The translations under genes and the position numbers were made by a program. Source: Gammaproteobacteria bacterium (lineage in GTDB: Bacteria; Pseudomonadota; Gammaproteobacteria; Steroidobacterales; GCA-2729495). Taken from it: 44,935 nucleotides of DNA. Position 1 is the first letter of the stretch. Each line of letters opens with the position of its first letter. Below the pieces are notes generated by a model. It was not told where the DNA came from, made no database searches, and was given only the letters and a program-made list of their open reading frames with translations. The stretch is from positions 1-44,935 of the forward strand of contig JAJFJS010000098.1 in NCBI GenBank assembly GCA_021773815.1, read 5' to 3'. Shown piece after piece: positions 1-44,935 of this stretch.

Positions 1-1456
1 GGCCTTGTAGGTGTTGATTGAATAGTCGCGGCTCACCGTCAGCCGGTGCAACAGGGGCAAAGGCCAATTGCCGATGCTGGGGCTTGTTGGGTTCGGTGTT
101 TACCTTTCCATCATCGAGGAAGTAGAAGCCATCAGGTGTGGCAATTCCAGCAGGAGCGTTAGCAAAGAAATTATCCGCGAATAGGTGAGCGTGGATTGCA
201 TCTGAAACCTGCTTTACCTGCGGATGTGTACGGCACAGCGGCTGATGCTCGTATAGGGTTTGTACTTCCTGTTCCAGTAACCGGTTGCGCTTCGATCGCC
301 AGTAGTCCTGCCAGCGGTAAAGGCGGATCCCGGTGGATATGATCTCAGAATCATTAAACCGACCGGAATAGTCCACCGCGATTTCTCGATGGGAATTAAA
401 ATCTTGACCGCCGTAGGCATCGTTCAGTGCTTTGTGGACGCTGCTCAGAAACTCCTGTTTCGAGAGTAGCTTGCCGCGCCCGGAATACTTTGCCGCCACC
501 ATCGCCATATCCGCGTCGTCAGCGTCGAACAGGTTTTTTAGTATGGCTATCCGGTCAATGACCTCACGCAGGTTATCCTGGTCAACATTATCTGCGATCC
601 AGTCGATGCTCTTTTGCCAGTCATGCGAACGTTTCCAGCCAGCTTCTTTAGCCTCATGGAAGACGGTGCCGAGGCCGACCAGATTCCTACCACGATGCCG
701 AAACCCCAAGCAGCGAGCCTCGCAGTCACCGAGCTGATACTTCGTTCCGCTGCTGCTCCATTCATCCCAGAGGTTGCCCATGCCGACAAAATCCAACGCC
801 ATGCCGATTCGGAGCCATGCGTCATAGTCGCAGTTGGGGTCAATAGCCTCGACCGCGCTCCGAATAACTGGTTCCAACATGTCGTTGTACCGGTCGTCAT
901 AATTCAATGATCGGACGTCATTCAGGCGGTATATCCAATGTGCAAGCAGCTCTGCTGGGAGGTCCTCGATCTTCGTCCAGTCGCCTTCCCATTCGTAGGG
1001 GCTGCCGTTCGGGTGGACAGATGGCGGCAAAACATCCTGAACCGTTAGGCCGTTTCGAGTACAGCATCGAAACTCGAAGCCATTGGCCTGATCATTGATT
1101 GTTATGAGGCTGAGTGGATCAATCTCGTGTGGCACATTGAAGATGACCTTGGTGCGATCTTTACGACCGCTGCTGATGCGGACTGAATCACTCAGAATGG
1201 CAGGCAGGTCTATTTGGAGTTTGTCGAAGTAAGCCTCTGCCAGTTCCATGTTGTCGATATCGAGCGCGCATGTACGTGACCACAGATGGGCAAGGCCGAT
1301 GCTGGCAACGCCAGTTAGCTTCTTCGAGTCGGTGATGGCCTTATTACGCTTGTTCCAGCCTTTGCTGCGAGGTCCTTTGCTTTTGGCGTCAATCGGGACC
1401 AGTACCCAACCATGCTTGATGTAACCAGCTGCGATCTCCTGCGTGGATTTTGTCAT
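1..1456 (-). CDS. Primase-polymerase (PrimPol + PriCT-2) of a mobile element, 3' end outside window
   Basis: An open frame starts at ATG 1456 (MTKSTQEIAAGY) and runs off the left edge, giving 485 residues without a stop. The N-terminal part matches the bifunctional DNA primase/polymerase fold: a short 'GWVLVPID' strand, the catalytic 'ALDIDN' motif near residue 65 and an 'SSGRKDRTKVIF' motif about 30 residues later. A PriCT-2 domain follows around residues 190-260 ('DYDAWLRIGMAL', 'LWDEWSSSGTKY'). The visible end ('APVAPADGEPRLF') resembles the start of a D5/P4-type helicase N-terminal region, so the complete protein is probably a primase-helicase that initiates replication of the element. 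Its start lies 2 nt after the stop of the AlpA-like gene, so the two are co-transcribed. The family is typical of P4-like satellites, plasmids and integrative elements. The fold is confident; the helicase part is inferred. Confidence 0.85.
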   Translation of the reverse strand, partial: MTKSTQEIAAGYIKHGWVLVPIDAKSKGPRSKGWNKRNKAITDSKKLTGVASIGLAHLWSRTCALDIDNMELAEAYFDKLQIDLPAILSDSVRISSGRKDRTKVIFNVPHEIDPLSLITINDQANGFEFRCCTRNGLTVQDVLPPSVHPNGSPYEWEGDWTKIEDLPAELLAHWIYRLNDVRSLNYDDRYNDMLEPVIRSAVEAIDPNCDYDAWLRIGMALDFVGMGNLWDEWSSSGTKYQLGDCEARCLGFRHRGRNLVGLGTVFHEAKEAGWKRSHDWQKSIDWIADNVDQDNLREVIDRIAILKNLFDADDADMAMVAAKYSGRGKLLSKQEFLSSVHKALNDAYGGQDFNSHREIAVDYSGRFNDSEIISTGIRLYRWQDYWRSKRNRLLEQEVQTLYEHQPLCRTHPQVKQVSDAIHAHLFADNFFANAPAGIATPDGFYFLDDGKVNTEPNKPQHRQLAFAPVAPADGEPRLFNQHLQG

Positions 1457-1458
1457 GG

Positions 1459-1770
1459 CTACTTGCCTCGCTTCTTGGCAACACGCTTTTTGACGGCGTT
1501 TCGGCATTGCTCCGCACGTTTTGCAGATTCCTCTGGTGTGATGGATTTGTCCTCACCAGTATTGCCATAGGCGGGGTGGTTTCTGATCCAATCGGCAACA
1601 TCAATGGCCAAGTACCGCACCGATCGATAACCGAGCTTTCGATACTTGGGGCCACCGCCTTTATGACGGAGTTGGGTCAGCGTGTTGACCGAGATGTGAT
1701 AGAGGGATTCAACCTCTTTGGGCTTGAGCGCTGCTTCAGGCGCGATCTGCATGAATTGAACGATAGACAT
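1459..1770 (-). CDS. AlpA/excisionase-like helix-turn-helix regulator
   Basis: A 103-residue protein starts at ATG 1770 (MSIVQFMQIAP), preceded by GAGGAA about 8 nt upstream. A TTG five codons earlier is possible but lacks a ribosome site. Residues 15-60 ('LKPKEVESLYHISVNTLTQLRHKGGGPKYRKLG') read as a winged helix-turn-helix of the MerR/AlpA/excisionase type, in which a short HTH picks a site and the GGGPKYRKLG wing follows. The tail is Lys/Arg rich. Such proteins act as excision factors or transcriptional activators of element genes and are usually encoded beside the primase, as here. Upstream lies a long inverted repeat followed by a T-run in the transcript sense, which may attenuate this operon. 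Confidence 0.75.
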   Translation of the reverse strand: MSIVQFMQIAPEAALKPKEVESLYHISVNTLTQLRHKGGGPKYRKLGYRSVRYLAIDVADWIRNHPAYGNTGEDKSITPEESAKRAEQCRNAVKKRVAKKRGK

Positions 1771-1803
1771 TGTTCGGTTCCTCAAGGGAAACCGACAGGC
1801 ACG

Positions 1804-1858
1804 AAAAAGGCGACTGCCGATACCCCAACTTTTAACGTTGAAGATCGAACAGTCGCCT
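1804..1858 (-). promoter_or_regulatory. Leader inverted repeat with T-run, possible attenuator of the alpA-primase operon
   Basis: On the minus strand AGGCGACTG (1858-1850) and CAGTCGCCT (1816-1808) form a perfect 9-bp inverted repeat around a 33-nt loop, followed directly by TTTTT (1808-1804). The loop holds a smaller CAAC/GTTG pairing. The structure sits about 35 nt before the AlpA-like start. A stem followed by a T-run in a leader suggests conditional termination. P4-type satellites control their primase operon by leader termination, so this is a reasonable but untested analogy. Confidence 0.4.
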
Positions 1859-2004
1859 AGTCGTTGATACTCAAGATCCCGGAATTCAATGTTTGGCGAG
1901 TGGGGACACCGGTAACCCCATCAGACTGAACTTGTGCTTAAGCTTACTTGAGTATCATCGCATTGAAAACCTTCTTATCATGGGAATATTCCTCTCATTC
2001 ATTT

Positions 2005-3273
2005 TCATTCCTTTACTGAACCCGCTGCGCGGTCAATTTGATCAGCAACCAACTGCGCCGCCTCTCGAACATCATCAACTTCCAGATGCTGATAATGCTG
2101 TGTGATGTCCTGCGGCCGGTGATTGACCAGGTATTTTTGCTTCGCATAGGTGATGTCAGCGCGTTCAGCCTGTGTGACGAATGTATGCCGCAGGGTATGT
2201 GTCGTGAATTGAACGCCCGACAGTTTGCTGGCTTTCTCGTAGTGATAACCGGCGCTGTCCATATAGGCTTTTTTGCCGCTGCATACCGCTGAAGGGAATA
2301 CATAAGCATAGCGAGGATTCTGTAGCCCCATGCCTGAATTGTCTCGGTGGAATTTGCGGTTGAGTAGTATCGCCTCTAGCTGGTGCGTGAAGGGCAGAAT
2401 CAGTTCCTGTCGATTTTTGGCTACTTCTGCAGGAATTCGGATTGTCCGATTCTCCCAGTCAACGTTTCCCCATTCCAGCGATCGTGCCTCGATACTTCTG
2501 AGGCCGGTATAGAGGCAGAGCAACAGGAAGTCCTGACCGAGTTCTCCCATGGGCATCAGTTTGCTGTATCGCTCTAACCGGACGCTGCTCATTTTCATGA
2601 TGCCTTCGTAAACGGCTGGTAAGTCGATTTGGCTGATTGCCTTGCCACGCTTTTTGGCGTTGTGCCAGCGTTTTCGATCTGAAAGGACGGAGACTGGGTT
2701 AGGCTTGTCCGTACTGAACCGGATAACGGTACTGAGTAGCTTCATGATTCCATCTGCCAGTACCTTACCGCCTTGTTCTCGTTTCTTGCCGTCGGAGCAA
2801 ATCATCCATCGCTTTGTGGTCAGTTCCTTGTGGCGATGCAAAATTTCATCCCGAGAAATCTGATCAACTCGTCGGGTCATCCAGTCTTTCAGATGGTGCT
2901 TTAATGACACGATGTAGTTCTTCTCGGTCGCTGGACTCATTTTGCCGTCAGCTATCCGGGAATTGACGTAGTCGTCTATGGCTGCTTCCAGCGTCGGCTC
3001 GATTTTGACGACTCCAGTACCAATTGCCTCATCTCGCGTATCGCGGGCCTTTTTTCGGGCCTCCTCCGGGGTCAGGACAGGGTAGTGCCCGACTGAGTAG
3101 CAATTGCTCTTGCTGCCTGCCTTCACAACGAAGGTGCGTCGCTTCGATCCGACCCGAACTCCGAACATTCGCTCCCGCTTGTCCCACACGTAATAAGTAT
3201 CCCGGCAGGACTTAGCGAGGGGTAGATTAGCGACTACTGACGGAGTGAGATTTTTGCTGAGTTGCTTCGCCAT
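2005..3273 (-). CDS. int: Tyrosine recombinase (integrase) of the integrative element
   Basis: This 422-residue protein has the P4-type integrase layout: an N-terminal DUF4102-like arm-binding domain (residues 1-90, with 'FGVRVGSKRRTFVV' and 'VGHYPVLTPEEARKKA'), a core-binding SAM-like domain (about 95-195) and a C-terminal catalytic domain. Catalytic residues can be placed: Arg259 in TGLRS, Lys286 in AKNRQE, His359-x-x-Arg362 in HTLRHTF, His385 in LVNHRP and the nucleophile Tyr394 in QHYQHL. All are present, so the enzyme looks active. It should catalyse site-specific recombination between the element and the 3' end of a tRNA gene. The tRNA-Lys fragment 166 bp upstream of its start marks that junction. 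The intervening 3274-3438 stretch is non-coding and AT-rich. It carries a 9-bp inverted repeat, GAAACAACC (3308-3316) and GGTTGTTTC (3370-3378), which could be arm-type or regulatory sites. Confidence 0.93.
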   Translation of the reverse strand: MAKQLSKNLTPSVVANLPLAKSCRDTYYVWDKRERMFGVRVGSKRRTFVVKAGSKSNCYSVGHYPVLTPEEARKKARDTRDEAIGTGVVKIEPTLEAAIDDYVNSRIADGKMSPATEKNYIVSLKHHLKDWMTRRVDQISRDEILHRHKELTTKRWMICSDGKKREQGGKVLADGIMKLLSTVIRFSTDKPNPVSVLSDRKRWHNAKKRGKAISQIDLPAVYEGIMKMSSVRLERYSKLMPMGELGQDFLLLCLYTGLRSIEARSLEWGNVDWENRTIRIPAEVAKNRQELILPFTHQLEAILLNRKFHRDNSGMGLQNPRYAYVFPSAVCSGKKAYMDSAGYHYEKASKLSGVQFTTHTLRHTFVTQAERADITYAKQKYLVNHRPQDITQHYQHLEVDDVREAAQLVADQIDRAAGSVKE

Positions 3274-3438
3274 TTCATTGCTCCCGATTGGCAGGGTTTT
3301 TGTCAGGGAAACAACCGCAGTTTCATAAAGGAACCAAAAGAAACCCGAAAGAACGACAGTCCCGAGAATGGTTGTTTCTTAAGGGAATCTTACTTTGAAA
3401 TGCGAATGAAAAGAAAGGGAAATGAATTCAGACCCGGC

Positions 3439-3483
3439 CTTTTAACCAATTGGTCGAAGGTTCGAGTCCTTCACGGCCCACCA
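3439..3483 (+). other. tRNA-Lys(UUU) 3' fragment = right attachment site (attR)
   Basis: The sequence starts at an anticodon loop CTTTTAA (3439-3445) and then reads as a tRNA-Lys 3' half: variable region, T-stem GAAGG (3456-3460), T-loop TTCGAGT, T-stem CCTTC (3468-3472), acceptor strand ACGGCCC (3473-3479), discriminator A and encoded CCA (3481-3483). No 5' half precedes it: the bases before the loop cannot form the anticodon stem with CCAAT. Tyrosine recombinases commonly integrate at tRNA 3' halves and regenerate the tRNA at the other junction. The fragment is therefore the distal junction, and the functional tRNA-Lys should be upstream of base 1. Identification as Lys rests on the UUU anticodon and close similarity to bacterial tRNA-Lys. 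Confidence 0.85.
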
Positions 3484-3521
3484 TTTTCAAGGATCCCGCA
3501 TCGCGGGATTTTTGAAAATGG
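3481..3521 (+). terminator. Hairpin 1 of the tRNA-tail array (terminator-like)
   Basis: The 5' arm 3481-3499 and 3' arm 3503-3521 pair over all 19 bp, including two G-U pairs, around loop ATC. The inner part ATCCCGC-ATC-GCGGGAT followed by TTTT looks like an intrinsic terminator. The outer part pairs the tRNA CCA with TGG. Confidence 0.8.
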
Positions 3522-3607
3522 CGGGTTGCTGTTGCACGAGGCTCTCGTTCGACGCAGCCCCGGTCATTTTTTAAAGAAAACAATCGCCGGGGTTCCTTCA
3601 CGGCCCA

Positions 3608-3648
3608 CCATTTTCAAGGATCCCGCATCGCGGGATTTTTGAAAATGG
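3608..3648 (+). terminator. Hairpin 2 of the tRNA-tail array
   Basis: Identical in sequence to hairpin 1: arms 3608-3626 and 3630-3648 with loop ATC, again starting at the CCA of the repeated tRNA tail. Confidence 0.8.
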
Positions 3649-3733
3649 CGGGTTGCTGTTGCACGAGGCTCTGGTTCGACGTAGTCCCGGACATTTTTAA
3701 AGAAGACACTCGCCGGGGGTCCTTCACGGCCCA

Positions 3734-3774
3734 CCATTCTTAAGAATCCCGCATCGCGGGGTTCTTAAGAATGG
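3734..3774 (+). terminator. Hairpin 3 of the tRNA-tail array, with compensatory changes
   Basis: Arms 3734-3752 and 3756-3774 also pair over 19 bp. Relative to copies 1 and 2, a T-A pair has become C-G and a C-G pair has become T-A, and wobble pairs have become Watson-Crick or the reverse. The structure is kept although the sequence changed (CCATTCTTAAGAA against CCATTTTCAAGGA). Confidence 0.8.
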
Positions 3775-3880
3775 TGAGTCGCTGTTGGACGAGGCTCTCA
3801 GTTCGACGCAGTCCCGGGCATTTTTAAAGAGAACACTCGCCGCGAGTCCTTCACGGCCTTGGATGTTCTTCACAGTCACG

Positions 3881-4069
3881 TCAATTGCAGCGGGCGCCAT
3901 ATCGATCGGCGTGGCAGGACGGGCACAGCGGCCGGGGCCGGTGATGTCGTGAGACGATCTGGGGAACCGGGGTCGTGCGCCCCGCGCGCAGGCAGTGGCT
4001 GCAGACGATCAGGTTAGTCAGTCTGCGCAGTAGTCCCAGTTCCACAGGCGCGGCAGTCGGGGTCGGCAT
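3881..4069 (-). CDS. Possible small zinc-ribbon protein (62 aa)
   Basis: This short frame (MPTPTAAPVELG...) contains two CxxC pairs, 'VCSHCLRAG' at residues 22-28 and 'LCPSCHADRY' at 48-57, about 23 residues apart. That spacing suits a zinc ribbon, and the pattern CxxC...hxxPLCPxCxxxxY resembles the small Cys-rich domain found in some bacterial signalling proteins. The start at ATG 4069 has only a weak GAGA upstream. It lies between the repeat array and a terminator, alone. No other support is visible, so it may be a chance frame in a 350-bp stretch that otherwise holds nothing recognisable. Confidence 0.4.
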   Translation of the reverse strand: MPTPTAAPVELGLLRRLTNLIVCSHCLRAGRTTPVPQIVSRHHRPRPLCPSCHADRYGARCN

Positions 4070-4213
4070 CGGGTGTCTCGCTGCATCGTATCCTCGACCA
4101 GCCTAACGGGCGCCGGCAGGCTGCAGCGCGACCTGTTTCGCAGTTTTGGAAAATATGGCGTCGATCCGAACGAGGCGCGCGGTCCTGCATTCCGGGAAAT
4201 TTCGCCGCCGGAA

Positions 4214-4242
4214 TAAAAAAAGCCCCGCGGAACGGGGCTTTT
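4214..4242 (-). terminator. Intrinsic terminator of the beta-barrel gene
   Basis: AGCCCCG (4221-4227) and CGGGGCT (4233-4239) form a 7-bp stem. It is flanked by an A-run on the plus-strand left side, which gives a T7 run in the minus-strand transcript, 21 nt after the stop of the 4263 gene. Confidence 0.9.
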
Positions 4243-4262
4243 CATCAATCGGTTCGACGGGG

Positions 4263-4994
4263 TCAGAAGTTATAAATCGCGTTAAGCGACAACATCCAGG
4301 GTTCGTCGATTTCCTTGATGTTGAAGTAATCGAGCTGGGCGCGAACTGAAAAGCCGTTTTCGGCATTGAAGTTGACGCCGAGCGCGCCCATCGCGTCCCA
4401 TCCGGATCCTTTGACCGACGTCGCGATCGGCGTGTTGATCGCGACCACCGTGCCGCCCTTTGGCGGGATAAATCCGCCGACGACCTTCTCGAAACCGTTG
4501 CCGTCGACGTCGGCAGCAACACCGCCGATTTTGGCCATGATCTCGAACGTATCGTTGATCGGAAAGAATCCCGTCAGCGCCGCGGTCCAGCCACTGGTCG
4601 GCAATTCGACGGTCCATGCGCTGGAACTGACGACGCTGGTCCCGCCGCCGCGCGTTGTTGTGCAGTCGCCGCTGGTGTCGGTGAAGCAATACGACCGTTC
4701 GACATCATAGGCCTTGAAATACCCGAGTTCGATGCCGGCATAGCGGATGATCCGGTAGCCGAGAAAGAAATTGCTGGCGATCGACGTCTTCTTGAAGTCG
4801 TCGTTGCCGGCGATGGTCTCGTTCTGCGGCGCCAGCCCGTTGCCCGAGATGTCGGTATCAATGCGCAGAAAGGCGGACCCGGCGCCGAAATAAATCCCGT
4901 CGTACCAAGCGTCCTTCGCAAACAGGCCGCCGTCGGCGGCGGCCAGCGGGCCGGACATTATGGCCAGCAGGGCAAATAAGGCTGCTTTCTTCAT
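4263..4994 (-). CDS. Outer membrane beta-barrel protein
   Basis: A 243-residue protein starts at MKKAALFALLAIM (ATG 4994, GGGGAG 9 nt upstream); a longer in-frame extension upstream is not needed. Residues 1-20 form a clear signal peptide with a cleavage site after PLAAA. The mature part alternates polar and hydrophobic residues in short strands ('FFLGYRIIRYAGIELGYF', 'AALTGFFPINDTFEIMAKIG', 'SVRAQLDYFNIKEI') and ends in Phe ('LNAIYNF'), the usual signal for outer membrane assembly. The layout and length match an eight-stranded OmpA/OmpW-like barrel. No OmpA peptidoglycan domain is present. Two Cys in 'SYCFTDTSGDCTT' may form a loop disulfide. A terminator follows. The ligand or role is unknown. 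Confidence 0.85.
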   Translation of the reverse strand: MKKAALFALLAIMSGPLAAADGGLFAKDAWYDGIYFGAGSAFLRIDTDISGNGLAPQNETIAGNDDFKKTSIASNFFLGYRIIRYAGIELGYFKAYDVERSYCFTDTSGDCTTTRGGGTSVVSSSAWTVELPTSGWTAALTGFFPINDTFEIMAKIGGVAADVDGNGFEKVVGGFIPPKGGTVVAINTPIATSVKGSGWDAMGALGVNFNAENGFSVRAQLDYFNIKEIDEPWMLSLNAIYNF

Positions 4995-5077
4995 TGGTTT
5001 TTTCTCCCCATCGACCGCGGCAGCGGGTCGATGGTTCTTGTTCTCGTACTCTCTCTCCAAAAGGGCGGCGCGGAACC

Positions 5078-5794
5078 TTATTCGATGATGCTGTCGCGCC
5101 CGAACAGCAGGTCGCCGAACTGCCAGCGGACACCGAGTTCGAGACCGGTCTCGCTGTCGAACATCAGTCCGCGGGCCAGTATCGAGAGTCCGTCGAATAC
5201 TTTGTAGTTGAGCCCGACCGTTACATCGCGGTTACTGACTTTGCCGACATCCTGATACTCGTAGCCAATCTGGACGTCGGCTCGGTCGGAGATGCTGCCA
5301 CGAAACATGATTTCGCCGGACCAGCCATCGTCGCTGATCGTAGCCGATGCGATATTCAGGTTTGACAGTTCCGTGTCAATAAAACTACCGCGCACGACAA
5401 GATCGACGTTTTCGCTGAGGCCGATCAGGTCGAGGCCGAGGTTGACGCCGACGCCGATTTTGTAGCCTTCGAAGTCCGCATCAAAGGTGCTGCCGGACGG
5501 ACCCGTATTGCAGTCCTTACAGCTGCCGTCGGTATATCCGAAGGCTTGCCCGCGCAAGTGCAGCCAAGGCAGGATTCCGATAGAGAGATCGATGTTCTCG
5601 CCTTCGATCTTGCCGTTGTTGTAACGAGCGTCGGATTTGGGATTGACGCCATACTTGACGTCCGTCCATTCGTAGCTGACGCCGACATAGGTGTAGCCGG
5701 GCCCGTCGGCACGGGCGACCGAGGTAACCGGAATGGAAACCGCCAGGGCGGCAAGTGCCATGCCCGCGGTCGGCCCGAGAAAGCGCGAAATCAT
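5078..5794 (-). CDS. Outer membrane beta-barrel protein
   Basis: A 238-residue protein starts at MISRFLGPTAGMAL (ATG 5794, preceded by GGGGG at 7 nt). The upstream in-frame extension is unlikely. The N-terminus is a signal peptide ending near SVARA. The mature sequence has barrel-type strands ('YTYVGVSYEWTDV', 'LDLSIGILPWLHLRGQAFGY'-like segments, 'VDLVVRGSFI', 'DVQIGYEYQDVG') and a disulfide-sized 'SCKDCNTG' loop. Length and pattern suggest an eight-stranded barrel related to the downstream 4263 gene in style but not obviously in sequence. The gap of 83 bp to that gene allows co-transcription. The C-terminus ends in SIIE rather than an aromatic residue, which is atypical. It is divergent from the TonB receptor gene across 5795-6175. 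Confidence 0.8.
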   Translation of the reverse strand: MISRFLGPTAGMALAALAVSIPVTSVARADGPGYTYVGVSYEWTDVKYGVNPKSDARYNNGKIEGENIDLSIGILPWLHLRGQAFGYTDGSCKDCNTGPSGSTFDADFEGYKIGVGVNLGLDLIGLSENVDLVVRGSFIDTELSNLNIASATISDDGWSGEIMFRGSISDRADVQIGYEYQDVGKVSNRDVTVGLNYKVFDGLSILARGLMFDSETGLELGVRWQFGDLLFGRDSIIE

Positions 5795-6175
5795 AGATAT
5801 CCCCCTGGACGTTTTGGTGACGCTAGTTATGGATTGTCCGACCGGGACTATAACCAATCATTTGCGGGCGTGCCACAAGGTATTGTCGCGTTGTCAGGGA
5901 GTCGGGGCCGGCGCCGGAGCTACTTCCCCTGATCCGGCGAGTAGCCTATTATCGGTCTGCGGAGAAATCAGGCTGTACTTAAGTAATGCGGCGGGGTAGT
6001 CATCGGCACTGGAGAGTCCGATGGCGCTGGATAGTTTAATCAGGTATTCCTGCCTGGTTGGCAGGATTACATGCCCCCCCGATCTGCATGCGCAAGAATA
6101 CTGTCGATTCGCGTCCGAATCGCCGAGTGTGCGATTCCTGCAGAAAAAAGGCCAAAGTTCATCAAGGGGAGATTC
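5795..6175. promoter_or_regulatory. Divergent intergenic region between barrel gene and TonB receptor
   Basis: This 381-bp gap must hold promoters for both directions. I see no confident -35/-10 pair and no operator palindrome. A minus-strand frame near 5894-6066 reads protein-like but has no usable start codon. Confidence 0.4.
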
Positions 6176-9043
6176 ATGTTCAAGTCGAGATGCCTGATCG
6201 GCACCAGCAGCGCAGCATTGATCGTGTCTGGCATGTTGCTGTCAGTACCGATCGCGGGTTGGGCGCAGATCGAGGAGATCGTCGTCAGTACCCGCCGCAA
6301 GGAAGAAAACGTGCAGGACGTGCCGATCGCCGTCGATGTGATTTCATCCGAACAGATTGCGCGGCAGGGCATATCCGATCTCTCCGACGTCACCAAGCTG
6401 TCGACCAGCGTGCAGTTCGATACGTCTTTCGGTCCCTCGGATACGCGCATCGCGATCCGTGGCCTGTCCAATACGCGCGGTCGTTCGAACGTCGCGTTCC
6501 TCGTCGATAATGTCGATACGACGACCGAGAACTTCGTGTCCGCTGGTTCAGGCCTGCTCGCCAATCAGCGGCTGCTCGTCGATGTGGCCAATATCGAAAT
6601 CGTCAAGGGCCCGCAGAGCGCGCTGTTCGGGCGCGCCGCATTCGCCGGTGCGATCTCTTATACAACCAAGGATCCGGGCGATGAGTTTGAGGGTGAGATG
6701 CGACTGTCGGCCGGTGATGCCGGTCTGTTCGAGGTCGGCGGTGCGGTCGGTGGGCCGGTCGCGGGACTCGAGGATGTGCTTGGCATCCGCGTCAGCGGGG
6801 CCTATTGGACCGAAGACGGTTTCTACACGAACACCGTATCCGGCAGCAACCTCGGTGGCGAGGAGGGCTGGGGCACGGCGCTAACCGCGTTGTTTACACC
6901 GGCGGACAATGTCGAACTCAAGTGGCGTACCGAATACAGCGACAGCAAATATGACCAGCGACCGGGCATCCGGCTCGGCGGCGGCACGGACGGTACCGGC
7001 CTCGTGTTCTATCCGTACCCGGTCGACCCGTTGCTGATTCAGGGCAGCAGTGCGACGACGACCCGACTCGCCGATTTCGGCCAGTATTGTCCCGACGACA
7101 TCAAGGCGCAGCTGGCGGCGGCCGGTGAGACGCGGCCGGGTATCTGTCAGAACGCCGGCTACGGCAGCGGCGGCGGTCGGCGGCCGACGCTCAGCGAAGA
7201 TCCGGTCACGGGCCAGGATTACCGCGGCACCGAGACGCAGTTGTTGCGCTCGACGATGAACGCGTCGATGGACTTCGATTTCGGCACGTTCTCGTCGATC
7301 ACCGGCTTCACGGACTATGACGCGTTCGATGAACTCGATCAGGATTACCAGGCCGTCGGCCGGCCCGACACGCTGAAATCGCACCAGCAGGCGCGCTCCG
7401 ACCTCTCGACGTCGCAGTACAGCCAGGAACTGCGTTTCGCGTCGAGTTGGGAAAGCCCGCTGCAGGTTACGCTCGGCGGGTTGTACTGGAAAGAAGAGCG
7501 TAAGCAGGAAGACCTGAATTTCATTATTTCATGCATCGAGAACGGCAAGAACCCGGCGACTGGCGTCGTCTGGCCGGGTTCGCCGGTCAGCGGCATCTGC
7601 GACGGCACGAACAACACGATCTCGGGATGGCAGGAACACGCGCTCACACAGTTCCCGTGTCTCTATGATGCCAGCGGTGTGCCGGTGCCGGACCCGGCGA
7701 CGGGCACCTGCGTGCAGACGTCGCGCACGGCCGCGCCCTGGCGCGCCGACACCGAGCACAAGTCCGCGTATTTCAAGCTTGAATTCGACCTGTCGGACAC
7801 GTGGACCGTCGAATTCGAGAACCGGTTCGTCTGGGAGGATTTCAATATCCTGCGGCCGAACTTCAGTTCCTGCACGAGCCTGTTCTTCCCGTTCGGTACA
7901 ACTGCCTTCATTCCCGGCACCAAGGAAGGCCCGGTCACGAACGCCGCGCAGGATCTCGTCTGCACGAGCGAGCGCGTCATGAACCCGAACCTGCCGGCGC
8001 CGCCGGCCGATGCGAACGGCAACGACTGGTTCTTGCTGCAGGGTTCGGAAAAATCGAGCTACAACACGCCGAAGATCACGTCGCGCTGGCAGGCCACGGA
8101 CGACATGCAGGTCTACCTGTCGTGGGGTATCGGCCAGAAACCCGGCGGCATCAACACGCTGTCTTCGGGCGGCACCGCGACGAACATCGAAGATGAGCGC
8201 TTCGACTCCGAGCAAGTCACGGCATGGGAAATCGGTATGAAGTCCGACTGGGAACTGGCCGGCTTCCTGCGTTTCAACGGGTCGGTGTTCCTCAACGATT
8301 ACACCGACAAGCAGGTCGGCACGCAGATCGTGCAGGATCAGAGCGGCGTGCCGGCGCTGCAGCCGCGAATCGTCAATGCGGCCGGTGCTCAGGTCTGGGG
8401 CACCGAGCTCGAGGCGGTCTGGCAGCCGTCGTTTGCCGAGGGACTCGTCCTCAGCGCCAACTATACGTACCTGCACGCTGAGTTCACGGACTACGACGAT
8501 GACACGCGTTCGCTTGTTCGGGCGGCGCTGAACGGACAGTGCAACCTGATCTACAAGGACACCGACGATAACGTCGTGGCGTCGCTGCCGACCGGTTTCG
8601 ATCCGTTCAATCCGGCGGCCAGCGATCTGACGTCGTTCTGTCGTATCAACCAGAAAGGCAAGCGCCTCGAGCGGACGCCCAAGCACGCGTTCGTCAGCAC
8701 CGCGCAGTACACGGCGCCGCTGCTCGAGACGGGTGTCGACTACTTCGTCGAGCTGTCCGGGACCTATCAGGGCGACCGGTACCTGGATGTCGATAACGCC
8801 GTCAAGTTCGACGACTACGTGCTCGTCGATACGCGAGTCGGCCTGACGCAGGACAACTGGGAGTTTCTGGTCTATGTCGACAACCTGTTCGACGATGACA
8901 CGATCCAGACCGGCGGCAGCGGCCCGGACTTCGCCAAGCAGGTTACGGAGCTTGGGTTCACGTCCGGACTCGGCGTCACGCACTTCTTCGGCGTATTGCC
9001 CGATCCGCGCACGTTCGGCGCCAAGCTGATCATGCGGTTCTGA
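6176..9043 (+). CDS. TonB-dependent outer membrane receptor
   Basis: A 955-residue protein starts at MFKSRCLIGTSSAAL (ATG 6176, AAGGGGAG 6 nt upstream). A signal peptide ends near GWAQ. The TonB box 'EEIVVSTRRKEENVQDVPIAV' region is followed by the plug (residues about 45-165, 'IAIRGLSN', 'VEIVKGPQSALFG'-type signature seen here as 'IEIVKGPQSALFGR') and a long 22-strand barrel ending in 'TFGAKLIMRF', with the terminal Phe needed for assembly. The class with 'RRKEENVQDVPIAV' is widespread in oligotrophic proteobacteria and imports diverse hydrophobic or aromatic ligands as well as iron complexes. Several Cys pairs lie in extracellular loops. There is no TonB/ExbBD or regulator nearby. The ligand is unknown; the catabolic operon from 20809 is a candidate partner but 12 kb away. 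A terminator follows. Confidence 0.93.
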   Translation: MFKSRCLIGTSSAALIVSGMLLSVPIAGWAQIEEIVVSTRRKEENVQDVPIAVDVISSEQIARQGISDLSDVTKLSTSVQFDTSFGPSDTRIAIRGLSNTRGRSNVAFLVDNVDTTTENFVSAGSGLLANQRLLVDVANIEIVKGPQSALFGRAAFAGAISYTTKDPGDEFEGEMRLSAGDAGLFEVGGAVGGPVAGLEDVLGIRVSGAYWTEDGFYTNTVSGSNLGGEEGWGTALTALFTPADNVELKWRTEYSDSKYDQRPGIRLGGGTDGTGLVFYPYPVDPLLIQGSSATTTRLADFGQYCPDDIKAQLAAAGETRPGICQNAGYGSGGGRRPTLSEDPVTGQDYRGTETQLLRSTMNASMDFDFGTFSSITGFTDYDAFDELDQDYQAVGRPDTLKSHQQARSDLSTSQYSQELRFASSWESPLQVTLGGLYWKEERKQEDLNFIISCIENGKNPATGVVWPGSPVSGICDGTNNTISGWQEHALTQFPCLYDASGVPVPDPATGTCVQTSRTAAPWRADTEHKSAYFKLEFDLSDTWTVEFENRFVWEDFNILRPNFSSCTSLFFPFGTTAFIPGTKEGPVTNAAQDLVCTSERVMNPNLPAPPADANGNDWFLLQGSEKSSYNTPKITSRWQATDDMQVYLSWGIGQKPGGINTLSSGGTATNIEDERFDSEQVTAWEIGMKSDWELAGFLRFNGSVFLNDYTDKQVGTQIVQDQSGVPALQPRIVNAAGAQVWGTELEAVWQPSFAEGLVLSANYTYLHAEFTDYDDDTRSLVRAALNGQCNLIYKDTDDNVVASLPTGFDPFNPAASDLTSFCRINQKGKRLERTPKHAFVSTAQYTAPLLETGVDYFVELSGTYQGDRYLDVDNAVKFDDYVLVDTRVGLTQDNWEFLVYVDNLFDDDTIQTGGSGPDFAKQVTELGFTSGLGVTHFFGVLPDPRTFGAKLIMRF

Positions 9044-9070
9044 CGGACCACGCTATTCGCCTGCATTCAG

Positions 9071-9102
9071 GGCCCCCGGTCGTCGCCGACCGGGGGCCTT
9101 TT
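9071..9102 (+). terminator. Intrinsic terminator after the TonB receptor
   Basis: GGCCCCCGGTCG and CGACCGGGGGCC form a 12-bp perfect stem with loop TCGC, followed by TTTT, 28 nt after the receptor stop. Confidence 0.92.
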
Positions 9103-9136
9103 CCGTCCGGCCCCTGATCGCGTTACGATCGGTCCA

Positions 9137-11146
9137 ATGGCGGTCTCAATAACTAACTGCAAACCATACAGCGACCGGGTTGACGCGGCGCTCGCCGCAG
9201 CGCTCGCCTGGGCCGATGCCGATCAGCATGCCGACGGGTACTGGGTCGGCGTGCTTGAGTCGAACGCCTGTATGGAGGCCGAATGGCTGCTGGCCTTCCA
9301 CGTGCTCGGTCACGAGTATCCGTGGGCGGAAGAACTGGTGACCGGGATCCTGCGGCGACAACGGCCGGACGGCGCGTGGGAGACGTATCACGCGGCGCCG
9401 GCCGGGGACATCAATGCGACCGTCGAGTGCTATGCGGCGCTGCGCGCGCGCGGCTGGTCCGCCGATGCCGAGCCGCTGCAGCAGGCTCGGGCCTGGATCG
9501 TTGCGCACGGGGGGCTGTCGGCGACCCGCGTGTTCACGCGCATCTGGCTGGCGCTGATCGGCGAGTGGCCCTGGTCCAGAACGCCGAGCCTGCTGCCGGA
9601 AATCATTCATCTGCCGCTGTGGGCGCCGTTCAATATCTATCGCTTCGCCTCGTGGGCGCGCGCAACGCTCGTGCCGCTGACGCTATTGTCGGCGCGCGCC
9701 CATGCGCGGCCTTTGCCGGACGGTTGCCGCCTCGACGAGTTGTTTCCCGAGGGTCGCGAACGGTTCGACTATGCGACCGGTCGGCGCGGTGGCTGGTACT
9801 CGCGCCGCGGCTGGTTTCGGGCCGCGGATCGATGCGTCAAGCGGCTCGTCGGCGGCCGCCGGCTGCCCGGTCGCGCGCGCACCGTGCAGTGTTGCATCGA
9901 TTGGATCGTCGCTCGGCAGGACGCCGACGGCACCTGGGGCGGCATCCAGCCGCCATGGATCTATTCGCTGATGGCCCTGCATGCCGAAGGTCGGACACGT
10001 GACGATCCGGTCATCGCACGCGGTCTCGCCGCGCTCGATACGCACTGGTCGGTGCGGCGGCATGGCGGAAGAATTATTCAGGCGAGCCAATCGCCCGTCT
10101 GGGATACGGCGCTGATGCTGATCGCGCAACTCGATTGCGGTCGCACGCCGGCCGCACGCCCGGCGCTGCAGCGGGCCGTCGAGTGGTTGCTGGCGCACGA
10201 AGTGCGCACGGCGGGCGACTGGCAGGTTCGGTCACCCGGGGTCGAACCGGGCGGCTGGGCGTTCGAGCATGCCAACGCGCATTATCCGGATGTCGACGAT
10301 ACGGCCGTCGTCGTTTTGCTGCTGGCCCGACTGCGGCACGACATGCCGGATCCGGGGCGGATCGACGGCGCGATCGACCGGGCCGTGCGCTGGCTTACGG
10401 CGATGCAGTCGCGTAACGGCGGTTGGGCGGCATTCGATCGCGACAACGACAGTCAGCTGCTGGCCGACATGCCGTTCTGCGATTTCGGCGAAGCTGTCGA
10501 TCCGCCGAGCGCCGACGTTACGGCACATGTCCTCGAAGCGTTCGCGGCGCTCGGGCGCGATGGCTCGGACCCGGCCGTGCAGCGTGGCATCGCCTTCATC
10601 CGTGGCGAACAGGAGCCGGCGGGCAGCTGGTTCGGACGTTGGGGCGTCAACCACCTGTATGGCACGGTCGCCGTGCTGACGGCGCTGCGGGCGGTCGGCG
10701 AACCACGCGATGCGCCGACCATCATCCGGGCCGCCGACTGGCTGGCCGGGCAACAGAACGACGACGGCGGCTGGGGCGAGAGTTGTGCGTCCTATATGGA
10801 CCCGGCGCAAATCGGCCGCGGCGTCAGCACGCCGTCGCAGACCGGCTGGGCGCTGATGGGGCTCATTGCGGTCGATGCCGATCGGTATGCACCGGCGATC
10901 CGGCGCGGGACCGAATTCCTGGTCGCCGGTCAGGACGGCGGCACCTGGCCGGAGCCGCAATACACGGGCACGGGCTTCCCCGGCTATGGCATCGGCGCCC
11001 GAGCCGCGATCACAGATGCCGCAGCATGGGCGGCACGCCTGCAACAAGGCGGCGAATTGCAGCGCGGGTTCATGATCAATTACAACCTGTACCGGCACTA
11101 CTTCCCGCTGGCCGCCCTCGGCCGGGCGCGTCGGGCGATGCGTTAG
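9137..11146 (+). CDS. shc: Squalene-hopene cyclase
   Basis: A 669-residue protein of normal length for the family. It cyclises squalene to hopene/hopanol at the membrane. The catalytic acid motif D385-V-D-D ('YPDVDDTAVV') is intact. Multiple QW repeats are visible, such as 'QRPDGAWETY', 'QDADGTWGG', 'QSRNGGWAAF', 'QNDDGGWGE' and 'GQDGGTWPEP'. The conserved 'GGWAFEHANAHYPDVDD' and 'FYGTGFP'-type end (here 'YTGTGFPGYG') are also present. An overlapping frame on the minus strand is a shadow. The gene converges on hpnH with a 10-bp gap, so the cyclase is transcribed apart from the minus-strand hpn genes although it is functionally linked. Its promoter must lie in the 34 bp after the terminator, or transcription reads through it. 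Confidence 0.96.
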   Translation: MAVSITNCKPYSDRVDAALAAALAWADADQHADGYWVGVLESNACMEAEWLLAFHVLGHEYPWAEELVTGILRRQRPDGAWETYHAAPAGDINATVECYAALRARGWSADAEPLQQARAWIVAHGGLSATRVFTRIWLALIGEWPWSRTPSLLPEIIHLPLWAPFNIYRFASWARATLVPLTLLSARAHARPLPDGCRLDELFPEGRERFDYATGRRGGWYSRRGWFRAADRCVKRLVGGRRLPGRARTVQCCIDWIVARQDADGTWGGIQPPWIYSLMALHAEGRTRDDPVIARGLAALDTHWSVRRHGGRIIQASQSPVWDTALMLIAQLDCGRTPAARPALQRAVEWLLAHEVRTAGDWQVRSPGVEPGGWAFEHANAHYPDVDDTAVVVLLLARLRHDMPDPGRIDGAIDRAVRWLTAMQSRNGGWAAFDRDNDSQLLADMPFCDFGEAVDPPSADVTAHVLEAFAALGRDGSDPAVQRGIAFIRGEQEPAGSWFGRWGVNHLYGTVAVLTALRAVGEPRDAPTIIRAADWLAGQQNDDGGWGESCASYMDPAQIGRGVSTPSQTGWALMGLIAVDADRYAPAIRRGTEFLVAGQDGGTWPEPQYTGTGFPGYGIGARAAITDAAAWAARLQQGGELQRGFMINYNLYRHYFPLAALGRARRAMR

Positions 11147-11156
11147 CGGGTCTTGT

Positions 11157-12269
11157 TCAGGCGTCTTCGGGAACGTGCAATCGTTCGTCGAGTTGCCTTC
11201 CGGCCGTAACGACGGATTCCGCAACGGGGAGTTCCGGCGCCATCGGACCCTGCGTGCGCGGCCCCGACCAATGGGCGCGCAACGCCGCCAGCGGATGGGC
11301 CAGTGTGTCCGCGACGGCCGTGCCCTCATAGCCACAATGCGCCATGCAGTTGTTGCACTTCACGTTGCGCCCGGTGCCGTAGCGTTGCCAGTCGGTCGTG
11401 GCCATCAGGTCGGCGAAACTGTCGGCGTAACCCTCGTCGACGAGCAGGTAGCAGGGCCGTTGCCAGCCGAACACGTTATAGGTCGGATTGCTCCATGGCG
11501 TGCATGCGTAGGTCCGGTTGCCGGCGAGGAAATCCAGGTACAGACTCGAATGGTTCAACGGCCAGCGTGCGCGCCGTTCGCGCCCGAGCGAAAAAATATC
11601 ACGGAACAGTCGTTTCGTCTGGCGTCGGCCGAGAAAAATATCCTGGCGCGGCGCATGCTGATAATCGTAACCGGGTGATACCGTAATGCCCTCGACACCG
11701 AGACCGGTGGCGAAGTCGAAAAATGCGGCCGCTTCCCGCGCGTCGTGGTCCGTGAACAATGTGCAGTTGACGTTGACGCGAAAACCACGCGCGATCAATA
11801 TTTTTATTGCTCGCACGGCCTTGTCGAAGACGCCGTCCTGACAGACGGATTCATCGTGCCGCTCCCGCAGTCCGTCGAGGTGCACCGAAAACGTCAGGTA
11901 CGGGGAGGGCTCGTAGTCATCGATCTTCTTTACAGCGAGCAGTGCATTCGTGCACAGGTAGACAAATTTCTTGCGCGCGACGATACCGCGGACAATCTGC
12001 GGCATCTCGTGATGAATCAGCGGTTCGCCGCCGGGAATCGAGACGATCGGCGCATCGCATTCGTCGACTGCGGCCAGCGCCTGATCGACGCTGAGCCTCC
12101 GGCGCAGCACATTCTCGGGATAATCGATCTTGCCGCAACCGGCACAGGCGAGATTGCACTGGAACAGCGGTTCGAGCATCAGCACCAGCGGGTAGCGGGC
12201 GCGTCCGCGAAGCTTCTGCTTCAGCAGGTAGCCACCAACGCGCAATTGCTGAATCAAGGGGATACTCAT
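11157..12269 (-). CDS. hpnH: Adenosyl-hopene transferase, radical SAM
   Basis: A 370-residue protein from MSIPLIQQLRVGGYL (ATG 12269). The radical SAM cluster motif C38-N-L-A-C42-A-G-C45 is complete, followed by 'SIPGGEPLIH'. A C-terminal Cys group ('KCNNCMAHCGYEG') matches the SPASM-like tail of HpnH. HpnH joins the 5'-deoxyadenosyl group to diploptene, giving adenosylhopane, the first step to extended C35 hopanoids. It lies 10 nt downstream of hpnG, as the last gene of the minus-strand hopanoid cluster. Confidence 0.95.
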   Translation of the reverse strand: MSIPLIQQLRVGGYLLKQKLRGRARYPLVLMLEPLFQCNLACAGCGKIDYPENVLRRRLSVDQALAAVDECDAPIVSIPGGEPLIHHEMPQIVRGIVARKKFVYLCTNALLAVKKIDDYEPSPYLTFSVHLDGLRERHDESVCQDGVFDKAVRAIKILIARGFRVNVNCTLFTDHDAREAAAFFDFATGLGVEGITVSPGYDYQHAPRQDIFLGRRQTKRLFRDIFSLGRERRARWPLNHSSLYLDFLAGNRTYACTPWSNPTYNVFGWQRPCYLLVDEGYADSFADLMATTDWQRYGTGRNVKCNNCMAHCGYEGTAVADTLAHPLAALRAHWSGPRTQGPMAPELPVAESVVTAGRQLDERLHVPEDA

Positions 12270-12279
12270 GGGCGAACGA

Positions 12280-13011
12280 TCATAGCAGACACGTTGGGTC
12301 CGGCCGGCACAGCGATTTGCCGGCCTGTCGGCCACACGCATCGAGTGCTCGGGCCGCCGACCGGAACGCGATGCCCAGCCTGAGCAGGGCGCCGACATCG
12401 GCCGGCTGCCGCAGCAATGCGGTCAGCAGCGCCGTCCAGCGTATTGCGCCGTCGACCGTCAGCGCCTGACCGGCCGCCGCCGGGATGCGCGTGTTCCACG
12501 GATCGGCGACGGCGCGGATCACGAGGAACGGGATCGCATGGCGCCGCGCGAGCCGGGCGAGTTCTGCGGACTCCATATCCACGGCAACGGCGCCCGATTG
12601 TTCCGCAAGGATTCGTTTGTCCGCGGGTGTACACGCCGCGTGCGCGACCGAAATCAGTTCGCCGGATTCGATGGGTGTGCCGGCCAGGTCCGCACACACG
12701 CGATCGCGCCATGGCATCGTGACCGGGAAACGTTCGCCGGTTTCGGCAAGGATCTTGCGTGGTAGCAGCACGGCACCGGGCTTCAGCCCCGCGCTCAGCC
12801 CGCCGGCGACGCCGATCGAGACGAGTCCGGCCGGCCGGCGGTGCAGGATATCCGGCATTGTCGCGCGAATCCGGTCGGCGCCGATGCCGGTCTGCACGAG
12901 TAATGCACCGTGCGCGGTAATGTCGCTGCGTTCGACGACGCGCCGTTCGGCGGCGGTCGCCACGGCGAAAACGACCAGGGGGCGGGCATCGTGATTGTCG
13001 GCAGCGGACAC
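12280..13011 (-). CDS. hpnG: Hopanoid-associated phosphorylase (adenosylhopane nucleosidase/phosphorylase)
   Basis: A 243-residue protein of the purine nucleoside phosphorylase / MTA-SAH nucleosidase fold: 'SIGVAGGLSAGLKPG' (phosphate/ribose loop), 'VAVDMESAELARLA' (ribose-binding Met-Glu-Ser) and 'PFLVIRAVAD'. In hopanoid clusters this enzyme releases adenine from adenosylhopane to give ribosylhopane. I place the start at GTG 13011, 20 nt after the stop of the squalene synthase gene. A longer frame to 13290 overlaps that gene in the wrong style and is rejected. No strong ribosome site is seen, so translation may be coupled. Confidence 0.88.
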   Translation of the reverse strand: MSAADNHDARPLVVFAVATAAERRVVERSDITAHGALLVQTGIGADRIRATMPDILHRRPAGLVSIGVAGGLSAGLKPGAVLLPRKILAETGERFPVTMPWRDRVCADLAGTPIESGELISVAHAACTPADKRILAEQSGAVAVDMESAELARLARRHAIPFLVIRAVADPWNTRIPAAAGQALTVDGAIRWTALLTALLRQPADVGALLRLGIAFRSAARALDACGRQAGKSLCRPDPTCLL

Positions 13012-13031
13012 GTTACGCAGCGGAGTCCCGG

Positions 13032-14120
13032 TCAGGCGAGCCGGTCGGATGTCAGGCGCGCGCCCTGCGGTGGGCAGGTGGCCTGTTCGTCGGCGAGGAG
13101 CGGCAGTCCGCGGCTTGCCCAGGCGAACAGCAGCCGGACCATCCGGTTGCTGTACTGGGCGACGTTGCAGGTCATGACGGTGGCCCGTACCGCGCGGCGC
13201 GAGATTTTGACGTCGCTGCCGTTGTCGTAGCCCGGACTGCGATCGATCTGCCGCAGCGTGATTACGGCCATGCCGATTGCCCACAGGCAAAAACGTCGGA
13301 TGCCGACTTCGCGCCGCGGAATCAACAGCGTATAGCGCAGGGCGGCGCGCAGATGGGCATGCGCGATACCGACGAGTTGTTCGATGCCACCGGTCATCGC
13401 CGATGAATCGCGATCACGCATCGCGCGGGACAGGCCGCCTTCGAGATCGCGGAATATGCTGCGCGGTAACCAGCAGGTGTTGGCATCGCGATCTTCCCAG
13501 ATATCCTTGAGGATATTGGTCATCTGCAGGCCCTGCCCGAAGCAGACACTCAGCGCCATCATCTCGTTGCGGTGGCGGGCGAGTTCGGGGCAATGCTCGC
13601 AGAACAGGTCGGTCAGCATCTCGCCGACGATGCCGGCGACGAAGTAGCAGTAACGTTCGAGATCGACCAGCGCGGGCAGGCCGTCGAGTGTCTTGTGGGC
13701 CTGAAATTCCGGCATGCCCCCGCACATCGTTTCGACACAGCGCAGGACGGCGCGGCGTTGTGTCGGTGAAAACCGCGACAGTATGCGCACGACAATCGCT
13801 GTCTGTTCGACAAGTTCACGGTCGGCGCGCCGCGTGCGTTTGGACAGTCGCGCGGCGAGGTCTGCGGCGAACGGTCCGGCATCGTGGTTGCCCGCTCCGT
13901 CGGCGCCGATGACGGCGAGAAAGTCGGCCATCGCGGCGGTCTTTGCGGCGGCATCGAGTTCGGGGTCGTCCTCGATGGTATCGGCGATCCGGCACAGCAG
14001 GTAGGCATTGGCGACCACCGTTGCGAGCGGCGGCGGCAGTTGCGGAATCGTCAGCGCAAAGGTCCGCGATACCCGCGGCAGGATATCGTTCTGAAAAGAC
14101 AGGTCGCGGTCAGCGGACAT
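13032..14120 (-). CDS. Squalene synthase, single-enzyme (eukaryote-like) type
   Basis: A 362-residue protein from MSADRDLSFQND (ATG 14120, GGAG 8 nt upstream). It has both Asp-rich prenyl-diphosphate motifs, D47-T-I-E-D-D ('RIADTIEDDPE') and D206 in 'TNILKDIWEDRD', plus 'SRTFALTIPQLP' at the N-terminus. It condenses two farnesyl diphosphates to squalene, the substrate for Shc. At about 360 residues it is longer than HpnC or HpnD (about 280), and its 'AYLLCRIADTIEDD' pattern resembles one-step NADPH-dependent squalene synthases of eukaryotes and methylotrophs. No hpnC, hpnD or hpnE lies nearby, which agrees with a one-enzyme route. The one-step assignment is inferred. Some relatives make other products such as phytoene. 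Confidence 0.88.
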   Translation of the reverse strand: MSADRDLSFQNDILPRVSRTFALTIPQLPPPLATVVANAYLLCRIADTIEDDPELDAAAKTAAMADFLAVIGADGAGNHDAGPFAADLAARLSKRTRRADRELVEQTAIVVRILSRFSPTQRRAVLRCVETMCGGMPEFQAHKTLDGLPALVDLERYCYFVAGIVGEMLTDLFCEHCPELARHRNEMMALSVCFGQGLQMTNILKDIWEDRDANTCWLPRSIFRDLEGGLSRAMRDRDSSAMTGGIEQLVGIAHAHLRAALRYTLLIPRREVGIRRFCLWAIGMAVITLRQIDRSPGYDNGSDVKISRRAVRATVMTCNVAQYSNRMVRLLFAWASRGLPLLADEQATCPPQGARLTSDRLA

Positions 14121-14186
14121 CGCAGTTCTCCGGGCAGCCGCGGGCGCTGTCGCCAAACGATAGGAACGTGATACCGGGCGGCCGGT

Positions 14187-15590
14187 TCACGCGGCGCCCG
14201 CTTGCGTGCGGTCGGTCAGCACATGGCGGCCGATGCGCGTCAGCACATCCCAGACCGGCCCCGGGAAGGTTTCCAGCCCGCGCATGACGGCAGTGAACGC
14301 CGCGAGGAAGGCGTCGGCGTCGTCGCGCGACAGCGTCAGCGGCGGCAGCAGTTTGATGACGTCCATGTGATGACCTGCGACCTGCGTGATCATGCCGTGA
14401 TCTTCCAGCAGCGGCATGACGACGGCCTGCGGAAACAGGCTGGCATCCATCCGGTGCACCATCGACCAGGCGGTGCGCAGCGCCCGTCGTTGCGGCGCGC
14501 CCAGTTCGATACCGATCATCATGCCGCGGCCGCGCACGGCATGCAGGAATTCGAATTGCGGCACGAGCGCCTGCAATGCGTCGAGCAGGTAGGCGCCGTT
14601 CGCGCGGGCCTGCTCGATTGCGTTGTCGTCGTCGAGCGCCGTCAGTGTCGCCAGCCCGGCGACCATCGCCAGGCTGTTCTGGCCAAAAGTTGACGAATGC
14701 ACGACCGATCGCTCCAGCGATGAAAAGACCCGGTCGTAGATCGCCCGGCGTGTCAGCACGGCACCGATCGGCACGTACCCGCCGGACAGTGCCTTGGACA
14801 GCACGAGGATGTCCGGTGTCACACCCGGTTCGTGTTCGATCGCGAGGAAGTGACCCGTTCGGCCGATGCCCGTCTGCACCTCGTCGGCGACGAACAGCGT
14901 GCCGTGTTGCGCGCATAACGCCGCGGCGGCGCGCAGGTAGCCGTCGGGCGGGACATGCACGCCCTTGCCCTGGATCGGTTCGACGAAAAATGCCGCGATA
15001 TCGCCGGCCGCGAGCGCTGCGGCCAGCGCGTCGAGGTCGCCGAACGGCACGGCCGCGGTGCCGTCGAGCAGCGGCTCGAAACCGTTTCTGAAGGTAAGGT
15101 CGCCGTTCAGGGACAGCGACCCGTTGGTCAGGCCATGAAACGCATGTTCGCAAAACAGCAGGCGCGAGCGGCCGGTTGCACAGCGCGCAAACTTGATCGC
15201 GGTTTCCACGCCCTCGGTACCGGAGTTCGTAAAATACACGGTGTCGAGATCGCGCGGAACGCGCGCCTTGAGCGCCTCGGCAAGCAGTCCGGACAGCAGC
15301 GGGGCCTCCATCTGCACGAGGCTCGGGTAGTCGAGCGCCAGAAAGTCGAGCAGCGCCTGTTTGATGGCCGGATGATTGCGGCCGAGACCGAACACGCCGT
15401 ACCCGGAGATCAGATCGAGATAGCGGCGACCCTGGTGGTCCCACAGCGAGCCGCCGGATGCCCGCGTATAGCAGCGGTCGAAACCGATGGTCTGCAACAC
15501 GCGGGCGAAGCGCGGATTGATATGCGCGGTATGCAGCGCGTAGTTCCGCCCGGCGTTGGCTTCGATCAGGCTGGTGATGTCCAGTGGCAT
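14187..15590 (-). CDS. hpnO: Class III aminotransferase for aminobacteriohopanetriol
   Basis: A 467-residue PLP enzyme starting at MPLDITSLIEANAGRN (ATG 15590). Family marks are 'NSGTEGVETAIKFAR', 'FCEHAFHGLTNGSLS', 'FVADEVQTGIGRTG' and the PLP lysine K266 in 'LSKALSGGYVP'. HpnO converts the ribosyl/formyl hopane intermediate to 35-aminobacteriohopanetriol. The place between hpnN and the squalene synthase gene supports HpnO rather than an ornithine-type transaminase. Its start is 8 nt after a TAGAAT box, so the mRNA may be nearly leaderless. The same box occurs before hpnN. Confidence 0.9.
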   Translation of the reverse strand: MPLDITSLIEANAGRNYALHTAHINPRFARVLQTIGFDRCYTRASGGSLWDHQGRRYLDLISGYGVFGLGRNHPAIKQALLDFLALDYPSLVQMEAPLLSGLLAEALKARVPRDLDTVYFTNSGTEGVETAIKFARCATGRSRLLFCEHAFHGLTNGSLSLNGDLTFRNGFEPLLDGTAAVPFGDLDALAAALAAGDIAAFFVEPIQGKGVHVPPDGYLRAAAALCAQHGTLFVADEVQTGIGRTGHFLAIEHEPGVTPDILVLSKALSGGYVPIGAVLTRRAIYDRVFSSLERSVVHSSTFGQNSLAMVAGLATLTALDDDNAIEQARANGAYLLDALQALVPQFEFLHAVRGRGMMIGIELGAPQRRALRTAWSMVHRMDASLFPQAVVMPLLEDHGMITQVAGHHMDVIKLLPPLTLSRDDADAFLAAFTAVMRGLETFPGPVWDVLTRIGRHVLTDRTQAGAA

Positions 15591-15596
15591 AGGCAC

Positions 15597-15625
15597 GCAT
15601 TCTAGCCCGGAAATCTGCTCGGCCG
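15597..15625 (-). promoter_or_regulatory. Shared 29-bp box upstream of hpnO
   Basis: GCATTCTAGCCCGGAAATCT (plus strand, 15597-15616), followed by GCTCGGCCG, recurs almost unchanged upstream of hpnN at 18376-18404. On the coding strand it reads ..AGATTTCCGGGCTAGAATGC with TAGAAT, close to a sigma-70 -10 element. No -35 is obvious. Confidence 0.55.
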
Positions 15626-15694
15626 GTCGACGGTGGTTGAGAATTCCGGGTTTGCCTGCCTGCGCGGCGGGCAAGAAAGACGCGGGCACCCGGC

Positions 15695-18379
15695 TTACGA
15701 GGCTTTGTCGGTGGAGTCGCCTGGTGGATCGACTGCTGTGGGCAGCCAGGCGGGCAGTACGATCAGCGTGCAGAATGCCGTGATGACAATGCCGAGCGTC
15801 AGCACGAGGCCGATCGATGCGGTACCGGGGTGTGGCGATACCAGCAGGCCGCCGAACCCGCAGATCGTCGTCAGCATCGCGAACAACACGCCGCGCGATG
15901 TGCTGGTGCGCATCGGGTTGGTGCGGCCGTCTCCCTCGCGGGCGCGTTGCACCATGTGCACGCCGTTATCGACGCCGATGCCGAACAGCAACGGCAGCGC
16001 GATGACATTGGCAAAATTGAACGGAATGCCCGCGAATCCCATGATGCCCATCGTCAGCAGGCCGGCCAGCAGCAGCGGCAGCAAAATCAGCGCCACGGAC
16101 TGCACGCGGCGCACGATGGCCGCCAGCAGCAAGGCGATGATCAGGACCGACAGCGCGAAGGCGCCACGAAACGCGCCGACGATGGCATCCCCGGCCTCGA
16201 CGTTCAGTACCGGTTCATCGGTTGCCTCCGGCGCGACCGTCTGCACGGTCCGGACGAACCGGCGCAGTGCTTCCCGGTCGTCGAGATCATCACGCGGGTA
16301 CACGGCGATCCGCCACGAGCCGTCCGTGCCGATCCAGCGATTGCGCAGGCCCGCCGGTAACGTGTCGATGGACACGGGCGGCGGCGACAGCGCACCGGAC
16401 AGACGTAGCAGCGCCGGCGCCAGCTGATCGAGCCAGCGCGATTCGAGCCTCGAAATTCGCGCGGTGCGTTCTGCGGCCGGTGCCGCATCGACGGCCCGCA
16501 TAAACTGGTCGAGGTGCGCATGCAATTCGGCAAACGGGGCGCCGGCATCGACGAGCCGAGTGCCAAGTGCGCGTAAGGCAGACCGTGCGGCGTCCGGATT
16601 GGCTTCGTCGCGTGTCGACGCCTTCGGCGCCGCTGTGCCGAGCGCCGCCGCCGCGCGGTGCAGGGCGTCGCGCTTGCGCTCGCTATCGACGGGCAAAATA
16701 TCTTCGATGGTCTGCGCATCGCTGACCGTCGGCAGGGCACGCAGTTCAAGCTGCAGGGCGCGGGCCGCGTCGGCGTCCGGCGCCAGTACGCTGATGTGAA
16801 ACGGCGGCGTCGCATCGTCGGCCATCAGGTCGCGCAGCGTCGCGACGGATTCTGCGTCGGCAGGACGCAGGTTCAATGCATCGAAATCAAACGCGACACC
16901 CGGCAGGCCGGCAACGGCCACGATGGCAAGCGCCGGCGTGATGGTGCGAAGGATGTTGCGGCGACGGGTTGCCTGTCGCTGCGCTTGATGATCGTCGGGC
17001 CGGCGTCGGGCCGGCCCGGTCCCGATCCGCGGCGTCGGCAATAGGGTCAATGCGGCGGGCAGCAGCGTCAGGCTCAGCGCCAGGTTGATGAACATACCGG
17101 TGCCGGAAATCAGGCCCAGTTCCGCAACGCCGGCAAAGCTCGTCGGCACGAATGCATAAAAGGCGGTGGCCGTCGTCAGCGTGCACAGCAGCAGTGGTCC
17201 GGCCATCCGGACGGTGGCGTGGCGCACCGCCACGGCGCGCGGTTCGCCGGCACGCAGTCGTTCGCGATAGCGCAGTGTCAGATGAATGGCGTAGTCGACG
17301 CCGAGGCCGATATACAGCACCGCGAACGCCAGTGAAATCAGGTTGAGCTGGCCAACCGCCAGCGCGGCGAATGCGGCGGTCAGGCACAGGCCCGCGAGCA
17401 GGTTGATGACGGCAGCCAGTGCGAGCCAGGCCGAACCCAACCCGATCAGCAGCACGCCGGCGACCATGACCAGCGCCAGGGCGCCGGTCCAGCGCGCGCC
17501 GTCGAGCGCCGTCGTCAATTCTTCGTGCGACAGCGCCGCGTCGCCGGTGATGCGGATCCGTGCGGCATAACGTTCGGTCAGGGCCGGCGTCGCGCGACGA
17601 ATTCGGGCGATCGCGGCCTCGGCCGCGAGCGGCGCCGAGAAATCGAGTACCGGCTTGGCGAACACGAAACGGCGGGCGCTGTCGTCGCCCGGCGCATCGC
17701 CGGAACCGGGCATCAGCAGGCGTTGCCAGGACAGCGAATCCGGCCGTCCGTCGAGTTCGGCGCTGAGCGTGCGATCCAGCTCCGTGGTCAGGCGCTGTCG
17801 ATCAATACCGGTTGCGTCGCCGGTCAGCACCGCGCCGATGACGCTCGCGAACGCGGCCAGGTCCGGCCCTCGCTCGAGGTTGCCGAATAACGGCGCGGCG
17901 GCCTGCAGCGTCGCGGTGAGCGCATCCAGCGATGCAGCATCCAGGTATAGCAGCGCCGCGCGGGTCAGGAAGGGATCGGCGCCCGCAAAGAAGACATCGA
18001 CGAAGCTTTCGGGGGCGGCGGCGAGATCCGCCGCCAGTGCCCCGGCGGCGGCATCTGCATATTCGGGCGTCGGTGCGTCGACGACGACGATCAGCGTGTC
18101 GACGAGCGACGGGAAAGTGCGCCGGTATTGCTCGTAGCTGCGCCGGAACGGCAGATCCTCGGCGAGCATGGCGACCGTGTCCGTATAGACGCCGATGTTT
18201 GTCACGGTGTAGGCGACAGCGCCGCCGACGAGCAGCATGGCCGTCGCGATGATCAGCGCCGGCGCCGACTGGATGACGGTAACCCATGCGTCGATCCATG
18301 CATCGAGCCGGATACGAGCGTTGTTCCGTCTGCTGTCCAAGGGCGCGTGGTGATTCCGGCGACGATGCGAAGGAGGCAT
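15695..18379 (-). CDS. hpnN: Hopanoid-transport RND-family protein
   Basis: About 894 residues from ATG 18379. This ATG overlaps the TAGAATG box, so if TAGAAT is the -10 element the true start is further in, for example a TTG before DSRRNN. The protein has the RND/MMPL layout in two halves. Each has one N-terminal membrane segment ('PALIIATAMLLVGGAVAY', 'TPALAIVAVAGLPG'), a large periplasmic domain and a block of five membrane segments ('GLGVDYAIHLTLRYRERL' and 'GIGVDNGVHMVQRAREG' are the paired RND signatures). HpnN moves hopanoids from the inner to the outer membrane. It heads the minus-strand cluster, 104 bp before hpnO. Confidence 0.92.
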   Translation of the reverse strand: MPPSHRRRNHHAPLDSRRNNARIRLDAWIDAWVTVIQSAPALIIATAMLLVGGAVAYTVTNIGVYTDTVAMLAEDLPFRRSYEQYRRTFPSLVDTLIVVVDAPTPEYADAAAGALAADLAAAPESFVDVFFAGADPFLTRAALLYLDAASLDALTATLQAAAPLFGNLERGPDLAAFASVIGAVLTGDATGIDRQRLTTELDRTLSAELDGRPDSLSWQRLLMPGSGDAPGDDSARRFVFAKPVLDFSAPLAAEAAIARIRRATPALTERYAARIRITGDAALSHEELTTALDGARWTGALALVMVAGVLLIGLGSAWLALAAVINLLAGLCLTAAFAALAVGQLNLISLAFAVLYIGLGVDYAIHLTLRYRERLRAGEPRAVAVRHATVRMAGPLLLCTLTTATAFYAFVPTSFAGVAELGLISGTGMFINLALSLTLLPAALTLLPTPRIGTGPARRRPDDHQAQRQATRRRNILRTITPALAIVAVAGLPGVAFDFDALNLRPADAESVATLRDLMADDATPPFHISVLAPDADAARALQLELRALPTVSDAQTIEDILPVDSERKRDALHRAAAALGTAAPKASTRDEANPDAARSALRALGTRLVDAGAPFAELHAHLDQFMRAVDAAPAAERTARISRLESRWLDQLAPALLRLSGALSPPPVSIDTLPAGLRNRWIGTDGSWRIAVYPRDDLDDREALRRFVRTVQTVAPEATDEPVLNVEAGDAIVGAFRGAFALSVLIIALLLAAIVRRVQSVALILLPLLLAGLLTMGIMGFAGIPFNFANVIALPLLFGIGVDNGVHMVQRAREGDGRTNPMRTSTSRGVLFAMLTTICGFGGLLVSPHPGTASIGLVLTLGIVITAFCTLIVLPAWLPTAVDPPGDSTDKAS

Positions 18380-18404
18380 TCTAGCCCGAAAATCTCCCCG
18401 GCCG
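18376..18404 (-). promoter_or_regulatory. Shared 29-bp box at the hpnN start
   Basis: GCATTCTAGCCCGAAAATCT followed by CCCCGGCCG. It differs from the hpnO copy (15597-15625) at three of 29 positions. It probably drives transcription of hpnN and links the two transcription units to one signal. Confidence 0.55.
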
Positions 18405-18460
18405 CCCACCGACGGTCAGCGCGGTCAGCGGCTTTATTGGCACCCTGCGAGTGGTGCGTG

Positions 18461-18934
18461 TCAGATCGACTGTTGATCCGGACGCATGAATTTGCCGACG
18501 AGCCAGCGGTCGACAGACAGCGTGCCCGGACCGTGAAAGAAGATCACCGCCAGCAGGACGCCCCACAGCGTGTGGTCCTTGATGCCCGCGATACTGATGT
18601 CGGGATAGGCGATAACGGCGACGACATTAAGCACGAACAGCGCCAGCGCGCCGAGGCGCGTGCCGAGTCCGAGGACCAGCAGCACCGGGGCGGCCAGTTC
18701 GACGCCGGTGGCCAGGATGGCGGCCAACTCGAACGGCAGCAACGGCACGGCATACTCGTATTCGAACAGCATCAATGTGGTGTCCCAGCTCTGAATCTTC
18801 GTCAGGCCCGAATTCCAGAATACGCGCGCGACCCACAGGCGCAGGCCCAGGTCGAGCAGCGGCGTCAGCGTGCCGATGGCCTGGCGAGTCTTGTCGGTGA
18901 TCGTGACGATCGGATTCGCAGCGGCAGCGGTCAT
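18461..18934 (-). CDS. DoxX-family membrane protein
   Basis: A 157-residue protein with four membrane segments ('LGLRLWVARVFWNSG', 'FELAAILATGVELAAPVLLVLGLG', 'GALALFVLNVVAVIAY', 'TLWGVLLAVIFFHG') and the DoxX pattern 'RVFWNSGLTKIQSW' followed by 'GxELxxPVLLVLGLGTRxGA'. AGGAG precedes ATG 18934. DoxX proteins sit in the inner membrane and are linked to quinone/thiosulfate redox or envelope functions, but the role of this subgroup is unknown. It is 81 bp upstream of hpnN on the same strand and could be transcribed into the hopanoid genes, although hpnN has its own promoter-like box. Confidence 0.85.
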   Translation of the reverse strand: MTAAAANPIVTITDKTRQAIGTLTPLLDLGLRLWVARVFWNSGLTKIQSWDTTLMLFEYEYAVPLLPFELAAILATGVELAAPVLLVLGLGTRLGALALFVLNVVAVIAYPDISIAGIKDHTLWGVLLAVIFFHGPGTLSVDRWLVGKFMRPDQQSI

Positions 18935-19088
18935 TGTTGGCTCCTGTATATGCTGCCGCGAGGGAATGGCCGGTGCCTTTTTGACATTACGCCATGGCCT
19001 CGCGGGTTTACGTTACCATTACGACCACGCGATTCAGCGATAGTTCTGGGACTGCCGGCTCCGCGAGTCGGAGGAATGGGGGGAACCG

Positions 19089-19928
19089 ATGCCGCGTATT
19101 TTTTTCTGGATCATGGTTTTGGCAACGGTGTTGCTGTTCGGGCAGTCATTTGCCGATACGCTCGGCGCGGACGGTGCGACGAACGAGCACGCGGCGCATT
19201 CACTCGTGCTGTTCCTGCATCAATTGCTGCTGGTCTATTGGCTCGGCCCCGACATCGCGATCTTCATCTGGAGTCGGCGGGCCGTCGACACGACGCTCGG
19301 CGCCGAACAGCGCATCGTTGCCGGACAGATGATGACGATGATCGATATCGTGCCGCGTGTTTGCCTCAGCCTGTTTCTGACAGTGGCCGGTGTGCTCAGC
19401 GATACCTACGGCTTGCCGCATCCCTGGTGGCAGATGATCGGCATTGTCCTCGTCGGACCGGTGTGGCTGACGCTCGTCCTGCTGGGCTGGTTGAACCGCG
19501 GCAGCGACTTCGGCGCGCTCGTCGCGCGCGCGGAAATCTGGTTGCGTTGTGCGCTGGTCATCGGGATCCCGCTGTCGGTGCTCTGGTCCGTATCGACGGA
19601 TCGGCTTGCCGGTTCGCCGTGGATCGGCGGCAAACTCGTGATCCTCGCGCTCGTGATCCTGCTCGGCCTGATCATGCGCTGGCGTTTCCGCGGCTTTTTC
19701 GACGGCATGGCGCGGCTGCAATCCGAAGGTCCGTCTGCGGCTGTCGATGCACAGATGTTGACGAGCCTGGCGCGGGCGCGCCCGTTCGGTCACGCCATCT
19801 GGCTGTTGCTGCTGTGGGCGTCGCTGATGGGAATCGTCAAGCCCGGCGAGCAGGACCCGGCGCCGGTCGCGGCCGCCGTCGTTTCCTCCGCAGTGTTGGA
19901 GGCTGCGACGGTAGCAGACGTCAGATAA
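19089..19928 (+). CDS. Multi-pass membrane protein, paralogue of the 19921 gene
   Basis: A 279-residue protein with about seven membrane segments. GGGGGGAACCG precedes ATG 19089. The segment 'LHQLLLVYWLGPDIAIFIWSR' matches 'LHIMMFVFWIGTDLGVYLSAR' of the next gene, and both continue with 'xxR...xDIVPR' or 'xxRIELLPR'. They are therefore homologous, with a conserved His, a Trp-x-Gly-x-Asp and basic residues. The His-(x)8-W-x-G pattern occurs in CopD/DUF2269-like families that may bind haem or copper, but I do not recognise the exact family. The gene converges on the next one with an 8-bp overlap of the 3' ends. Confidence 0.75.
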   Translation: MPRIFFWIMVLATVLLFGQSFADTLGADGATNEHAAHSLVLFLHQLLLVYWLGPDIAIFIWSRRAVDTTLGAEQRIVAGQMMTMIDIVPRVCLSLFLTVAGVLSDTYGLPHPWWQMIGIVLVGPVWLTLVLLGWLNRGSDFGALVARAEIWLRCALVIGIPLSVLWSVSTDRLAGSPWIGGKLVILALVILLGLIMRWRFRGFFDGMARLQSEGPSAAVDAQMLTSLARARPFGHAIWLLLLWASLMGIVKPGEQDPAPVAAAVVSSAVLEAATVADVR

Positions 19929-20592
19929 ACTTGGTCGTTGCGATAAAGGCGACGAGGGCGATCGTGCTATAGGTCATCCAGATGATCCACGTCGATCGGC
20001 TCATTACGCCGGAAATAATCGCCTCGATCTCCGGCGTCGATCCCTCCACCGCAAGACGCCCAAATGCGGCGCCGAGCGGATCGAAGATGCGAATCATGAC
20101 GATGACCATCAGGTTGATCAGTCCATAGAGTCCGATCTTCCAGCTCAACCAGCTCGCGTCGGCCGGGATCGGACCGTTGCCTGTCAGCGACACGACCGCC
20201 ACGGCGATGAGCCCGATACCGACGATACCCGTCAACCAGTTCGTGACGGCGGCGAAGCGATGGCCGATCGGCTTGTCGTAATGCCAGGCGCCAAACATGC
20301 TGACCGCCCACCAGGCGAAGCTGAATAACCAGACCAGCGCCAGACCGGCAGCGCTAAAATCAATGATGCCCATACCGTCGATCAGCATGACGCCGAGCGG
20401 CAGCGCCGCCTTCCACATGGTTCGCGGCAGCAATTCGATGCGCAGCGCCATGTGCAGCAGCAGTACGCGTGTCTCGAATGACAACTTCGGATCGGTCGAT
20501 TTCCGTGCCGACAGGTAGACGCCCAGATCGGTACCAATCCAGAACACGAACATCATGATGTGCAGAAATTTCCAGATGTCGAAGCCGGTCAT
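19921..20592 (-). CDS. Multi-pass membrane protein with LHxxxFVFWIGTD motif
   Basis: A 223-residue protein from ATG 20592 (GGGGAATGCC upstream) with about six membrane segments. The N-terminus 'IWKFLHIMMFVFWIGTDLGVY' carries the motif shared with the 19089 gene. Further on it has 'LRIELLPRTMWKAALPLGVMLIDG' and, near the end, 'GVMSRSTWIIWMTYSTIALVAFI'. No signal peptide or catalytic domain is visible. A third, more distant relative is at 36896. They bracket the catabolic operon, so a shared electron-transfer or metal-related role is possible but unproven. Confidence 0.75.
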   Translation of the reverse strand: MTGFDIWKFLHIMMFVFWIGTDLGVYLSARKSTDPKLSFETRVLLLHMALRIELLPRTMWKAALPLGVMLIDGMGIIDFSAAGLALVWLFSFAWWAVSMFGAWHYDKPIGHRFAAVTNWLTGIVGIGLIAVAVVSLTGNGPIPADASWLSWKIGLYGLINLMVIVMIRIFDPLGAAFGRLAVEGSTPEIEAIISGVMSRSTWIIWMTYSTIALVAFIATTKFI

Positions 20593-20808
20593 GGCATTCC
20601 CCGTTCGTGTTCCCAGCGGTCAACGATGCGTTGTTCGAGTGCTAACGGTAACGATGCGCGGCGAACATCGCAACGCAAAATGCCCGTCTTTCGGCGCCGT
20701 CCGCCGGCAGTCTTGCAAAACCACGGTAAAGCATGGATATTGCTCGATTAGCGGCTTGCAGCCGTTTAAACACGCGGTTTAGCGGTCAAAACAGAAGGGA
20801 GTTTTACA
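20593..20808 (+). promoter_or_regulatory. Presumed promoter region of the nine-gene operon
   Basis: 216 bp between divergent genes. A weak pair TTGCAA, 17 nt, GATATT lies near 20713-20742. The stretch 20768-20790 holds a GTTTAAAC palindrome. No clear regulator site and no adjacent regulator gene are seen. Confidence 0.3.
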
Positions 20809-21714
20809 TTGCGGCCTCATGTTGAATTGATACAGGAAGCGGACCTGTGCTGGCACGACGCAGAGTTGCCGCGCGGTGACGGCAAGGTACGGCAGAGGAA
20901 TCTTTCCTACGACGAGGAGGACGGTTCCGCGTCGATGCGCGTGCTGTTCGACAGCGCCTGGCATCGGCCCGCCGGTTATCACCATGCCGATATCGAATGG
21001 TACGTCGTTCAGGGCACGATCAAGGTCGGCGAACGACTGCTCGGTAAGGGCGCCTATTATCGCGCGCCGGCCGGACTGGCCATTCCGGCGGTATCCGTTC
21101 AGGAAGGCACCGAGATCCTGATGTTCCGCGAATACGGCGACTGGGGTTTCTCGTTGTCGAGCAAGAATCGCGCAAAGTTCGTGCCACGCGGCGGCAATAC
21201 GGCATCGAACCAGCAGGGCGAGTTGACGGTCGTTGATACGGCGCGCATGGAGTGGATGCCGAATGTGTATGAAGGCGACACGCAGCGTTTTCTGAAACTC
21301 AAATTGCTGTACCACGATCCGTCGCCGGAGGGTGACAACAACAAGGGTTTCGTGACAATGCTGGCGTGGGCGCCACCCGGCTGGTCCGATAACCGCATGG
21401 TGCATCATCCGGTATTCGAGGAAGCCTACACGCTCGACGGACACCTCGTGTACAACTTCGGCACGCTGGATGCCGGGACCTATTTTTTCCGGCCGGCCAA
21501 GGTCAAGCACGGGCATTTCGTCGCCGGTGAGGAGCGCGGCTGGGCCGGATTCTTCCGTCTCGACGGATCATTGATCAACTGGATCACGGTCAATGAGCGC
21601 ATCGTCGTCGAAGGCGATGCGCTCAACTACGATCTCAAGACCCAGGCGCCCGTCATCGCCGGCATACCGGTGCGTACGCGGTCCGTGGGTGACTGGGACC
21701 TCGACGGCCAATAG
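20809..21714 (+). CDS. Two-domain cupin protein
   Basis: A 301-residue protein. The start is TTG 20809 with AAGGGAG 7 nt upstream; no ATG gives a full first cupin. Two beta-sandwich halves are visible: residues about 35-110 ('RPAGYHHADIEWYVVQGTIKVGERLLGKGAYYRAPAG', shown in parts) and about 175-250 ('VHHPVFEEAYTLDGHLVY', 'GTYFFRPAKVKHGHF'). In both halves the metal-binding pattern (His-His-x-x-x-x-Glu / His...Glu, then a later His) is recognisable: 'GYHHADIEW' and 'VHHPVFEEAY' with 'KHGHF'. Bicupins act as dioxygenases, isomerases or decarboxylases, or bind small ligands. It opens the operon, 26 bp before the amidohydrolase gene. Confidence 0.8.
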   Translation: MRPHVELIQEADLCWHDAELPRGDGKVRQRNLSYDEEDGSASMRVLFDSAWHRPAGYHHADIEWYVVQGTIKVGERLLGKGAYYRAPAGLAIPAVSVQEGTEILMFREYGDWGFSLSSKNRAKFVPRGGNTASNQQGELTVVDTARMEWMPNVYEGDTQRFLKLKLLYHDPSPEGDNNKGFVTMLAWAPPGWSDNRMVHHPVFEEAYTLDGHLVYNFGTLDAGTYFFRPAKVKHGHFVAGEERGWAGFFRLDGSLINWITVNERIVVEGDALNYDLKTQAPVIAGIPVRTRSVGDWDLDGQ

Positions 21715-21740
21715 CGTCCGCGGCTAAAAAAGGAAACATC

Positions 21741-22601
21741 ATGGCCGGCGCTATCGATATCGTCTGCAACCTGTTTACGCCCGACGAAGTTCGCAACGGA
21801 CAGACCGGTCTGGACGACGCGTTCAAGGCCCAGGTTCGCATGCCGGAGAACATTCGCGGCGGCGTACCGATCGAGGATTATCTCGGCCGCATGGATCGGG
21901 CCGGCATCGAGCGTTCGCTGCTGATTGCCGTGCGCGCCGGAGACATCAACGTCCGGGGCGGTTTCGAAATTCCCTATGCGCGCGTCCATGACGTTTGCCG
22001 GGAACACCCGACGCGTTTTTCCGGCCTCGCGGGCATCGATCCGTTTCGCGGCATGCAGGGTGTCTACGACCTGATGCAGGCCGTTACCGAATACGGCTTC
22101 GTCGGCGCGCATCTGTATCCGCACTGGTGCGGGCTGGCGCCAGACCATGCGAAATACTATCCGTTCTACGCCAAATGCTGCGAACTCGATATTCCGATCA
22201 TGATGCAGGTCGGCCACAACCTCGTGTATTCGCGCGCACGGCGACTGCCGAGTGTCGGCCGGCCCATCTGCCTGGACCAGGTTGCGATCGATTTCCCAGA
22301 ACTCCGGCTGATCGGTATTCATATCGGCATTCCGTGGACCGACGAGATGATCTCGATGTGCTGGAAACATGAGAATGTCTACATGGCCGGCGATGCCTAT
22401 GCGCCGAAATACTGGCCGGAGTCATTCGTGCATTACGCTCGTTCCTACGGGCGGCAAAAAGTCATGTTCGGTACCGATTGGCCGGTCATCGACCCGGAGC
22501 GGGCCGTGGCCGAGATCGACGCACTCGGTTTCGGTGACGAGGCAAAGCAGTTAATGATGCGCGATAACGCATTGCGCGTGTTCAAGCTGGACGCGACGTG
22601 A
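21741..22601 (+). CDS. Amidohydrolase-2 family protein lacking the N-terminal HxH
   Basis: A 286-residue protein with AAGGAAA before ATG 21741. The TIM-barrel amidohydrolase_2 pattern is clear: 'FSGLAGIDPFRG', 'GFVGAHLYPHW', 'IPIMMQVGHN', 'LRLIGIHIGIPW' and 'KVMFGTDWPVIDP' (the conserved late Asp). Members such as ACMSD and gamma-resorcylate decarboxylase carry a metal-binding HxH at the very start ('IDxHxH'). Here the site reads 'IDIVCNLFTP', so both His are absent. The enzyme is probably a hydrolase or decarboxylase with altered or no metal use. Its last 4 bp (GTGA) overlap the start of the ligase gene, so translation is coupled. Confidence 0.88.
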   Translation: MAGAIDIVCNLFTPDEVRNGQTGLDDAFKAQVRMPENIRGGVPIEDYLGRMDRAGIERSLLIAVRAGDINVRGGFEIPYARVHDVCREHPTRFSGLAGIDPFRGMQGVYDLMQAVTEYGFVGAHLYPHWCGLAPDHAKYYPFYAKCCELDIPIMMQVGHNLVYSRARRLPSVGRPICLDQVAIDFPELRLIGIHIGIPWTDEMISMCWKHENVYMAGDAYAPKYWPESFVHYARSYGRQKVMFGTDWPVIDPERAVAEIDALGFGDEAKQLMMRDNALRVFKLDAT

Positions 22602-24118
22602 GCGAACTGCCGTTTTCCTTCCGGCACCTGTCGATAGCCGGCGGCGTGCGGGCCGCCGCGGGTCGTGATAGAAACAAGATAGCGTATCGGCACGGTGAAC
22701 GGACCCGGACCTACGGCCAGCTGATCGAGCGGATCGATCGCGTCACGACAGCGATGGCGGAGGATCTGGGGCTGTCGAACGGCGCACACGGCGCCATCGT
22801 CGCGCAGAATTCGATCGAGTACATGGAAATCGTCATCGGCGCGGCGCAGGCCGGGGTTGCGCTCGCGACGATCAACCCCAAGCTGTCGACAGCGGAGATC
22901 AAGGCAATCTGCGAGGATGCGCGTGCCCGCGTCCTGTTCGTCGATGCCGCCACCGCCGAGATGCTTGGCGACCTGCAAATCGACGGCCTCGAGCGCACGA
23001 TTGTCATCGATACTCAATTCGAGGCGTGGCTGGCCGAGGTCCGGCACATTGCCATTCCCGTTGTCGAGGAATGGGGAACGTTCACGATACCGTATACGTC
23101 GGGCACGACGGGTCGCCCCAAGGGTGTGCTCGTGCCGCATCGTTCGCGCATCCTGAGCATGTTCGCGATGGCCTCAGAATACGGCTGTTATGCGCCTGAC
23201 GACCGGTTCCTGGCGATCGCGCCGATGTGTCATGGCGCCGGGATGATTTTTTCCCTCGCACCGGTATTTTTCGGCGGCTATGCCGAGATCATGGATAGTT
23301 TCGATCCCGAACGTGTCATGGTCGCCCTCAAGGAAGGCGAGATGACCGGTTTCTTCGGCGTGCCGACGCATTTCAGTGTGATCTTCGGGCTCGAGCGTGC
23401 GGTACTCGACGCGAACCGGCCGGCGCACCTGAAGACGGTGATTTCGAACGCGGCGGCCCTGCCGCAGGCGATGAAGGAGACGCTCGTCGATTATTTCGGG
23501 CCGGGCCTCCTGCACGAAACCTACGGTTCGACCGAGGCGGGCATCGTCACGAACCTGCGCCCGGCCGATCAGTTGCGCAAGAAGGCCTGCGTCGGCCAGC
23601 CGATACCGGGCACGCTGGTCAGCGTCCGGGACGACAACGGCGATGAGTGCGCGCCCGATGAGGTCGGGGAGTTGTTCTCAATGAGCCCGTACCTGTTCAA
23701 CGGTTATTGGCAGCGCCCCGATGAAACGGCGGAAGCCTACCGGGACGGCTGGGTCACGGTCGGCGATCTCGTGCGCCGCGACGACGAGGGTTATCTCTAT
23801 ATCGTCGATCGCCGGAAAGACATGGTGATTTCCGGTGGCGTGAACATCTATCCGCGCGAGATCGAGGAAGTGCTGATTGCCCATCCGGACGTCATTGACG
23901 TCGCGGTCATCGGCGTGCCGGACGAGAAGTGGGGCGAGAGCCTGAAGGCTTTCGTCGTGCGCAAAGGCGAGTCAGGCGCGGACGGCGATGCGTTGATTGA
24001 GTTCTGTGACGGCCGGATCTCGCGCATGAAGACGCCGCGCGCGATCGAGTTTATCGACGTCATGCCGCGCAACGCGTCCGGCAAGGTCTTGAAGACCGAA
24101 CTGCGTGCGCGGCGCTAG
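22598..24118 (+). CDS. AMP-forming acyl-CoA synthetase
   Basis: A 506-residue ANL-family ligase starting at GTG 22598 (MSELPFSFRHLS). Core motifs are intact: P-loop 'YTSGTTGRPKG' near residue 166, 'YGSTEAG', 'DGWVTVGDL', 'DRRKDMVISGGVNIYPREIE' and the C-terminal lysine in 'NASGKVLKTEL'. It should activate a carboxylic acid with ATP and CoA. The substrate pocket cannot be read with certainty; medium-chain or aromatic acids are usual for this length. In the operon it implies that the pathway proceeds through a CoA thioester. Confidence 0.92.
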   Translation: MSELPFSFRHLSIAGGVRAAAGRDRNKIAYRHGERTRTYGQLIERIDRVTTAMAEDLGLSNGAHGAIVAQNSIEYMEIVIGAAQAGVALATINPKLSTAEIKAICEDARARVLFVDAATAEMLGDLQIDGLERTIVIDTQFEAWLAEVRHIAIPVVEEWGTFTIPYTSGTTGRPKGVLVPHRSRILSMFAMASEYGCYAPDDRFLAIAPMCHGAGMIFSLAPVFFGGYAEIMDSFDPERVMVALKEGEMTGFFGVPTHFSVIFGLERAVLDANRPAHLKTVISNAAALPQAMKETLVDYFGPGLLHETYGSTEAGIVTNLRPADQLRKKACVGQPIPGTLVSVRDDNGDECAPDEVGELFSMSPYLFNGYWQRPDETAEAYRDGWVTVGDLVRRDDEGYLYIVDRRKDMVISGGVNIYPREIEEVLIAHPDVIDVAVIGVPDEKWGESLKAFVVRKGESGADGDALIEFCDGRISRMKTPRAIEFIDVMPRNASGKVLKTELRARR

Positions 24119-24130
24119 ATTTGCGGTGAT

Positions 24131-24766
24131 ATGGCAGCGGTCGAGTTCTATTTTGACTATTCGTGCCCGTGGAGCTACCTGGCATCCGTGCGGCTTATCG
24201 AGACGGCGACACGGACCGGAACCACGATCCACTGGCGGCCCGTCGTCGTGCAACGACTATGGGACCGGATGAGTCCCGAGCACAGGCCGGCACGGGAACC
24301 GGTCGTTCCGTGCAAAGCCGCTTATGCGCAGCAGGATCTCGACGCCTGGGCGGATTACATCGGCATCCCGATCACGCGTCCGGCGGACTGGCCGGCCGAT
24401 GCCGGTCTCGCGGCGATCGGCGGGATTATCGCCGGGCAGCACCAGCGGAGCCGGGACTACAGCGACGCCGTGTTCTCGGCCTATTTCGGACTCGGCCGGG
24501 ATATCACTGACTCTGCTGTCCTCGCGGACCTGGCGGGACTGGCCGGCCTGGATCGCGAGGCATTCGCGCGGGCGCTGACCGAAGCGGCGCACGCGGCCCG
24601 GGTGGAGGCGAATATCGACACACTGCTGGAGCGCGGCGGGTTCGGCGTGCCGACGATGTTCGTCGGCGAGCGGATGTTTTTCGGCAGTGATCGGATGCCG
24701 CTCGTAGAGTTCGCACTCGGACAGAGCAGCGACCGGACGTTTATCATGCCGGGACAGCATGGCTGA
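24131..24766 (+). CDS. 2-hydroxychromene-2-carboxylate isomerase / DsbA-fold (kappa GST-like) protein
   Basis: A 211-residue protein with 'FYFDYSCPWSYLAS' at the N-terminus, the thioredoxin-like start of the HCCA isomerase family, then a helical insertion and the typical end 'GVPTMFVGERMFFGSDRMP'. Relatives isomerise ring-cleavage products of polycyclic aromatics (NahD) using glutathione, or act as general DsbA-like oxidoreductases. Here 'SCPWS' has a Cys but no CxxC pair. It lies 12 bp after the ligase gene. The family suggests a ring-opened or unsaturated intermediate in the pathway; the specific reaction is unknown. Confidence 0.85.
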   Translation: MAAVEFYFDYSCPWSYLASVRLIETATRTGTTIHWRPVVVQRLWDRMSPEHRPAREPVVPCKAAYAQQDLDAWADYIGIPITRPADWPADAGLAAIGGIIAGQHQRSRDYSDAVFSAYFGLGRDITDSAVLADLAGLAGLDREAFARALTEAAHAARVEANIDTLLERGGFGVPTMFVGERMFFGSDRMPLVEFALGQSSDRTFIMPGQHG

Positions 24767-24851
24767 GGCGCGAGAGGCGAGCGAACCGGGCCCACGCACA
24801 ACCGCGGTCCGGAACGCGAGCAAGACACATCGGCCGGAGGAGAGAATCGGC

Positions 24852-27602
24852 ATGTTTTCGGAATCCACAAACAGGCGGCAGTTTATCGGCGGCGGCGCGG
24901 CCGCCGCACTGACGCTGAAGTTCGCCGTCCCGAGCCAGGCGCAACAGCCGCAAGCCGCATACCGGGGCTGGGAAGACCTGATGCGTAGCAAGTGGACCTG
25001 GGACCGGGTCATACACAGCACGCACGGTACAAACTGCACGGGTAATTGCGCATTCAATGTCTATGTGAAGGACGGCATCGTCTGGCGTGAAGAGCAGCAG
25101 GGCGAATACGGCAAGTCCGATGCCGATGCGCCCGATTACGGACCGCGCGGTTGCCAGAAGGGTCTGCGGCACGCCAAGTACATGTACGGCAAGCAGCGCG
25201 TCCTGTATCCGATGCGGCGGGTCGGTGAACGCGGCGCCGGACGTTGGGAGCGTGTGACATGGGACGAGGCGATGGCCGATGTCGCCGACCGGTTCATTGA
25301 TACCTGCGTCGCGCACGGCGCCGAATCGGTCACGTTCGGCCTGGGTACGCAGATGGTGCTCAAGCGCGCAGCCTTTGCCTCGCTCGGCCGCTTTGCGACG
25401 ATCGCGGGAACGCCGCTGCCGGAGGCATTTGCGGGCGTCGGCGATCTGCCCACCGGCGTGCACATGACCGTCGGTGCCGCGCTGATTGGCGATACGATGG
25501 CCGCGGTTTTTAAATCCAAATGCTGCCTTGTCTGGTATTCGAATCCGGCCGTGACGCGCATCCCTGACGTGCATTTTTTCTGGGAAGCGAAATACAACGG
25601 CACCGAAGTCATCGCGATCTCGCCCGAGTTCACGCCGACCGCGATGCATGCTACCCATTGGGTCAATCCGAAACCGGGCACCGATACTGCGCTCGCGCTC
25701 GCGATGGCCCAGGTGATTCTCACCGACCGGAGCTTTGATGCAGACTACCTGCGCGAGCAGACGGACATGCCGTTCCTCGTGCGCACGGACAACCGCAAGT
25801 TTTTACGCGGCAGCGACCTCGGCGTAGCAGACGGCGATGCGGTCTTTTATTTCTGGGACAGCGCGCGCGCGATGCCCGTCGCGGCGCCGGGCACCGGCTT
25901 CGCGACGCCGCCGCCGGGGCAGCCGAACCCGGACCATCCCGATTCACTCAGCCTCGGCGCAATACAGCCGGCGCTGGAAGGCGCGTGGACCGTCGAGACC
26001 GTGCACGGCCCCGTCGAGGTCACGACGGTTTTCGAATTGACGAAGGCGCATGCGGCCGGTTACGCGCCGGAACGCGCGCAGTCGATTACCGGCGTGCATC
26101 CGGACGTCATACGCAAGGTGGCGCGGCAATTCGCCGCGGCACAACCGGCGATGATCTTCTCCGGCTACCGGGTCGCGAAGTGGTTGCACGGTGACCTGCT
26201 GCAGCGATCGATGCTGCTGCTGCTGTCGCTGACCGGAAATCTCGGCAAGCCGGGCGGCGGCCTGCAGATCTGGAACATGCCCAAGGAGCACGAGCAGCTC
26301 GCGTTTATGTTCGAGGGGTTGCCGCCGACGCTGCGCGTCGCGACGATGTCGCGCTGGGATTACACCCACGGCAATCTGAAGGAACTGAACGAGGAAATCT
26401 ACGGCGCGGAGCTGGCCGATCATTTCGACAGCCACTATCGGCAGTCGATTGACAACGGCTGGTTCCCGGACTACGGCAAGACCCCGTGGAAGATGGGCTT
26501 CTACATGGGCAGCAATACCGCCAACTGGCGTGCGTCCGGCCAGCGGTTCCGCAAGCAGGAATTCGAGCGGCTCGACCACATCGTCGCCTTCGCGACGGAC
26601 ATGGGCATCACGTCGATGTATGCCGATTACGTCCTGCCGGTCGCGCATCACTACGAGCGGCATGACCTGATGCTCGAGCCACGCACGCCCTACGTCCAGG
26701 TCATCGATGCCGCTGTCAAACCGGTGGGCGAGGCCGTGGACGATTTCGACGTTTTTTACCGGTTGACGAAGGCAATTGCCGAGCGGGCGAAGGCGCGTGG
26801 GATTGCACCGATCGATGACGTGTTCATGGGAGTCATGCCGGTCCGGCGCGACTTCACGCAATTTCACGAACTGTTCACGATGGGTGGCCGCTTCCGGAAC
26901 GTTCGCCAGGTGCTCGATGAACAGATCGCGCACAATCCGGCGATTCCGGCGCAGAACTACGCAGAACTCGCCGCCGCCGGGATACTGCGCGGCCGCGGCT
27001 CGGACTCGGTGGTCTATGAGGCGGATTCCGCGTATCACGACACGATGATTCGCAGCGTCCGCGACAAGAAGCCGTATCACACGCTGACCGGCCGGCAGCA
27101 GTACTATGTCGATCACGACTGGTTCCTGCAGGAAGGCGAGGCGCTGCCGACCCACCGTGCGCCGATCGGCATCAAGGGCTATCCGCTGCGCTTCGTGCAG
27201 GGTCATGCGCGCCACGGCATTCACTCGATGTGGCGGGATGACCCGCTGCTCGTGAGTCTGCAGCGCGGCGAACCGGACATCTATGTGAATCCAGCGGACG
27301 CCGCCGCGCGCGGCGTCGCCGACGGCGATACGATCCGCGTCTTCAATTCGTTCGGGGCATTTATCGTGCAGGCGCACGTGACCGCGACGATCCAGCCGGG
27401 CATGACCTTCATGTACCACGGCTGGGATCCGATGATGTTCGCGGGACGGCAGAATTTCGGCGCGGTCGTATCGACGGCCGGGCTGATCAAGCCGACGTCC
27501 CTTGTCAGCGGCTATGGCCACATCGCGTACAAACCGCTCGTATTCGAACCGAACGCCACTTTTCAGGACCTGACCTGTGATTTCGAGAAGGCCGATGCCT
27601 GA
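24852..27602 (+). CDS. Tat-exported type II molybdopterin oxidoreductase (EbdA/NarG-like)
   Basis: A 916-residue protein from ATG 24852 with GGAGGAGAG upstream. An earlier in-frame ATG at 24759 adds 31 unlikely residues. A twin-arginine signal 'NRRQFIGG' (Arg8-Arg9) and hydrophobic stretch to 'PSQA' target it to the periplasm. A [4Fe-4S] site His58-Cys62-Cys66-Cys101 ('THGTNCTGNC' ... 'GPRGCQKG') with His as first ligand, the likely Mo ligand Asp198 ('GVGDLPTG') and 'TPDAHFF'-type sequence ('RIPDVHFFWEAKYNGTE') place it in the type II DMSO reductase group with NarG, ethylbenzene dehydrogenase and steroid C25 dehydrogenase. Members hydroxylate hydrocarbons or reduce oxyanions. No beta (iron-sulfur), gamma (haem b) or TorD-type chaperone gene is adjacent, which is unusual. 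The next gene overlaps its stop. Confidence 0.93.
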   Translation: MFSESTNRRQFIGGGAAAALTLKFAVPSQAQQPQAAYRGWEDLMRSKWTWDRVIHSTHGTNCTGNCAFNVYVKDGIVWREEQQGEYGKSDADAPDYGPRGCQKGLRHAKYMYGKQRVLYPMRRVGERGAGRWERVTWDEAMADVADRFIDTCVAHGAESVTFGLGTQMVLKRAAFASLGRFATIAGTPLPEAFAGVGDLPTGVHMTVGAALIGDTMAAVFKSKCCLVWYSNPAVTRIPDVHFFWEAKYNGTEVIAISPEFTPTAMHATHWVNPKPGTDTALALAMAQVILTDRSFDADYLREQTDMPFLVRTDNRKFLRGSDLGVADGDAVFYFWDSARAMPVAAPGTGFATPPPGQPNPDHPDSLSLGAIQPALEGAWTVETVHGPVEVTTVFELTKAHAAGYAPERAQSITGVHPDVIRKVARQFAAAQPAMIFSGYRVAKWLHGDLLQRSMLLLLSLTGNLGKPGGGLQIWNMPKEHEQLAFMFEGLPPTLRVATMSRWDYTHGNLKELNEEIYGAELADHFDSHYRQSIDNGWFPDYGKTPWKMGFYMGSNTANWRASGQRFRKQEFERLDHIVAFATDMGITSMYADYVLPVAHHYERHDLMLEPRTPYVQVIDAAVKPVGEAVDDFDVFYRLTKAIAERAKARGIAPIDDVFMGVMPVRRDFTQFHELFTMGGRFRNVRQVLDEQIAHNPAIPAQNYAELAAAGILRGRGSDSVVYEADSAYHDTMIRSVRDKKPYHTLTGRQQYYVDHDWFLQEGEALPTHRAPIGIKGYPLRFVQGHARHGIHSMWRDDPLLVSLQRGEPDIYVNPADAAARGVADGDTIRVFNSFGAFIVQAHVTATIQPGMTFMYHGWDPMMFAGRQNFGAVVSTAGLIKPTSLVSGYGHIAYKPLVFEPNATFQDLTCDFEKADA

Positions 27603-28296
27603 ATCCACACCGTCCATGGATGAACTGTTCGATGCCGTGTTCGACCGGGTGGCGCGGCATTTTCCGCTGACGCCCGTCGAACTCGATCCGGAGATCGCGC
27701 GGCCGAAGTCGATGCTGAAACTGCTCGATGCGACCCATTTCAACTGGCAGGCAGACCGATTTCGCAAGTTGTTCGGTATGCGTTTCCGCGTCAAGCTGCC
27801 GCCGCTCGATCAGCTCAATACCATTCTGTATCCGCAGCCGGTCTACGACACGCCGATCTTCCTGTTCTTCGCACTCGTGACAAAGCGCAAGCTGATCGCG
27901 CATCTAAACGTCTATTGCCCGTTCGACGATGCGGAATATCTTGACCGGCATGTGGCGCCGCTGGTCCGTATTCTGCAGAAGTATCCGCCGTTCGACTGTG
28001 ACGATCGATATCCGGAATGGATGGCGAAGTACCGTCAGCCGTGTTCGATCTACGGCATGTTCGCGCGCGACCGCTTCGACGACCTGCAGCGCTGCGCCCA
28101 TGACTATCTCGAGCACTACCTGTCGGTCGCGAAAACGGCCGAGGTGGTGACCGATCCGGAACGGCTGCGGCACATCGAGGCGTTTCATGCGCGGTTCGTC
28201 GACGATATCCGCACGCAGGACAAGGCGCAGGGCATGATTGCGAAAATGATCGGCAAGCAGAAGGCGCGGCGTATTTTTTACGAGATCACGACCTGA
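27595..28296 (+). CDS. Ferredoxin-dependent bilin reductase (HY2/PcyA)-like protein
   Basis: A 233-residue protein, the length of this family. The start ATG 27595 overlaps the Mo-enzyme stop (ATGCCTGA), with GAGAAGG just upstream; GTG 27577 is possible. From memory of PcyA/PebS, residues 74-110 ('LNTILYPQPVYDTPIF', 'KLIAHLNVYCPF') line up with the substrate-site strands (LHCVMFPEPLYGLPLF, AAIADLSP). 'YPEWMAKYRQPCSIYGMF' lines up with the next strands, and the end 'QDKAQGMIAKMIGKQKARRIF' with the family's 'D.......FG..WAERY...LF' helix. The catalytic Asp of PcyA (Asp105, FGCDIV) falls on Phe/Ala here ('FLFFALV'). It may be a non-bilin reductase or a binding protein. The assignment is by hand alignment and moderate. 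Confidence 0.6.
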   Translation: MPESTPSMDELFDAVFDRVARHFPLTPVELDPEIARPKSMLKLLDATHFNWQADRFRKLFGMRFRVKLPPLDQLNTILYPQPVYDTPIFLFFALVTKRKLIAHLNVYCPFDDAEYLDRHVAPLVRILQKYPPFDCDDRYPEWMAKYRQPCSIYGMFARDRFDDLQRCAHDYLEHYLSVAKTAEVVTDPERLRHIEAFHARFVDDIRTQDKAQGMIAKMIGKQKARRIFYEITT

Positions 28297-28320
28297 ATAC
28301 CGGGTTCGCGATGAGGCCGG

Positions 28321-29793
28321 ATGAACCGGTCGCGGTCCCGTCCGGGGTCGGTCCCCGGAAAAAGGCAGCGTAGGACCGTGGCGCGAGAGCCAACCGGGGA
28401 CCCGGACGCCACCCGGCGCCGACCGGCCGGGCGCCTGCCCGTGTCGACCTATATCGGCTACGGCGCCGGACAGATCGGCGGACAGATACTGCGCGATACA
28501 CCGGCGCTGATTCTGCCTATTTACATGACGACGGTACTCGGGCTCGAGGCCGCGCTGGCCGGACTCGTGATCATCATCGCCAAATTCTGGGTGGTCCTCG
28601 CCGATCCGCTGGCCGGCATCGTGTCCGACCGGACCGATACCCGCTGGGGCCGGCGCCGGCCGTTCATCCTGGCCGGCGGTCTGCTGGCAGCGGCCTGTTT
28701 CGTGCTGTTGTTCTTCGCCCCGGTGTTCCGTGCGCAATTCGCACTGTTCGCGTACATGACGGTCGTCTACGTGATCCTGAATACCGGTTACTCAATGTTC
28801 TCGGTACCGTACCTGACGATGGCGTCGGAGATGTCCGAGCATCCCGACGAACGCACGACGATCCTGTCGTTCCGCAACGGCGCGCTGGCGCTCGGGCTCG
28901 TGGTGGCCGGTGCGCTGGCGCCGAAGATCGTCGCTTACGTGACGCAGAACCTCGGCGGCACGCCGCGCGACGGCTACGAATGGATGGGCCTCGTCCTCGG
29001 CGCAACGGTCGCGCTGTCGACCGTCTGGGTCTTTGTCGGCACGCGCCGGGCCTCGGGACGGGCGGCGGCGGAGGAATCGGTGCCGCTGCGCGAGCAGCTG
29101 CGCATCGCGTGGAACAACAAGCCGTTCGTGGTATTGATCACGGCCAATATCGTGCAGTACATCAGCGCCGGTATCGGCTACGCGGGCGGGTTCTTTTTTA
29201 TGGCCTATGTTGTCGGCCTGGGTGTCGATGTGTTTAACGTCATTCCGATCTGGATCGTCATCATCTCGGTGGCGTCGATCGCGTCAATGCCGCTGCTGGT
29301 CTGGGCGGCCGCGCGTTTCGGCAAGATGCGCGTCTACAAGTGGTGCCTGTTGCTGTATGCCGTCAGTATCCAGCCGTATTTCTTCGCCACGCCCGACTCG
29401 CTGTGGATCATCTGGGTCATCGCGGCATCGATCGGGTTGTTTAACGGTGGTTTCATCCTGATGTCGTTCTCGGTGCTGACCGATACCATCAACTACGACC
29501 GTATCCGCTCCGGTATCAGCCGGGAGGGTGCGTTGTCGTCGATTTACTCGGCCGTCGACAAGGTCGGCAACGCCGTCGGCTCGGCGATCTTCCTCGTGAT
29601 CCTGTCGCTGGTCGGGTTTGTCGAGTCGACGGACGGCGGGTTCCCCGCCCAGTCGGAAACCGTGCTGCGCGGCATCCAGCTGAGCTACATCGTCGCGCCG
29701 GCGTGCCTGCATGCCGGCAGCATTTTTATCTTGAATCGCTATCGGCTGACGCGCGAGGATCTCGCGCCGGGCGCGGCCGGATCGCCGTCATGA
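28321..29793 (+). CDS. GPH-family (MelB-like) cation symporter
   Basis: A 490-residue membrane protein with 12 segments. The GPH signature 'DPLAGIVSDRTDTRWGRRRPFI' lies in loop 2-3 and a related 'DTINYDRIRSG' in the second half. Preceding residues 1-40 are Arg-rich, so the true start may be GTG 28441 (VSTYIGYGAG). However, GATGAGG before ATG 28321 supports the longer form. GPH symporters take up sugars, glycosides or other organic solutes with Na+ or H+. As the only transporter in the operon it probably imports the pathway substrate across the inner membrane, or exports a product. Confidence 0.88.
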   Translation: MNRSRSRPGSVPGKRQRRTVAREPTGDPDATRRRPAGRLPVSTYIGYGAGQIGGQILRDTPALILPIYMTTVLGLEAALAGLVIIIAKFWVVLADPLAGIVSDRTDTRWGRRRPFILAGGLLAAACFVLLFFAPVFRAQFALFAYMTVVYVILNTGYSMFSVPYLTMASEMSEHPDERTTILSFRNGALALGLVVAGALAPKIVAYVTQNLGGTPRDGYEWMGLVLGATVALSTVWVFVGTRRASGRAAAEESVPLREQLRIAWNNKPFVVLITANIVQYISAGIGYAGGFFFMAYVVGLGVDVFNVIPIWIVIISVASIASMPLLVWAAARFGKMRVYKWCLLLYAVSIQPYFFATPDSLWIIWVIAASIGLFNGGFILMSFSVLTDTINYDRIRSGISREGALSSIYSAVDKVGNAVGSAIFLVILSLVGFVESTDGGFPAQSETVLRGIQLSYIVAPACLHAGSIFILNRYRLTREDLAPGAAGSPS

Positions 29794-29905
29794 GCCGTCC
29801 GCGTGTCGGCAGCTTGCCGCGCGCGGCGGCATTGTCCGCTAAACTGATGGCTCGCTGTAGTACGGTGCGCCGGTCGGGCCCGATCGGCGGGCCGGGAGAA
29901 TGACC

Positions 29906-31048
29906 ATGCTTCAATACACGGCCGTCGGCATCCAGAACGAATCCCGGATGGCATTGACCCGGGACGATTACTGGACCGACCTGAACAACCTCGCGGGCAG
30001 CATCGAATATGCGGTCTGGAACTGCAGCCTGGATCTGCCGGTGCGGCTAGTCGCCATCAGTGAGGGCGGCATCGGCGGCTGGTGTCTCGGCGGCGGCGAC
30101 GAGCATCTGCGCATTTACCGCGACGTCGTACCGGAGATTCCCGGCAAGGAAACAGAGTTCCTCGGCGAACTGGCAAAGAAATTCGACATCCATATCGTCG
30201 CGCAGATGATCGCCAAGGATCCGGACCTGATGCCGGACAAGATCTTCAATATTGCTTTCATCGTCGCGCCGAACGGCGAAGTCATTCACAAGCACTACAA
30301 GACGGCGTTCTACCAGCGCGAGCCGAACGTGGCGCCGAGTGACATCTGGGATCGCTACCTCGAGCGCTATGGCGACGATCCCGTGCGCCTGTTCGAGGCC
30401 GTCTACCCGGTGGCACGCACGGAGATCGGTAATATCGGCACGCTGATCTGCGCGGAAGGCAGTTATCCCGAGGCCGCCCGCGGCCTCGCGCTGAACGGGG
30501 CCGAAATCATCTGGCGCACGCAGTACCCGGAGCCGTGGATGGGCAACGACATGGCCGAGATCCAGAACCGCGCGCACGCGATCTTCAACACCTGTTATGT
30601 CGTCGCGCCGAATATCGGCGCGATCTGGTTCCCGGGCGGGCAGAAGAAGCAGAGCTGTGGCAAGAGCCAGATGATCGATTACCGCGGCCAGATTACCTCG
30701 CAGTATCTCGGCCCCGGTGAGGCGCTCGTCAGTTCGATCATCAATATCGACGGCCTGCGGGATTTTCGGGTCCGCGCGCAGTGGCAGAACCTGGTCAAGG
30801 ACATGCGGGTCGAAGAGTACAAGGTCATCTATGATGCGATGATGGCCAAGGGCGGGATCTACCCGGCCAACCTGTGCATGGACAAACCGCCGCTGACCGA
30901 AGACCAGCAGCTTGAACTGGTCAAGCACCAGGTCAACAAGATGGTGACCGATGGCGTCTATGTGCCGCCGCCGGGCTGGGCGCCGTATGACGTCGATGCA
31001 GACGTCCGGGCGCGTATTTCGGAAGCGCAGTCGAGAAGTAAAAAATAG
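29906..31048 (+). CDS. Nitrilase-superfamily hydrolase
   Basis: A 380-residue carbon-nitrogen hydrolase. ATG 29906 has GGGAG at a 7-nt distance; the ATG two codons earlier is too close to it. The catalytic triad is complete: Glu53 ('AISEGGIGG'), Lys132 ('HKHYKTAFY') and Cys182 ('TLICAEGSYPE'). At 380 residues it is longer than typical amidases (about 280), with a C-terminal tail beyond residue 310. It should hydrolyse an amide, carbamoyl or nitrile group and release ammonia. A full-length paralogue that has lost the Cys is encoded at 32570. A 112-bp gap from the transporter gene allows an internal promoter. Confidence 0.92.
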   Translation: MLQYTAVGIQNESRMALTRDDYWTDLNNLAGSIEYAVWNCSLDLPVRLVAISEGGIGGWCLGGGDEHLRIYRDVVPEIPGKETEFLGELAKKFDIHIVAQMIAKDPDLMPDKIFNIAFIVAPNGEVIHKHYKTAFYQREPNVAPSDIWDRYLERYGDDPVRLFEAVYPVARTEIGNIGTLICAEGSYPEAARGLALNGAEIIWRTQYPEPWMGNDMAEIQNRAHAIFNTCYVVAPNIGAIWFPGGQKKQSCGKSQMIDYRGQITSQYLGPGEALVSSIINIDGLRDFRVRAQWQNLVKDMRVEEYKVIYDAMMAKGGIYPANLCMDKPPLTEDQQLELVKHQVNKMVTDGVYVPPPGWAPYDVDADVRARISEAQSRSKK

Positions 31049-31069
31049 TATTAACAAGAGGTTATTGCA

Positions 31070-31465
31070 ATGAGTGAAGGTGCAATCGATCTTTCGCAGA
31101 TTCGCGGGGACTGGAAATTTCATATCGATTACCTGCAGAACGCCGTCGACCGGACGCTGGAGCGGCAGCTGCGGTGCCGGGGCGCCGCCGACGGCGATGC
31201 AGCGATTGATGCAGCTGTAGACGATCAGGCACGGCGCTGGGCGGACCTGCGCGCGGGCGCCGATGGCAACGGCACGATTCCGACCGCGGACGGGCAGCTC
31301 ACGGCTTTCATCGCGGCCTGCCGTGACGCGAAGCCGCTGTGCGATGCGCTGCAGGATCGGGATGCCGGCGCGGCAGCCGAGGAATTTACCGAAGCCTGTC
31401 GCCAGCTACGCGCGTTATGCGATGACCTGGAGATGATGATCGGCCAGCGGCCGGACAATTTGTAG
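31070..31465 (+). CDS. Small helical protein of unknown function, last gene of the operon
   Basis: A 131-residue protein, 21 bp after the nitrilase stop, with AAGAGG before ATG 31070. It has no signal peptide or membrane segment. The sequence is Ala/Asp-rich and predicted helical, with four Cys ('RCRG', 'AACRDAKPLC', 'EACRQLRALC') spaced like helix faces. 'DWKFHIDYLQNAVDRTLERQL' suggests an amphipathic helix. I recognise no family. Its position suggests a subunit or accessory of the nitrilase. A strong terminator follows at 31666. Confidence 0.75.
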   Translation: MSEGAIDLSQIRGDWKFHIDYLQNAVDRTLERQLRCRGAADGDAAIDAAVDDQARRWADLRAGADGNGTIPTADGQLTAFIAACRDAKPLCDALQDRDAGAAAEEFTEACRQLRALCDDLEMMIGQRPDNL

Positions 31466-31665
31466 ATACCCGCCGGCGCAGGCGGCTGCTCGCCTGATTG
31501 TGAAAGTTCAGACTTGATCGTTCAGACAATGTCAGATCAGATTGCGCTCACATGACTGCTTTGTGTTCGTAAGCTGTAGGTAAAATGATAAGGAATATTA
31601 TGCTGTAACAGGCAGGAAACGGCCAGAAGCGGACATTTACGACACTCAAGATTCAGATAAAAAGA

Positions 31666-31691
31666 AACCCGCCGTGAAGCGGGTTTTTTTT
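31666..31691 (+). terminator. Intrinsic terminator of the nine-gene operon
   Basis: AACCCGC (31666-31672) and GCGGGTT (31679-31685) with loop CGTGAA are followed by a T-run. The preceding A-rich stretch lets it work for the minus-strand 31708 gene as well. The 200 bp before it (31466-31665) are AT-rich and hold no gene. Confidence 0.93.
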
Positions 31692-31707
31692 GGCTTGTAT
31701 AAAGCAG

Positions 31708-32235
31708 TTACGCTGTTTTTCGTCGCATCCAACTGAGCAAGCCCAATGCCGAGCCGAATAACCAAACAGCGGCAGGCACGGGCACTGGGGCTACAGCGCG
31801 CGCAAAACTGACCGCGTAGCTGCCGTTGTCAGCCGTCGCGCCAATATACGCCGCGTTTACGTAGCCGCCGGACCCGAGCCACCGGTCGACGGTCACCTCG
31901 CCTACCGGGATGCCGAACTGGCCGCCAGACATGTCATTGTTCGTCACGACGTCGGCGATAAGTTCCTCGGTAATCAGGCTGAAGGCCTCGTGGTGATCAT
32001 GATCCAGCAGCGCAAGCTGCATCTGGGATGTCAAGGTCCACCCGGCTGCCATATAGCCGAGTGCATCACCATCAACTACCTGATCGTAACTATAACCAAT
32101 AGTCTGAGACAACTTAAGATAATCGGCATTGCCAACATCGTCCCTGACGAAAGTCCCCATATCTATTAGCGCAGCGTGCGACGGGAATGCTGAAGCAATG
32201 AGCGTTAAAAATCCGAGTAAGCGTAGTAGATTCAT
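31708..32235 (-). CDS. VPxPA-CTERM (PEP-CTERM type) surface protein
   Basis: A 175-residue protein from ATG 32235 (GAGGGGG upstream). A signal peptide 'LLRLLGFLTLIASAFPSHA' leads to a Gly/Asp-rich mature domain of about 125 residues without a recognised fold. The C-terminus 'VPVPAAVWLFGSALGLLSWM' followed by Arg-Arg-Lys is a VPxPA-type exosortase sorting signal: motif, membrane helix, basic tail. Such proteins are processed by an exosortase, often together with exopolysaccharide. No exosortase is in the window. The 43755 protein has the same tail. Confidence 0.85.
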   Translation of the reverse strand: MNLLRLLGFLTLIASAFPSHAALIDMGTFVRDDVGNADYLKLSQTIGYSYDQVVDGDALGYMAAGWTLTSQMQLALLDHDHHEAFSLITEELIADVVTNNDMSGGQFGIPVGEVTVDRWLGSGGYVNAAYIGATADNGSYAVSFARAVAPVPVPAAVWLFGSALGLLSWMRRKTA

Positions 32236-32569
32236 ATTAATCCCCCTCATAACAATCTCTCCTTACGCCCGCCATACAGGCACATCGTCTCTGTGCGGAC
32301 GAAATGTTTAATCAAATTGTTTGTCTTCGCCCTTCGCGGTGTTGCGTCATCGGTGAGGGCTTAGTTCCGAATATAACAAAGATACAGAATTAGGGACGCT
32401 TCGCTTGACATAAACTCATGCTGAACCAAGCCGATACCGAGTGTCCTCTTCGGGTCGATACGGGCCAAATCGCAGCAAAACAGTAAAACGGCCGCTATCA
32501 GCAGGTCTCCGGATGTCGGACGTGATCAAATCTGACCGTGGTGGTCAGATCAAGTACTGACTAATGCGC
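32236..32569. other. Gene-free stretch with palindrome
   Basis: 334 bp, relatively AT-rich, between the CTERM gene start and the end of the Cys-less nitrilase gene. It should hold the CTERM promoter. ATCTGACC (32530-32537) and GGTCAGAT (32543-32550) form an 8-bp palindrome 20 bp after the nitrilase-like stop. This is a possible factor site or a T-less hairpin. Confidence 0.45.
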
Positions 32570-33631
32570 CTAGTCGATGTTGCTTTTCGTGAATGTACCG
32601 CGCTTCAACAGATCGGCGACATTGCGCCGGAATACCCGATCGGCATCGGCATGCTGCATCGGCGGCTGGTTTTTCGGCCACAGCGGATCGTCGTAGAGTC
32701 TGCCGAAGATTTCGGTGCGCAGATACGGGATCCAGTTCCCGAAGCGGGCGTTTTCGCGGTAGTGGCGCAGGGCCTCGATATTGATTTCCGCGGCGACGTA
32801 GCAGTCGCCGACGATCTGGTTCGTCGCCAGTACATGCCCTTTGTAGTCGATGATCGCCGAACGTCCGCCGAGCGCGCCGTCGATCGTCGTTGGCGGCGAT
32901 CCCGGAGGGCCGGGCATGATCAGTGCGCCGGTGTTCGTCGCCAGCATATACGCCGTGTTGTCCATCGCCCGCGCCCGGTTCTGCACCTCGAAGATCTCGC
33001 GCGAGACCCAGGGCTCGGGCAGCGACCCGCGATAGAAAATTTCCGCACCGTTCATCGCGAACGCGCGATAACATTCGGGGAAAGCGGCTTCGACGCCAAC
33101 CGTGCCGGCGATGTTGCCGATCTCCGTGCGCGCGACCGGGAAAAACGCTTCGAGCGTATCGCCGTGATCGGCAATCCAGTCATCGTAGACATCGTGGGGC
33201 GTCGTGGAATGTTCGACATGCAGCACGATATTTTTCTGGTGCTGCCAGATCACGTCACCGGCCGGATCGATCAGAAATACGGTATTGAAAAATCGACCCG
33301 GGTATTTGGCGTTCTTTGTCTTTAACTGGGCAAGGATGTAACAGCCTTTCTGCTTTGCCTTGGCCGCCAGCGCATCCGTTTCGGGACCCGGTATCTCCGC
33401 GGCCATCGTTTCGGCGTACTCGGCCTGTCCCATGTCGAGGATCTCATCGACGAAACCCTGGATCGCGCCTTCGCCCAGCGTGATCAGCCGCACGGGTAAT
33501 TCGAGTGAGCAGATGTGCGTGACCAGGTCGATCATGTTGCCGATATGCGTGAGGTTCACCTCGACCTCGTCGCGCGTCGTGACGTGTCGGACGGTGGTTT
33601 GCAGCGCTACGGCGGTGTAGGGCGCGATCAT
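32570..33631 (-). CDS. Nitrilase-family paralogue without the catalytic cysteine
   Basis: A 353-residue protein with GGAGAG before ATG 33631. It aligns along its whole length with the 29906 nitrilase (for example 'CSLELPVRLITLGEGAIQG' against 'CSLDLPVRLVAISEGGIGG'). Glu54 and Lys133 are kept, but the nucleophile position reads 'IGNIAGTVGVEAAFPE' against 'IGNIGTLICAEGSYPE', so Cys is Gly179. The codons there are clean, so a sequencing error is unlikely to explain it. It may be a catalytically inactive partner, a sensor, or use another chemistry. It lies 45 bp downstream of ubiD and is probably co-transcribed with it. Confidence 0.9.
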   Translation of the reverse strand: MIAPYTAVALQTTVRHVTTRDEVEVNLTHIGNMIDLVTHICSLELPVRLITLGEGAIQGFVDEILDMGQAEYAETMAAEIPGPETDALAAKAKQKGCYILAQLKTKNAKYPGRFFNTVFLIDPAGDVIWQHQKNIVLHVEHSTTPHDVYDDWIADHGDTLEAFFPVARTEIGNIAGTVGVEAAFPECYRAFAMNGAEIFYRGSLPEPWVSREIFEVQNRARAMDNTAYMLATNTGALIMPGPPGSPPTTIDGALGGRSAIIDYKGHVLATNQIVGDCYVAAEINIEALRHYRENARFGNWIPYLRTEIFGRLYDDPLWPKNQPPMQHADADRVFRRNVADLLKRGTFTKSNID

Positions 33632-33676
33632 CTTGTTTGCTCTCCGATGGGTCCCGGCTGGTGCCGGGCGCCCGGG

Positions 33677-35071
33677 TCAGTCGATGTAGTCACTGATATT
33701 AATCTTGTCGGCACCAGGAATGATCGGGCGCATGAGTTTCTCGACGTCGGCAAGATCCATTGTCGCATCGATGCCGATCCGGACGGAGCGTTGTCCCTCT
33801 TTGGCCGCCCGTTCAAGCTCCCAGCTTTCCACGCCGGGAATGACCATGAATTTTGCGGCATCGGCGGCCCGGTTCCAGATTGCCCATTGCACCTCGTCCC
33901 GGTTGTGGACGTCGACATCGTTATCAACAACGATGATGCGCTTGGTGATCCGGCTGATCGGGAATATATCCCCGCGCGCCGCAAATGCGCGTTCGATGAT
34001 TTCCTTTGGCTGCGCATCGCTCTGTTTATCGATTGCGATCGTGACATGGGCGAGGGTGCCCATGACCGGCTCGAACAGCACGTCGACGTCCATTGCTTCC
34101 GGAATGGCGGCCCTGATGCCTGCCGCGATACTGCGTTGAATTCCGAACACTGCGACGTGACCGAGCGTATTGTGCTCGGGATTTCGCCCGGCGACGATTG
34201 AATAAAACATCGCATCGTTGCGGTGCGTGATCGTGTCGACGCGCGTCAACGGCGCGGTTTCGGGTCCATACTGGTCGGCAAATTCGCCGAGCGTGTTGTT
34301 GACCCGCTCCGATAACTCGACGGTGCCCTCAATGACGATTTCGGCGCCGGCCGGCACCAGCAGGTCGCTGTCCTGGCAGCGCACGAGTTCGATCGGCTGA
34401 CCGGCCAGTCCGCCGGCGATGCCGTACTCGCAGACGTTGCGGGCCAGTTTGCAAGCGCCGGCGATCAGCAGGGCCGGCGGCACGCCGAGGGCAATGGCGA
34501 TCGGCATTGGCTTGCCCGTCGCTTCCCAGGCGTTGTAATTCTGGCGCAGGTCCGACATTGAGCTGGCATTGATGACGACATGGTTACGGTCGATGATCAG
34601 TGTCCGGTAGACGCCGATATTTAATTCACCGCTGACCGGATCCCGCGTAATGCCGACCGCGCCGGTGATGAACGGGCCGCTGTCGCGCTCGAAGAACGTC
34701 GGCACCGGCAGGTCGCCGAGGTTGACGGCATCGCCGGTAATGATGTTTTCCTGGACGGGCCCGGTCGGCACGGTCTTCGGTGCGACCGGATTCGCCTTGG
34801 CCGCTTCGATCCGGCGGTCGAATTCTTCGTTGGTGAACGGCTCGGGACCCGCGTGTCCCAGCGCCGCGCCGAAGCGCTCGATGTGGTTGTACAGGCCGCC
34901 GACGAGCGGGAAACGGGCGCCCTCGACATTCGAGAAATAGAAGGCCCGCCGGGTGCGCTCGATTTTCGACATGACCCCGGCCAGTTCCCGGGTCCTTTCG
35001 ACCGGGCGGGAAACATGGTCCAGTTCGCCGCGGTCCTTGAGCAGTTGAATGAATGATCGAAAATCGTGCAC
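33677..35071 (-). CDS. UbiD-family (de)carboxylase
   Basis: A 464-residue protein starting at GTG 35071 with GGAG 8 nt upstream. UbiD features are 'NIGVYRTLIIDRNHVV' (Arg near the prenyl-FMN site), 'IAIALGVPPALLIAG', 'EIVIEGTVEL' and 'LGEFADQYG' (acidic residues of the E-R-E network), and 'VVDNDVDVHNRDEVQWAIWNR' (typical C-terminal region). UbiD enzymes use prenylated FMN to remove or add CO2 on aromatic, heteroaromatic or acrylic acids. No ubiX gene is in the window, so cofactor supply must come from elsewhere. Paired with the Cys-less nitrilase, it suggests decarboxylation of a cyclic acid related to the neighbouring operon. Confidence 0.93.
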   Translation of the reverse strand: MHDFRSFIQLLKDRGELDHVSRPVERTRELAGVMSKIERTRRAFYFSNVEGARFPLVGGLYNHIERFGAALGHAGPEPFTNEEFDRRIEAAKANPVAPKTVPTGPVQENIITGDAVNLGDLPVPTFFERDSGPFITGAVGITRDPVSGELNIGVYRTLIIDRNHVVINASSMSDLRQNYNAWEATGKPMPIAIALGVPPALLIAGACKLARNVCEYGIAGGLAGQPIELVRCQDSDLLVPAGAEIVIEGTVELSERVNNTLGEFADQYGPETAPLTRVDTITHRNDAMFYSIVAGRNPEHNTLGHVAVFGIQRSIAAGIRAAIPEAMDVDVLFEPVMGTLAHVTIAIDKQSDAQPKEIIERAFAARGDIFPISRITKRIIVVDNDVDVHNRDEVQWAIWNRAADAAKFMVIPGVESWELERAAKEGQRSVRIGIDATMDLADVEKLMRPIIPGADKINISDYID

Positions 35072-35496
35072 GGGTTATTCTCCGACGGGTGACAGGTGGT
35101 GTTGATGGCGCCTATTCTATTTTCGTCTGCCGCTGCTGACGCGATTACAGCGGTGCCGTGACCACGGACAGGGCACGCTGCGCGGCGACCCGATCCGTCA
35201 GCAGCCTGTCAGCAAACGCCGAGACGGCCCGGTGCGGCATTCGTGACGGCTCCCGGTGCCCTTCGACCAGAGTTTGTCATCCGGCGTGTGCACTGATTTT
35301 TCTCCCCCGAGTCCCGGGTTGTTCCGGGCACGCCGGGAAGCTTTTCGACCGGCCGCCGGATCCGGGATTGTGGCAAGATCGTCTCCGATCCCTGGTGACT
35401 GATCGGGTGCCAGACTGGGCGACGGGCTGCGAATCAGGGAGAAAATACATTAATACGGAACAAATGCACACTTAAATATAGGGCTAAAGTCGAATT
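35072..35496. other. Gene-free divergent region between ubiD and the glcD-like gene
   Basis: 425 bp without a convincing frame; a plus-strand frame at 35158-35475 has no family features. It must contain promoters for both directions. The last 60 bp turn AT-rich (TTAAATATAGG near 35472), a possible -10 region for the plus-strand gene. Confidence 0.45.
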
Positions 35497-36882
35497 TTGT
35501 CAGACCGGCGAACCGAATTACTGTCGCGCTGCAGGGCTGCCCTCGGGGCCGATGCGGTATTGACCGGAAAACGCGTACACGAGCGCAGCGCCGGTATCTG
35601 GGGGCCGCCGCGCACGATCGCCGCCGGGGCCCTGGTGCGCCCGGCCGACACGGAGCAGGTCGCGCAGGTTCTGGCGATATGCAATGAACTGGGCCAGCGC
35701 GTCGTCGTACACGGCGGTCTGACCGGGGTCGTCGACGGTGCATGGGCCGAACCGGCCGACGTTGTGTTGTCCCTGGAACGGCTGACGGGTGTTGAAACGG
35801 TCGATCCGATCGGCGCCACGCTGCAGGTGCGGGCCGGGACGACGCTGGCCGCCGTTCAGGATGCGGCCGCGGAACACGGACTGATGTTTCCGCTGGATAT
35901 CGGCGCGCGCGGAACGGCGACGATCGGCGGCAATGTTGCGACGAATGCGGGCGGCAATCGCGTCATTCGCTACGGCATGATTCGTTCCATGGTGCTCGGC
36001 CTGGAGGCCGTGCTGGCTGATGGCACGGTGCTGTCCAGCCTCAGTCGGATGGTCAAGAACAATGCCGGCTACGATCTCAAGCAGCTGTTTATCGGTACCG
36101 AGGGGACGCTGGGTATCGTGACGCGGGTCGTGCTGCGTCTCGTGCCGCGCCCGACGAGTCGTACGACGGCGCTCGTGGGCGTCGGTGACTTCGATCGCGT
36201 CGGTCGTCTGCTCGGCCATGTCAGCGCGGCGTGCGGCGGGATGCTGAGCGCCTGTGAGGTCATGTGGCACGACTACTACACGTTTGTTTCTGCGGGCCGG
36301 CCGCGACCGCTGCCGGCGGAACATTCGTACTACGTGTTGTTCGAAGCGCTTGGCGATGAACCGCAGCGGGATCCGGAACGTTTCGCCTCGATCCTCGCCG
36401 ATGCGCAGGCGACGGGTTTGCTGGAAGATGCGGTGGTCGCAAAGTCCGGGGCGGAGGAGGAGGCGATCTGGGCGATACGCGACGACGTCGTGCGACTGCT
36501 CGAACTCCGGCCGATGTTCCTGTTCGACGTGAGCCTGCCGATCGATGCCGTCGAGGCCTACGTAGCCCGAATACGGGCCGCGCTCACCGAAGCATGGCCG
36601 GACGGCCGGTTGTTCGTTTTCGGGCATCTTGGTGATGGCAATATTCACCTCGCCGTGTCGGCCGGGCCGGGGTCCGGCGATGCGCGCACCGCCGTCGAGC
36701 ACATCGTCTATGGACCGCTGGGTGCAATCGGCGGGTCGATCTCGGCCGAACACGGGATCGGGCTGGAGAAAAAACCGTATCTGGACTGGTGTCGCAGTGA
36801 CGAAGAGATTGCGGTCATGCGGGCGATCAAGAAAGCGCTGGATCCGCACGGAATCCTGAATCCCGGCAAAGTATTCGATTGA
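35497..36882 (+). CDS. FAD-linked oxidoreductase, GlcD/D-2-hydroxyacid dehydrogenase type
   Basis: A 461-residue protein; TTG 35497 is the likely start although the ribosome site is weak. The PCMH FAD-binding domain shows 'HGGLTGVVDG', 'GTATIGGNVATNAGGNRVIRYG' and 'FIGTEGTLGIVTRVVLRL'. The C-terminal FAD-oxidase_C domain shows 'VFGHLGDGNIHLAVS' and 'ISAEHGIGLEKKPYL'. It oxidises a 2-hydroxy acid such as glycolate, lactate or 2-hydroxyglutarate to the keto acid and passes electrons to an acceptor. The membrane protein gene follows 13 bp later and may be that acceptor's membrane part. Confidence 0.92.
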   Translation: MSDRRTELLSRCRAALGADAVLTGKRVHERSAGIWGPPRTIAAGALVRPADTEQVAQVLAICNELGQRVVVHGGLTGVVDGAWAEPADVVLSLERLTGVETVDPIGATLQVRAGTTLAAVQDAAAEHGLMFPLDIGARGTATIGGNVATNAGGNRVIRYGMIRSMVLGLEAVLADGTVLSSLSRMVKNNAGYDLKQLFIGTEGTLGIVTRVVLRLVPRPTSRTTALVGVGDFDRVGRLLGHVSAACGGMLSACEVMWHDYYTFVSAGRPRPLPAEHSYYVLFEALGDEPQRDPERFASILADAQATGLLEDAVVAKSGAEEEAIWAIRDDVVRLLELRPMFLFDVSLPIDAVEAYVARIRAALTEAWPDGRLFVFGHLGDGNIHLAVSAGPGSGDARTAVEHIVYGPLGAIGGSISAEHGIGLEKKPYLDWCRSDEEIAVMRAIKKALDPHGILNPGKVFD

Positions 36883-36895
36883 TGGAGAGCAGTGG

Positions 36896-37468
36896 ATGAA
36901 TTCGACCGATGCGATGGCGCAGACTGACGCCGATCCGTGGCGATTCTTCTGGTACGGAGTCTATGTCTTCGTCATGGGCGTGTCGGCCATGCCGCTGGTT
37001 TTCGACCTGCAGGTCCCGCCGGTTCTGGATCGGGTCACGCTGCTGGTCATTCATGAGTTCGGCGGGTTCCTGTTTGTCGGCCATACCCTGTTCAGCAATA
37101 TCTGGGCCATGCGCATACGGATGACGCAGCCGGAGGCGGCCGGCATCTGGGCGCGCGGCTTCTTGCGCAAGCTCGCGCTCAGCGTGACGTTCCCGATGTC
37201 GATTGTTACTCCGGGCGCGGGTCTGTTGCTGATGGCTTACTACGGCGGGCTGGCCGAGAATCCGTGGGCGTGGGATGCGTATTTCGCATTCTGGCTTATG
37301 GCCGGCGTCAGCATCGTGCCCGACATCATTCGCTACGGTCGCAACCGCAACGCCGCCGATCCGCGGCACGGCATCTGGAGCGGCGCGATACGGGGCAATT
37401 TCGGCACCGTAATGGTGATCTATATCCTCTGGTGCATGATCACGAAAGGCGCTTTGATCGCCGGCTGA
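36896..37468 (+). CDS. Four- to five-pass membrane protein, distant relative of the 19089/19921 pair
   Basis: A 190-residue protein with GGAGAG before ATG 36896. Membrane segments include 'WYGVYVFVMGVSAMPLVF', 'LLVIHEFGGFLFVGHTLFSNIW', 'VTPGAGLLLMAYYGG' and 'NFGTVMVIYILWCMI'. The His-(x)7-8-(V/W)G-His core and the following 'RKLALSVTFPMSIVTPGAG' resemble the arrangement in the 19921 protein ('PRTMWKAALPLGVMLIDG'). The family is probably DUF2269/CopD-like. It is 13 bp after the flavoprotein gene, hence one operon. Confidence 0.7.
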   Translation: MNSTDAMAQTDADPWRFFWYGVYVFVMGVSAMPLVFDLQVPPVLDRVTLLVIHEFGGFLFVGHTLFSNIWAMRIRMTQPEAAGIWARGFLRKLALSVTFPMSIVTPGAGLLLMAYYGGLAENPWAWDAYFAFWLMAGVSIVPDIIRYGRNRNAADPRHGIWSGAIRGNFGTVMVIYILWCMITKGALIAG

Positions 37469-37546
37469 CCTCGAGCGCCGACGCCGTTCGACCCGGCAGG
37501 TTTCGGTGGTACACTCGAATCAATCGGATTTGCGGGTGCTGAATCG

Positions 37547-38476
37547 ATGACCAAAAAAGCATGCATACTCATAGTCGTTGACCCCGGTGCGAAGCGCCAT
37601 CCGGCCGTCGAGCGCGGCATGCTCGTGGCCGAGCGCCTCGACATGTGCGTGGATCTGTTCATCTGCGATTACAACGTACAACTGGTCGGCGGCGCTTTGC
37701 TCAATGCCGATAAACTCAAGCGCGCGAAAACCGATTATCTGGAACAGCAGAAGGCATTTCTGACCGAACTGGCGCAGCCCTGGGTCGAGCGTGGCCTGCG
37801 CGTCGCGGTGAAGGCCGCGTGGGATCGTCCGCTGTACGAGGGCATCGTGCGCCAGGCGCTGCACAGCGATGCGCGTTTCGTCTTCAAGGATTCGCACTAT
37901 CATTCGGCGCTTTCGCGCGCCTTGTTCACGAACACAGACTGGCACCTGATTCGCAGCTGCCCGTCGCCGCTGTGGCTGGTGCACCCCGGCCGCGGCTTTA
38001 ATCAGCCCAAGGTGCTGGCCGCCGTCGATCCGCTGAGCGAGCACGACAAGCCCGCCGCGCTCGATGTCCGGCTGCTGTCGGAGTCATTTGCGATCGCCGA
38101 TGCTTTTGGCGGAGCCGTCCATGTCGCGCATGCGTTCAATCCGTATCTCGATCCCGATGATCCGGATCGAATCGAGCAACGGCATGCCGAGGCGCTGGAA
38201 AAACTCGTCACGACGCTGCAGATTCCGTCCGAGCGGACGCATCTGCAGGCGGGCAATCCCATCGACCTGTTGCCGCGCATCTCGGCAGAGATCGGTGCCG
38301 ACCTGGTCGTCATGGGCGCGGTGGCGCGTTCGCGCATCGAAAATGCGATCATCGGCAGCACGGCGGAAAACGTGCTCGACCGGCTCGGCTGCGATGTACT
38401 GGTCATCAAGCCGAAGGGATTCATCAGCCCGGTGACATTCAAGTCCGTGCCCAAGGGCGGCGTACTGGCCCATTGA
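37547..38476 (+). CDS. uspE: Tandem universal stress protein, UspE-like
   Basis: A 309-residue protein of two Usp domains: residues about 3-148 (degenerate, without a nucleotide loop) and about 155-300, with 'VVMGAVARSRIENAIIGSTAE' matching the G-x2-G-x9-G-(S/T) ATP-binding pattern loosely. The start is ATG 37547 (MTKKACILIVVDPG). UspE-type proteins respond to stress and growth arrest. It begins the stress-type neighbourhood. Confidence 0.88.
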   Translation: MTKKACILIVVDPGAKRHPAVERGMLVAERLDMCVDLFICDYNVQLVGGALLNADKLKRAKTDYLEQQKAFLTELAQPWVERGLRVAVKAAWDRPLYEGIVRQALHSDARFVFKDSHYHSALSRALFTNTDWHLIRSCPSPLWLVHPGRGFNQPKVLAAVDPLSEHDKPAALDVRLLSESFAIADAFGGAVHVAHAFNPYLDPDDPDRIEQRHAEALEKLVTTLQIPSERTHLQAGNPIDLLPRISAEIGADLVVMGAVARSRIENAIIGSTAENVLDRLGCDVLVIKPKGFISPVTFKSVPKGGVLAH

Positions 38477-38514
38477 CCCGACTTCCCCCGGCCGTGCCGG
38501 AGAAGCGGGGTGCG

Positions 38515-38922
38515 CTATTGCTGAATCGACTCGATATGGTCGATCAGGTTGCGGATGATGACTTCGACGTTCTCCTCGGCCGCGTCATCGGCGCCTTCCT
38601 CAACCCAGAACTCGTAGCCCCAGACCGGCATATAGCGCGTGCCGTGGTAGATCACGACATTACGCCCGTCGATGATCTTGCGCAGCGTCTCTTCCGGGAA
38701 GCGTTCGCCCTGGCGCCGTTTCAGCGTCGTCAGGTCCGGTACCGTGATCGGAATACCGGCGGCGACCGGCCCGTCGCCGCGGCCGTCCGCGCCATGGCAA
38801 CTCGCGCAGAAACGATCGAAGGTTTCCTGGCCGGAATACTCGGCAAAAATCTGCGCATTGCCCGTCGGCAAAAATACAGCGGTCAATAGCGCCAGCAGCG
38901 GCGCGGCAATCCTCTTCGGCAC
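38515..38922 (-). CDS. Small periplasmic c-type cytochrome
   Basis: A 135-residue protein from GTG 38922 (GGGAG 7 nt upstream). A longer frame upstream is the shadow of the Usp gene. The signal peptide 'RIAAPLLALLTAVFLPTGNA' ends before 'QIFAEYSGQ'. One haem c site, 'FCASCHG', is followed by 'GDGPVA' and 'VPDLTTL', and the distal Met is in 'RYMPVWGYEF'. It is a class I-like mono-haem cytochrome of the periplasm, and could accept electrons from a periplasmic enzyme. It lies 14 bp downstream of the UspA-like gene on the same strand. Confidence 0.9.
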   Translation of the reverse strand: MPKRIAAPLLALLTAVFLPTGNAQIFAEYSGQETFDRFCASCHGADGRGDGPVAAGIPITVPDLTTLKRRQGERFPEETLRKIIDGRNVVIYHGTRYMPVWGYEFWVEEGADDAAEENVEVIIRNLIDHIESIQQ

Positions 38923-38936
38923 GTAATATCTCCCGT

Positions 38937-39383
38937 TCAGCGGCTGCGAATCGACAACACCGGGCATTCGGCGTGGCGCAGGACCGATTCGGTCGTGCTG
39001 CCGAGCACGACGTGCTCCAGACCGCTGTAGCCGTGTGTGGTCATGATGATCAGTTCGGCACCGACCTTGGCGGCATAGGCCACGATCTGGTCCGCAGGCT
39101 TGCCGGTCAGTGTCGCCGTCACCGGGGCCGGCTCGATGCCGCCGAGATGCTCGGTCACAAACGTGTCGAGCTGCGCCTGCGCGTTTTCGGCCAGTTCCTC
39201 GGTCGTCGGCAGCGGAATCGCCGGCGCCATGTCGAGCGCCGAATAGATATGCGGTGGCTCGACCGTATAGATGCAGTGAATCTCGGCATTGGAGATCGCG
39301 GCCATGCGTCGCGCCCACGGCAGCGCGGCCAGCGACAATTCGGAAAAATCGATCGGTAATATGATCACGTTCTTGTCTGACAT
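38937..39383 (-). CDS. Universal stress protein, UspA family
   Basis: A 148-residue single-domain Usp from ATG 39383 (GAGGTG upstream; GTG 39392 is less likely). The N-terminus 'VIILPIDFSELSLAALPWA' and the ATP-binding loop 'MTTHGYSGLEHVVLGSTTESVLR' are canonical, ending in 'CPVLSIRSR'. It forms an operon with the cytochrome gene. Confidence 0.92.
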   Translation of the reverse strand: MSDKNVIILPIDFSELSLAALPWARRMAAISNAEIHCIYTVEPPHIYSALDMAPAIPLPTTEELAENAQAQLDTFVTEHLGGIEPAPVTATLTGKPADQIVAYAAKVGAELIIMTTHGYSGLEHVVLGSTTESVLRHAECPVLSIRSR

Positions 39384-39470
39384 CGTTTTCACCTCGACTG
39401 AATGGCCGAACCCACTGACTATATGGTCATTGTAAGCTCGTTTATCAACCGGTGCGCGGTATTGCGGCTA

Positions 39471-41057
39471 TTACGGACCCGCATCGGCGGCGGCTCGCAA
39501 TCGCGTGACGATTTCCGTCAGTGGCAGGATGTTGCCTGTGTCGACCGGTACCGCATGGCGTCGTTCTGCGTCGGACAATGGCTCGGCCTGCGCCTGCTGC
39601 CAGGCGAGCACGTCCAGATCCGCCTCGGAAGCGTCCGCGCGCGCAGCGCGACGGCGGGTAATGCGCTCGGCCAGTGTCGAGGCATCGGCCGAGCAATCCA
39701 GGATCGCGAACCGGGCCCCGCAGCGGCGGGCCACCGCGCGCAGTTGTTCGCGCTCCCGTCGGCGCAGGCAGGTTGCGTCGACGATCGTCTCGTAGCCCGC
39801 CGCCAGCGATTCGCCGGCGTGGGCGGCGAGCGCCGCGTAGGTTGCGGCCGTGGCATCCGCGTCGTACAGGCCCGCGCCGACCGCCGAGCCGGAGGTTTCC
39901 AGCTCGGCGATGTCATGCAGTTGTTTGCGAACGATGTCGGAACGGATCCGGATTGCCGGCAGGATCGGCAGCAGGCGCTCGCTGAGCCAGGTCTTTCCGG
40001 AGCCGGACAGGCCGCGGCAAATGACCAGTAGCGGTGGTCGGGCCGGGTTGGCGGTGTGCTCGGCGAGGCCTACATAGCGTTCGACGGCCGTGTTGCATTC
40101 CGTGACCGTTTGTCGACGCAGTACCGCGATTTTTGCCCGGACCAGGCAGCGGTAGACAGTGTAGAACGGCAGCACCGGAATGCCGGCGTAATCGCCGGAC
40201 ACTTCCAGATACCGGTTCAGGAAAGCGTAGCCGAGATCGGACCGGCCTCTGAGCAGCGTATCCATGAGCAGGAAGGCGACCTCGTTCATGACATCGATGC
40301 AGCGCAGGCCCGGATCGAACTCGATGCCGTCGAACGGCGTGATGACTCCGTCGAGGCACACCAGGTTTTCCAGGTGCAGGTCGCCGTGGCATTCACGGAT
40401 GCGCCCGGCGGCACGGCGTGTTCGGAAGGTCGCTTCGAGTCGCCGCAATTCGCCTTCGCTGCGATCGGCCAGCGCGTCGATGCGTTTGCGCAATACGCCG
40501 TGCGGATACTGCGCGCGCAATGCCGTGAAATTATCACGTACCGGCATCGCGACCTGGTCCGGTGTACCCCAGTGAGCCGTGGCTTCCGGTGCCGGCGTCC
40601 GTTGGTGCAGGTGAGCCAGCGATGCGCCGAAGATCCGCATGTCATCGATCGTGATGAGGCCGAGTTCGATCTGGCGGTCGAGTCGCGCCGTCGCCGGGAA
40701 CTGGCGCATGCGCACGGCCCATTCCACTGCCGGCGTTGCACCGATTGTCGGTCGACCATCCGGTTCGCCGATCGATACGACATCGAGGTACAGATCGGGC
40801 GCGAAGCGCCGGTTCAGATCGAGTTCTGCGCGGCAAAAGTGTTGCCGTGCGTCGAGCGTCGAAAAATCCAGAAAGCTGAGTGCGACGGGCTTCTTGATCT
40901 TGTACGCGAAGTCACCGGTCAGCAGTACCCAGGAAATATGGGTCTCGACGATTTCTACGGTCGTCGTCGGATGGCCGAAATCACCGCCTGCGGCAAGACG
41001 CTCGATGCGACGGGTCGCCGCGGCCAGTTCGTCGGCCGGATGCCCTGGGTCGTTCAT
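39471..41057 (-). CDS. Phosphotransferase (APH-like) fused to P-loop kinase
   Basis: A 528-residue two-domain protein from ATG 41057 (MNDPGHPADEL). The N-terminal half has an aminoglycoside-phosphotransferase-like kinase with 'GDFAYKIKKPV' and the catalytic 'CHGDLHLENL', followed by 'FDGIEFDPGLRCIDVMNE' (metal Asp). The C-terminal third is an AAA/zeta-toxin-like P-loop domain with Walker A 'GLSGSGKTWLS' and 'IRSDIVRKQL'. This fusion is common in proteobacteria beside Usp and metabolic genes. Its substrate is unknown and it is not a proven resistance enzyme. Confidence 0.88.
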   Translation of the reverse strand: MNDPGHPADELAAATRRIERLAAGGDFGHPTTTVEIVETHISWVLLTGDFAYKIKKPVALSFLDFSTLDARQHFCRAELDLNRRFAPDLYLDVVSIGEPDGRPTIGATPAVEWAVRMRQFPATARLDRQIELGLITIDDMRIFGASLAHLHQRTPAPEATAHWGTPDQVAMPVRDNFTALRAQYPHGVLRKRIDALADRSEGELRRLEATFRTRRAAGRIRECHGDLHLENLVCLDGVITPFDGIEFDPGLRCIDVMNEVAFLLMDTLLRGRSDLGYAFLNRYLEVSGDYAGIPVLPFYTVYRCLVRAKIAVLRRQTVTECNTAVERYVGLAEHTANPARPPLLVICRGLSGSGKTWLSERLLPILPAIRIRSDIVRKQLHDIAELETSGSAVGAGLYDADATAATYAALAAHAGESLAAGYETIVDATCLRRREREQLRAVARRCGARFAILDCSADASTLAERITRRRAARADASEADLDVLAWQQAQAEPLSDAERRHAVPVDTGNILPLTEIVTRLRAAADAGP

Positions 41058-41219
41058 CGCGCCTGCATCGCCGGTCGATATAGAATGGCAAGCGTCGGGC
41101 CACCGGGTTGTCGGCATCGATCGGGCATCATGTCATGTCAGGTCGTGCGGCGTCGGAGTCTGTGGGCATCTTCGCAGATCGGCCGGTAACCTGTCACGAA
41201 TTACGAGGTGGAGGATAAC

Positions 41220-42206
41220 GTGAGCGAGCAGCATCCGGATCATGACGATAAGCCGGAGGCGGAGCGAGTACCGTGCGCGCCGCCGCCAGACCGCCGCAGC
41301 GAACCTCTGCCCTGGCAGCGGCCGAAAGCTAAAGAGGAGGATCCGACTGCCGAGCAGAGAATCGAGGCGCTGATTAACAGTCCGAGTTACCGGCGAGCCG
41401 ATCAGGATATGGATTTCCTGGGTATGCCGGAATCTCGCGGCGCGCGGCTGGCGCTCGATTACCAGAAGCCGGATGTCTACCTGCGCCGCCACGGCGTCGA
41501 GAACACGATTGTCGTGTTCGGCAGCACGCGGATCGGGGAGCCGGCGGAAACGCAGCGGCGGGTTAGCGAGTTGACCGCAGCGGTGGCGAGGAACCCTGAC
41601 GATACGGCGTTGCGCCGCAGGTTGCAGGTTGCACGTCGAATTGCCGAGAAGTCGGGTTATTACGAGATCGCCCGGGAATTCGCGCGGCTCGTGGGGCATT
41701 GCGGTAGCGGTCCGGAGGATTGCCGCCTGTTGCTGATGACCGGTGGCGGCCCAGGCATCATGGAGGCGGCCAACCGCGGCGCGGCCGATGTCGGGGCGCA
41801 GAGTATCGGACTCAATATATCACTGCCGCACGAACAGTATCCGAATCCGTACATTACGCCGGATCTGTGTTTCAGCGTCCGCTATTTCGCAATTCGTAAA
41901 CTGCATTTTCTGCTCCGTGCGCGCGCCATGGTCGTTTTCCCGGGCGGCTTCGGCACGCTCGACGAACTGTTCGAGACGCTGACGCTCGTGCAGACGCGGA
42001 CGATCGAGCCGCTGCCGATCATTCTCGTGGGAGAGCGGTTCTGGCGGCGAGTATTCGATCCGGATTTTCTGGTCGATGAGGGAGTCATCGAAACGGAGGA
42101 TCGGGATCTGTTCTGGTTCGCTGAAACGGCGGAGGACATCTGGCAGGGCATTCTGAGTTGGCACGAGCAGGCCGGTACCAAAGACCTGTTCTGCAACGGC
42201 AACTGA
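41220..42206 (+). CDS. LOG-family (lysine decarboxylase-like) nucleotide hydrolase
   Basis: A 328-residue protein. GTG 41220 has GGTGGAGG at 7 nt, better than the upstream GTG 41208. The family motifs 'GGGPGIMEAANRGA' and 'PGGFGTLDELFE' are present, and 'NTIVVFGSTRI' starts the Rossmann core near residue 95. The first 80 residues are a charged, low-complexity extension. LOG proteins cleave nucleoside 5'-monophosphates (cytokinin-activating or AMP/PpnN-like). This long form is closer to PpnN-type nucleosidases linked to stress alarmones. Confidence 0.85.
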   Translation: MSEQHPDHDDKPEAERVPCAPPPDRRSEPLPWQRPKAKEEDPTAEQRIEALINSPSYRRADQDMDFLGMPESRGARLALDYQKPDVYLRRHGVENTIVVFGSTRIGEPAETQRRVSELTAAVARNPDDTALRRRLQVARRIAEKSGYYEIAREFARLVGHCGSGPEDCRLLLMTGGGPGIMEAANRGAADVGAQSIGLNISLPHEQYPNPYITPDLCFSVRYFAIRKLHFLLRARAMVVFPGGFGTLDELFETLTLVQTRTIEPLPIILVGERFWRRVFDPDFLVDEGVIETEDRDLFWFAETAEDIWQGILSWHEQAGTKDLFCNGN

Positions 42207-42252
42207 ACACGATTACCGCGGGGACGCTGAATATGAATCAGGGATGCCGAAT

Positions 42253-43665
42253 ATGAAAAATGAAAGCATGAGTATCGAATTCTTCGGCGCCGTCGGCGAA
42301 GTTACCGGATCGTGTTTTCTCTTGACCTGCGGCGGGCGTCGCGTGCTTGTCGAATGCGGCATGATCCAGGGTAGCCAGAAGCACGAGCGGCACAACCGTG
42401 ACCCGTTTCCGTTCGATCCGGCGTCGCTCGATGCGATGATCCTGACGCATGCGCATCTCGATCATTCCGGACGCATCCCGCTGCTCGTCAAACAGGGATT
42501 CAACGGCCGTATCCATACTCATGCAGCAACCGTCGACCTCTGTGAAATCATGCTTGCCGATGCCGGTTACCTGAACGAGAAGGACGTGCAGTGGGAGAAC
42601 AAGCGGCGCGCACAGCAGGGCCGGGAACCGATCGCGCCGTTGTATACACGCAAGGAAGCGCTCGATTCGATCGAGGCATTTACCGCGCACGAATACGGCG
42701 TCACAACCGAAATTTGCCCGGGCGTGACGTTCACGCTGCACGATGCCGGGCATATCCTCGGCTCGGCGATAGTGGAGCTGACGCTTACCGACGGTTCCGT
42801 GCGCAAGCGTGTCGTGTTCAGCGGTGACCTGGGCAACCCCGGCGCGCCGATCCTCCGGGATCCGCAGCCGCCGGGTGCTGCGGATCTCGTCGTGATGGAA
42901 TCGACGTATGGTGATCGTGTCCACCGGCCGTGGGAGGCAACCTGGGCGGAGATGGGCGAGATATTTGCCAATGCGAGCAGCGGCAAAGGCAATATCCTGA
43001 TTCCGGCATTCACGATCGGTCGCACGCAGTTGCTGCTGTATACGTTTCGCGAATATTTCGACGAGTGGCGGCTCGGGGACTGGTCGATCGTGCTCGACAC
43101 GCCGATGGGCATCGCGGCGACGGAAGTGTATGCGCGTTATTCGCGTTTATACGATGCGAACGCACGGCAGATTCATGCCAAGGATGGCGATCCATTCGAT
43201 CTACCCAACCTCTATGCCTCCAGGACGTCCGCCGAGTCAATGAAACTCAACGAACGACGGTCCGGGTTGATCCTGATCGCGGGCAGCGGCATGTGCACCG
43301 GTGGGCGAATCAAACATCACCTGCAGCACAACGTCTCTCGTCCGCAGACGAACGTCATGATCGTCGGTTTCCAGGCGCGCGGCACGCTCGGTCGCGAGCT
43401 CGTGGACGGAGCGCGCAGCATTCGGCTCTGGGGCGAAGACGTCGAGGTCAACGCCGCCGTCCATACGATCGGCGGCCTTTCGGCGCACGCGGATCAGGCC
43501 GACCTGTCCCGCTGGTTCGCCGCGATCCCCGGGTCACCCGTTTGCGTGCTCGTGCACGGTGAGCCGTCGGCCACGCAGTCGCTGGCCGAACGAATCGTTG
43601 CCGACGGGGCAAAGAGTGTGCGGCAGCCTTCGTTTCGTGAACGCATCGATCTGACGCGATTGTGA
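42253..43665 (+). CDS. Metallo-beta-lactamase / beta-CASP RNA-processing nuclease
   Basis: About 470 residues; ATG 42253 has AGGG at 9 nt, with ATG 42244 and 42268 as alternatives. Metal motif 'THAHLDHSGR' (His-x-His-x-Asp-His), then 'DAGHILGSAIV', 'FSGDLG', the beta-CASP region ('IPAFTIGRTQLLLY', 'SGMCTGGRIKHHL') and the C-terminal RMMBL 'GLSAHADQADL'. Close to the YSH1/CPSF-like bacterial family of exo/endoribonucleases. Located after the LOG gene, possibly in one operon. Confidence 0.92.
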   Translation: MKNESMSIEFFGAVGEVTGSCFLLTCGGRRVLVECGMIQGSQKHERHNRDPFPFDPASLDAMILTHAHLDHSGRIPLLVKQGFNGRIHTHAATVDLCEIMLADAGYLNEKDVQWENKRRAQQGREPIAPLYTRKEALDSIEAFTAHEYGVTTEICPGVTFTLHDAGHILGSAIVELTLTDGSVRKRVVFSGDLGNPGAPILRDPQPPGAADLVVMESTYGDRVHRPWEATWAEMGEIFANASSGKGNILIPAFTIGRTQLLLYTFREYFDEWRLGDWSIVLDTPMGIAATEVYARYSRLYDANARQIHAKDGDPFDLPNLYASRTSAESMKLNERRSGLILIAGSGMCTGGRIKHHLQHNVSRPQTNVMIVGFQARGTLGRELVDGARSIRLWGEDVEVNAAVHTIGGLSAHADQADLSRWFAAIPGSPVCVLVHGEPSATQSLAERIVADGAKSVRQPSFRERIDLTRL

Positions 43666-43700
43666 GGCGCGTCGGTTCTTCCCTTATGTGAGCACGAATC

Positions 43701-43726
43701 AAAAAAAACCCGGCACGAGGCCGGGT
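43701..43726 (-). terminator. Intrinsic terminator of the second CTERM gene
   Basis: On the minus strand ACCCGGC-(CTCGT)-GCCGGGT is followed by T8 (plus-strand A-run 43701-43708), 29 nt after the stop of the 43755 gene. Confidence 0.9.
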
Positions 43727-43754
43727 CGAAAAAACATCTTTGGAGTTAAAGCGA

Positions 43755-44552
43755 TTAGCCGGCCCTGCGGCGCATCCAGCCCAGCAGTACCAGTGTCGAA
43801 CCGAATAACCAGGCAGCGGCGGGAACAGGTACCGGAGTAAAATCGTACTCGACGGTTACCGTCGCCAGGTCTTCGGAGTCGTAAAAGCCAATATCCAGCC
43901 AGGCTTCGACGGTGTCCATGTTGATCAGGTCGCTGAATGCAGCGCTCTGGGTAATGACCCCGAGTTCTATAACCGAGATATCACCGACGCCGATAAAATC
44001 GGCGAAGTCGATCCAGTCGCCATCTTGTGAGCTGGTAAAGGTCGTGAAGTGATACGGCGTAAAATAGTCGGAATAATAATCACTGCACGGAAACGATTCT
44101 TCTCCGTAGCATTCCACCATTACATTGTCACCGTTGGACGCCGAAAGAACCTGGCCATAGGTCGGTGATGGCATCAAAAGTCCGGTCAGGAAGTCGAAAG
44201 AAAATATTGCCGAATTCGGCGTGCCGGTCGTTGTGATTTCATCGATGCTCGCGTCGATCTGGAGCGTACCGCCGGTCAGTCCGAATGAAATCGAGTCCAG
44301 TGTGCCGAGCGATGCATCGAATTTCGGGATGCCGGTGATCGGAATGAACTCGTTGCCGTTGCATCCGGACGGCGAATTATTTTCGCAACTGGCGCCTACG
44401 GAGGCCATGGGCGCTGCGACCGTGTGGACGATGACTGCCGCACTGGCTGTCGATGAAAATGCCATGAACACGGCAATGCCGCCGATCGTTATTAACGTGC
44501 GCAAGGTTTGCGTGCACCGCAGGATACGGCGCGACTGGTTCGTATTACTCAA
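43755..44552 (-). CDS. VPxPA-CTERM protein with lectin-like anchor domain
   Basis: A 265-residue protein. TTG 44552 with GGGGGAT upstream is the best start; no ATG precedes the signal peptide ('LITIGGIAVFMAFSSTASA'). The mature part is beta-rich ('IPKFDASLGTLDSISFGLTG') and fits the choice-of-anchor E type. Four Cys form two likely disulfides ('SCENNSPSGCNG', 'ECYGEESFPCSDYY'). The tail 'VPVPAAAWLFGSTLVLLGWM' plus Arg-Arg-Arg is an exosortase signal nearly identical to that of the 31708 protein. Confidence 0.85.
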   Translation of the reverse strand: MSNTNQSRRILRCTQTLRTLITIGGIAVFMAFSSTASAAVIVHTVAAPMASVGASCENNSPSGCNGNEFIPITGIPKFDASLGTLDSISFGLTGGTLQIDASIDEITTTGTPNSAIFSFDFLTGLLMPSPTYGQVLSASNGDNVMVECYGEESFPCSDYYSDYFTPYHFTTFTSSQDGDWIDFADFIGVGDISVIELGVITQSAAFSDLINMDTVEAWLDIGFYDSEDLATVTVEYDFTPVPVPAAAWLFGSTLVLLGWMRRRAG

Positions 44553-44784
44553 TGGATCGATCCCCCGAAATCAAAGTATCAAAAAAGACTCGATTGCGTC
44601 ATCGGGAAGATTGATTTGACGGCACCTTATCAACGTTGCGGTGCAATATCCAGCACCAATTTAACAATAATCTTATTTACGCACGATGCACCGTCGCCGC
44701 CTGGTATGACCGCCACGGTAATAGCGTGCGGGCACGGCAACGCCGCGGGGACAGAACTGGAACGTCCGGGCAGAACCGTCGCGC
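44553..44784. other. Intergenic stretch before the second CTERM gene
   Basis: 232 bp of mixed composition with no convincing gene. It should contain the CTERM promoter and the 3' end region of the MFS gene. Nothing else is recognised. Confidence 0.4.
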
Positions 44785-44935
44785 TCAGCGCAGGACGATA
44801 CGCCCGGTGCGGATTCGAACGACCACGGCTGCGAGGAGTACGGCCGTATTGATCACGCCCATCAGCACGAACGGACCGCCAGGCATCCACTGGTCGAAGA
44901 GCCGCCCGCCGATCGCTGTTGCGATCAGGATGCCG
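44785..44935 (-). CDS. MFS transporter, C-terminal fragment (5' end outside window)
   Basis: A minus-strand frame enters from the right edge and stops at TGA 44787-44785. The last 49 residues read 'GILIATAIGGRLFDQW', 'MPGGPFVLMGVINTAVLL' and 'VRIRTGRIVLR'. The pattern G-G-x-LFD-x-W-x-P-G-x-PF-x-x-x-G is characteristic of the end of major-facilitator drug or solute transporters, covering half of TM11 and TM12. Confidence 0.75.
   Translation of the reverse strand, partial: GILIATAIGGRLFDQWMPGGPFVLMGVINTAVLLAAVVVRIRTGRIVLR

Follow-up and report, generated by a model that had tools for sequence, protein, structure and literature searches.

An integrated element, a tRNA-Lys remnant and three tandem units

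We analysed a 44,935-nt stretch of DNA, hereafter the window, in which a tandem array begins at a tRNA-Lys remnant beside an integrase gene. The features are as follows.

2005–3273, minus strand: tyrosine-type integrase of the integrated element (Pfam PF00589, 5e-20; Arm-DNA-bind_3), just left of the remnant
3439–3486, plus strand: 3' part of tRNA-Lys(UUU), from the anticodon loop to CCA (3481–3483), with three further bases; an attachment-site remnant and not a gene, by homology to contigs C74 and C68
3481–3521, plus strand: sealed hairpin 1, CCA and 16 more bases paired, ATC loop
3484–3610, plus strand: unit 1 (127 nt), comprising the rest of the hairpin, a degenerate inverted copy of the tRNA end, GTTCGA at 3547–3552, a 40-nt insert and a tail copy
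3595–3610, plus strand: tail copy 2, 16 nt, exact by sequence comparison
3608–3648, plus strand: sealed hairpin 2, from repeat comparison and folding
3611–3736, plus strand: unit 2 (126 nt), with the full T-loop half GGTTCGA at 3673–3679
3721–3736, plus strand: tail copy 3, 16 nt, exact by sequence comparison
3734–3774, plus strand: sealed hairpin 3, differing from hairpin 1 by two double base-pair changes
3737–3858, plus strand: unit 3, with GTTCGA at 3801–3806 and a truncated tail at its end
3848–3858, plus strand: tail copy 4, truncated before ACCA

No tRNA gene was found in the window by ARAGORN, nor any Rfam match at the gathering cut-offs. A sequence-only reading of this DNA had placed a tRNA-Lys ahead of the repeats; the tail does come from tRNA-Lys, but what precedes the array is no gene, positions 3439–3483 being the 3' part of a tRNA-Lys(UUU). 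All 48 bp of the remnant are identical to a remnant on C74, and 92% identical to the intact tRNA-Lys(UUU) on C68, where an integrase gene lies 48 nt behind the tRNA. C74 holds a third copy of the tRNA-Lys attachment block. We infer that C68 carries attL and the window attR, and that C74 is the junction of two elements, the contigs being unjoined. Near the attachment copies on C68 (positions 1–12000; L091) and C74 (L092) are genes for an integrase, an HsdR N-terminal-like protein, a D12 adenine methyltransferase and a HicB-like antitoxin. Elsewhere in the window, a squalene-hopene cyclase gene (9137–11146, plus strand; Pfam SQHop_cyclase N and C) has a TonB-plug protein gene, two outer-membrane beta-barrel genes and a DUF3463 radical-SAM gene nearby.

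The 16-nt tail CCTTCACGGCCCACCA occurs in the window at 3468–3483 (within the remnant), 3595–3610 and 3721–3736, and a fourth copy, CCTTCACGGCC, stops before ACCA with TTGG next; the recurrence claimed earlier at 3468, 3595, 3721 and, truncated, at 3848 is thus borne out by the sequence. As direct repeats of 108 nt each, spaced by 127 and 126 nt, the second and third copies are 95% and 74% identical to the first. The T-loop is split in the units, with GTTCGA followed by about 40 nt and then GTCCTTCACGGCCCACCA. A window unit therefore consists of a CCA-pairing hairpin, a worn inverted tRNA end, the left T-loop half, a short insert, and the right T-loop half with the T-stem and acceptor 3' strands and CCA, an anatomy that reproduces the 3' end of the unit's tRNA. 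An origin of the repeats by chance or artefact was ruled out by the repeat identity and by hairpin folding against shuffles.

Sealed hairpins and a second array behind tRNA-Lys(CUU)

Each of hairpins 1–3 has 19 pairs and an ATC loop, its stem starting from the first C of CCA. The folding energies were -24.5, -24.5 and -27.3 kcal/mol (z = -6.6, -6.6 and -9.9), calculated on 41-nt stretches that cut the outermost pair, and none of 200 shuffles folded as well. Hairpins 1 and 2 contain two G-U pairs each and hairpin 3 one, so that the length and the CCA start given earlier for these 19-bp hairpins hold, whereas the word 'perfect' does so only if G-U pairs are counted. Folding of unit 1 also paired the acceptor strand CGGCCC, ahead of CCA, with GGGUUG beyond the hairpin, making the sealed stem longer than had been noticed before.

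The two double base-pair swaps reported between copies 1 and 3 are present (alignment columns 20/50 and 22/48). Across five units from the two tRNA-Lys loci of the source genome, three of the 42 consensus pairs show a double change, and two of those three lie within the sealed hairpin. These paired changes had been taken as proof of selection on RNA structure. They suggest as much but do not prove it, because the units are few and all from one genome, and template switching could also produce them. The persisting G-U pairs mildly favour selection at the RNA level.

Sealing of this kind, by our own criterion, was found at 27 of 63 RtT-linked tRNAs against 19 of 233 other tRNAs; E. coli tyrV is without a sealed hairpin. 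Very long CCA-sealing hairpins without tail repeats were observed behind the source genome's own Gln-CUG (L082), Leu-CAG (L085) and Ser-CGA (L088) tRNAs and at two loci of relatives (L024, L111), the palindrome continuing into the acceptor 3' strand at L085 and L024. Two consecutive long perfect palindromes, unrelated in sequence to the window units, stand behind the tRNA-Lys(CUU) of a congener (genome G002, L015:1640–1909). Such hairpins raise the question of how the 3' end of a tRNA is matured when its CCA starts inside a stem of 19–25 pairs.

A second array was found on contig C50 of the same genome, where an intact tRNA-Lys(CUU) within a Pro-Arg-His-Lys-Leu tRNA cluster is followed by two units homologous to those of the window. 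Its single tail copy reads CCTAC, which equals the tail of its own tRNA-Lys(CUU). The tails of the window array read CCTTC, the same as the remnant, while the present-day intact tRNA-Lys(UUU) on C68 reads CCTGC. The tail copies thus track the local tRNA at both tRNA-Lys loci, and the CCTTC shared by array and remnant implies that the window array predates the integration and has not been homogenised since. The sequence-only reading had held that its case would fall if relatives without the mobile element lacked the repeats; the element-free C50 locus, in the same genome, carries them. Delivery of the repeats by the mobile element was ruled out, since the C50 locus has them without the element and the window tails match the pre-integration tRNA. 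On the minus strand of C50 (L008:1850–1975), unit 2 behind tRNA-Lys(CUU) enters a long palindrome, AAAGGGGTCAGGGTAAAAATA...TATTTACCCTGAACCC, a near copy of which stands behind the tRNA-Pro of the same cluster; it looks like a dispersed palindromic repeat.

Searches for window-type Lys units elsewhere gave little. The exact tail-pair pattern occurred in 2 of 396 genomes of the order, namely the source genome and one stray place in G243 around which no tRNA was seen by eye. No sequence homologues of the window units were found in phages. In 99 relatives, the matches listed covered the tRNA part alone, and no unit was found behind the 29 tRNAs scanned in three incomplete congeners. A place in Paenibacillus, from a pattern scan of genome contigs, was taken as chance after reading. 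In one of the three congeners (G003, L016:1740–1790) a tRNA-Lys 3' remnant lies 224 nt downstream of the intact tRNA-Lys(CUU), which looks as though a small element once sat in the stretch between and has since gone.

As to how such an array may work, a polymerase leaving the tRNA gene would run into one hairpin as it enters each unit and could stop in stages. Longer transcripts would carry one tRNA-like 3' end per unit, which tRNA 3'-processing enzymes might trim; small RNAs would thereby be set free, as has been described for E. coli rtT. Staged termination and the supply of tRNA-like 3' ends on read-through transcripts would be the likely role of the units. The C50 array would be the live copy; the window copy is probably silent, because the integrated element separates it from the tRNA 5' half and the promoter. 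Counting against such a role, a scan of the plus strand from 3300 to 4100 returned no terminator and no sigma-70-like promoter. The T runs are within the stem: the 3' arms of hairpins 1 and 2 contain T5, and in hairpin 3 and at C50 the T run is interrupted (TTCTT).

The RtT family and the copied tRNA end

The architecture had been likened to E. coli tyrT and its rtT RNA, and the likeness stood up. In the E. coli control, exact tails follow tyrV at +163, +341 and +519 and four spacers match the RtT model RF00391 with 133–138 bits, and two relatives have, behind tRNA-Lys(UUU), RtT-type units with the tail of that tRNA (L148, L154). The window itself gave no match to RF00391 at the gathering cut-off (45 bits), and the family was absent among the 17 weak Rfam matches to 3300–4000 up to E 10. 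Among the 99 relatives, 12 matched RF00391 at E 0.01 or better, five of them above the cut-off, with none in the source genome. The matched units of the relatives sit behind Ser, Gln, Lys and Arg tRNAs, and every one with a detectable tail copy has the tail of its own host.

A covariance model, R1, was built from an alignment of 15 units running from GGTTCGA to CCA. Its structure was drawn by hand after trimming and realigning, RNAalifold on the untrimmed alignment having missed one helix. The four helices comprise 24 pairs; pairing holds in 90.2% of cells and fell to 46.6% or less when the structure was slid; 18 of the 24 pairs show double changes, a number that none of 500 shuffles reached, the structure having been drawn from the same alignment. 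R1 matched 159 of 396 order genomes, in 42 of 72 genera (E 0.001), 98 of 369 class genomes (E 1e-5) and 42 of 299 phylum genomes, where the 25 outside the class all belong to one family. These counts are lower bounds, because just 9 to 13 candidates were scored per genome.

We then looked at 103 R1 matches (30 + 44 + 29), taking as upstream tRNA one on the same strand within 900 nt; R1 contains the tail columns and its 15 seed units, and several of the 103 are seeds or seed neighbours, so that the counts over them are not independent. Behind a tRNA lie 74 of the 103, and in 53 of these the tail is exact over the last 16 nt of the host tRNA (nine more have one or two mismatches, one has three and 11 have four to eight). 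The exact tails belong to tRNAs of 12 anticodons: Ser UGA, GGA, CGA and GCU; Gln CUG and UUG; Glu UUC and CUC; Arg UCG and ACG; Lys UUU; and Tyr GUA. Identity reaches back 19 nt in 41 of the 53, 18 nt in ten and 17 nt in two, and continues for at most 2 nt past CCA in 28; from this reach and this early stop, the copied block corresponds to tRNA nt 58–76. The segment before GGTTCGA, in turn, pairs best with the tail of its own host (14 units, 0 of 20,000 permutations). A larger test gave the same outcome (48 units, 20 tails, 0 of 20,000 permutations), the own tail being best in 14 units and among the top three in 25, and a control segment inside the core showed no preference for the host tail (3777 of 5000).

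The other 29 matches have no upstream tRNA. By eye, several of them are tRNA 3' halves (Lys at L238; Arg at L180, L187, L207, L211, L215 and L222) and others are complete tRNA genes whose T-loop holds the core. Excising the core at a fixed cut yielded a recognisable tRNA in 3 of the 103. With all cuts allowed, the yield was 7 of 103: six of the 29 (L175, L185, L221, L223, L241, L255) and one of the 74 (L228). The restored tRNA at L221 was read with an odd anticodon, and the tails at L175 and L185 are damaged. In five of the six (L175, L185, L223, L241, L255) an intact tRNA of the same kind lies just downstream. That excision restores tRNAs identifies the frame as a T-loop split after nt 58.

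In the source genome, a scan of its 48 distinct tRNAs turned up further tail copies outside tRNAs, an exact one at +176 behind Arg-CCG and one with a single mismatch at +189 behind Ser-UGA; a third, behind Arg-CCU at +1272, looks like an ordinary attachment remnant. R1 clearly places the Ser-UGA unit in the family (66.8 bits, E 6e-15), and the Arg-CCG unit is borderline (18.8 bits, E 0.012), with an alignment score above all 300 shuffles. The GTTCGA motif on its own is weak evidence, as it stands 40–110 nt behind 8 of 47 own tRNAs. The Ser-UGA unit (L083:1361–1468, minus strand) also has a weak match to Rfam AaHKsRNA22 (25.2 bits; cut-off 39.8), which may itself be RtT-related.

The window gave no match to R1 up to E 10, and the C50 units reached 7.8 bits (E 7.7). 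Aligned with RtT units, the middle parts of the three window units and of C50 did not rise above shuffles, 819, 666, 364 and 765 of 1000 shuffles, respectively, scoring as well, and the core hairpins P3–P6 between the T-loop halves were not seen in the window units. Membership of the window units in RtT was thus rejected by RF00391, R1 and shuffle alignment alike, and the likeness does not extend to the family models. Other traits are those of the build. An own tail through CCA closes the unit in two exact copies and one truncated copy in the window and in one exact copy at C50, and the C50 array lies directly behind an intact tRNA-Lys(CUU), the window array behind a 3' remnant only. Pairs do form between the inverted copy and the tail, with other tails pairing as well or better in 16 of 52 cases for window unit 1, 16 of 52 for unit 2, 5 of 52 for unit 3 and 20 of 52 for C50. 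In an anchored identity test, Lys tails tied for best with other tails in the window units and led at C50. No host preference showed for the Arg-CCG and Ser-UGA units of the same genome (32 and 24 of 52 tails as good or better).

Tentatively, and with the balance somewhat against it, we propose that RtT is a widespread family of tRNA-bound cassettes, in which a four-hairpin core sits in the T-loop after nt 58 and the frame copies nt 58–76 and the inverted 3' end of the host, each unit mimicking the tRNA end of its neighbour; in the window form the core would have been lost or replaced, with the frame persisting and still copying the host tail. If so, there would be either a mobile or gene-converting cassette with T-loop specificity, or tRNA mimics competing for tRNA 3'-end enzymes. 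What rtT does has been an open question since 1991; the paper of Bosl and Kersten from that year and earlier work on tyrT are the founding rtT papers. If RtT units copy the end of their own host across many tRNAs, their function becomes testable by asking which enzyme reads that end, and the range of hosts from Ser to Lys offers natural swaps for doing so. For genome annotation, the lesson is that a tail repeat following a tRNA is not automatically the scar of an integration.

Other explanations and known systems

Our main reading, to which we assign a probability of about 0.5, is that this stretch of the window is the former downstream flank of a tRNA-Lys(UUU) gene and carries a tandem array of three RtT-like trailer units. 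Alternatively, slippage or unequal recombination may have duplicated a tRNA terminator with the adjoining 127 bp, the tail being caught by chance and the units having no role beyond that of a duplicated terminator. Such passive duplication would account for the near identity of the two C50 units, and equally of window units 1 and 2, for last copies that end at arbitrary points (CCTTCACGGCC in the window, the palindromic repeat at C50 unit 2), for window units without the conserved RtT core and for a Lys array known from one genome only. However, many genomes show this frame and this 58–76 boundary again, behind tRNAs of 12 anticodons, three further tRNAs of the source genome included, which is not expected by chance, and tails that stay exact though their flanks have diverged are partly seen (in the 28 units whose identity ends within 2 nt of CCA). 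We consider passive duplication unlikely.

The tail block of nt 58–76 could instead be a recombination site, the units being tiny integrative elements or spare sites for T-loop integrases, a use that the sequence-only reading had also raised. The shared block spans exactly T-loop to CCA, and a block of this extent is the kind used by T-loop integrases; the T-loop position of the cores is shared between whole tRNAs and the 3' halves of different tRNAs, and an integrase gene adjoins the window array. Yet the element beside the array used a longer block, from the anticodon loop, the sole junction seen being 3439–3486, of which the tail copies hold no more than about 19 nt. The C50 array is free of any element, no integrase was found among ten ORFs at eight core-bearing loci, and the fourth window tail has no CCA. 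Spare attachment sites are for these reasons not favoured, and the recombination-site explanation as a whole appears improbable. Very improbable, lastly, is that the hairpins are DNA-level palindromes, which template switching during replication generates and keeps perfect, with paired changes uninformative on RNA function: such switching can create paired double changes in RNA genes (PMC8794818), and the palindrome extends into the acceptor strand in some tRNAs (L024, L085), but hairpins 1 and 2 and the C50 locus retain G-U pairs, which DNA-templated repair would remove, and four separate helices covary in the wider RtT family.

Among known systems, BIME/REP palindromes share with the window array their short, hairpin-rich repeats; in PMC2965389 they are described with terminator or attenuator activity, and some BIMEs as resembling rtT. 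They are dispersed, whereas the window unit is confined to two tRNA-Lys loci of the source genome. RtT RNAs are linked to many tRNA operons and gave Northern signals near Asn- and Lys-tRNA genes in Actinobacillus (PMC4986893), so tRNA hosts besides Tyr were already known for RtT. The Arrc20 and Arrc21 RNAs of Actinobacillus pleuropneumoniae from that source resemble the window units as RtT-family RNAs linked to Asn- and Lys-tRNA genes, but are placed upstream of the tRNA genes, and the excerpts of PMC4986893 make no mention of host-matched tails or of the T-loop position. Equally, no description of either was found in the excerpts of PMC2965389 and PMC11623569 or in the literature searched, which covers few older papers.

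The closest comparison for the three-unit array is with RtT itself. Like RF00391 at E. coli tyrT/tyrV-tpr, the window has tandem units behind a tRNA, the own tail through CCA at the unit end, a GTTCGA T-loop half upstream of the tail copy and an incomplete last unit. The E. coli units are 178 nt long against 127 nt in the window and have four core hairpins that the window units are missing; the window units, in contrast, have the 19-pair CCA-sealing hairpin that E. coli tyrV lacks. The RtT-type units of the two relatives (L148, L154) share with the window a tRNA-Lys host, a sealed or near-CCA hairpin, the split T-loop and an exact tail copy. They keep the core, whereas in the window some 40 nt separate the T-loop halves, and this insert did not align with RtT units better than shuffled sequences did. 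Because the window units keep the split T-loop, the sealed hairpin and the tail copy without the core or a model match, we file the array as an RtT-like variant in build and not as an RtT member by test.
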